In this document: positions 1 to 45,601 of the stretch, one piece after another
Layout: every line of letters starts with the position of its first letter
Position numbering within the stretch: the stretch's first letter is position 1
From: Alphaproteobacteria bacterium
GTDB lineage: Bacteria > Pseudomonadota > Alphaproteobacteria > Rhodospirillales > Rhodospirillaceae
Direction of reading: 5' to 3'
Length of the DNA: 45,601 nt
Assembly: GCA_015233585.1 (NCBI GenBank)
Contig: JADFXL010000004.1
Coordinates: 1 to 45,601 of the forward strand
Made by a program: the position numbers and the translations under genes
The notes under the pieces: model-generated
What the model was told of the DNA's origin: nothing
Seen by the model: the letters and a program-made list of their open reading frames with translations, nothing else
The model's database searches: none

Positions 1-1
1 A

Positions 2-1621
2 ACATTACAATCATTTGCGGATCCGGTTGTTTGGGAAGCGATCAATCCTATCGAATCCCGCGTATCATTTACCGGTGACGATCCCATTGCGGCTCGTCGC
101 CGTTTTCTGGATCGAGAAAAACAAATTTATTCTGAGGCTTTGCAGTTAGTTGGCATTGGAGCTTTGCTGTTCGAGCGCCGTCGCGGAGAAAGTGCTCTCA
201 AAGTAGAGTCGGCTCCAGATGAATTGATCAGACGCTATCGGACAGACAAGGACCTTGCAAACACAGGCGTGAACATCGAACGGGACGACATCGCCAAATT
301 AGCATCGCATGATGGAGATATATACTATATAGTCAAGAACTCTGTTTCGCATCATTGCATTTTGTTTTTTCGTTATGCTCAACGCAAGGAGGGATCTGCT
401 CCGGAAACGTTCGGGGTTCAGTCGTTGAACGGTGCCGCCTGTGTTCCCATTGGTTCTCCCGAAGCCACCAATATTGACGAGACCGTGCTGGGGGTGGCGC
501 AACGAGCGGTATTTGACGATGGCAAAATGGTAAAAACCCAGTTTTTTGCAGCGGCACTCAACGAACTGGGTGAGGAGGATGTCAAACCCGATGCCGGTCG
601 TGATCAATCCGTCAAGGCCGGTGGTCCACCCCATTTTGTGACGGCGACCGTTGATATCTCGCCTAATGGTGACGTTGTCGTCAAGGGGCAGGTTGTTCAC
701 AACGTAGGCGTCGAAGAACTCAGAATCGATGACCATTGGACAGTGGTCGATGATTTGGGGAACTTTCGCAGGGAACTTGATTATCTTCCTTCCGGCGGGC
801 TTGTAAAACTGGTCGCATCCGATGCCAATAGACAGCAAACCGAGATGGAACTGTCCTTGAATACGGAGCAATTGGCGGCAGTCAAGGATCGCAGTGCCCG
901 GCCGCCGGTGCCCGGCCGTTCCTATGCACTCGTCATCGGGGAGTCGCAGTACCTTACGCCTATTCCCGTGCTCGGTACGCCTCCGATTGATGCCCAGGGT
1001 ATCGCAGATGTGCTGAAAAGTCGCTTTGGTTTCATTATTCACATGTTGCTGGAAGCAAAACGACAGCAAATTCTTGATGAATTCAAGGTGTTGAAAGATC
1101 TGGTTGGCGAGAATGACGATCTCGTCGTCTATTATGCCGGGCACGGGGTGCTGCATCCCAAAACGCACATAGGGTACTGGCTACCTGTTGACTCCTCCAA
1201 TAAATCGCCTGCGGCCTGGATATCGAATAACGAAATCGCCAAATTGGTTCGCCTTATCAAGGCGCGCCGTATTATTGTTATCGCCGATGCTTGCTATTCC
1301 GGTAAAATGACAAAGGAGGGCAACATAGATCCGGCAACTCTTTATATGCAGGCAATTGGAGGTTTGCGATCCCGCACCGCTTTCTCGTCTGGGGATCTGG
1401 AGACCGTCTCGGATGAAGGTGAGAACAGTCAACACTCCGTATTTGCTAAATATCTGCTTGAAAATCTGGAGAAACTACAAGCATCAACCTTCGGCATAAA
1501 CTTGTTAACTGCCGTCCGATCGAATGTTTTGCGAGAGGCGACGCAGACACCGCAGTATGGAATTATCTGGTCTGCGGGTCATGACAGTGGTGCTGATTTT
1601 GTATTCAAACAGCAACAGTGA
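2..1621 (+). CDS. Caspase-like (peptidase C14 family) domain protein, 5'-truncated by the window edge
   Basis: Reading frame stays open from nt 2 through the track start at 140 (TLQSFADPVVWEAINPIESRVSFTGDDPIAARRRFLDREKQIYSEALQLVG...), so the true start is probably upstream. C-terminal half has YALVIGESQY, H motif DLVVYYAGHG and C motif IIVIADACYSG, typical of the caspase/metacaspase His-Cys dyad. Confidence 0.85.
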   Translation, partial: TLQSFADPVVWEAINPIESRVSFTGDDPIAARRRFLDREKQIYSEALQLVGIGALLFERRRGESALKVESAPDELIRRYRTDKDLANTGVNIERDDIAKLASHDGDIYYIVKNSVSHHCILFFRYAQRKEGSAPETFGVQSLNGAACVPIGSPEATNIDETVLGVAQRAVFDDGKMVKTQFFAAALNELGEEDVKPDAGRDQSVKAGGPPHFVTATVDISPNGDVVVKGQVVHNVGVEELRIDDHWTVVDDLGNFRRELDYLPSGGLVKLVASDANRQQTEMELSLNTEQLAAVKDRSARPPVPGRSYALVIGESQYLTPIPVLGTPPIDAQGIADVLKSRFGFIIHMLLEAKRQQILDEFKVLKDLVGENDDLVVYYAGHGVLHPKTHIGYWLPVDSSNKSPAAWISNNEIAKLVRLIKARRIIVIADACYSGKMTKEGNIDPATLYMQAIGGLRSRTAFSSGDLETVSDEGENSQHSVFAKYLLENLEKLQASTFGINLLTAVRSNVLREATQTPQYGIIWSAGHDSGADFVFKQQQ

Positions 1622-1867
1622 TTGAGAGTTATACCGGCGAGCCTAACCTTACTGAGTCGGAAGTCGACTCGGCTCTTTCCCACCGTCTGTCTTGTGGGTA
1701 GAATAGGCTATTCCTACTACATGCGGGGGGCGGAGGGTGGGGGAAAGAGTTGCGGATATGGACCGGGAATGGCGCTTCGACGGTAAGCGTACCGTCGCCG
1801 GGGTTTTTGCAAGAGGCTCATGAATAAACCCTGGCAATTTGCGCACAGGCACAATATTTTGTCAGCC

Positions 1868-3289
1868 ATGCGCAGAAACCGAAAAGCCAAGATCATTGCC
1901 ACCCTAGGGCCGGCAAGTTCATCCCCCGAGGCGCTCGAAGCCCTGTTCCGGGCCGGCGCTGACGTGTTCCGCTTCAACTTCAGTCACGGCACCCACGCCG
2001 AGCACAAAGCGCGCGTGGAAATGGTCCGCGATCTGGAGCGAGCCTACCGCCGACCTATCGCCATTCTGATGGACCTCCAGGGGCCGAAGCTGCGTGTGGG
2101 GGAATTTGCCGGCAAGACTGTCCGCCTGGAACATGGTGCGATGTTCCGGCTGGACCTGTTGTCGGCGCTGGGCGATGCCACCCGTGTGATGTTGCCCCAT
2201 CCCGAGATATTTGCCGCCTTGACCGCAGATACCGACCTTTTGCTGGATGACGGCAAGGTGCGGCTACGGGTCGAGCGAGTCGGTCCCGACTTTGCCGATA
2301 CCCGCGTGATTATTGGCGGAACGCTTTCCGATCACAAAGGGGTCAATGTTCCCGATGTTATCCTGGGGATTTCATCGCTGACCGCCAAGGATCGCGTCGA
2401 CCTCGACGCCGGACTGGACATGGGGGCCGACTGGGTGGCGCTGTCCTTCGTGCAACGTCCCGAAGATGTGGCCGAAGCCCGCAAGCTGATCGGTGGACGC
2501 GCCGCACTCCTGTCCAAGCTGGAGAAACCCAGCGCTATTGATTTCCTCGACGAAATTATCGAACTCTCCGACGCGGTCATGGTCGCGCGCGGCGATCTCG
2601 GTGTTGAGGTACCGCCGGAAAATGTGCCGATCCTGCAAAAGCGCATTGTCCATGCTGGGCGCCGCGCCGGCAAGCCGGTGGTGGTGGCAACCCAGATGCT
2701 GGACTCGATGGTCCATGCCCCCACTCCCACCCGCGCCGAAGCTTCCGATGTCGCCACCGCCATCTATGACGGCGCCGATGCCGTGATGCTTTCGGCGGAA
2801 AGCGCCGTTGGGGCCTATGCCGTCGAAGCGGTGACCATCATGGACCGCATCATCTCGACGGTGGAACGGGATGAAGTCTATCTGCGCATCACCAACGCTT
2901 CCCGTCTGGAGCCAGAAAGCAACGCTGCGGACGCCATCAGCGCCGCCGCCCGTCAAGTGGCGCACACCATCAAGGCGGCCGCCATCGTCACCTACACCTC
3001 CTCTGGTTCGACAACCTTGCGGGCCGCACGGGAACGGCCGGAAGTGCCAATCCTGTGTCTGACGGCGAATCTGGCGGTGGCGCGACAGTTGGCCATCGCC
3101 TGGGGGGCTCATTGTGTTCTTATCAATGAAATCGGCAACTTCGCCGACATGGTCAAGAAGGCGTGCCGGGTGGCGCGCCGCGATTCTTTCGCAGACTTTG
3201 GGGACCGACTGGTCGTCAGCGCGGGCGTACCGTTTGGAACCCCCGGAACCACCAACGTACTGCGTATCGTCCGGCTTGATGAGAATTGA
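1868..3289 (+). CDS. pyk: Pyruvate kinase
   Basis: MRRNRKAKIIATLGPASS, FRFNFSHG, ILMDLQGPKLRVGEF, VMVARGDLGVE, KPVVVATQMLDSM, RAEASDVATAIYDGADAVMLSAESAVG. ORF track starts at 1820; the internal ATG at 1868 fits family N-termini better. Confidence 0.95.
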   Translation: MRRNRKAKIIATLGPASSSPEALEALFRAGADVFRFNFSHGTHAEHKARVEMVRDLERAYRRPIAILMDLQGPKLRVGEFAGKTVRLEHGAMFRLDLLSALGDATRVMLPHPEIFAALTADTDLLLDDGKVRLRVERVGPDFADTRVIIGGTLSDHKGVNVPDVILGISSLTAKDRVDLDAGLDMGADWVALSFVQRPEDVAEARKLIGGRAALLSKLEKPSAIDFLDEIIELSDAVMVARGDLGVEVPPENVPILQKRIVHAGRRAGKPVVVATQMLDSMVHAPTPTRAEASDVATAIYDGADAVMLSAESAVGAYAVEAVTIMDRIISTVERDEVYLRITNASRLEPESNAADAISAAARQVAHTIKAAAIVTYTSSGSTTLRAARERPEVPILCLTANLAVARQLAIAWGAHCVLINEIGNFADMVKKACRVARRDSFADFGDRLVVSAGVPFGTPGTTNVLRIVRLDEN

Positions 3290-3452
3290 GGGGTCGGGGG
3301 CGAACATGACGCCTCCTTCCCACCGCGCCCTACCGTTCCCTGCCGGTTGCGCCCGTTGCCGTCATGGAGTCCTTGACTCCGGCACCTGAAAGACAAGAAC
3401 ATACGAAGCGACAGCGTTGGGCTGTCTGATAGTGTTTGAGGAATTGCATACC

Positions 3453-4964
3453 ATGCGCGTTGTTTGCGTGTATTCCGTGGAAGGTTATGTCTCGGTTGAA
3501 AAACCAATGCTCAGTGGTGGGGATCTTCCATTCGGGATCGCGACGATCGCCTCCGTGGTCCAGCACGCCGGACACGACGTTGACACATTGGTGATGACCC
3601 GAAAGTCACCCATCGAAGATATGGTAGCGGCCATAATCCGTGACTTCAAGCCGCGCGTCTTCTGCATGACCGCCGTCACCACCCAGTTTTACATCATCGC
3701 GCGCGTTGCCAAGGCCGTCAAGGCGGTCGACCCCACCATACGATGTGTTCTGGGCGGTCACCATGCGTCGCTGTGCACCGACTCCGCCGCCAGCGTTACC
3801 GAATTCGACGCGCTGTGCATAGGCGAGGGCGAGCGGGGAATCGTCGAGTATCTGCGTCAGTACGAAGAAGGGCTTGACCCCACCGGCGTTCCCGGCTTCT
3901 GGCTTCGGCGAGGTAGTGATTTCGAGAAGAATACCGCCCTGACTTTTAACTACGACCTTGATTCGCTGCCCTTTATCGACCGCGATCTTTGGACCAAGTG
4001 GATGGCTCATCCCTACGAATGGACGGCGGTCCTGGTCGGACGCGGTTGCCCCTTCACCTGTACCTATTGTTCCAACCACGTGATGCGCAAACTGGCCGAC
4101 GGCAAATACGTGCGTTTCCGGTCCGTCGACAATCTCATCGCCGAGATTGCGGACGTTATGAGCAAGCACCCCGTCCGCAACATCCACCTCGAAGTGGAGA
4201 CCATTGGGGCCAATCCCGAATATGCGAAAGAGTTAAGCCGGAAACTGGCGGAATACAATTCCAAGCGAGAACGGCCGATCTGGTTTGAAATCAACCTGGC
4301 CCTGACGAAGCGCTATACCGACGACGAGCCGTTCGCCCGTGAATTGCTGAGCGAGCTGGCTGCCGCAAATATCAAGCTCATCTATATCGGCCTGGAATCA
4401 GGGTCCATGCGGGTACGCAACGAGGTCATGCGCCGCCCGAAGTATACCAACGAGGGGTTGCTGCGTTTTGCGAAGCTGGCCAACTCGTATGGTATTGATA
4501 TCGGCATGAATGCCATGATGGGGTTGCCGTCGGAAACCGTGGCCGAATATCTTGAAACCGTAGACATCTGCCACAAGGTTCAGCCGAAGCACGTATACAT
4601 TTACATTTTCTATCCGTATCCGGGAACGGAACTGTATAATCGGACTCTGGAGCTTGGGCTTATTTCAAATGACGCACCGAAGGTTGTTCGGGAACGTGAA
4701 TTCGTCGGGGAGCGCTCGCGCGCCTTCCTGAATACGAAGGAATTTCCAAGGTGGCGTGTCCAGCTTGAGTTCATCCTGTTTTATTATAAGGTCTACCGTG
4801 GTCACTGGCCCGCCATGCGCCTTCTGCTGAAGACGGTCAGGCAGATTACAACCGTCGTCCCGGTTCTGAACTCCTTTTATCTGAATGTCGTTCGCAGCTC
4901 CAAGATCTTCAGCGTGTGGCGGCGCAAATACAGCACGTATGCGGAAGTCGAAACAGAGTCTTGA
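3453..4964 (+). CDS. B12-binding-domain radical SAM protein
   Basis: N-terminal cobalamin-binding-like region (VLGGHHASL, FDALCIGEGE) and radical SAM motif CPFTCTYCSN (CxxxCxxC), then IYIGLESGSMRVRNEVMRR. ATG at 3453 chosen over the TTG start at 3417. Confidence 0.85.
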   Translation: MRVVCVYSVEGYVSVEKPMLSGGDLPFGIATIASVVQHAGHDVDTLVMTRKSPIEDMVAAIIRDFKPRVFCMTAVTTQFYIIARVAKAVKAVDPTIRCVLGGHHASLCTDSAASVTEFDALCIGEGERGIVEYLRQYEEGLDPTGVPGFWLRRGSDFEKNTALTFNYDLDSLPFIDRDLWTKWMAHPYEWTAVLVGRGCPFTCTYCSNHVMRKLADGKYVRFRSVDNLIAEIADVMSKHPVRNIHLEVETIGANPEYAKELSRKLAEYNSKRERPIWFEINLALTKRYTDDEPFARELLSELAAANIKLIYIGLESGSMRVRNEVMRRPKYTNEGLLRFAKLANSYGIDIGMNAMMGLPSETVAEYLETVDICHKVQPKHVYIYIFYPYPGTELYNRTLELGLISNDAPKVVREREFVGERSRAFLNTKEFPRWRVQLEFILFYYKVYRGHWPAMRLLLKTVRQITTVVPVLNSFYLNVVRSSKIFSVWRRKYSTYAEVETES

Positions 4965-5090
4965 TGCGGCGGCATACCCTGTAAGCGCAAAACACGTAGC
5001 CTACCGCCCGCCAGGGGGAGCGAGATCTCCCTGAATGGGCAACTGAGGCGACAGCGCCGACACGGGCCGCGCCATCACCATTTCTACGAT

Positions 5091-6221
5091 TTAGAGGAAG
5101 TACGTACGCAGGGGCGCGAAGCCGTTAAAGTTGACGCTGGAATAGGAGCTTGTATAAGCACCGGTGGCCATAATCTCCACCCGGTCGCCGACTTCCAGAT
5201 CCAGCGGCATCTCGTAGCCAGCCTTTTCATACAGGATATCTGCCGAGTCGCAAGTGGGGCCAGCGAGAATCACGGGGCCGGAGGGACCACGGCGGTGGGG
5301 GGTCTGGATCCGATATTTGATGCACTCGTCCTGGGTTTCGGCCAAGCCGCCAAAGCGGCCGATATCCAGATAAACCCAGCGGGCCGCGTCATCGTAGCTC
5401 TTGCGGGAAATCAGTACCACCTCGGCCTGGAGCACACCGGAATCCCCAACCAGGGAACGACCAGGCTCAATAATCATTGTTGGCAGGCGGTTGCCAAAAT
5501 GGTTGGTCATGGCACGCATGACCGCACTGCAATAGGCGTCCACCTCGGCGACACCAGCCCGGTAATGGGCGGGAAAGCCTCCCCCCAGATTGACGAGCTT
5601 CAACTCGATACCCGCCTCGTTGAGCGCCGTGAACAGCATCGCCGTCTTGCCAACGGCAATATCCCACTGGGTCAGATCGGTCTGTTGCGATCCGACATGA
5701 AACGACACGCCGTATGGCTCCAGGCCCAGATCCTGGGCCTGCTTCAACAGATTGACGGCCATATCCACATCGCACCCGAACTTGCGGGACAGCGGCCATT
5801 CCGCTCCGGTGTTGTCGACCAGGATTCGGCAAAACACGCGCGCCCCGGGGGCCGCTTTCGCGAGCTTCAGAAGTTCGGCTTCACTGTCGAAGGCGAACAG
5901 CCGGATACCCTTCTGGTAGGCGTAGGCGATATCGCTCTGCTTTTTGATCGTGTTGCCAAACGACAGACGGGCAGGGTCAACGCTGCAACCCAGGCACAAA
6001 TCAATCTCCGCGACACTGGCAACATCAAAGTACGAACCTAAGCCGGTCAACAAAGATACAACCTGCGGCGCCGGATTGGCCTTGACCGCATAGTAAATCT
6101 GCGCAATCGGCAGGTAGCGGCGAAGTTTGTTGTAGTTATCGGCGATCACATCGAGATCGACTACGAGACACGGGGTCGGAGGTTGCTGTTCCTCCAGAAA
6201 TCGTCGAATCTTATCGGTCAT
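5091..6221 (-). CDS. PLP-dependent ornithine/lysine decarboxylase (fold III, Group IV)
   Basis: PCLVVDLDVIADNY, YYAVKANPAPQVVSLL (PLP lysine), FDVASVAEIDLCL, VSFHVGSQQTD, LNLGGGFPAHY, EPGRSLVGDSG, GPTCDSADIL. Confidence 0.9.
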   Translation of the reverse strand: MTDKIRRFLEEQQPPTPCLVVDLDVIADNYNKLRRYLPIAQIYYAVKANPAPQVVSLLTGLGSYFDVASVAEIDLCLGCSVDPARLSFGNTIKKQSDIAYAYQKGIRLFAFDSEAELLKLAKAAPGARVFCRILVDNTGAEWPLSRKFGCDVDMAVNLLKQAQDLGLEPYGVSFHVGSQQTDLTQWDIAVGKTAMLFTALNEAGIELKLVNLGGGFPAHYRAGVAEVDAYCSAVMRAMTNHFGNRLPTMIIEPGRSLVGDSGVLQAEVVLISRKSYDDAARWVYLDIGRFGGLAETQDECIKYRIQTPHRRGPSGPVILAGPTCDSADILYEKAGYEMPLDLEVGDRVEIMATGAYTSSYSSVNFNGFAPLRTYFL

Positions 6222-6578
6222 CGCGTACCCTTTCGTACACGAGTTTTCAAGATCAAGTCGATGAGACGCGAGACGAACCGCCCTCGCTCAGGCGGTGCCG
6301 ATACTGGACAGGGGATTCTTTCGGCCTAACAGACAGCGGTAGGGCACCCGGACATCGCCGAGGAACCGACTGGGCCAAGGGACAAGGTTACAAAAGATAA
6401 TCGGCGCCATACCGGCACCCCGAGACACTGCGAACATGGCCACATCCTCTAGGCTGCCGGTCAAGAACCCGGCGACACATGGAGAACGCTTTGACGTCGT
6501 TGCGTAACCACGAGGGCCAGAGGTACGTGCGCTGTGCGTCTGGTTGTGCTATATACGCCGATCGAACGAAATTTGAAG

Positions 6579-6608
6579 AAAAAAATGTCCCCGTCGGGGG
6601 ATTTTTTT
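6579..6608 (-). terminator. Rho-independent terminator (A/T-flanked hairpin), probably ending the 6745-7491 gene
   Basis: aaaaaaatgTCCCCgtcGGGGGAttttttt: GC stem flanked by A7 and T7, so it could also work bidirectionally. Confidence 0.75.
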
Positions 6609-6744
6609 GGAGGGCCAGCCGGGCGGGCTGCCACACGTGCCCGCTTGGGGGGATTCTTCGAAGCGGTCATCAAAGTCCACGGCGCGGAGGAACGTCGCGA
6701 CGTGCGAACCGTTAGCGGTCCTGTGAGGTGTTTTCATGTGTCAA

Positions 6745-7491
6745 TCATAAGGCTCGATGGTATTGTTCATCCGCAACGTAGCCGCACGCAGTGAAAAGGC
6801 ACTTGATGAGGTCCGTTCCCGTGATGGGTTTGGTGGCCACCATTGAGGCACCGGCCATGAGGATGGCTTCGTGCATGGCCGGGGACTTTTCAGCGGTCAA
6901 GATGAGCACGGGGGTTCGGCTGGAATGGCTGGCGACATCGGCCCTTAACACCCGAACAAAATCATCCCCGTTCATATGATCCATGAACAGGTCGGAGATG
7001 ATGACATCGGGTTCGACGTCGCCCGACTTCAGAAGCTCAAGTGCGTTCAGGCCGTTGGTGGCTTCCGTAATGCGGGAGATGGGGGCTTTTGCGAGCAATT
7101 TCTTGATCAGATTGCGCATCATGTCATGATTCTCGACAATCATGATGTGGAGGTGTTTCTCCCCCATCTCGATCATAAACGCGGCTCCGCCTCTGTATGG
7201 CGCGATCCTCTTCAGGGATTTGGCGGGCAAGGGTACGTGCTGGCGGTGACAGGACTGCGCCAGGGCGTCCAGCACTTCCTCTCGCGGCAAATCGACGACC
7301 CTCGTGGGACCTCCGGAAAAGATGGGAGGAAACCGGAGTGTTACGGCTAATCCTTCCGGGTCGGGATGGATCCGCATTTCGTCCGGCGCACGGCATGGCA
7401 ACCTCCGGCCCAACCGAGAACAGTGGCGCCGAAGTGCGTCCAAAAAATCGGCCGGCGGGAAAATGACGATACGGCGTTCATGAACGATCAT
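6745..7491 (-). CDS. Response-regulator-like protein: uncharacterised N-terminal domain + canonical REC domain (paralogue A)
   Basis: N-term MIVHERRIVIFPPADFLDALRRHCSRLGRRLP...VLDALAQSCHRQHVPLPAKSLKRIAPYRGGAAFMIEM, then REC: HIMIVENHD, VIISDLFMDHMNG (phosphoacceptor D), LILTA, VATKPIT. Confidence 0.85.
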   Translation of the reverse strand: MIVHERRIVIFPPADFLDALRRHCSRLGRRLPCRAPDEMRIHPDPEGLAVTLRFPPIFSGGPTRVVDLPREEVLDALAQSCHRQHVPLPAKSLKRIAPYRGGAAFMIEMGEKHLHIMIVENHDMMRNLIKKLLAKAPISRITEATNGLNALELLKSGDVEPDVIISDLFMDHMNGDDFVRVLRADVASHSSRTPVLILTAEKSPAMHEAILMAGASMVATKPITGTDLIKCLFTACGYVADEQYHRAL

Positions 7492-7546
7492 GAGGGCACG
7501 ATCCTGGAATATGTCGTTCGGGGGATATCTGAGCAGATGGTAGAAA

Positions 7547-7586
7547 TGGGCTGCCGCCCATGCCCGCTTGGGGCCTTAGGCCCCAA
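7547..7586. repeat. Degenerate palindromic intergenic module (GGGCTxCCGCCC-A-n-CC-t/c-GCtTGgGG family)
   Basis: gggctgccgcccatgcccgcttggggccttaggcccc; similar modules at 29433-29460, 38071-38100 and, degenerately, 6621-6652. Confidence 0.55.
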
Positions 7587-7599
7587 ACCTTGATAATAG

Positions 7600-7664
7600 A
7601 CGGGTTTCCAAAGGCCTCCGGCCTTTGGCGGGGGTGGGCGAAGCCCACAGGGTTCAAATGTGAT
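7600..7664 (+). repeat. 65-bp structured intergenic repeat, copy 1
   Basis: acgggtttccAAAGGCCtccGGCCTTTggcgggGGTGGGCgaaGCCCACagggttcaaatgtgat; by eye 60/65 identical to the reverse complement of 30932-30996. Confidence 0.85.
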
Positions 7665-7768
7665 TGCCCCATGACGCCTGTGTCTTGATGTTGCTGGCCA
7701 AGTTTCGTTGTCCTATCATGGGTGATGTGGGCCGGATGCGACGAATTGTCGATGGGAGGGTAACAACC

Positions 7769-8038
7769 ATGGGCCATGAACAGACGGAGGCGCGTGAGAC
7801 GGCGCCGACCAGGACGGACGAACAGATTGATCTCGATATGATGGCTTTTCTTTGCGGCTGCGACGTTGACCAAGCCGAAACCCGCGTGGCCGCAAATCCG
7901 CGGCTGGGTTCCTTTCTTGCCAAATCCCACGAAGAAGCGGTTCTCGAAGAACGGGTCGCAAACAAGGTAATCGCTGTCGAACGGAAAGCCATGTCTCAGC
8001 AGGAGGTTGCCGTTCTGCTGGGTATTGAAGAGGGATGA
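7769..8038 (+). CDS. Small hypothetical protein encoded opposite to the surrounding REC genes
   Basis: MGHEQTEARETAPTRTDEQIDLDMMAFLCGCDVDQAETRVAANPRLGSFLAKSHEEAVLEERVANKVIAVERKAMSQQEVAVLLGIEEG; preceded by gggaggg RBS-like sequence. Track start 7664 falls at the end of the repeat. Confidence 0.55.
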   Translation: MGHEQTEARETAPTRTDEQIDLDMMAFLCGCDVDQAETRVAANPRLGSFLAKSHEEAVLEERVANKVIAVERKAMSQQEVAVLLGIEEG

Positions 8039-8052
8039 GGGCTGCATCTCCA

Positions 8053-8913
8053 TCACTCCGTTGCAGAAGCCTTGCCGGGGCTTTCCCAATGCCAGGGAGT
8101 TGTCAAGAGACAGTCGATGGCGCACATGATGTCATTTGTTGAGTATGGAGCGGCAATGACTTCGTGGAATCCGGCATCAAGGAACTTCTCTGCCCCAGGG
8201 ACATCCTTCGAAGGTAATATTGCCAATCCCCGTGCGAACCGGGATCGCGATTCTTGTCTACGAATCGTCGCTATGAAGTCATTCCCAAGATCAACCGTTC
8301 CCGTATTTATAATGACAACGTGAAATTCCTTCAAGTCCATGAGTTCGATAAATTCATAAGCATCAGAGCATTCATCAATATGGGTTGCTTTTAATCCTGA
8401 TATTATACTTTTGAACTCGCGCCGGCTCCTTGCGTTGTGATCGATGATGCAAAATGCGGCCTGTTCCCATAATATGGTGAATAATTTTTCTTGTGGAATC
8501 TTTCCTCTCGATACTCGTGGGAGGATGCGTGTGATCGGATTTATCGTATCCTTATTGGCTTGAAGGAAAAAAGACTCTGGTTGAACGACCTGCATCATCA
8601 GGGCCGCGCCTTCATCGAATTTCTCCAATTGTTTCATGGATCCCTTTGGCAAAGGGATAAGGTGTTCGTGACAATACAGGCACAGTGCGTCAACGACCTG
8701 ATCGTAAGTCAAAACAAATTCCCAAGATCCCGTTATGGTTGTGTATTTTTCTTGCGCGAAGCGAATGATTAGCGCCGTCTCTTTCCCTGGATCAAAGATC
8801 AGCGTCTCCGGCGCGATATCGGGTAATCGTGTGCCCGCATGGTTACTGTAACGTCGAAGCGCATCAATAAAGGTGACTGAAGAGAATGTGATGACGCGCC
8901 GTTCAAGTATCAT
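8053..8913 (-). CDS. Paralogue B: same N-terminal domain + degenerate (pseudo-)receiver
   Basis: [52 protein letters not shown]...VVDALCLYCHEHLIPLPKGSMKQLEKFDEGAALMMQV; REC-like AAFCIIDHNARSRR...FHVVIINTGTVDLG (Asp position reads N)...VIAAPYS (Lys position reads A). Confidence 0.8.
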   Translation of the reverse strand: MILERRVITFSSVTFIDALRRYSNHAGTRLPDIAPETLIFDPGKETALIIRFAQEKYTTITGSWEFVLTYDQVVDALCLYCHEHLIPLPKGSMKQLEKFDEGAALMMQVVQPESFFLQANKDTINPITRILPRVSRGKIPQEKLFTILWEQAAFCIIDHNARSRREFKSIISGLKATHIDECSDAYEFIELMDLKEFHVVIINTGTVDLGNDFIATIRRQESRSRFARGLAILPSKDVPGAEKFLDAGFHEVIAAPYSTNDIMCAIDCLLTTPWHWESPGKASATE

Positions 8914-9833
8914 TTCTTCATTTCTTTCGCTGGAGTGCCGATATTGGAAATTTTTTGCGCCTCTCCATCACATGAAATGACTGTTTTCCCATGCATTCGG
9001 AACAAAAATTTATGTACCATTACGTGTTCAAGAAGATTCTTTATCATCTCCATTGAAAATGGAATTTTCAATACTTCGTTACAGCCAGATTTTAGCAGAA
9101 ACGTATCGTCGCTGCTGTTTTCTGGTATAATTGCTATGCAGATTGCGAATTTTGAATGAAATTCGGCATTTCTGATTATTCTTATAATGTCAGTACAGCT
9201 CATTCCACGTAGCACACTGACGAAGATAAGATCAAATTTGGTATCGTTATCAATTTGAATGCGGACGAACTCTGTTTCATCATGGCATTCGCAAATATGG
9301 CGCGCGCCACAAGAAATAATTGTATTTCTAATCGCTCTTCTGGTCTCTGAATTGGAGTCGATGATACAGAACGACGTGTTATTCCATATTATTTTTATTA
9401 TGTCTGATCTTGTCGCGTTCTTATCAGGTATCCCGTGTTGTATCACATCGACCAACCGGACGGTTATGACATCTCGTTGCGGCTCCCCGCCTGCACGCTC
9501 CAGGCCAACCTGGATGAGGACGGCGGCATGATCGTGGAAAACCGAGAGTCGCTTTGATGCCCGTTTTGGCAACTTTACATGATGCTCCTGACAATAGTCG
9601 CACAGCGCCTCAATGACCTGGGTACGGCCAAAGGCATGATTGCTACTGTCTCGTCCTGGATTGTCTGCCGATGAAAACCGGAGGGTCAACGCCATTTCGT
9701 GGGTAGGATCAAACGCGAAATCCTGCGGCACCGCGTCGGGCAGCGGTTGGCCATTCCGCATACAATACCGGCGCATGGCATCGAGCAGACTCCCGGTGGG
9801 GAACATCAAAACGCGGTGTTCGAGTATCGTCAT
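8910..9833 (-). CDS. Paralogue C: same N-terminal domain + degenerate (pseudo-)receiver
   Basis: [53 protein letters not shown]...[40 protein letters not shown]-like [14 protein letters not shown]...[14 protein letters not shown] (Asp position reads S)...VLKIPFS. ATGA overlap with gene B (8910-8913). Confidence 0.8.
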
Positions 9834-12169
9834 GCGCTCTCCCCAGTTACGAACAGAGCGTCCGGTAGCGCGTAGGCCGTGGTCATCAAGGCTGCGGGCA
9901 GACTGTTGATGGCCTCAACGAGCTGTGCCAGCGCCGTTTCGACATCCCCACTCCCGCGTGAGGCAACTTCCAGAGTCTTCGACGCCGACCATACTTTCGA
10001 GAGTCCCATGCTGTCGGCCGCACCCTTGACGGTATGGGCTTCGCGGCTGATGCTATTCAGGTCGCCATTCGTCAGGCTGGCACGCACGGCTCTGAGACGA
10101 ACGTTCGCATCTTCAATAAACTCGACCAGTAGTTCGATCACATTTTCCGCCTCGATATCCTTGGCCAGGGTATCGAGAACGCCCAGGTTGATAGCAGTGG
10201 TCACTGTCGATGGTTCGCAGCTTGCCTTGTCGCGCGGTCTGTTCACGCCGGAGTAACGGAGCAGCACGTCACACAGCTTGCGGCGTTCGATCGGTTTGCT
10301 GATATAGCCGTTCATGCCGGCATCCAGGCATTGCTGTTCAAAGCCTGGCATGACGTTGGCGGTCATGGCGATGATAGGAATGGCTGAGGCCGGGGGTGGA
10401 AGCGCCCGGATGGCGGCTGTCGCCTCGAAGCCATCCATTTCAGGCATTTGCACGTCCATGAAAATCAGCTCGTAGGACGAGGAGCGCGCCGCCTCTATTG
10501 CCTTTCTTCCATTTTCGGCAATATCGACCGTATGTCCCAGCTTGCGCAGCAGCATCAACGCAAGTTGCTGATTGACGGGATTGTCTTCGGCAACCAGAAT
10601 GCGCATCAGCTCTCCGGTCGGAGCCAATTCGGTTGTTGCGGGCATCGCCTCGGATTTGCCACCGATCAGGCCAAGAGCGCGACCGATAGCGCCAAAGAGA
10701 ACATCCAGGTGCAGAGGTTTGAGAAGGAAACCATCAATGGCCTCCACCGTATCAGGGTCTTTCAACAGGCCCTGGGACGAGGTCAGGATCAGTCTACAGG
10801 ATTTGAGAAGAGGAACGGCTCGTATCATTCGCACCAGATCGGGGGTGGAGATGCCTGACATGTGGCCATCGATTACGGCCACTTCCCATGGCTGATTCCC
10901 GGCGGCGGCACGGGTCAACTCGGCCAGGCACAGGCCTGAGTCCTGAACGGTCTGCACCACTAGGCCATAGGCCGCGAGTTGACGTTCGAGGGTTTCGCAG
11001 ATAACGGCATTGTCATCCACAACCAGGATCCGCCGGCCCGCGAGGTTCAAAATGGGATCCGCCACAGAACCGGAAACGGGAATCGGCAAAACCACCCAGA
11101 AGGTACTGCCCCGGCCGGGTTCGCTGGTCACCCCGATTTCACCCCCCATCAGTTCGGCCAGTCGTTTGCTGATGGCGAGTCCGAGACCGGTTCCGCCATA
11201 ACGCCGGGCGGCTTTCGCATCGACCTGGGAGAACGACATGAATAATCGTTTCTGTCCCTCTGGGGAAATACCGATGCCGGTGTCGGTTACGTCGAAGCGG
11301 ACACGGGTGCCGGTATCCGTTTGCACCGAACTCACCGCGATGCAAACGCCGCCGTGATCGGTGAACTTCACCGCATTGCCCGTCAGGTTCAACAGGATTT
11401 GCCGCAGACGCATTGCATCGCCCCGCATCATTCCTTGCAATTCCGGATCGAGGTAGGTCGTGATATCGACATTCTTGGCATGGGCGCGTGGGGCCACAAT
11501 GTCCGCCACGCTCTTGAGCAACGGCAGCAACTCGAAATCAACGGGGCTGATTTCGAGCTTGCTGGCTTCGATCTTGGAGAAATCAAGAATGTCGTTGATA
11601 ACCGCAAGCAACAATTCACCGGAGTTGCGGATCGTTTCGGCGAAATAGCGTTGCTCGTCACTCAATCGGGTGTCGAGCAGCAGCTCGGTCATGCCGATGA
11701 CGCCATTCATCGGTGTGCGGATTTCGTGGCTCATCGTCGCCAGGAATTCCGCCTTGCTCCGTTCCCCGGCCTCAGCCCGTTCGCGGGCCTGTTTCAGCTC
11801 GATCTGGTTGCGCACCCTGATCTTGACGATCGGTGGGCTGATGGGTTTCGTGATGTAGTCCATCGCCCCCAGCTCAAGTCCACGCATCTCGGCGGTGACA
11901 TCGTTCAGCGCGGTGACAAAAATGATGGGAATGCTTGCCGTAACCGGCTGCTTCTTCAATTGTTCACAGACACTGTAGCCATCCATTTCTGGCATGATGA
12001 CGTCGAGCAGAATCAGATCGGGCCGCAGCGTCTCCACCAGAGCGAGCGCCTGAAGGCCACTGGTGGCGAACGCCACCTCGTACTGGTCGTCGAGCACTTC
12101 TGCCAGGATCTCGATATTTGCGGGTTCGTCATCCACCACCAGGACAAGTCCACGCTGATCATTGCTCAT
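9830..12169 (-). CDS. Hybrid histidine kinase REC-HisKA-HATPase-REC-REC-HPt
   Basis: [22 protein letters not shown]...[80 protein letters not shown]...[14 protein letters not shown]; HPt [17 protein letters not shown] at 12169 preferred over the track start 12235; ATGA overlap with gene C at 9830-9833. Confidence 0.93.
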
Positions 12170-15100
12170 GACGGTCTCCAGAAACCAATTTGCCGGAAAT
12201 CTTATCGAGACATTGCCGTGCCTTGGTGAAGTCAAGACCTTCTATGGCGACAGCCATTTCCTGAAGATCCTCGTCAACTCCCTGTCCAGCCAGGGACGAC
12301 TGGAAGTTGGGAAACCGCTTGCGAGCGGTCAGGCTGTTCCTGTCCAGAAGGGGGATCAACTCAGCGGCGAGAGCCGCCACAACATCGCTGTTCAGCGAGG
12401 AGGAAGGTGGTGATACGGCAATGGAAGCCGCGTTGCTTCGTCTCTCCGTCATCAATGACCTTGCTGCCGCCAATGCCGCTGTCAAATGAATTTCGAAACC
12501 ATCGATCAACCCGGAAATCCCGTTTACGCTTCCCGAACGGCACCCGCGCTCCAGTTCGTGTGCGGCATCGAACAGCGCCCTGGCTTCCAGATTTCCTGCC
12601 ACGCCTTTCAGGGTATGGGCCAGAAGTCCGGCCTCATCAATGGCGCCCGCCCCGACCATCCGGCGCAGATCCTGGACGGCAGCGTCATATTTTTTGCCGA
12701 AATCGATGATCAGTTTGCGCAGCAGCTTTCGGTTGCCGTTGACCCGGGGTAGGGCAACGGCAATGTTGAACGGTGGCAGGACGTCGGGAAGCAGGGTATC
12801 CAGGGTGTCGGCCGATGGCGGCCGGAACGGATGCGGAAGCGTCTCCGTCCGTGGAGCTATCCACTGGTTGAGAACAGTGATCAACCGTATGGGGTCAATG
12901 GGCTTTGCGATGTGATCGCACATGCCGGCGTCCAGGCACCGTTTCTTGTCTTCATCTATGGCGTGGGCGGTCATGGCGATGACGGGCGGGCATTTATCGA
13001 CCATCCCGCTGCGAATCCGGCGGGTTGCCTCAAGACCATCCATTTCCGGCATCTGGACATCCATCAGAACTGCGTCGTAGTTCACAGTCCGGCTCAGCAT
13101 GGCCTCAACCGCTAATCGTCCATTGGCAACGATGTCTACCGCGATCCCGAATCCGGTCAATAGCTCCTCTGCCACCTGTTGATTGATTTCGTTGTCCTCG
13201 GCCACAAGAACGCGAGCGCCTAATGCATGGGCGGCCAAGGTTGGCGATGGTTCGATGGCGGCGCGAGGCATCGCGGAAGCATGTCCGCCGAAGGCATTCA
13301 CGATGGTATCGAACAGGAGGGATACTCCCACCGGCTTGATGAGGAGTGCCTGGATACCCAGCTGTTCGGCTTGCGCCATTACTTCCTCACGGCCGAAGGC
13401 GGTGATCATGACGACCGTCAGTGTTTGAGCGATCCTGGGATCTTCCTTGATCAACCGCGTGGCTTCGATGCCATCCATTTGAGGCATCTGCCAGTCCATC
13501 AACACCAGATTGAATGGGTGGCCCGCCGCCGATGCTTGTTCAAGCAGGGCGATCGCTTCGAGTCCACCTGTCGCGGTGGTCACCTGCATGGACCAGACGG
13601 TGAGAATTTCGGCAAGGATCGTGCGTGAGGTAGCGTTGTCGTCCACCACCAGAACCCTTAGGTCGCGCAGATCTTCAGGAATGGCGGGAACTGGCCCGTG
13701 CGTTGACTTCGGAAGGCCGAAGCGACCCTCAAACGTGAACGTGCTGCCCAGACCCGGTTGGCTTTTCACCGCAATCGAACCGTTCATCATGGCTGCCAAG
13801 CGGTTGCTGATGGCCAACCCCAGGCCGGTGCCGCCGAAGCGGCGTGTCGTCGTCATGTCGGCCTGCGAGAACGATTGAAACAAATGCGACATCTGTTCCT
13901 CGGTCATGCCGATGCCGGTATCGCGTACGGAAAATCGGACCGTCACTCCATCGGAGGCAGCTTCAAGCTGTTCCACCGAAACCACCACCTCGCCGGTTTC
14001 CGTAAATTTGACCGCATTGTTGACCAGATTCATCAGAATCTGCCCGAGACGCAGCGGATCCCCCATTAGCGATGGTCGTGCGTTGGATGAGACGGTGAAC
14101 AGCAGCTCGATCCCCTTCTCTGCCGCCCGCAGCGAAGTGACGTTCGCGATCCCGTCCAGAACCGACTGAAGACTGAACTCGATGTTTTCCAGGCTAAGCT
14201 TACCGGCTTCAATTTTAGAGAAATCAAGGATGTCGTTAATTATTCCCAGCAGGGCTGTGGCTGAACTTTTGATTTTTGTCAGATAATCGGTCATCCCAGG
14301 ATCGGGTGTCGCTTTTAACGCTAAATGGCTCAAACCGATGATGGCGTTCATCGGCGTGCGTATTTCATGGCTCATGTTGGCCAGGAACTGGGACTTGGCC
14401 TGATTGGTGGCTTCGGCCCGGTCCCGTGCCTCCAGCAATGCCAGTTCGGTATGCTCCCGCTCCAGGGCGAAGGAGAGGATTTCCGCTGCTGTCACCAGCA
14501 AGCGGATATCGTTCTCCGTCCATCGGCGTTCCGCCCGGATGGCGTGGAAGCCGATGAACCCGGCGAACGCGCCGCGCAGCACCAACGGCACGGAAAGGTT
14601 GGAAATTACACCAAAAGATTTCAGAAGCTCGCGCTCGCGCTCCGCCTCGGGCGGCAACTCGGCCACGTTGGCGGTATAGACCGTTTGCAACGCCTTGAGT
14701 TGCGGCACGAGCCACGGCAATTCGTCATCGCCATAACTTGGCGGGGCGGCGAGGCGGGACTTGATGCTATTGGTCGACCATTCCGCTTCGAGTGCCAGAC
14801 GATGGCTACCGGGAGACCGAAGGAACAAAACCACGCGGTCGGTCCCGGTGAACAGACCGAGGGCCATCAGGGTGTGAACGATCTTGGCATGAAACGATCC
14901 GGCGTCGGCGGAAACAAAGTCGCTGGAAATACTGGCGAGGAGCGTTTCAAGCTCGGTCCGTCGCTCCAAGGCAAGTTCGGCTGTCTGACGCCGGGCGATA
15001 TCTCTGGCGCCGGTGCGGAACAGGGCTACAACGGCCAGGCAGGTGAGTAGGAACAGGACACCGAAGCCGTAGGCGATCCAGTACTCATGTCCCTTCAGCG

Positions 15101-15956
15101 TGGCGGCAACCCGGCTGCTGTCAAGGAAATAGGAGATCTGCCAGTCCGGCAGGGCGTCAATGGCGTGACGACCAACGAGATAGGTCTTTCCATCCGGGGC
15201 TTCGATCCGATGGACATCGAGAACTTTCAGGCCGATGGAGTCAAGAACCGTGTCTCCATACTGATGGCTTTCCCGGAGTCTGGTGGCCTCGGCCTGATTC
15301 AGGGGGTTGAGGGTACGGAACAGCCAGTCGGGCCGGTTGGATACGAAGACGACATTGTGGACATCAGTAAGCGTAATGAAGCCGGCATGATCGCGGAACT
15401 CATTCTCAATCGCCTCAACTCCGGCCTTGATCACGACCACGCCAATCACCGCGCCGCCGGCATCCGTTACGGAATTTCCATAATAGATGCCACGTTCCCT
15501 GGTGACGACACCGAGAGCCATGTACGTGCTGGCCTTTCCTGCGAGAGCTTCCTTGAAATAGGGACGAAACGCATAGTTCTTGCCGACGAAGCTGGTGGTG
15601 GTTTTCCGGTTGCTGGACGCGATCGTGGTCCCCGTCCGATCCAGGAGATAACAGACGGCCGCGCCGAGTGTTCCGCAATAATTGTCGAGCACCATATTGG
15701 CACGCTCCAGACCGTCGGGCATCCCCTGCAAGGCCTCCCGCATCTGGAGAAGACTGCTCAGGGTGGCCGTGGACTTGCTGAGTTGCTCCAGATGCAGCGT
15801 GGTATGCTTGGCCAGTACCCTGGCGGTCCGCTCGGTATCGTCGACAGCCTCCTGCATCGCGCCCTTGGAAAGGTGGACGTAGAACAGAACACCGCCGGTT
15901 CCGGCAGAAAGCAGCGTAAGGAGCGCAAGAACAAACAGGCTGATTCGTGCGTTCAT
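12159..15956 (-). CDS. Membrane hybrid histidine kinase: DctB-like periplasmic PDC/dCache sensor-GAF-HisKA-HATPase-REC-REC-HPt
   Basis: N-terminal TM helix; [41 protein letters not shown] resembles DctB-type PDC sensors; [62 protein letters not shown]...[29 protein letters not shown]...[17 protein letters not shown]; HPt [12 protein letters not shown]. Confidence 0.93.
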
Positions 15957-16020
15957 GGATACCTTTTCTCTGCATCATGGGCTCATATGGGTTCAAAATA
16001 ACAAATCCTTCTGGCCACGA

Positions 16021-18309
16021 TTATTCCGACTTGTCCGGAAGACTGAAGAAGAAGGTGCTGCCTTGGCCCGGTTCTGACTCCACCCATATAAGACCGTCAT
16101 GATGCTCGACAATCTTCTTGCAGATGGCAAGGCCGATGCCGCTGCCTGCGTAATCCCCCACGGCATGTAAACGCTGGAAAATGCCGAAGATACGCTCGAA
16201 TTGAACGGGGTCGATCCCGATGCCGTTATCGCGAACCGCAAACTCCCACAGCCTTTCGCGATGGCGGAATGAAAGCGATATATGTAGCGGCTTGTTTAAT
16301 GGACGGTATTTGAGCGAATTGCCGATCAGGTTCTGAAACAGGCGGAACATCTCGCCATGGTCCGCAAACACTTGCGGCCAATGTTCCCCTTCGACCGTGA
16401 CGGTGGCCTGGTACTCGTCAATCGACAGCTTGAACATGTCCAGAACCTCATGGATCACGTCTCGCACGTCAACCCAACCCGGCGGTTCTGTGGTGCGGCC
16501 GACACGGGCGTATTCCAGCAGGTCGATAATCAAACGGTCCATCCGCACGGCGCCATCAACCGCGAAGGCCATGTAGTCCCGTGCCTCCTGGTCCAGCGTT
16601 TTACCGAGTTTCTGCTCAAGGAGCTGGAGATAGCTGCGAACCATGCGCAGCGGCTGGCGAAGGTCGTGGGAAGCGACATAGGCAAACGCTTTGAGATCGC
16701 GGTTGGAGCGGCGTAGCATCTCCTCCATCTGCTGCCGCGTAGCGATATCGACACCGGTACCCACGAATTTATCGCCGTGGGAAGTCAACAGACGGGAGCC
16801 GGTAAAAAAATACGGAATACGCTGGCCGGTTCGGGTGACAAAATTTGCTTCAATGGTGGCGTGGCCAACGGCGAAGACCTCCTCCATCCTCTCGGCCACC
16901 AAGATCTTCTCGGTACCAGCGAAAAAATCCATTGGGTGCATCCGTCGGATTTCGTCGGCGCCATAGCCTGACACGGCTTCGAAATTATGGTTCCACAGAT
17001 CGAACCGGCTGTCGCGGTCGATGACATAGAAGATGCCCGGCAGGCTCTCGATCACGGCCTTGGTGAAATTGCGTTCCTCGTGGAGCGCTGCCTCTGCCGC
17101 CTTGCGTTCGGTGATGTCGCGGAATACGAGGACACCCCCGACATGGCGATCGCCTTCGGCCAGAGGAGACGTTGTGACTTCCGCCGGGAACACGGAACCA
17201 TCCCGTCTTGTAAACGAGCAACTATCCAGGCGCGTCGCCGTTTCGGTGCGGCACGACTGCGTGGCCAGGCAGGTTTCGTGCTGTTCAGGGCAAGAATGGC
17301 AGACCAGATCGCACCAGTTCCGGCCCAGGATGGCGTTTTCCGGCCAGCCGAGCAGTTCCGCCGCTGCGGTATTGGCGAACGTGACCTGGCCGGCGGCATC
17401 AAGGCCCACGACGCTGTCGCCGGCCGATCGCAGGATAAGGTCGAGACGACGTTCGGTTGATTCAAGCTGCCGGCTTTTCCGGGTGAGTACCTCCTCCAGA
17501 TGGTGCACATAGCCGTGCTCCATGGCGGCCAGGATGTCGGTCATGGTCAGAATGCCGCGCACCTCGCCGTCGGGGCCAGTAATAACGAGGTGGCGAAATC
17601 GCCGCGCCTCCAATAAATTGCGGGCCTCGATCAGTGGTGCGTCGATGGAGATGGACACCAGGGGCCGGGTCGCAACGTCGCCGATGCGCACGTCATCGGC
17701 ACGCCGGGCGATCAACCGGACAACATCCCGCTCGGTGATGATCCCTACAGGTTCCCCGTTCTCCGTGACCAGCGCGGCATCCAGGCCGTTGGCGAACAAC
17801 TGGCCAATGGTCTCGCCCACCCCGATGTCGTGGGGCAGGGTGAGCGCCGGCCGAAAGGCGACCGAACCCACCACGCGAAAGGACAGGTAGGACTGAATGC
17901 CGAGCTTCAGGACGACATCGGTCTGGCTGATGATCCCGATCATCAAGCCCGCAATGTCCACGACAATCAGATGACGGATGCTGTGTTCCCGGAATTTGAC
18001 CGCCGCATCCTGCAGGCTGGCGTTATCGGGGATGGAAATGAGCGGAGCGTTCATGAAGTTTGAAACGGGCTGCTCGAAGATACCGGGGTGGTCAAGATTC
18101 AGACGCAACGCGTCCATTTCGGTCCAGATGCCGAGAGGGTTGCCGGCACGGGCAATGATAATCGAACCGCACTTGTTCAGCGCCATTGTGGCGGCCGCGT
18201 CGGCAACTGCCGTTTCGGGCTCGCACATGATGACGGTGGGATGCATAAGGGCGCGAACCGGTTCCCTGCCGATCCCGGCAAATAGTGAGTCGTCCTGGTT
18301 TGTCTTCAT
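16021..18309 (-). CDS. Sensor histidine kinase: tandem CBS domains-PAS-PAS-HisKA-HATPase
   Basis: VRALMHPTVIMCEPETAVADAAATM and further CBS-like repeats (VSNFMNAPLISIPDNASLQDAA; VATRPLVSISIDAPLIEA); two PAS segments; FAYVASHDLRQPLRMVRSYLQLL; NLIGNSLKYR, DNGIGIDP, GSGIGLAICKKIVEHH. Confidence 0.9.
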   Translation of the reverse strand: MKTNQDDSLFAGIGREPVRALMHPTVIMCEPETAVADAAATMALNKCGSIIIARAGNPLGIWTEMDALRLNLDHPGIFEQPVSNFMNAPLISIPDNASLQDAAVKFREHSIRHLIVVDIAGLMIGIISQTDVVLKLGIQSYLSFRVVGSVAFRPALTLPHDIGVGETIGQLFANGLDAALVTENGEPVGIITERDVVRLIARRADDVRIGDVATRPLVSISIDAPLIEARNLLEARRFRHLVITGPDGEVRGILTMTDILAAMEHGYVHHLEEVLTRKSRQLESTERRLDLILRSAGDSVVGLDAAGQVTFANTAAAELLGWPENAILGRNWCDLVCHSCPEQHETCLATQSCRTETATRLDSCSFTRRDGSVFPAEVTTSPLAEGDRHVGGVLVFRDITERKAAEAALHEERNFTKAVIESLPGIFYVIDRDSRFDLWNHNFEAVSGYGADEIRRMHPMDFFAGTEKILVAERMEEVFAVGHATIEANFVTRTGQRIPYFFTGSRLLTSHGDKFVGTGVDIATRQQMEEMLRRSNRDLKAFAYVASHDLRQPLRMVRSYLQLLEQKLGKTLDQEARDYMAFAVDGAVRMDRLIIDLLEYARVGRTTEPPGWVDVRDVIHEVLDMFKLSIDEYQATVTVEGEHWPQVFADHGEMFRLFQNLIGNSLKYRPLNKPLHISLSFRHRERLWEFAVRDNGIGIDPVQFERIFGIFQRLHAVGDYAGSGIGLAICKKIVEHHDGLIWVESEPGQGSTFFFSLPDKSE

Positions 18310-18562
18310 ATGTGATCCGTCTTACCGGCAGAAATCAAATGAAGCGTGACACCGCCACGCACGGCCACACTTGGGCATGTTGATGAAGTTGAATATTCGT
18401 ATATCAAACCCTTGTTGGTTAGCGCTTTTTTGTATTTAGGATAATAAGTAGATAGATATCAGCGGCCACCCCGTTACATCCGGCCGGTTCGTAACCACAA
18501 CGTCCAGGATTTATAATATCGAATTCTGTCTACACGGCAATCCCCAATACTGAGTAATATTG

Positions 18563-18797
18563 ATACCAGGAAAAGGGTATCGTGTATCCCCGCCGCCGAC
18601 CGAACATGGAGGACATCGCCAAGATGAACACGGGGAGCGTTCTTAGTGTTCTGGAACGGAGCCAGCCTTGGCGTCCGGATCGCTTTTGGTTTGTTATTGT
18701 AAATAGATGTTCGCCTGTCTTGCAGGGTATAAGAGCAAATACCCAACATACCTATTTCCAGGTATCGCAGCTACCAGAATCTGGGAATTGCAATACC
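18563..18797. promoter_or_regulatory. Cluster of GGTAT/ATACC half-sites in the divergent intergenic region
   Basis: Pentamers at 18563 (ATACC), 18576 (GGTAT), 18726 (GGTAT), 18739 (ATACC), 18748 (ATACC), 18761 (GGTAT), 18793 (ATACC); three pairs have identical 13-bp start-to-start spacing (8-nt spacer). Confidence 0.45.
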
Positions 18798-18899
18798 CTA
18801 TGCATACTGTAATATATTTGTGGTGTGCGTAACGTGTACTATGGATGGCGGTCACCTGCTGACTAGCGGAGACACGGATTATGCGGGAAACCATATTGT

Positions 18900-20618
18900 A
18901 TGGCGGAGTTCCGCAGGGATGGGGTGATGCCGGAAATCGCTGTGACGCGGGTGCTTCTGGTGGAGGACGACCCAGGGGATGCCTACTTGGTCGTGACTTC
19001 GCTCAGGAAAGTACAATTTGATCGCTTTGATACAACAATCTCAGATTGTCTTTCTCTTGCGATTGGTTGCGCACGCAGCCTTCCCTTTGACGTTGTTCTT
19101 CTCGATCTTTCTCTTCCCGATTCCAGGGGTATGCAAACCATCCGGGCTTTTCGACAGGCCGCGCCCGATCTTCCTGTCATTGTTCTGACCGGACTGGAGG
19201 ACAGGGATGTCGGGCTTCAGGCATTGAAGGAGGGCTGCCAGGACTATCTGGTCAAGGGACGCGGCGACGGGGAAACCATTGCCAGGGCAATCCTGCACTC
19301 CATCGCGCGCAAGCAACTGGAAAACGGGCTTTTTCGGGCCAAGGAAGAGTACCGGCTACTGGTCGAGACCTCGCCAAGCGCCATCCTGGTATGTACGGAG
19401 GACGGCGTGCAGCTTGTCAACGAGGCGGCAAGACAATTGTGTTCCACCGCCGCCGGCCTGCGCGGGCCAAAGTTCGCGAGCCTGGTCGTGAGTCATGACG
19501 TGTCGAGGTTGGAGACGCTGATCAGGGACGTGCTTCGTGGTATGAAACGGTTGGGCGTGGTCGAGACGCAACTCCATGGCGGTGACGGCAGGATGGTCGA
19601 GGTTGAAATCGTCGTGCTGGCCGTTAATCACGACAGTGGCCCGGTGGCGGAGCTGATTATCCACGATCTGACCGCAAGGCGGGAGGCGGATCACTACCGC
19701 ACCCTAGCCTCCAGCGTGTTTGACGGCTCGGCTGAAGCGATGATCGTGACGGATGCCCGGACGCGTGTGCGGCTGGTCAATGCCGCCTTCACCGAAATCA
19801 CCGGATACCGGTCCGATGAAATTATTGGACAGACGCCGCATCTGCTCGCTTCGGGAAAACACTCCCCGGAATTCTATGAAAATATGTGGAATTCGTTGCT
19901 GACCAACGGTCACTGGCGGGGCGACATCTGGAACCGTCGCAAAAATGGGGAGGTGTACGTGCAACGTCTGACCATCTCGGCCATCCGCGGGCATGAAGGG
20001 ACGATCGAGAATTTCGTCGGCGTGTTCAGCGATGTCACGGAAAAGCGCCAGGAGGAGGACTTCGTTCGCCAGCGGGCATTTCATGATGCATTGACCGGGC
20101 TGCCAAACCGGGCATTGATGGAAGATCGTCTGGAACGGGCCGTTACCCAGGCGTTCCGTCGCGAAGGGGGGCTGGCCGTGCTGTTCCTTGATCTTGACGG
20201 GTTCAAGCCGGTCAATGACCGCCATGGCCACCGCCTCGGTGACGAGTTGTTGCGGCATGTGGCGGGACTTTTGAAGAGATGCGTCCGCGAGAGCGACACC
20301 GTGGCCCGAATCGGCGGCGATGAGTTCATCCTTCTCCTCACCGATATTGCGGACTGCGCAAGGGTGGAACGAATCGCCTGTTCCATCCTGCAATCGTTCA
20401 ACCAGCCGATATCGCTCGACGGCATCACCGTTTCCATCGGCATCAGTATCGGCATCGCAGTCTTTCCCGAGGCCGGCACGGACCCAGCCAGCCTTCTTGC
20501 CAATGCGGACAAGGCGATGTATGCGGCAAAACGGCAGGGCAAGGGGGTCTACTGCTCTTTCTCGAAGATGGACCAGCCGCAGCCTGAATGGGGGCGTTGG
20601 GAGAAATTGGGCGTATAG
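18900..20618 (+). CDS. Response regulator diguanylate cyclase: REC-PAS-PAS-GGDEF
   Basis: VLLVEDDPGDAYLV...VVLLDLSLPDSRGMQTI; PAS segments (SPSAILVCTEDG; ASSVFDGSAEAMIVTDARTRVRLVNAAFTEITGY); DALTGLPNRALMEDRL; RESDTVARIGGDEF with RxxD I-site five residues before GGDEF. No EAL domain. Start may be the internal ATG (MPEIAVTRV). Confidence 0.92.
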   Translation: MAEFRRDGVMPEIAVTRVLLVEDDPGDAYLVVTSLRKVQFDRFDTTISDCLSLAIGCARSLPFDVVLLDLSLPDSRGMQTIRAFRQAAPDLPVIVLTGLEDRDVGLQALKEGCQDYLVKGRGDGETIARAILHSIARKQLENGLFRAKEEYRLLVETSPSAILVCTEDGVQLVNEAARQLCSTAAGLRGPKFASLVVSHDVSRLETLIRDVLRGMKRLGVVETQLHGGDGRMVEVEIVVLAVNHDSGPVAELIIHDLTARREADHYRTLASSVFDGSAEAMIVTDARTRVRLVNAAFTEITGYRSDEIIGQTPHLLASGKHSPEFYENMWNSLLTNGHWRGDIWNRRKNGEVYVQRLTISAIRGHEGTIENFVGVFSDVTEKRQEEDFVRQRAFHDALTGLPNRALMEDRLERAVTQAFRREGGLAVLFLDLDGFKPVNDRHGHRLGDELLRHVAGLLKRCVRESDTVARIGGDEFILLLTDIADCARVERIACSILQSFNQPISLDGITVSIGISIGIAVFPEAGTDPASLLANADKAMYAAKRQGKGVYCSFSKMDQPQPEWGRWEKLGV

Positions 20619-20622
20619 GGTC

Positions 20623-22431
20623 ATGGGAATTTTCGGGCGGCGAGAGACTTTCACGGAGATCCTGCGCCATCCCATGACGGCATGGACGGTTCTTGTCTTG
20701 TCGCTTCTGCTGACGGGTTTGGCGTGGTGGATTTCCAACAATTTCGTTCACCAGCGTGCGGAGGACCGCTTTCGCTTTGAGGTCGCCGACATCACGACTT
20801 CGCTTCAGAAGCGGATGCGGGCGTATGAGGCGGTCCTTCGCGGCGGGGCCGGTCTGTTCGAGGCATCCGATCGTGTGACGCGCCAGGGATGGAAGAAATT
20901 CTTTTCCACCCTTAGGATCGACCAATATTTCCCCGGCATTCAGGGCATTGGCTACGGCCAGGTGGTTTCCCCGGCGGATCTTTCCGGCCACATCGCCGCC
21001 GTCCGTGGCGAAGGGTTCCCGGATTACACCGTGTACCCCGAGGGCAAGCGCGAGACTTACACGCCCGTCGTTTACCTTGAGCCATTCACCGGGCGGAACC
21101 TGCGCGCCTTCGGCTACGACATGTTTTCCGAACCGGTGCGTCGCGCGGCCATGGAACGCGCGCGCGACATCGGGAACGTGTCGATGTCGGGGACCGTCAC
21201 TCTGGTCCAGGAGACCGGGACCGACGTGCAGCAGGGGTTCCTCATGTATCTGCCGCTTTATCGCCAGGGAGCCCCGACCGGAACGATCGAGCAGCGCCGG
21301 GTGGCCCTTCAAGGGTTCGTCTACAGCCCGTTCCGAATCAAGGATCTGATGCGAGGCATTCTGGGTTCCGGCATGGCCGATGTCAGCTTCCACCTGTACG
21401 ACGGTGACGGGATGTCGCCTCAGTCGCTGCTCTATGACGATGACGTGGCGGGGCAGTTTATTCACCGCCCGGATCACCGCCCGGATTTTGATTCCACGTC
21501 CACCCTTGCCATAGGCGATCACGTATGGACGCTCTACGTCCATACGATGCCGGAGTTCATAAGCGTCGTGGACGCGATCCAGCCGTCGGTCGTTGCCGTT
21601 GGTGGTATAGTGGTCGACTTGTTGCTATTTCTCATTGTCAACTCAGTCGCCCGTCAGCGGAAACGGGCCGTCGCGATGGCCGATGACATGACCGAGGAAT
21701 TGCGCCGAAGCAAGAACGTTCTGTTGGAGAAGGCCGATGCCCTGGAGCGGGTCAACGGCAGCCTTGACCAGTTCACCCACGTTCTCGCCCATCACTTGCA
21801 GGAACCGGTGCGGCTTCAATATGCGTTTGCTCAACTATTGGAGATGCTTGTTCCTGCGCCCCTTTCGCCCGAAGCAAAAAAGGCGCTCGATCGCGTTCTG
21901 GGTGGCGCTCACCGCCTGCACGATTTGCTTCACGACGCTGAGCTCTATTTGTCCGCCTATCGGTTGCCTCAAACGGTCGGGTTGTGCGATGCCGATGCCG
22001 CACTGGAGGTCGCACTCCATAATTTTGAACGGACCTTCACCGATACGGGTGCAACCATTGAACGGCAACCGTTGCCGCCCGTATGGATCAGTCAATCGTA
22101 TTTGACCGACGTTCTGAGCGCCATCCTCGACAATGCGATTCGGTTCCACCATCATGATCGTCCTTTGCACGTCAAGATATGGGCGACCAGCGGCGAGGGG
22201 CAGGTCGTGCTGTCTGTTTGTGACAACGGAATCGGAATCGACCCACAATATCATGCGCGTGTTTTCGATGTCTTCGAGCAACTGAACCAGAACCAGGGCG
22301 CCTCGGGCACTGGCATCGGCTTGTCGCTAGCCAAGAGAATCGTCGAATCCGCCGGCGGACGCATCTGGATCGAAAATGCCGACACAGGCGGGGTCTGCGT
22401 ACGCATAGCGCTACGCTCAGGAGGGGAGTGA
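20623..22431 (+). CDS. CHASE-domain membrane sensor histidine kinase
   Basis: MGIFGRRETFTEILRHPMTAWTVLVLSLLLTGLAWWI (TM), CHASE-like FPGIQGIGYGQVVSPADLSGHIAAVRGEGFPDYTVYPEGKRETYTPVVYLEPFTGRNLRAFGYDMFSEPVRRAAMERARD; DHp FTHVLAHHLQEPVRLQYAFAQLL; ATPase DNAIRFHHHDRPL, DNGIGIDPQ, GTGIGLSLAKRIVESAGG. Track start 20320 lies inside the preceding gene in another frame; ATG at 20623 follows its stop. Confidence 0.9.
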   Translation: MGIFGRRETFTEILRHPMTAWTVLVLSLLLTGLAWWISNNFVHQRAEDRFRFEVADITTSLQKRMRAYEAVLRGGAGLFEASDRVTRQGWKKFFSTLRIDQYFPGIQGIGYGQVVSPADLSGHIAAVRGEGFPDYTVYPEGKRETYTPVVYLEPFTGRNLRAFGYDMFSEPVRRAAMERARDIGNVSMSGTVTLVQETGTDVQQGFLMYLPLYRQGAPTGTIEQRRVALQGFVYSPFRIKDLMRGILGSGMADVSFHLYDGDGMSPQSLLYDDDVAGQFIHRPDHRPDFDSTSTLAIGDHVWTLYVHTMPEFISVVDAIQPSVVAVGGIVVDLLLFLIVNSVARQRKRAVAMADDMTEELRRSKNVLLEKADALERVNGSLDQFTHVLAHHLQEPVRLQYAFAQLLEMLVPAPLSPEAKKALDRVLGGAHRLHDLLHDAELYLSAYRLPQTVGLCDADAALEVALHNFERTFTDTGATIERQPLPPVWISQSYLTDVLSAILDNAIRFHHHDRPLHVKIWATSGEGQVVLSVCDNGIGIDPQYHARVFDVFEQLNQNQGASGTGIGLSLAKRIVESAGGRIWIENADTGGVCVRIALRSGGE

Positions 22432-22438
22432 ACTTTCC

Positions 22439-22885
22439 ATGAGAGTGAACAAAACTGGTACCTTTGAGATTCTCCTGGTTGAGGACGAACCGGGAGATGC
22501 GGAACTGGTTAAACTGGCGCTGGCCCAGGGACGATTCACCTGCCGGGCGACGGTGGCCGAAAATGGGTGCGCGGCGATGTCCATACTGCGGAAGGAAGCG
22601 CCGTATCAGGCCGTCCCGACTCCGGACCTCGTCCTGCTCGATCTCAATATGCCGCTGATGAATGGCCGGGAAGTTCTGAAGGCGATGAAGGCCGATCCCA
22701 TCCTCGTCGTCATTCCCGTGGTTGTGTTTACCACCTCCGAAACCGAGCGCGACGTCCTCGCCTCCTTTCAACTCGGCGCCGCCGGATTTATCACCAAGCC
22801 GCTGGATGTCCAGGAGATTTTCAACGTGATCCATAGCGTTGAGGAATACTGGTTCGCCGTTGTGCGGTGCCCAAAGAACAGATAA
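22439..22885 (+). CDS. Single-domain response regulator (Rcp1-like REC)
   Basis: ILLVEDEPGDAELVKLAL...LVLLDLNMPLMNGREVLKAMK...VVVFTTSETERDV...GFITKPLDVQEI; whole protein is one receiver domain. Confidence 0.92.
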   Translation: MRVNKTGTFEILLVEDEPGDAELVKLALAQGRFTCRATVAENGCAAMSILRKEAPYQAVPTPDLVLLDLNMPLMNGREVLKAMKADPILVVIPVVVFTTSETERDVLASFQLGAAGFITKPLDVQEIFNVIHSVEEYWFAVVRCPKNR

Positions 22886-22918
22886 TTTATTTTGTACGCC
22901 CGCTGATCGTGAATTCAT

Positions 22919-25339
22919 ATGAAAAGACCCATGTCAACATACAATCGTTTTTCACGATTGGCGGTATTTTCCAGTTTCGTCGTGCTGGGGGGTATCATTG
23001 TTTTATTGGTGCTCAGTCTCTTCAACGAATATCGGGTCACGGAACAACATGCCCGGACAGAAGTGGAAAATTTGTCCCGGCTGCTGGATGAACACGCATT
23101 GGCGACGGTTCAGAAGGTGGACCTGCTGTTGCGGGAAATACAAAGAAACATACGTCCAGACGACATGCGCGTGGATCGCGGCATAATCAATTCACGCCGT
23201 CAGGGACTCCATGCCTTGCTGAAATCCCAGACGGAGAGCGTGCCGGAAGTGACATTGATCCATATCACCGACGCCAGAGGCAATCATATTTACAGTTCGC
23301 TTGACCCGGTTCCCCGCATCAATATCGCCGACCGGTATCACTTCATACGTCATAAAGACAGTTCGACGGCGGGACTGGTGATTTCCCCGCCTCTTATCTC
23401 GCGTACCACCGGCAAATGGACAATGGTTCTGACCCGGCGCCTCGATTTTGAAGATGGCAGCTTTGCCGGCATCGTCAATATCGTCTTGAATCTGGAATAT
23501 TTCCAGCAATTCTACCGATCCCTGGAGCTTGGCGCCCATGGGCTGGTGGCGCTGTTCGACACGGAGATGCATCCTGTCGCCCGCTATCCCGCGAGTGAAA
23601 AAGACATGGGAAAGGTCGCCCACCTTCATGCCCAATCCTTTACCGATAAAGGAATAATGCACGCCTGTTACCCGGGCAAGTCACCCCTGGACGGCGTTAT
23701 GCGCCTGATCAGCTTCCGACAGGTGGGCACGTTGCCGTTGCTCGTGTTTGCCGGAGTTGCCGAGGAGGATTATCTCGTCGAATGGCACCAGCATGTTTGG
23801 TTATACTGTGGAGGATCCATCATTTTCTGTCTGGTGATAATAGGGTTCGGATTGCTTTGGAGGCAGTCGGTGGAGGTTCTGCGCAAGAGCGAAGAAAACC
23901 TGCGCACCATCGCCGATTACACCTATGACTGGGAATACTGGGAGGGGAGTGGGCTTGAAATATTGTTCATGTCCCCATCCTGTGAGCGGGTGACGGGATA
24001 TTCGCAGACGGAATTCCTGGCTGAACCGGATTTGCTCTATCGCATCATCCATCCCGACGATCAGGCTCTGATGGAGCATCATCGGCACGATTATGCCTAC
24101 GCAGAGGAAGCGGCGATTGATTTTCGGATCGTGCGGCGGGACGGCGAGATCCGGTGGGTCTCTCATGGTTGCCTGGCGGGGTATGGCCAGGACGGGATAT
24201 TCATGGGCCGAAGGGCCAGCAATCGCGATATCAACGAGCGGCGGGCGATAGAAGAAAAGCTGCGCGCTGTCTACCTCTACACGCGCAGCCTGATCGAGGC
24301 GAGCCTTGACCCCCTGGTCACCATTGATGCCAAAGGCAAGATCCAGGATGTGAATTCGGCCACCGAAAAGGTCACTGGCGTTCCGCGTGATAAACTGATC
24401 GGCAGCGATTTTTCCGATTATTTCACCGAGCCGGAGAAGGCCCGTATCGGATATCAGCGCGTATTCTCACAGGATTACGTCACGGATTATCCCCTTGCCC
24501 TCCGCCATGTGTCCGGCACGGTTACCGACGTGCTCTACAACGCCACCATTTACCGTAACGAGCACGGAGAGGTAGCCGGCATTTTCGCCGCCGCCCGCGA
24601 CATCACCGCCCGCAAGAAGATCGAGGAGGAACTGGCGCGATCCAATGCCGAACTGGAGCAGTTCGCCTACGTGGCCTCCCATGACCTCAGACAGCCGCTG
24701 CGCATGGTCACCAGCTATCTGATTCTGCTTCGGAACAAGCTTGGCGATACGCTGGATGAGGAGGGCCAGGTTTTCATTGGTTTCGCCGTTGATGGGGCAA
24801 AACGGATGGATGGCCTCATCCAGGGTCTGCTGGAATATTCGCGGGTTGGGCACGCTGAGAGTGTTCCGTCTCCGGTTCCCTTGGCCAAAGTTGTGGCAGA
24901 GGCACTTTTGAATCTGGAGGTTGCCATCAAGGAATCCGGTGCAGATATCCTGGTTGCGGAAAATCTGCCGACCGTGATTGGCAGGCAGCCGGAACTGGTG
25001 CGTCTCTTCCAGAACCTCGTCGGCAACGCCGTGACGTATCGGTCAGGGGATCGGAAGCCCACGATCTCTATCGACTGGCGCGGGGATGGCCGGGAATGGG
25101 TCATCGGTGTGCACGATAACGGTATCGGAATAGACCCGAAGAATTTCGAGCGGGTGTTCGGTATCTTTCAACGTCTGGTCACACGCCAACAATACGAAGG
25201 CACGGGCATCGGTCTGGCCGTATGCCGCAAGATCGTCGAGCACCACGGCGGCCGGATCTGGATAGAATCGGAACTCGGCGTCGGCAGCGCATTTTTCATG
25301 ACCTTCCCGGCAATCCTTGATCTGGGGACGTCCACATGA
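22919..25339 (+). CDS. Membrane sensor histidine kinase: dCache-PAS-PAS-HisKA-HATPase
   Basis: Two TM segments flank a dCache-like region (DRYHFIRHKDSSTAGLVISPPLISRTTGKWTMVLTRRL); PAS segments; FAYVASHDLRQPLRMVTSYLILL; NLVGNAVTYRSG, DNGIGIDPKNFERVFGIFQRL, GTGIGLAVCRKIVEHHGG. Confidence 0.92.
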   Translation: MKRPMSTYNRFSRLAVFSSFVVLGGIIVLLVLSLFNEYRVTEQHARTEVENLSRLLDEHALATVQKVDLLLREIQRNIRPDDMRVDRGIINSRRQGLHALLKSQTESVPEVTLIHITDARGNHIYSSLDPVPRINIADRYHFIRHKDSSTAGLVISPPLISRTTGKWTMVLTRRLDFEDGSFAGIVNIVLNLEYFQQFYRSLELGAHGLVALFDTEMHPVARYPASEKDMGKVAHLHAQSFTDKGIMHACYPGKSPLDGVMRLISFRQVGTLPLLVFAGVAEEDYLVEWHQHVWLYCGGSIIFCLVIIGFGLLWRQSVEVLRKSEENLRTIADYTYDWEYWEGSGLEILFMSPSCERVTGYSQTEFLAEPDLLYRIIHPDDQALMEHHRHDYAYAEEAAIDFRIVRRDGEIRWVSHGCLAGYGQDGIFMGRRASNRDINERRAIEEKLRAVYLYTRSLIEASLDPLVTIDAKGKIQDVNSATEKVTGVPRDKLIGSDFSDYFTEPEKARIGYQRVFSQDYVTDYPLALRHVSGTVTDVLYNATIYRNEHGEVAGIFAAARDITARKKIEEELARSNAELEQFAYVASHDLRQPLRMVTSYLILLRNKLGDTLDEEGQVFIGFAVDGAKRMDGLIQGLLEYSRVGHAESVPSPVPLAKVVAEALLNLEVAIKESGADILVAENLPTVIGRQPELVRLFQNLVGNAVTYRSGDRKPTISIDWRGDGREWVIGVHDNGIGIDPKNFERVFGIFQRLVTRQQYEGTGIGLAVCRKIVEHHGGRIWIESELGVGSAFFMTFPAILDLGTST

Positions 25340-25406
25340 AGATGAACCTCAAACGATCCGCCCTTTACCTGGGCAGTTACGGATTTTCCTGGCCATCGCT
25401 CCGATC

Positions 25407-28400
25407 TCACGAACACCCGTTCGTCGCCCCACACGTATCACACTTCAAGCAAGTCCCATTGCGCACCAGGGTAAAATTGCCGCAGTCGCCGCAGGAATCC
25501 CCCTCATAACCCCGCCGCCGCGCCTCGCGCATGAGATGCGTTGTGCCCCCGGCAGCCCCGGTCATCGTGGTCACTGTGCCAATCGCCGTCATGGTTCGCC
25601 CCCCGCTGGTGCCGGAAGCCGAGGCAACCCATGCCTGAGTGGGCTGCTGGTCCTTGGCCATGTGGCCAGTCAGCACATAGAGGTTGCTTGACCGCACATA
25701 TCCCTTGCTGGCGATACGTTCGATCATCGAACCAAGTGCATTGCCGGCATCCTCGGGCAAATTGCCTTCGTCGTGGCCTCGGCCCAGACTGTCGGGCGTG
25801 AGGTCGCCTGGCTCGACATGGGCAAGATCGTTGCGACCGAGATACGAAATGGCCAGTTCGCGGAACATGTAGTCGAGAATGGAGGTTGCCATCTTGATGG
25901 TCTCGTTGCCCTCGACGATGCCGGAGGGTTCGAAACGGGTGAAGGTGAAGGCCTCGACGTATTCCTCCAGCGGCACGCCGTATTGCAGGCCGATGGAAAT
26001 GGAGATGGCGAAATTGTTCATCAGACTGCGGAAGGCGGCGCCCTCCTTGTGCATGTCGATGAAGATTTCGCCAACCCGGCCATCCTCGTATTCGCCAGTG
26101 CGCAGATAGACTTTGTGGCCGCCGACGATGGCCTTTTGCGTGTAACCCTTGCGCCGATGCGGCAGTTTGCGCCGCGACGGCGGGATCATGCGTTCGACGA
26201 TGCGTTCGGCAATGATGGCGGTGCGGTTGGCCATCGGCTGCTCGGCCATGTCGTCGGCCAGGGTTTCATAGGTGTCCGGGTCGCCAAGCACGCTGGCGTT
26301 CAGCGGCTGGCTCAACTTGGAACCGTCGCGGTACAGGGCGTTGGCTTTGACGCCCAGTCGCCATGACAACATATAGGCATTCTTGCAATCCTCGATGGTC
26401 GCGGATTGGGGCATGTTGATGGTTTTGGAAATGGCGCCAGAGATGAAGGACTGTGCCGCCGCCATCATGCGGATATGGCTTTCGGCGGAGAGAAAGCGCC
26501 GCCCGAGGCGGCCGCACGGGTTGGCGCAATCGAACACCGGCAGGTGTTCGGCCTTGAGGTGCGGTGCGCCCTCCAGGGTCATGGCGCCGCAGGCGTAGAC
26601 GTTGGCGGCGTCGACCTCGGCGGGCGTGAATCCCAGGGCCGCCAGCATGTCGAACCCGACATCGTCAAGCTGTTCGGGGGTAAGCTTCAGGGCATGGACG
26701 CAGAAATCGTCCCCCAGGGTCCATTTGTTGAATGCGAACCGGATATCGTAGGCCGTGGCTACGGCAGTTTCCAGCGCTGCCAGCGCCTCGTCGTCGAAGC
26801 CACGGGCGCGTAGCGAGCGGTGATTGATGGACGGAGCCCCCTGCAAGGTGGCGCTGCCCACGGCGTAGCGGATGATGGCCTCGATCTGCTCCACGCCATA
26901 GCCCAGGGTGCGCAGGGCTTCGGGCACGATGCGGTTGATGATCTTGAAATAGCCGCCGCCAGCCAGTTTCTTGAACTTCACCAGAGCGAAGTCCGGCTCG
27001 ATCCCGGTGGTGTCGCAATCCATCACCAGACCGATGGTGCCGGTCGGCGCCACGACCGTGACCTGAGCGTTGCGGAATCCGTGCTTGTCGCCCCGGTCAT
27101 GGGCCTGATCCCACGCCCGCCGCGCCGCTGCCACCAGTTCGGTATCGGGACAGGCGGCAGCGTCCAGCGCCACCGGCGGCATCGACAGACCTTCATAGCC
27201 TTCCACGCCGGAGGCGTGCCTTTGGCCATCTCCACCGGAGGCGTGTCTTTGGCCTGACGAGGAAACCCCACGAGCGGCGCGGCGGTGGTTGCGGATCACC
27301 CGCAGCATGGCCTCGCGATTGTCGGCATAGCCGGCGAAGGCACCCAGTTGTTCGGCCATCTCGGCCGAAGTGGCGTAGGCGACTCCGGTCATGAGGGCGG
27401 TAATGGCGGCGCACAGGCTGCGGCCCCGCTCGCTGTCATAGGGCAGGCCGCTCGCCATCATGAGACCGCCGATATTGGCGTATCCCAGCCCCAGCGTGCG
27501 GTAGCGGTAGGAAAGCTGGGCGATACGCTCGGATGGGAACTGCGCCATCAGCACGGACAACTCAAGGGCGATCGTCCACAGCCGTACCGCATGTTCAAAC
27601 GCCGCTACGTTGAAGATTCCATCATCCCCCCGGAACGGCAGCAGGTTCAACGACGCCAGATTGCACGCGGTGTCGTCGAGGAACATGTACTCAGAGCAGG
27701 GATTGGAGGCCTTGATACGTCCCGAGTTGGGGCAGGTATGCCACTCGTTGATGGTGGTATCGAATTGCAGGCCGGGATCCGCACAGGCCCAGGCGGCATG
27801 GCCGATGTGCTCCCACAAATCCGCCGCACGCACCGTCTTGGCCACCTTGCCATCGGTGCGCCGCAACAAATGCCATTCGCCATCGTTGGCGACGGCTTCG
27901 AGAAAGGCGTTGGTCACGCGGACGGTATTGTTGGCATTCTGACCCGACACGGTGCGGTAGGCCTCGGAGTCCCAGTCGGAGTCGAGAATCGGAAATTCCA
28001 TCGAGGTGAAGCCCTGACGCGCGTACTGAATGGCGCGCTGGATATAGCTCTCGGCGATCATCATCTTGCGGGCGGTGAGAATGGCTTTTTTCAGCGCCTT
28101 GTTGAGCTTGGGATCGAAACGCGCCTCTCCGTCCTGTCCGTCCCAGGCGGTACAGGCATTCAGGATCGGCGGCAGATAAAGGTTGCACAGGCGCGAACCG
28201 GTGACCATCGCCGCAACCTTGCGCTCCTCGTCGACCTTCCAGTCGATGAACGCTTCGATATCGGGATGATCGACATCGACGATCACCATCTTGGCGGCGC
28301 GGCGGGTGGTGCCTCCCGACTTGATGGCCCCGGCGGCGCGGTCGCCGATCTTGAGAAAGCTCATCAGTCCCGACGAGCCGCCGCCGCCACTCAATGGCTC

Positions 28401-29132
28401 TCCGGCGGCGCGCAGGTTGGAGAAATTGGTTCCGGTGCCGGAGCCATACTTGAACAACCGCGCCTCACGAACCCACAGGTCCATGATGCCACCCTCGTTG
28501 ACCAGATCGTCGTTGATACCCTGGATGAAGCAGGCGTGCGGCTGGGGATGCTCATAAGCACTGCGCGAACGCGTGATTTCCCCGGTCTCGGGATCTGCGT
28601 AATAGTGCCCCTGGGACGGGCCGTCGATGCCATAGGCCCAGTGAAGGCCGGTATTGAACCATTGCGGCGAGTTGGGGGCGCCGATCTGGCGGCACAGCAT
28701 GAAGCGCATCTCGTCGAAATAGGCGCGGGCATCGCTCTCCCCGTCGAAATACCGGCCCTTCCATCCCCAATAGGTCCAGGTGCCCGCGAGTCGGTCGAAC
28801 ACCTGCCGGGCACTGCGTTCACAGCCGTACCGGGCCTCTTTGGGCAGAGCCGCCAGGGACTCATGATCCGGTTCATGACGCCACAGCCACTCAGGCACAC
28901 CCGGCTCTTCGACCGGTTTCAGCACGGACGGGATCCCGGCCTTGCGGAAATATTTCTGCGCCAGAACATCGCAGGCCACCTGGGACCAGTCTGCGGGCAC
29001 TTCGATACGGTCCAGGCGGAACACCACCGACCCGTCTGGATTACGGATTTCGCTGGTCGCCGTTCGAAAGGTGATGCCTTCATACGCCGACTGGTCGTCA
29101 GCCGTGTAGAAGCGTTTGATCCGCATGGTCAT
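25407..29132 (-). CDS. nrdJ: Adenosylcobalamin-dependent (class II) ribonucleoside-diphosphate reductase
   Basis: [111 protein letters not shown]-terminal Cys-rich [22 protein letters not shown]. Confidence 0.96.
27204..27257 (-). repeat. 27-bp tandem repeat (2 units) in frame inside nrdJ
   Basis: Coding strand ggccaaagacacgcctccggtggagat / ggccaaaggcacgcctccggcgtggaa encodes [18 protein letters not shown]. Confidence 0.8.
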
Positions 29133-29199
29133 CCCCCTGAAATTGCCTGGATATTATGGAAGATCCCTGTCTTGGTCCGTCTCAACTCCCCCGTCGCGC

Positions 29200-29215
29200 G
29201 GACTATATATTGTGG
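29200..29215 (-). promoter_or_regulatory. NrdR-like box upstream of nrdJ
   Basis: ggaCTATATATTGtgg: 10-bp core fits the published NrdR consensus core CwAtATaTwG; ~70 bp upstream of the nrdJ start. Confidence 0.65.
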
Positions 29216-29230
29216 ACCCCCTGCTGTTCG

Positions 29231-29246
29231 GGCACACATTGTGGCA
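29231..29246 (-). promoter_or_regulatory. Possible second, degenerate NrdR box
   Basis: ggcacacattgtggca, 31 bp from the first box (about three helical turns); only partial match. A perfect TTGACA -35 hexamer (minus strand, 29264-29259) lies just upstream. Confidence 0.35.
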
Positions 29247-29432
29247 AACGGTACCAAATGTCAAATGCAAACTGGTTTTTTCGGAGGCCAGGACACCCTG
29301 GATCCCAGCGTCATGAAGTTCTGGCCATTGGCACAGATCACGGGAAGTGCGAGGTGCCGCACTATCGCCTTATGGGAGTTTTGACTCCGGGGGGAACCTC
29401 TAAAAATCGGAAACGCTCAGAAACAGGTGTAT

Positions 29433-29460
29433 CGGGCTGCCGCCCGAACCTGCCTGAGGT
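29433..29460. repeat. Degenerate palindromic intergenic module
   Basis: cgggctgccgcccgaacctgcctgaggt; same module family as 7547-7586 and 38071-38100. Confidence 0.45.
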
Positions 29461-29584
29461 CAAGCCCCAGACCCTATTTTTAGTGGGGGTGGGACGTATG
29501 TGTCCCGCCTGGGTACGAAGAACGGAGCATCACTCCGGTCATAGTATCATTTTGATTTTCTGTGTCTGGCTCATATACGTTATT

Positions 29585-30181
29585 TTATGGAACGCTCATA
29601 TGTGAAAGTTGCCTTTCAATACGTTCCGGGAAAATGAAACCGTCACACATCTCATCAAGGCATTTGCTGGGGGTTTCCATCGCGTAAAGGTAATACTTCA
29701 CTGCGGCGTCCCCCAGACCGAGTCCCTGGGCGCTTTGGCCGAGATAGAACCATGCCAGATCCTGATCATAACCGATGGTAACGACCTCTCGGGACAGACG
29801 CACCCAGTCATTCGACCGATACATCGCCAACATGGCTGGGCGACGGGCGGCAAAGGTGTCCGAGCAGGACGCTCCGCAGTCGAGTTGAACGGTTCCATCC
29901 ACGAACTGATCGACCAGCGAGCTGATGTTGCTGGAGCCTGCCGACTGTTGCTCAATCTCTCCAATCGACTCGGCCATCGGAGCACAGCCCGCGCAGAGCA
30001 CAAGCAGGGACACGGCGGCCAGACGCGCGGAACCACGCGCGGAACCAGCTCCGGCTACCCATGACTTGCCCCAAACGGAGGGTTGGGTGGGCACTCGACG
30101 GCGAAGGCTCGCAGATGCGTGAATCAGGTTCATCGGCAAGGATCTCAGAGCTTTGTAAAACATTGATTTAGCCCACATCAT
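29585..30181 (-). CDS. Putative lipoprotein, function unknown
   Basis: Signal-peptide-like LAAVSLLVLCAGC with lipobox, then VQLDCGASCSDTFAARRPAMLAMYRSNDWVRLSREVVTIGYDQDLAWFYLGQSAQGLGL. Start uncertain. Confidence 0.65.
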   Translation of the reverse strand: MMWAKSMFYKALRSLPMNLIHASASLRRRVPTQPSVWGKSWVAGAGSARGSARLAAVSLLVLCAGCAPMAESIGEIEQQSAGSSNISSLVDQFVDGTVQLDCGASCSDTFAARRPAMLAMYRSNDWVRLSREVVTIGYDQDLAWFYLGQSAQGLGLGDAAVKYYLYAMETPSKCLDEMCDGFIFPERIERQLSHMSVP

Positions 30182-30199
30182 TTTCGATCCTCCCCTGAA

Positions 30200-30847
30200 C
30201 TATGGCATGACCCAGAGTTGCTTGAGCCGTTCCCGAACCGTTTCGGGGTTGGTATCAACGAATTCATTCGGCGGAGAGCGGTGGAACACGTGCTCATCAT
30301 TATGATCGCGGTGTTGCCACTTCCTGGGCCTGTTATGCCATTTGTCCAGGCGCCTCGAATTGGAGGGGTTGTGGATAACGCGAGGAGGCTGCCTACCCGC
30401 TTGTGTCGGATGTTTTGCCGTTTGTCCCGGCTGTTTGTTTGTTTGCCCCGGCTGTTTTGCCGCTTGCCCCGGCTGCTTGTTTGTTTGTCCCGGCTGCTTA
30501 CCGGCCTGCCCTGGCTGCCTTTCCGCTGGTGCGGGCTGCCTAGTCGTTTGTGACGAAGGTCTTTCCGCTGGTGCGGGCTGCTTGGTCGTCTGTGACGAAG
30601 GTCTGGCCGTTTGTGCCGGCCTTGCGGCTTGTGCCGGCTTTGCGGCTTGTGCCGGCTTTGCTGTCTGTGCCGGCTTTGCCGCCTGCGCCGGGTGTTGAGG
30701 CTGGGACGCCTTAGGCTTGGCTTTGACCGGCTGAGATTGGGTCGACTGAGTTTCACCGGCCAGGGCCATCCCGCACGGTCCCGGCATGAATGCGTTTACA
30801 ATCACAACGACCCCTGCCGCCAAAACCATGGCAACCCATCTGCGCAT
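30200..30847 (-). CDS. Secreted low-complexity repeat protein with conserved-looking C-terminus
   Basis: MRRWVAMVLAAGVVVIVNAFMPGPCGMALAGET (signal peptide), then K/P/A/Q repeats; C-term NEFVDTNPETVRERLKQLWVMP. Track start 31000 is too far upstream and would translate through the 65-bp repeat. Confidence 0.6.
   Translation of the reverse strand: MRRWVAMVLAAGVVVIVNAFMPGPCGMALAGETQSTQSQPVKAKPKASQPQHPAQAAKPAQTAKPAQAAKPAQAARPAQTARPSSQTTKQPAPAERPSSQTTRQPAPAERQPGQAGKQPGQTNKQPGQAAKQPGQTNKQPGQTAKHPTQAGRQPPRVIHNPSNSRRLDKWHNRPRKWQHRDHNDEHVFHRSPPNEFVDTNPETVRERLKQLWVMP
30395..30690 (-). repeat. Coding minisatellites with three periodicities (15, 42 and 21 bp)
   Basis: Protein units AKPAQ (5 aa), PSSQTTKQPAPAER (14 aa, 2 copies), KQPGQTN/KQPGQAA (7 aa). 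Confidence 0.8.
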
Positions 30848-30931
30848 AATCTGGCCCCCCTTACTTCTTCCAGGCGTATTCCACAGAACCCTAGGCATAA
30901 ATGAACCTATAGGCAAAGTTAAATCATCATC

Positions 30932-30996
30932 ATCGCATTTGAACCCTGTGGGCGCCGCCCACACCCGCCAAAGGCCGGGGGCCTTTGGAAACCCGT
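30932..30996 (-). repeat. 65-bp structured intergenic repeat, copy 2 (inverted relative to copy 1)
   Basis: Reverse complement acgggtttccaaaggcccccggcctttggcgggtgtgggcggcgcccacagggttcaaatgcgat; differs from 7600-7664 at 5 positions by eye, three of them in hairpin loops. Confidence 0.85.
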
Positions 30997-31005
30997 TCAA
31001 TTCAG

Positions 31006-31032
31006 AAAAAGGCTCGAAGCTTCACTTCGAGC
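31006..31032 (-). terminator. Rho-independent terminator downstream of the rlmI-like gene
   Basis: Perfect 8-bp stem GCTCGAAG-cttca-CTTCGAGC; on the minus strand it is followed by ctttttc. Confidence 0.75.
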
Positions 31033-31132
31033 GGGGGCAGTTCCAAGGGTCAACTGCCAGATACTGGGTAATGACAAAACCCGCCGCGTGGCCAGGGCTA
31101 TACCCCGACCCTTTGGAGATGCGGCCTTCACC

Positions 31133-32350
31133 TTAATCCAGATGCAGCACCAGGGCTTTGAGATAAGCCGACTCGGGCAGAGCGGGATGAAGCGGATGGT
31201 CGGGGGCGGCGCCAGCCGCACGCATGATCCGGCAACCGCGATCGGCCAGTGCGACGCCGCGCGTGATTTCTTCGGCGAAGGCATCGGCGGTGACATGGTG
31301 CGAGCAGGATGCCGCGAACAGGAACCCGCCCGGCGCCACCAGCGCCGCCGCCAGACGCGCCATTTTTCGATATCCTTTCAGCCCGGTGGCCAGGTCTTTT
31401 CGACTCTTGACGAAGGCGGGGGGATCGCACACCACAACGCCAAAGCGTTCGCCAGCGGCAACCCGTCGCGCCATCTCGGCGAAAGCTTCCGCCCGGACGA
31501 ATCGACAGACCGGGGCGACGCCGTTCAGGGCCGCCGCCTGTTCGGCCAAGGCCAGCGCCGCTTCCGAACGATCGACCAGAGTCACTTCGCTGGCACCCGC
31601 AGCCGCCGCCTGAATGGCAAAGCCACCGGCATAGCTGAAAAAATCAGCCACCCGCTGCCCCCGCGCCAGACGCGCGACGAAGGCGCGGTTGTCGCGCTGG
31701 TCGTAAAACCAGCCGGTCTTCTGGCCGCCGTCCAGATCGGCCAGGAAGCGGACCCCGTTTTCAACCAGTTCGACCGGGCCATTCAGTTCCCCCGTGGCGA
31801 CCCGGTGATAGCTGTCCAGTCCCTCCAGCTCCCGTACCGGCGTATCGTTGTCCAGTACGACCGCTCGCGGGGCCAGAACGGCCTCGATCGCCGTCAGCAA
31901 CGCGGGCAGGAGTCGTTCCATGCCCGCCGAATTGACCTGGCACGACACCACGTCGCCAAAACGGTCGATCACCAAGCCCGGCAGTCCGTCGGCCTCGGAA
32001 TGGACCAGACGGTAGCAGGGCGCGGCGACAACAATCTCCCGCAACGCCAGAGCCGCTCGCAGGCGCAGGGCGAGAAAGCCGGCATCAACCACCGTGGCCG
32101 AGTCCCGTGACAACAAGCGGACCGCGATCAGGGAATGAGCGTTGAAGGTGCCAACCCCCAGCCGTTCCCCTCCGGCGTCAACGACGGTGACCAGCGTACC
32201 CCGGGGCAATTCCTTAGCTTGCGCCGTCATCTCGATTTCATTGGAAAACAGCCAGGGATGCCCTCGCCGCCAGCGGCGGCTCATGCCGGGGCCAACCTTG
32301 ATGGCAGGCCGAAGCAAAGGGTCATCAGTGGGGGGGGCAACGGAGGCCAT
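31133..32350 (-). CDS. rlmI: Class I SAM-dependent rRNA methyltransferase, RlmI-like (PUA + MTase)
   Basis: RRGHPWLFSNEI (PUA), ENGVRFLADLDGGQKTGWFYDQRDNRAFVARLARGQRVADFFSYAGGFAIQAAAAGASEVTLVDRS, VVCDPPAFVKSRKD, FAASCSHHV. Confidence 0.88.
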   Translation of the reverse strand: MASVAPPTDDPLLRPAIKVGPGMSRRWRRGHPWLFSNEIEMTAQAKELPRGTLVTVVDAGGERLGVGTFNAHSLIAVRLLSRDSATVVDAGFLALRLRAALALREIVVAAPCYRLVHSEADGLPGLVIDRFGDVVSCQVNSAGMERLLPALLTAIEAVLAPRAVVLDNDTPVRELEGLDSYHRVATGELNGPVELVENGVRFLADLDGGQKTGWFYDQRDNRAFVARLARGQRVADFFSYAGGFAIQAAAAGASEVTLVDRSEAALALAEQAAALNGVAPVCRFVRAEAFAEMARRVAAGERFGVVVCDPPAFVKSRKDLATGLKGYRKMARLAAALVAPGGFLFAASCSHHVTADAFAEEITRGVALADRGCRIMRAAGAAPDHPLHPALPESAYLKALVLHLD

Positions 32351-32522
32351 GGGTTATTCCTGCCGAACAAGGGGAGCGGAACCGCTTCGCCGGATCATGG
32401 TACCCGACAAACCGGATAACCCCACAAAAAAAGTTGCCATACGTTCAAAAGCATCATTATAACAATGACAATCAGGGTTACTTCTGGTTCTCAATTTTTA
32501 GTGGATTGTGTTGAGGGTCCGA

Positions 32523-32549
32523 TTTGACAGGCTGGTTTTGACAGGCTGG
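32523..32549. repeat. Tandem direct repeat tttgacaggctgg x2 upstream of ccoN
   Basis: tttgacaggctgg at 32523-32535 and 32537-32549. Confidence 0.8.
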
Positions 32550-32603
32550 CGGTTATCGCGCATCGCGTTAATTAGAAAAAATATAGTTTTAATTCGCGAT
32601 GGG

Positions 32604-32617
32604 ATGATGTAAATCAG
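32604..32617. promoter_or_regulatory. Candidate FNR/FixK-type anaerobox upstream of ccoN
   Basis: ATGATgtaaATCAG versus consensus TTGATnnnnATCAA (8 of 10 defined positions), ~105 bp upstream of the ccoN ATG. Confidence 0.5.
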
Positions 32618-32722
32618 AGGTAACTAATGTGGGGCCGGCTTAGGCCGGAGTTTGACCTAATCGGTAACGACGCCGTCAGGTTTTTCCTGAAGGTGTTTGG
32701 GGAGCCGGTGGCAGGAGGCGAT

Positions 32723-34225
32723 ATGATTCAAACGACCATGGCGCGTGGGAACCACGCCCCGTCCGAGCCATACGTCGATAGCGTGGTACGCAAATTCGTG
32801 TTGGCTGCGACGTTCTGGGGCATCGTTGGATTCCTTGTTGGTATTGTTATAGCGTGGCAATTGGTATTTCCGGCGTTGAACCTGGATCTGGAATGGACCA
32901 CGTTCGGCCGTCTCCGGCCGGTCCATACGTCGGCGGTGATTTTTGCCTTTGGCGGAAACGTCCTGTTAGCCACGACGATGTTTGTCGTGCAGCGCACCTG
33001 CCGGGTACGGCTTTTCGGTGGCGAGGCGCTCGCTAATTTCGTTTTCTGGGGTTATCAGCTTTTTATTGTCATGGCGGCGCTCGGCTATGTGCTGGGCATT
33101 ACCCAGGGCCGCGAATACGCCGAGCCGGAATGGTACGTCGATCTGTGGCTGACCGTGGTGTGGCTGGCCTATCTGGCGATCTTTCTCGGCACCCTGCTTA
33201 AACGTCGTGAGCCGCACATCTATGTGGCGAACTGGTTTTTCCTCGCGTTCATCATCACCATCGCGGTGCTCCATGTCGGCAACAACCTTGCCGTGCCGGT
33301 ATCCTTCACCGGTGCCAAGAGTTATTCGCTGTACTCGGGCGTGCAGGACGCACTGACCCAGTGGTGGTACGGACATAACGCGGTCGGGTTCTTTCTTACG
33401 GCCGGCTTTCTGGGCATCATGTACTACTTCGTCCCCAAGCGGGCGGAGCGGCCGGTCTACAGTTACCGGCTTTCCATCGTCCACTTCTGGGCCTTGCTCT
33501 TCCTCTACATCTGGGCTGGTCCTCACCATCTGCACTATACGGCCCTGCTTGACTGGACTCAGACGCTGGGGATGACTTTCTCCATCATGCTGTGGATGCC
33601 GTCGTGGGGTGGCATGATCAACGGTATCATGACTCTGTCCGGAGCCTGGGAGAAGCTGCGTACCGATCCGGTAATGCGGTTCCTGGTTACCTCGATCGCC
33701 TTTTATGGCATGAGCACCTTCGAAGGGCCGCTGATGTCCATCAAGTCGGTCAACGCCCTTTCCCACTACACGGACTGGGGCATCGGGCACGTTCATTCCG
33801 GTGCCCTGGGCTGGGTGGCGTTCGTCTCGTTTGGCGCGCTGTACCATCTGGTTCCGGTGTTGTGGCAGCGGTCGCGTCTGTATTCGATGCGGCTGGTCGG
33901 TTACCATTTCTGGATCGCTACACTAGGCATCGTGCTTTACATCACATCCATGTGGATTTCCGGCATCATGCAGGGGCTGATGTGGCGGGCCTATGACCAG
34001 TACGGGTTCCTTCAGTACTCGTTCATCGAGACCGTCAAGGCCATGAAACCGTACTACTTCATGCGGGCGTCCGGGGGCGTGCTGTTCCTGATCGGGGCGC
34101 TGATTATGGCCTACAATTTCTATCGCACCATCAAGGGCGATCTCCGTGAAGAGCAGCCATACGAAGGGGCGGGAACGGGCCAGGCCAATATGGCTAAACC
34201 CGCCTCGGCCGTCGCGGCCCGGTAA
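32723..34225 (+). CDS. ccoN: cbb3-type cytochrome c oxidase subunit I
   Basis: [87 protein letters not shown] 32723 preceded by aggaggcg; track start 32627 is upstream. Confidence 0.96.
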
Positions 34226-34239
34226 AGAGGGGAACCCCA

Positions 34240-34968
34240 ATGCTCATCAAGCATCACGCACTGTTTGAAACAAACGTTCTCCTGCTGGTTCTGGGGATTT
34301 TCCTCACCATCATCGTCGGCGGACTGGTGGAGATCGTGCCCCTGTTCACCATCGAATCAACGATCGAGAAGGTGCAGGGAATGCGGCCGTATTCGCCGCT
34401 GGAACTCGTGGGACGCAATATCTACATCCGCGAGGGCTGTTACGTGTGCCACAGCCAGATGATCCGCCCGTTCCGCGATGAGGTGGAACGCTATGGTCAT
34501 TACAGCCTCGCTGCCGAAAGCCAGTACGATCACCCGTTCCAGTGGGGGTCCAAGCGCAATGGTCCCGATCTGGCTCGTGTCGGCGGCAAGTACTCCGATG
34601 ACTGGCATGTCGCCCACATGAAGAATCCGCGCTCGGTGGTGCCGGAGTCGATCATGCCGGGCTACCCCCATCTGGCTCGTCACGAACTTAATCAGCCCGA
34701 TATCGCTGAGCATCTGAAGACTCTGCGCATTGTCGGCGTGCCTTATACCGACGACGATATCAAGAACGCCGCCGCCGACCTGAAGGCACAGGCTACGCCG
34801 GATGCCAATACCAAGGATCTGATGGCGCGCTATCCAAAGGCACACATCGGTGGTTCCGGCGTTATTCCTGGCAAGATCACCGAACTGGATGCCCTGATTG
34901 CTTATCTTCAGGTGGTGGGCACCATGGTGGACTTCACCAATTTCGATCCTAAAACCATCGAGCGGTGA
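34240..34968 (+). CDS. ccoO: cbb3-type cytochrome c oxidase subunit II (monoheme)
   Basis: [85 protein letters not shown]. Confidence 0.96.
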
Positions 34969-34976
34969 GGTGAGGG

Positions 34977-35147
34977 ATGAGCGAGCTATTTATCGAAATC
35001 ATGCACGTCTCCTGGGGCTTGGCACTGATGGCCGTGTTCCTGGGCGTCCTGTGGCACGCGTACCGGCCGAAAAATCGGGCGCGATTTGAAACGTGTTCGC
35101 GTATTCCGTTTCTGGATAGCGACGTCGGCGGTGGCGAGGAGCGGTGA
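34977..35147 (+). CDS. ccoQ: cbb3-type cytochrome c oxidase subunit IV, 56 aa (absent from the supplied ORF track)
   Basis: Read directly: MSELFIEIMHVSWGLALMAVFLGVLWHAYRPKNRARFETCSRIPFLDSDVGGGEER*, one TM helix followed by a basic AYRP motif, between ccoO and ccoP. Confidence 0.88.
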   Translation: MSELFIEIMHVSWGLALMAVFLGVLWHAYRPKNRARFETCSRIPFLDSDVGGGEER

Positions 35148-35148
35148 C

Positions 35149-36015
35149 ATGGCAATGGCGGAACGAGATCCGGTATCTGGAAAGAATACGACCGGCCATG
35201 AATGGGATGGCATCAAGGAACTGAACAGCCCCCTGCCACGCTGGTGGGTGATTGTGTTCTATCTCACCGTCGCTTGGGCGGTGGGGTACTGGATTGCTTA
35301 CCCATCGTGGCCAACTTTGCACACCTATGCCAAAGGGGTGCTGGGCTATACATCCAGGGGCGAAGTGGCTCAGGACATCGCCAAAGCCAAGCTGGCTCAG
35401 GCGGGGTGGATGGCCAAGCTCAAGACGGCCACGGTCGAACAAATCAACACCAACCCGGAACTGCGGGAATACGCCATGGCTGGCGGCGCGGTGGCCTTCC
35501 GGGAAAATTGTGCGCCCTGTCACCAGCAAGGCGGTGCCGGTGCCTACGGGTTCCCCCGGCTGGCGGCCGATCGCTGGATCTGGGGGGGGGCGCTGGCCCA
35601 AATTCAGACCACCATCACCCACGGTTCGCGGTGGGCGGCGGACCCGGAAACCCATCGCATGGACATGCCGCGCTTCGGCGACGACAAGGTTCTGAATGAG
35701 GATCAGATTTCCAAAGTTGCCGACTATGTGGTAGCCTTGTATAAGGCTCCGGATACCGCCAATACTCTGCCCGGCAAAGCCATATTTGCCGAACATTGTG
35801 TGGCGTGCCATGGTGAAAAAGGGGTTGGCAATACGGAAGTCGGCGCGCCTTCCCTCAAAACCGCCGTCTGGCTCTATAGCGGCACCAAGGAGGGAATCAT
35901 GGCTCAGGTGCATTCTCCCAAGATGGGCGTAATGCCGGCGTGGGGTGCCAAACTCGACGAAGCCGTAATCAAGGAACTGACCGTTTACGTCCACTCTTTG
36001 GGCGGAGGACGCTGA
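35149..36015 (+). CDS. ccoP: cbb3-type cytochrome c oxidase diheme subunit III
   Basis: GHEWDGIKELNSPLPRWWVIVFYLTVAWAVGYWIAYPSWP; two heme motifs CAPCH and CVACH. Track start 35086 overlaps ccoQ; ATG at 35149 preferred. Confidence 0.95.
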   Translation: MAMAERDPVSGKNTTGHEWDGIKELNSPLPRWWVIVFYLTVAWAVGYWIAYPSWPTLHTYAKGVLGYTSRGEVAQDIAKAKLAQAGWMAKLKTATVEQINTNPELREYAMAGGAVAFRENCAPCHQQGGAGAYGFPRLAADRWIWGGALAQIQTTITHGSRWAADPETHRMDMPRFGDDKVLNEDQISKVADYVVALYKAPDTANTLPGKAIFAEHCVACHGEKGVGNTEVGAPSLKTAVWLYSGTKEGIMAQVHSPKMGVMPAWGAKLDEAVIKELTVYVHSLGGGR

Positions 36016-36019
36016 CCAC

Positions 36020-37540
36020 GTGAGTGAAAACGACTCCGGACGTTCGGAGGATCGGGCGGTGCCCGGTCCTCCTCTGCTTCCGAATGTTACCCCTGGTGTG
36101 CGCATGACGGCATCACCCAAAAAGCCACAACAGACTTCTCTGTACGCTGAGCACTGCAAGGTTCAGCCGCGCCGGGTCGATGGGCGTTTCCGCACCCTGA
36201 AATGGATTGCTACCGGCATTCTTTTGACGATCTTTTTCCTGGGGCCGTGGCTGCGGTGGTCGCGCGGGGCCGGTGTTCCCGATCAGGCCATTCTGCTGGA
36301 CCTCGCCGGACGCCGGGGCTATTTCTTCTCGATCGAAATCTGGCCACAGGAGGTTTACTACCTTACTGGCATTCTTATTCTCGGCGCGGTGGGCCTGTTT
36401 CTGGCAACGTCGCTCTGGGGTCGGTTGTGGTGCGGGTTTACTTGTATCCAGACCGTGTTCACCGATCTTTTCCAGTGGATCGAGTACCGGACCGAGGGCG
36501 ATCGCTCCAAGCGTTTGAGCCTCGACAGCGGCCCGTGGACATCCGAAAAATTTACGAGAAAAACAATCAAGATCGTACTATGGCTGGTGGTTTCATTTTT
36601 GACCAGCGCTACGTTCCTTCTCTATTTCAGCGACGCGTTCGTGACCACGATGGAGTTGCTGCATGGGAGCGCGTCGTCGTCGTTCTACAGCGCTCTGTTC
36701 CTCATCATGGCGAGCACGTTCCTGCTGGCCGGATTTGCCCGCGAGCAGGTGTGCATCTACATGTGCCCATGGCCACGGTTTCAGGCCGCTATGGTCGATG
36801 AGGACAGCCTGATCGTGACTTATGAGGGTTGGCGGGGCGAGCCGCGCGGAACGCACAAACGCGGTCAGTTGTTCGAAAACCGGGGCCACTGCATCGACTG
36901 CACGATGTGCGTGCAGGTTTGCCCGACCGGAGTTGACATCCGCAACGGCAGTCAGCTTGCCTGTATCGGGTGTGCGCTGTGCATCGACGCCTGCGATCAG
37001 GTGATGGACAAGATCGGGCTGCCCCGTGGCCTGATTTCTTATGACTCGTCCTATAATCTGGCAGCCCGCGGGAAGGGAACGGCGACCCGAAGGCGCCCGA
37101 TACGCCCCCGGACCCTGATGTATACCGGCGTGCTGCTGTTGGTGGTCGCCGTGATGGGAGGAACTCTTGTCACCCGTTCCCGTCTGGAAGTTGATGTACT
37201 GCACGAGCGAAGCCCGCTTTACGTGACCATGTCCAATGGCGCGACCCGTAATGGCTACACCATCAAAGTCCTCAACATGAGCCGTGAGGATCAGGTCTAC
37301 ACCCTGCGCACCGAAGGGTTGCCACAGGCTTCCGTGGACATCATCGGTTACACCGCCACCGCTGCCACGACGGTTGAACTTCCCGTCAAGGGTGACAGCG
37401 TCGGCACATTCCGTGTTTACGTGACCGTTCCCAGGGGGCAATTGGTGAACAAAACTCAGGAGCTGCGTTTCGTTCTTACCGAGCAACGCTCGGGCCGGTC
37501 GGACTCCTTCCCCTCCATATTCGCAGGTTCTGGTGAATAG
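36020..37540 (+). CDS. ccoG: Cytochrome c oxidase accessory protein CcoG/FixG (4Fe-4S)
   Basis: WGRLWCGFTCIQTVFTDLFQWIEYRTEGDR, CIYMCPWPRFQAAM, CIDCTMCVQVCPTGVDIRNGSQLACIGCALCIDACDQVMDKIG. Confidence 0.95.
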   Translation: MSENDSGRSEDRAVPGPPLLPNVTPGVRMTASPKKPQQTSLYAEHCKVQPRRVDGRFRTLKWIATGILLTIFFLGPWLRWSRGAGVPDQAILLDLAGRRGYFFSIEIWPQEVYYLTGILILGAVGLFLATSLWGRLWCGFTCIQTVFTDLFQWIEYRTEGDRSKRLSLDSGPWTSEKFTRKTIKIVLWLVVSFLTSATFLLYFSDAFVTTMELLHGSASSSFYSALFLIMASTFLLAGFAREQVCIYMCPWPRFQAAMVDEDSLIVTYEGWRGEPRGTHKRGQLFENRGHCIDCTMCVQVCPTGVDIRNGSQLACIGCALCIDACDQVMDKIGLPRGLISYDSSYNLAARGKGTATRRRPIRPRTLMYTGVLLLVVAVMGGTLVTRSRLEVDVLHERSPLYVTMSNGATRNGYTIKVLNMSREDQVYTLRTEGLPQASVDIIGYTATAATTVELPVKGDSVGTFRVYVTVPRGQLVNKTQELRFVLTEQRSGRSDSFPSIFAGSGE

Positions 37541-37544
37541 CCTC

Positions 37545-38060
37545 ATGAGCCAGCCGCAACGTTCCCCAGGGTGGTGGTATCCCTACATTTATGTGGGGGT
37601 GTTTTGCGTGGTGGTTGCGATCAACGGGATCATGGTCTATATCGCGGTCACCACGTTTTCTGGGCTGGCGACCGAAGACGCCTATGACAAAGGCGTCGCC
37701 TACAACCAGCAAATCGCTGAGGCGCAACGGGAAAAAGAACTTGGCTGGCATCTGGCCCTCACGGTGACACCGCGACTTGGCCAGCTGGCCGGTGGCAAGG
37801 CATCGTCCCAGGTTGCGGCCGATGTGGCTTTGTCGGTTCAGGACGCGAGTGGCCGGCCCGTCAATGGCCTGACGGTCGAGGCCGAAGTGCGGCGACCGTC
37901 TGTTGGCGGGTTCGACCAGCATCTCGTTCTTGCGGATCATGGCGGTGGCCACTATGACGCTGGCGCGGTGTTGCCCCTGCGTGGGCAATGGGATGTGCTG
38001 ATTGTGGCCAGTCGGAGCGACGCCAGGGTTCATCTGCGTCAGAGGGCCTTCCTTCCCTGA
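37545..38060 (+). CDS. ccoH: FixH/CcoH family protein
   Basis: N-terminal TM (YPYIYVGVFCVVVAINGIMVYIAV), then GLATEDAYDKGVAYNQQIAEAQREKELGW; directly downstream of ccoG. Confidence 0.88.
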   Translation: MSQPQRSPGWWYPYIYVGVFCVVVAINGIMVYIAVTTFSGLATEDAYDKGVAYNQQIAEAQREKELGWHLALTVTPRLGQLAGGKASSQVAADVALSVQDASGRPVNGLTVEAEVRRPSVGGFDQHLVLADHGGGHYDAGAVLPLRGQWDVLIVASRSDARVHLRQRAFLP

Positions 38061-38070
38061 GAACACTCCT

Positions 38071-38185
38071 GTGGGCTTCCGCCCACACCTGCTTGGGGTG
38101 ATCCCTAGAAATCCCTTTTTTCCAATAAAGAAGGGGGGGTGGGGCATCGCCCCAAATGGGGTTCGGGGCGATAGCCCCGAGTTGT
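38071..38185. repeat. Composite palindromic intergenic element between convergent ccoH and PAP2 genes
   Basis: GTGGGCttccGCCCACacctgcttggggtg...GGGGCatcGCCCC...GGGGCgatAGCCCC; first module matches 7547-7586 and 29433-29460. Confidence 0.5.
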
Positions 38186-38186
38186 T

Positions 38187-38855
38187 TCACAAAGGACGGT
38201 GTGGCTTCAAAATAAGGCGATACAACACCCACGTCACCGCAATGGTAACAACCCCGGCATACACGACATCGCTTAGGAAGTGCCCGCCCTGAATGATTCG
38301 GGACAGGCCGACGAGGCTGCCGAAGACCAAAGCCGCAGCAAAGGCATGGGGACGCCAGCGCGGTGGGGCCAGAAAAGCGAAAGCCACCGTCCAATAACCC
38401 GGGGGGGCATGGCCCGAGGAAAAAGGGCAATTGTGATCGCACTGGCCCGCGATAACCAGGGGGCGGGTAAACAGAAGGTGGCCGCCAAATTCGATCACCG
38501 TGGATGGGCGGGCGCGTCCCCAATGCTCTTTAAGCAGGCTGTTGACGATCAATCCCGGACCGATCGCCAGCGAGGATAACAAAAAAGCGGGGATGCGACC
38601 GTCAATGGCGAAAAACTGTTTCTTCAGCATAATCCCCGCCAGCCACAGTATAGCAACAAAAGCATCAATCCCGATCAGAATCGGCGGCAGGCCGTGGCGG
38701 ATAAATTCCAGGACCGGCAACTCCTTCAACGTAAATCCGGCGCCTGCGGTGAAAAACCAGCGGCTTACCGTGAGGTCGATACCGGGGAATACGGTCACGA
38801 CCACAAGCAGGGCCAGAACCAGCAGCACAAGCCAGCGGGAAGGGTTGACGAACAT
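38187..38855 (-). CDS. PAP2-family membrane phosphatase (LpxE/undecaprenyl-PP phosphatase type)
   Basis: KEHWGRARPS, CPFSSGHA, SRIIQGGHFLSDV, multiple TM helices. Confidence 0.88.
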   Translation of the reverse strand: MFVNPSRWLVLLVLALLVVVTVFPGIDLTVSRWFFTAGAGFTLKELPVLEFIRHGLPPILIGIDAFVAILWLAGIMLKKQFFAIDGRIPAFLLSSLAIGPGLIVNSLLKEHWGRARPSTVIEFGGHLLFTRPLVIAGQCDHNCPFSSGHAPPGYWTVAFAFLAPPRWRPHAFAAALVFGSLVGLSRIIQGGHFLSDVVYAGVVTIAVTWVLYRLILKPHRPL

Positions 38856-38858
38856 CTC

Positions 38859-39971
38859 TCACCCATCTTCGTAGTGGAATACCGAGGATAGCCCAAACAG
38901 TCCTGTCACAGCGGCCGGACTCCACGCCGCCAGCCAGATCGGCAAGGTCTGAGACTGACCCAGGGCATAGGTGATCTTGGAAAAGAAATACAAGATGAAG
39001 CCGGCGATGATACCACCGACCAGACGGTGCAGGAATCCACCGGCTCGCTGGTTGGGATGCATGGAAAAGCTGGCTCCAAGCAAAGCCATGGCGCAGAGCA
39101 AAAACGGAGAGGCCAGCAGGGATTGCAAATGGAGCCGATGATTGTGAGCGGTGAACCCGGCCGCTTCAAAAAACTGGATGTATGCGGGCAATTCCCAGAA
39201 TGAGATCGTCTCCGACGAGGCGAAATTTTCCTGGATTTTTGCCACGGTCAGGGTCGTAGGAATAGCGAAATGGTCATGATGAACCGCCGGAGTTCCGGGT
39301 TGCATATCCCACACTTCGGATAATTCATAAAATCCATTGAGGAGGGTGCCGGATTCCGCCTCGAATCGTTGGAGGAACGTGTCCTGGTCCTTGAAGACCA
39401 GAATGGTGATTCGGTGCATTGCCAGCGTGAAGCCGTTTTGCCGCACATCGCGGGCATGAATGACCATCTGCTGATCGCCCTGAGACTCCCGCAGCCACAG
39501 TCCGTCATCCGATAACAGCAGGGAACTGCTGTGGTGGAGCAAAAGTTTTTCATCGAAATGCTCATAGCGGCCGTACATCGCTGCGGCAATCGGGTTGATG
39601 GCGATAACGTTGATCACGCCAAGGGTCAGAACGATTACCGCGATCGGCATCATGAACTGCCAGGCCGACACGCCGGCCGCTCGCATCACGACCAATTCAT
39701 GGCTGCGCGCCAGGATCCAGAACGTTGCCATTCCTCCCAGCATGACGCCGAATGGCAGGATGATGCCGATCATGTGCGGCAGCTTGAACAGCGCCATCTC
39801 CAAGAGGGCGGTGAAACGCACATTGTCATGCGACGCCGCGCGCCGTATCAGCTCGATCATGTCAAACAGCACGATGAGACCCATGATCGTCAGCAGTACC
39901 GTGAAGAATGACCCGATAAAGTGACGACCGATATAAGTATTGAGAACCAGGGAAAACCTCTGCGAATTCAA
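38859..39971 (-). CDS. lptG: LPS export ABC transporter permease, YjgP/YjgQ family
   Basis: YIGRHFIGSFFTVLLTIMGLIVLFDMIELIRRA, LPHMIGIILPFGVMLGGMATFWILARSHELVVMRAAGVSAWQFM, C-terminal TM cluster. Confidence 0.88.
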   Translation of the reverse strand: MNSQRFSLVLNTYIGRHFIGSFFTVLLTIMGLIVLFDMIELIRRAASHDNVRFTALLEMALFKLPHMIGIILPFGVMLGGMATFWILARSHELVVMRAAGVSAWQFMMPIAVIVLTLGVINVIAINPIAAAMYGRYEHFDEKLLLHHSSSLLLSDDGLWLRESQGDQQMVIHARDVRQNGFTLAMHRITILVFKDQDTFLQRFEAESGTLLNGFYELSEVWDMQPGTPAVHHDHFAIPTTLTVAKIQENFASSETISFWELPAYIQFFEAAGFTAHNHRLHLQSLLASPFLLCAMALLGASFSMHPNQRAGGFLHRLVGGIIAGFILYFFSKITYALGQSQTLPIWLAAWSPAAVTGLFGLSSVFHYEDG

Positions 39972-40155
39972 ACCCGATGGGGTGGCCCTGCCATGGCCCG
40001 CCGTGCAAAATCACTATGACCGCCCCAGGTCCTCGCATATAAGGCTGGCGTCAACGGGGCTGGGGAAGAACGGCAGTGATTAACCTTATGGCCTGAGGAT
40101 GATACGTGGCTGTTTCCCAGGCGTTACGCCCAAAGATGGAGGAAAGGGAACCGAG

Positions 40156-40740
40156 ATGGTACAATTGACGCGCATTTATACGCGGGGCGGAGATAAAGGC
40201 AAGACCTCCCTGGGTGACGGCAGCCGGGTGGCCAAACACGAGGTTCGTGTCGTCGCGTATGGGACGATTGACGAAACGAATGCGGTGCTGGGAGTGGCGC
40301 GCCTGTACACGCAGGGTTCGGAGCATGTCCAGGCCGATGCCATGCTCATGCGCATCCAGAATGATCTGTTTGATCTTGGCGCCGATCTTTGCACCCCGCC
40401 AAAACCTGGCGAGACTTCCCAGTCGGTGCTCCGCATCGTTCAGGAGCAGGTTGATCGGCTTGAACGTGAAATCGACGCCATGAACGCGAATTTGAGTCCC
40501 CTTGCCTCGTTCATCCTGCCGGGTGGGACGCCAGCCGCCGCCCAGCTTCATCTCGCCCGCACGGTGGCGCGGCGGGCCGAACGGGAAATGACCGAACTGG
40601 CCGAGGCCGAGCCTTCGGCGGTCAATCCACTGGCGATCCAATACGTCAACCGGCTCTCTGACCATCTTTTCGTTCTGGCTCGGGTCATGAACGACGGCGG
40701 CCGGGCGGATGTGCAATGGGTTCCGGGGAAAGAGCGTTAA
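40156..40740 (+). CDS. Cob(I)yrinic acid a,c-diamide adenosyltransferase, PduO type
   Basis: IYTRGGDKGKTSLGDGSRVAKHEVRVVAYGTIDETNAVLGVAR, FILPGGTPAAAQLHLARTVARRAERE, YVNRLSDHLFVLAR. Confidence 0.93.
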   Translation: MVQLTRIYTRGGDKGKTSLGDGSRVAKHEVRVVAYGTIDETNAVLGVARLYTQGSEHVQADAMLMRIQNDLFDLGADLCTPPKPGETSQSVLRIVQEQVDRLEREIDAMNANLSPLASFILPGGTPAAAQLHLARTVARRAEREMTELAEAEPSAVNPLAIQYVNRLSDHLFVLARVMNDGGRADVQWVPGKER

Positions 40741-40741
40741 G

Positions 40742-40870
40742 ATTAAAGATGCGAGGGGCTCGGTCCCTCGCGCTCCCCGTTAATAAAAGATAATAAATGG
40801 GGAGCACGAGAGCCATCATGCCGTAGGCATGTTACCCATGATTGGCCCTCGTTCTTTCCTCTTCCGGTTA
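40742..40870. repeat. Large palindromic intergenic repeat, copy A
   Basis: aagatgcgaggggctcggtccctcgcgctccccgttaata...ggggagcacgag...ccctcgttctttcctcttccggtta; matches 44001-44105. Confidence 0.8.
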
Positions 40871-42271
40871 CTTATCAATTCCTTCCGAGCGGGCTGCCGA
40901 TACTCTCCTGGCCTGGCGCAAGGCATCCACGGCCAGGGCGGCGGCGAGGGCCAGGGCAATGACGGCTGGAAATTGATAGCGCGGAATATTAAGCGACACG
41001 GCAGGATAGACAAGAAGCGACCACAGCCCCGGTGCCAGTGCGGCAATCATCGGCCAGTCCCGCCGCCGCGCCGATCGCCAGACCAGCCACAAAAGCGCCG
41101 GAAAGCCAAAGATGATGAATTCGTCAAACCATAGGCCACGGTAGAATAACACCGGCATGGTGGCGAGATAGGCGGAGATGTGATCGAGGATTTCGCCCAC
41201 AACAACTCTAGGCGTGGCGGCCTCTGCCTGTGCCGGCGACAAGCCCGCCTGCGTCAGTCTTCGCAGCCGCAACTCCGGGTTGGCAAACTGACCAGTAACG
41301 TAGAATCCATCGGGAACATACCATTCGTGGCGATGCCAGGCGGTCTCGGGCAAAAGCCGTTTGGCCAAACCAGTCCCCGGCCCACGCGTCCACCACAGGA
41401 AAGCCGCCAGGTGCTCCGACGGTGTCATGTGATCGAAGACCTCACGCGTGCTGAGCGCGACGCCAGCACGGCCGTCATCGGTGACACCGAACAGGGCGAG
41501 GTTGCGCGCCGTCCAGGCACCGGCCGAAATCGCCAGGACTCCCGCAAGGATCAGGGCTGGACCGAAAGCTCTGGCGCCTTCTTGTTGGCGGGTATAACGG
41601 GCCAGACCGGCCCCCAGCGCCCCCAGCGTCACCATCACCGCGAAGGGCAGAAAGATCGCCTTGGTAAGGGTAAGCAAGGAAAGTGCCCCGCCCGCCACCA
41701 GCCAGCCAGACAATCTCTGTGGCTGGCGCACGGCGCGAAACATGGACCAACTGACGGCGGCACCAAGCCCGACGGCAAGAAAGTCGGAAATCAGGTAGCG
41801 GGCGTCCTTGTACATATGCAGATTGAAGACGACATAACCGCCGGCGATAACGCTTGCCAACCGGCTGCCACCAGCCCGGCGGCACAGGTTCATACTGAGG
41901 AGCGCGGCCCCTCCCATCAGCAGGAAGTTCAGGAATTGCAGCCCCCGGAACCCGGCTTTGCAGGATTCGGCTGGCGGCGCACAAACAACCACGGCCTCGC
42001 GAATGGAGGGGACTACGGCGGCGGCACCGGCGAGCAGAGCGGAGTACAATGGCTCCCTCCCAGGAAGGAGGTCGACCGAGGGTCCGTCCGGCGTGCGGGC
42101 ATAAGTACCGGCCACGACCAGAGACCTGGCGTAGGCGATATAGCCAATGGAGTCGGCATCAGGTAGCGGCAGCGGCTGGCGTACAGCCAGAAACGCTAAC
42201 GTTACCGACGCGATGAGGACAAAAACCGCGCGGATGTCTTCCCGATAAAATCTAGAAGCCTTCGCGCTCAA
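40868..42271 (-). CDS. Polytopic membrane protein, possible GT-C/PMT-like glycosyltransferase
   Basis: Early acidic loop [18 protein letters not shown] and many TM helices; family assignment is tentative. Confidence 0.55.
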
Positions 42272-42473
42272 GACGCTTGCGTTCCAGCTTCCGGGCCCGG
42301 CGGACCGCTTCGGCCTTTTCGCGGGCTACCCTTTCGGAGGGCTTTTCATAGCTCCGACGCAGCTTCATTTCACGGAAGATGCCTTCGCGCTGCATCTTCT
42401 TCTTGAGGGCTTTCAACGCCTGATCGACGTTGTTGTCGCGGACCAGTACCTGAACCAGGGTTCGCTCTCCCAT
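42252..42473 (-). CDS. rpsU: 30S ribosomal protein S21
   Basis: [61 protein letters not shown]. Confidence 0.95.
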
Positions 42474-42639
42474 ACAAAAGAGGTTACCAAAAATAACGGG
42501 CGGTTCTCGTCACCGCCCGGAAGCCACAAGGTATAACCCAGTCGTGACCGGTTGTGAAGGCATTACCGATGTCATAATCCCGAAATCGTTCGCGGCCCAA
42601 CGCTTTACGTGCCTATGATTCTCCCCCATATTGCGCGTC

Positions 42640-43194
42640 ATGGCGGTTTTGCAAATTGCGCGCATGGGGCATCCGGTATTAGTGAGGGGGGCGGAACCCG
42701 TCGTGGATCCGTGCGCGCCAGCGGTTCGCCGCCTAGTGGCCGACATGGTCGACACGCTGGGGCAGGAACAGGGCGTAGGGCTGGCGGCACCTCAGGTTTT
42801 CGTGCCATTGCGGGTGGTGATCTTCTTTGTTCCGGCCGGACGCGGCGGGGAAGCCGTGCCGCTGACGACTCTGGTCAACCCTGTCATCGAGCCATTGAGT
42901 GACGATCGGGAGGACGCGTTCGAGGGTTGTCTGTCGCTTCCGGGGCTGATGGGACTGGTGGGGCGCTACCTGCATATCCGCTATCGCGGCTTTGGCCTTG
43001 ACGGGAAGCTGATCGAGCGGGAGGCCCATGATTTTCATGCTCGCGTGGTTCAGCATGAATGTGACCATCTGGATGGTATTCTGTACCCCATGCGCATGGC
43101 AGACTTGACGACGCTTGGGTTTACGGATGAAATCCGTGCTCGTTTTGCCGCCCGGCGGCACGACGATGAAGATAAAGAAGCCCCAGCCGCATAG
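42640..43194 (+). CDS. def: Peptide deformylase
   Basis: MAVLQIARMGHPVL, GVGLAAPQV, EGCLSLPG, QHECDHLDGILYPMRM (all three deformylase motifs). Confidence 0.95.
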   Translation: MAVLQIARMGHPVLVRGAEPVVDPCAPAVRRLVADMVDTLGQEQGVGLAAPQVFVPLRVVIFFVPAGRGGEAVPLTTLVNPVIEPLSDDREDAFEGCLSLPGLMGLVGRYLHIRYRGFGLDGKLIEREAHDFHARVVQHECDHLDGILYPMRMADLTTLGFTDEIRARFAARRHDDEDKEAPAA

Positions 43195-43206
43195 GAATCC
43201 GTTGCC

Positions 43207-43881
43207 ATGGAAATGGAAGACGTTCGCGATAAAATCGTACTCGCTGCGCTTTCTCATGTTGTTTTTGATGGGTGGACGATACGTAGCCTGCGCAGTGGGG
43301 CCGTCGACGCCGGCTTTGAGGCTGGCATTGTCGCGCAAGTGTTCCCTTTGGGCGTGGTCGAGGCGGTGGAGCATTTCTTCGCCCTTGGCGACCGTCGCAT
43401 GGTGGCGGATCTGGCGTCGACGCCGTTTGGCGATAGGCGGCCACGCGAACGACTCGCCATAGCGCTACGCTGCCGACTGGAACCATGGACGCGGGAGCGG
43501 GATGCCGTGCGTCGGGCTGTGTCCTTGCTGGCGCTGCCGCCTCATGCCGCCGCCGCCGCCCGCTGTACCCACCGGACGGTGGATGCCGTCTGGTACGCCG
43601 TTGGCGATACCGCTACTGATTTCACCTATTACACCAAGCGGGGAATGCTGGCGGCGGTTTATATCACGGCGCTGATGTACTGGCTGGGGGATGGGTCGGA
43701 CGACTCGGCGGATACCTGGAACTTCATTGACCGGCGCACGGCCGGGATGACAGGGGTGTCTCAATTGCGCGAACGTATCGGCCGGGGGTTGATGTATATT
43801 CCCAATCCGCTCCGCATTTTCCGTCCAAAGAAACGGGGCGGCCGCCGCGAGGTTGGGCCTATGCCGGACTTTGAACTCTGA
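43207..43881 (+). CDS. COQ9 family protein (ubiquinone biosynthesis)
   Basis: IVLAALSHVVFDGWTIRSLRSGAVDAGF; C-term YYTKRGMLAAVYITALMYWLGDGSDDSADTWNFIDRRTAGM. Confidence 0.9.
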   Translation: MEMEDVRDKIVLAALSHVVFDGWTIRSLRSGAVDAGFEAGIVAQVFPLGVVEAVEHFFALGDRRMVADLASTPFGDRRPRERLAIALRCRLEPWTRERDAVRRAVSLLALPPHAAAAARCTHRTVDAVWYAVGDTATDFTYYTKRGMLAAVYITALMYWLGDGSDDSADTWNFIDRRTAGMTGVSQLRERIGRGLMYIPNPLRIFRPKKRGGRREVGPMPDFEL

Positions 43882-44000
43882 AATTGGGCGTGGCTGCTCC
43901 AGCGCCATGTGGGCGGCAGACCGAGGCACTTGTATTTCTTAATTAAATGTAACTGCCCAGGCGCCCCATAAATCAGAAAATATCCATGATGGAGAATCAA

Positions 44001-44105
44001 CCGGAAGATAAAGATGCGAGGGGCCTTGGCCCCTCACGCTCCCCGTTAATAAGATAAATGGGGAGCGCGAGGGCCTCAGGCCCTCGTTCTTACCACTTTC
44101 GGTCA
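44001..44105. repeat. Large palindromic intergenic repeat, copy B
   Basis: ccggaagataaagatgcgaggggccttggcccctcacgctccccgttaataagataaatggggagcgcgagggcctcaggccctcgttcttaccactttcggtca. Confidence 0.8.
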
Positions 44106-44232
44106 ATTATCATGAATAAGTGTTCGCCTGACATCAGGGGTGCCTGGGCAGTTACCTATTCTGCAACGTCGCGATTCGTCATCGGAATCTATTTCCTGAC
44201 ATCTGAATTTGCCCATGGAGTATGTACACCCA

Positions 44233-45360
44233 ATGAAACGCATCACGATATTAGGTACGGGTTTTGCCGCCCTGACGGCGGTGCGGGAATTGCGGCGTCG
44301 TGACCGTACGGTCGTCATCACCCTGATCGGGCCGCGCGCGGAATTTCATTATTTGCCGAGTCTGATCTGGATTCCGTCCGGATTGCGAACCCCCGCTGAT
44401 CTTGTGGTGCCTCTGGACCGGTTTTTTGTGCGTCAGCAGGTCACGTTCCATGCTGGCCAGGTCACCGATGTCCGGGAGGGTGGGCGTACCGTGGTCACCA
44501 CGACCGGCGAGGTGGCCAATGATGGGCTGATTATTGCTACTGGCGGCCGCTACCTCAGAAAACTGCCCGGGATCGAGAACGCCATCCTGCCCTGCGAGGG
44601 CATAGCGGCGGCGGAAGCCGTGCGCCAGCGTCTGGCGGCCATGAACGGCGGCACCATTGCCTTTGGTTTCGCCGCCAATCCCAACGAACCGGGGGCGGTT
44701 CGAGGGGGGCCGATGTTTGAGTTTCTGTTCGGCATCGATTCCCAATTGCGCCGCGAGAACCGGCGCGACCGCTTCAAGCTGGTGTTCTTCAATCCGTCCA
44801 AGGAGCCGGGTCAACGGCTTGGGACAAAGGCAGTCAAGGGCCTGCTTGCGGACATGGCGCGGCGTGGCATCGAGACCCACCTCGGCCACAAGCTGAAAGC
44901 CTTCACCCCCACGTCGGTGGTGACCGAGGGCGGTGAAATTCCGGCGGACCTGATTCTCTTCATGCCGGGCATGACAGGGCCGGCATGGTTGGAGGGTACC
45001 GGACTGCCGCGTTCGGCTGGCGGCATGATCCAGGCTGAGACCACCTGCCGGGTGCCGGGCTGGGAAAAGGTCTATGTGGCGGGCGACTCGGGATCGTTCC
45101 CCGGCCCGGAATGGTTGCCGAAGCAGGCCCATATGGCCGATCTTCAGGCGGTGGTTGCCGCAGAAAATCTCCTTGGTGAGATGGACGGAACCTCCCCCGT
45201 CCGCAACTTTCGTCCCGAACTGATGTGCATCGTGGATAGCCTCGATAAAGGGGCGCTGGTGCTCCGAACGCCTAAACTCATGCTGATGTTGCCATCGTCG
45301 CGGCTGTGGCATTGGGTCAAAGTGGTGTTCGAGCGGCGCTATCTGGCCCGTTATCGCTAA
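44233..45360 (+). CDS. FAD-dependent pyridine nucleotide-disulfide oxidoreductase, SQR/NDH-2-like
   Basis: ITILGTGFAALTAVRELRRRD (FAD-binding), EFHYLPSLIWIPSG, LIIATGGRYLRKLPG, VPGWEKVYVAGDSGSFPGPEWLPKQAHMADLQA. Confidence 0.85.
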   Translation: MKRITILGTGFAALTAVRELRRRDRTVVITLIGPRAEFHYLPSLIWIPSGLRTPADLVVPLDRFFVRQQVTFHAGQVTDVREGGRTVVTTTGEVANDGLIIATGGRYLRKLPGIENAILPCEGIAAAEAVRQRLAAMNGGTIAFGFAANPNEPGAVRGGPMFEFLFGIDSQLRRENRRDRFKLVFFNPSKEPGQRLGTKAVKGLLADMARRGIETHLGHKLKAFTPTSVVTEGGEIPADLILFMPGMTGPAWLEGTGLPRSAGGMIQAETTCRVPGWEKVYVAGDSGSFPGPEWLPKQAHMADLQAVVAAENLLGEMDGTSPVRNFRPELMCIVDSLDKGALVLRTPKLMLMLPSSRLWHWVKVVFERRYLARYR

Positions 45361-45365
45361 CGTCC

Positions 45366-45601
45366 ATGCGGATCGTCGGTGGTCGTTTCCGGGGGGGGCG
45401 GTTGATGGCGCCGGTGGGGTCGATCACGCGGCCGACCTCCGACCGGGCGCGTGAGGCCATTTTTAACATCCTGATCCACCGTTCCGAAGAACCCGATCTG
45501 GTGGGGGCACGAGTGGTGGACGCCTTTGCCGGCTCAGGAGCCATGGGGCTGGAGGCCCTGTCGCGTGGTGCGGCCCATGCCACTTTCATGGATACGGCGA
45601 C
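45366..45601 (+). CDS. rsmD: 16S rRNA (guanine966-N2)-methyltransferase, 3'-truncated by the window edge
   Basis: Read directly: MRIVGGRFRGGRLMAPVGSITRPTSDRAREAIFNIL...VVDAFAGSGAMGLEALSRGAAHATFMDTA. Confidence 0.9.
   Translation, partial: MRIVGGRFRGGRLMAPVGSITRPTSDRAREAIFNILIHRSEEPDLVGARVVDAFAGSGAMGLEALSRGAAHATFMDTA

Follow-up and report, generated by a model that had tools for sequence, protein, structure and literature searches.

A doubled beta-alpha-beta-beta domain of Alphaproteobacteria occurs as a free-standing protein and fused to CheY-like receivers

Three neighbouring genes in a Rhodospirillaceae genome encode proteins that begin alike and end in receiver-like domains, and the locus raises the question of what their shared N-terminal part is and what it does. 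The window is the whole stretch of DNA that was analysed, 45,601 nucleotides of contig JADFXL010000004.1. The genes A, B and C are open reading frames of its minus strand, at the positions given by a first-pass annotation made from the sequence alone. The features of the region are:

6745–7491, minus strand: protein A (248 aa), N-terminal (beta-alpha-beta-beta)x2 domain and CheY-like receiver (ORF, Pfam, AlphaFold2 pLDDT 93)
6784–7149, minus strand: receiver of A, with acidic pair E-N and the phosphoacceptor D, T and K kept (alignment, Foldseek)
7159–7491, minus strand: N-terminal domain of A, residues 1–111 (AlphaFold2 domain model)
7555–7665, no strand assigned: hairpin-rich intergenic repeat between A and the ORF at 7769, with 46 matches in the genome at E ≤ 0.01
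7769–8038, plus strand: convergent 89-aa ORF, absent from the first-pass annotation (homology)
8053–8913, minus strand: protein B (286 aa), N-terminal domain at 8587–8913, linker of about 45 aa, pseudo-receiver at 8116–8451
8910–9833, minus strand: protein C (307 aa), N-terminal domain at 9504–9833, linker, pseudo-receiver at 9039–9368
9830–12166, minus strand: hybrid kinase REC-HisKA-HATPase-REC-REC-HPt, immediately upstream of C (ATG at 12166; listed TTG start at 12235)
12159–15956, minus strand: hybrid kinase Cache-GAF-HisKA-HATPase-REC-REC-HPt, overlapping the next gene
16021–18309, minus strand: CBS-PAS histidine kinase, the orthologue of which adjoins a B/C-type gene in genome G020 (contig C38)

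The N-terminal approximately 108 residues of A, B and C are homologous, and the proposal that the three are paralogues with a common N-terminus is borne out. In pairwise BLAST comparisons of the N-terminal 115 residues, A is 35% identical to both B (E 4e-21) and C (E 3e-21), and B is 41% identical to C (E 2e-27). Smith-Waterman z-scores of the three pairs are 31–40 relative to 300 shuffles. The homology of B and C extends over 280 residues (E 2e-42). The description of the genes as tandem applies to B and C, whose 4-bp overlap reads ATGA, but not to A: the 561 bp between A and B contain the hairpin-rich repeat and the convergent plus-strand ORF. The same genome (G000) encodes two additional full-length fusions of the domain to a receiver, paralogue D (G000:C288:4310-5032, plus strand) and paralogue E (G000:C119:4090-4806, minus strand), and a distant stand-alone copy of the domain on contig C424.

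The N-terminal domain extends over about residues 3–110 and is formed of two homologous halves. The AlphaFold2 model of the domain of A alone has a pLDDT of 94.2 and a pTM of 0.85; the input alignments of this and of the full-length model consisted of window and locus sequences only. The first half comprises a strand (residues 5–11), a helix (13–26) and two strands (38–41 and 48–54), and the second half a strand (64–69), a helix (70–83) and two strands (93–99 and 102–109). The same doubled beta-alpha-beta-beta order is visible in the model of full-length A (pLDDT 93, pTM 0.71). The lower pTM of the full-length model leaves the arrangement of the two domains of A relative to each other uncertain. 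The two halves align with an hhalign probability of 96% and a score of 49.5, far above the scores of 100 column shuffles, which did not exceed 8.5. The domain is therefore an internal duplication of a beta-alpha-beta-beta unit of approximately 52 residues. The first-pass annotation gave an extent of about 110 residues, but the domain is not a single unit of that length. The conserved second block described there (V-x-x-AL-xx-YC...LP-x-x-S-x-K) is present; it is the second of the two homologous repeats. Residues E5, R7, C81, P87 and K94 of the domain are near-invariant across Alphaproteobacteria.

The claim that the sequence pattern matches no named domain withstood comparison with families and structures. 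Pfam contains no convincing family for the N-terminal domain in any of the 34 members scanned, in which two isolated sub-threshold matches were found, each in a single member. There was no credible NCBIfam match to the domain in the six proteins scanned and nothing significant for it in a sequence search of the PDB. Foldseek searches against the PDB and viral models provided no significant structural match to the domain; the best PDB match (E 0.11, TM 0.25) has an unrelated fold, and none reached E ≤ 0.001. PilZ, PAS and HPt identities, which had been named as possible outcomes, were rejected based on the absence of Pfam matches in the 34 members, the doubled beta-alpha-beta-beta fold and the lack of a structural match. 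Weak matches to SWIB, KH and R2D2 were taken as chance. No description of the domain was found in open-licence papers. Neither the libraries nor the open-access papers that were searched describe the domain; the surrounding parts, CheY-like receivers, hybrid kinases and pseudo-receivers, are of known kinds.

The C-terminal part of A is a CheY-like receiver. It matches the Pfam family Response_reg (PF00072) over residues 116–231 with an E-value of 6e-20 and 71.8 bits (cut-off 30.2), and the Foldseek search with the full-length model returned CheY-type receivers only, the best of which are crystal structures of CheY (TM 0.86 by target, about 31% identity). A may be phosphorylated only weakly, since its metal-binding pair is E-N instead of D-D. 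All catalytic residues (D-D, D57, T87 and K109) are present in the receivers of D, E and the orthologue from Magnetospirillum. The match of B to the Pfam receiver family is below the cut-off (E 0.0018, 18.9 bits), and no receiver match is listed for C in Pfam. Both B and C align with canonical receivers with E-values of 0.003–0.004, using a model built without them. In B, the second acidic position is occupied by H, D57 by N, T87 by P and K109 by A. In C, the corresponding residues are S, S and P, and a lysine is located one position before K109. The C-terminal parts of B and C are pseudo-receivers, judged by computation from this alignment with receivers and from the missing key residues. The organization of B and C, with the domain followed by a linker of about 40 residues and a dead receiver, recurs in another genus (protein G020b, E 1e-38 to 1e-46). 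The receivers of both G020a and G020b are degenerate, and that of genome G313 has E at D57. Besides the receiver or pseudo-receiver, A, B and C contain no other recognisable part and no DNA-binding or enzyme domain, in agreement with the earlier annotation. Because the receiver or pseudo-receiver is the only other recognisable part, the N-terminal domain is the obvious candidate for an output or interaction module.

Genes C and B follow two hybrid kinases (Cache-GAF-HK-REC-REC-HPt, then REC-HK-REC-REC-HPt) in one run. C overlaps the gene of the adjacent hybrid kinase by 4 bp, and the overlaps between kinase and C and between C and B make it very probable that the hybrid HK-HPt gene, C and B are co-transcribed. 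The CBS-PAS kinase of the window is 57% identical to its G020 orthologue over the first 400 residues. The ORF at 7769–8038 resembles the tail of a G020 protein that combines a pseudo-receiver with an Arg-rich arm (E 2e-6), and the G020 gene is likewise convergent to a B/C-type gene. This neighbourhood, common to the window and G020, argues that the degenerate B/C form is maintained. The hairpin-rich repeat between A and the convergent ORF looks like a REP/BIME- or MITE-type element; it is also found at 30932–30996 of the window, and its RNA fold has a z-score of -4.05. No Rfam family was detected anywhere in the window.

The domain is not special to receiver proteins, as had been supposed, but occurs mostly as a free-standing protein of 105–140 residues in Alphaproteobacteria. 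A profile built only from the five copies of this genome matched short ORFs from other families within the order, with E-values down to 1e-15. The enlarged profile detected the domain in 153 of 317 genomes of the order and in 55 of 385 genomes sampled across the class. All ten carriers in a phylum-wide sample of 399 genomes belong to the same class. A single stand-alone query found no match in plasmids. The fetched loci contain 119 distinct domain sequences, of which 85 stand alone, with a median of 7 residues after the domain. A search for conserved neighbours of stand-alone members identified no broadly consistent context: polA and MsrPQ occur in some families only, and the neighbours are otherwise scattered. 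The polA gene adjoins the stand-alone gene at loci L106, L109, L120, L123 and L124 from several families of the order, often together with MsrP/MsrQ-like genes. Tandem or multiple stand-alone copies, up to five matches per genome, were observed in other Alphaproteobacteria (L190 (G374:C4), L205 and L206).

The remaining 34 distinct domains in the fetched loci carry a C-terminal receiver, and no C-terminal partner other than a receiver was found among the 119. A FastTree phylogeny groups 33 of the 34 fused domains in a single clade (support 0.947); the last, L101 from genome G313, is placed among stand-alone members. This placement indicates a second, independent fusion, so that the domain appears to have been joined at least twice to the same type of partner: in an old event, shared by this genus, a related genus and Magnetospirillum, and in L101. 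The independent second fusion is a Rosetta-stone signal for interaction with receivers; it comes from one genome, in which the receiver has E instead of the phosphoacceptor D. Named organisms with the fused form are species of Magnetospirillum and Paramagnetospirillum. In Magnetospirillum-type loci (L093, L094, L096, L097, L103, L104 and L105), a gene for a putative membrane protein of about 235–260 residues, without a Pfam family, lies directly or one gene after the fused gene and is often preceded by an ArsR-like HTH gene.

The N-terminal domain is most likely an interaction module associated with receivers, given its repeated fusion to them and the absence of another output. The specific proposal, in which this undescribed module turns A into a phosphorylation-gated adaptor with B and C as constitutive partners, has in our judgement an even chance of being right. 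The neighbouring hybrid kinase/HPt relays would phosphorylate the receiver of A, and likewise those of D, E and the Magnetospirillum orthologue, and phosphorylation of the receiver would change the docking of the N-terminal domain. An A-type protein would then work as an adaptor, rather than as a transcription factor or an enzyme. In the same complex, B and C, with their dead receivers, would serve constitutively as partners, as competitors or as scaffolds. A tentative and less probable extension is that the stand-alone (beta-alpha-beta-beta)2 proteins are receiver-docking adaptors that act in trans on CheY-like proteins. The receiver fusions of this genome, Magnetospirillum and G313 would be fused forms of such adaptors, the pseudo-receiver versions built-in antagonists, and the FliM-mimic neighbour described below a decoy.

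Alternatively, the N-terminal domain may sense a ligand and control the receiver in cis, and the fused proteins would be one-component-plus-receiver integrators. A ligand cleft can arise between pseudo-symmetric alpha/beta repeats, as in SHS2/GyrI-type domains, the near-invariant residues E5, R7, C81, P87 and K94 could line a pocket, and stand-alone members without another domain suit a small-molecule binder. However, Foldseek matched the fold to neither GyrI nor another ligand-binding domain, and no ligand or metabolic neighbour is conserved around the stand-alone members. A sensor is judged unlikely. A nucleic-acid-binding module, such as a distant dsRBD- or KH-like half in an antiterminator- or RNA-binding-type response regulator, is far less credible. 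The helix of the second repeat weakly matches the dsRBD protein R2D2 (E 0.0065), A weakly matches a KH domain (E 0.18), and R7 and K94 are conserved basic residues. Nevertheless, every match is sub-threshold, those to R2D2 span 34 and 26 residues, and that to KH is at residues 115–141, outside the domain. Foldseek identified no dsRBD or KH structure, and the doubled beta-alpha-beta-beta order is neither topology. It is similarly very improbable that B and C are decaying, functionless duplicates of A-type proteins: their receivers have diverged strongly and lost the phosphoacceptor residues, but their reading frames are intact and overlap precisely with each other and the kinase gene, and the same degenerate architecture is kept in G020b.

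The fused proteins could also belong to the chemotaxis or flagellar-motor branch, as CheY-like switches that are tuned by oxygen and c-di-GMP and whose N-terminal domain docks with the motor or with Che proteins. This idea, which appears doubtful, is consistent with the CheY type of the receivers and with the gene order around E: behind it come genes for a hemerythrin and for a CheY-like protein that bears a tandem [YF]xGPxRR arm, the c-di-GMP-binding motif of Caulobacter Cle proteins (PMC5677366). Hemerythrin genes are located beside CheY-like proteins with Cle-type arms at two places, L089 (G000:C119) 3089–4083, behind E, and L170/L211 (G000:C146). It is also consistent with the FliM-like end of the ORF beside A. 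The ORF at 7769–8038 ends in AMSQQEVAVLLGIEEG, which resembles the CheY-binding FliM peptide of the same genome, VLNQDEIDSLLGFDED. Two other proteins have FliM-like ends, AMSQTEVAALLGHD (G000:C146) and AMSQAELVARLNK (G020), and the likeness of all three to the FliM peptide is no more than a resemblance. Such an end could mimic FliM or serve as a decoy on CheY-like proteins with an Arg-rich arm. The window ORF (7769–8038, plus strand) and reading frames in L211 (3338–4015, plus strand) and L092 (1069–1980, minus strand) have C-termini of the form AMSQxEVxxLLG or similar. All genomes with receiver fusions that were scored have FliM, and the domain is more common in FliM-positive genomes of the order (139 of 264) than in FliM-negative ones (14 of 53; Fisher p 5e-4, ignoring kinship and genome completeness). 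However, the 14 FliM-negative genomes that carry the stand-alone domain, including near-complete genomes such as G041 (98% complete), rule out a strict dependence of the domain on flagella. Furthermore, A, B and C themselves lack the Arg-rich arm, which in its C-terminal tandem form, [YF]xGP[DE][RK]R, is present in the neighbours of E and G020b.

The analysis defines a widespread unannotated domain that roughly half of the order's genomes encode, and its repeated fusion to CheY-like receivers provides a concrete clue to its function. Magnetospirillum is culturable and has a single-copy orthologue, which makes the question testable. If the domain is a receiver-docking module, many alphaproteobacterial “hypothetical proteins” would join two-component signalling.

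The beta-alpha-beta-beta order of each repeat is that of SHS2/GyrI-type modules, in which SHS2 stands for strand-helix-strand-strand, and GyrI-type proteins are likewise duplications. The order alone is no proof of membership; no such module was among the Foldseek matches listed, none of which was significant, and there was no Pfam GyrI match in the 34 members. The receivers of A, D, E and the Magnetospirillum orthologue are similar to CheY and other single-domain response regulators, which are without a DNA-binding or enzyme domain. In contrast to CheY, the receiver of A-type proteins is preceded by the N-terminal domain of about 110 residues. To our knowledge, no form of CheY with such an N-terminal domain has been described. 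B and C are comparable to the bacterial pseudo-receivers reviewed in PMC12632262 in having a receiver-like C-terminus without the phosphoacceptor, Thr and Lys; they differ in their fusion to an undescribed domain and in a receiver similarity that is marginal in Pfam. In the Cle proteins of Caulobacter, which are CheY-like effectors of c-di-GMP (PMC5677366), the CheY-like receiver is likewise accompanied by an accessory segment and not by a classical output, and proteins with a Cle-type arm are encoded in the operon-like run of E and beside the B/C-type gene of G020. Unlike the arm of Cle proteins, which A, B and C do not have, the additional part of A, B and C is N-terminal and folded.
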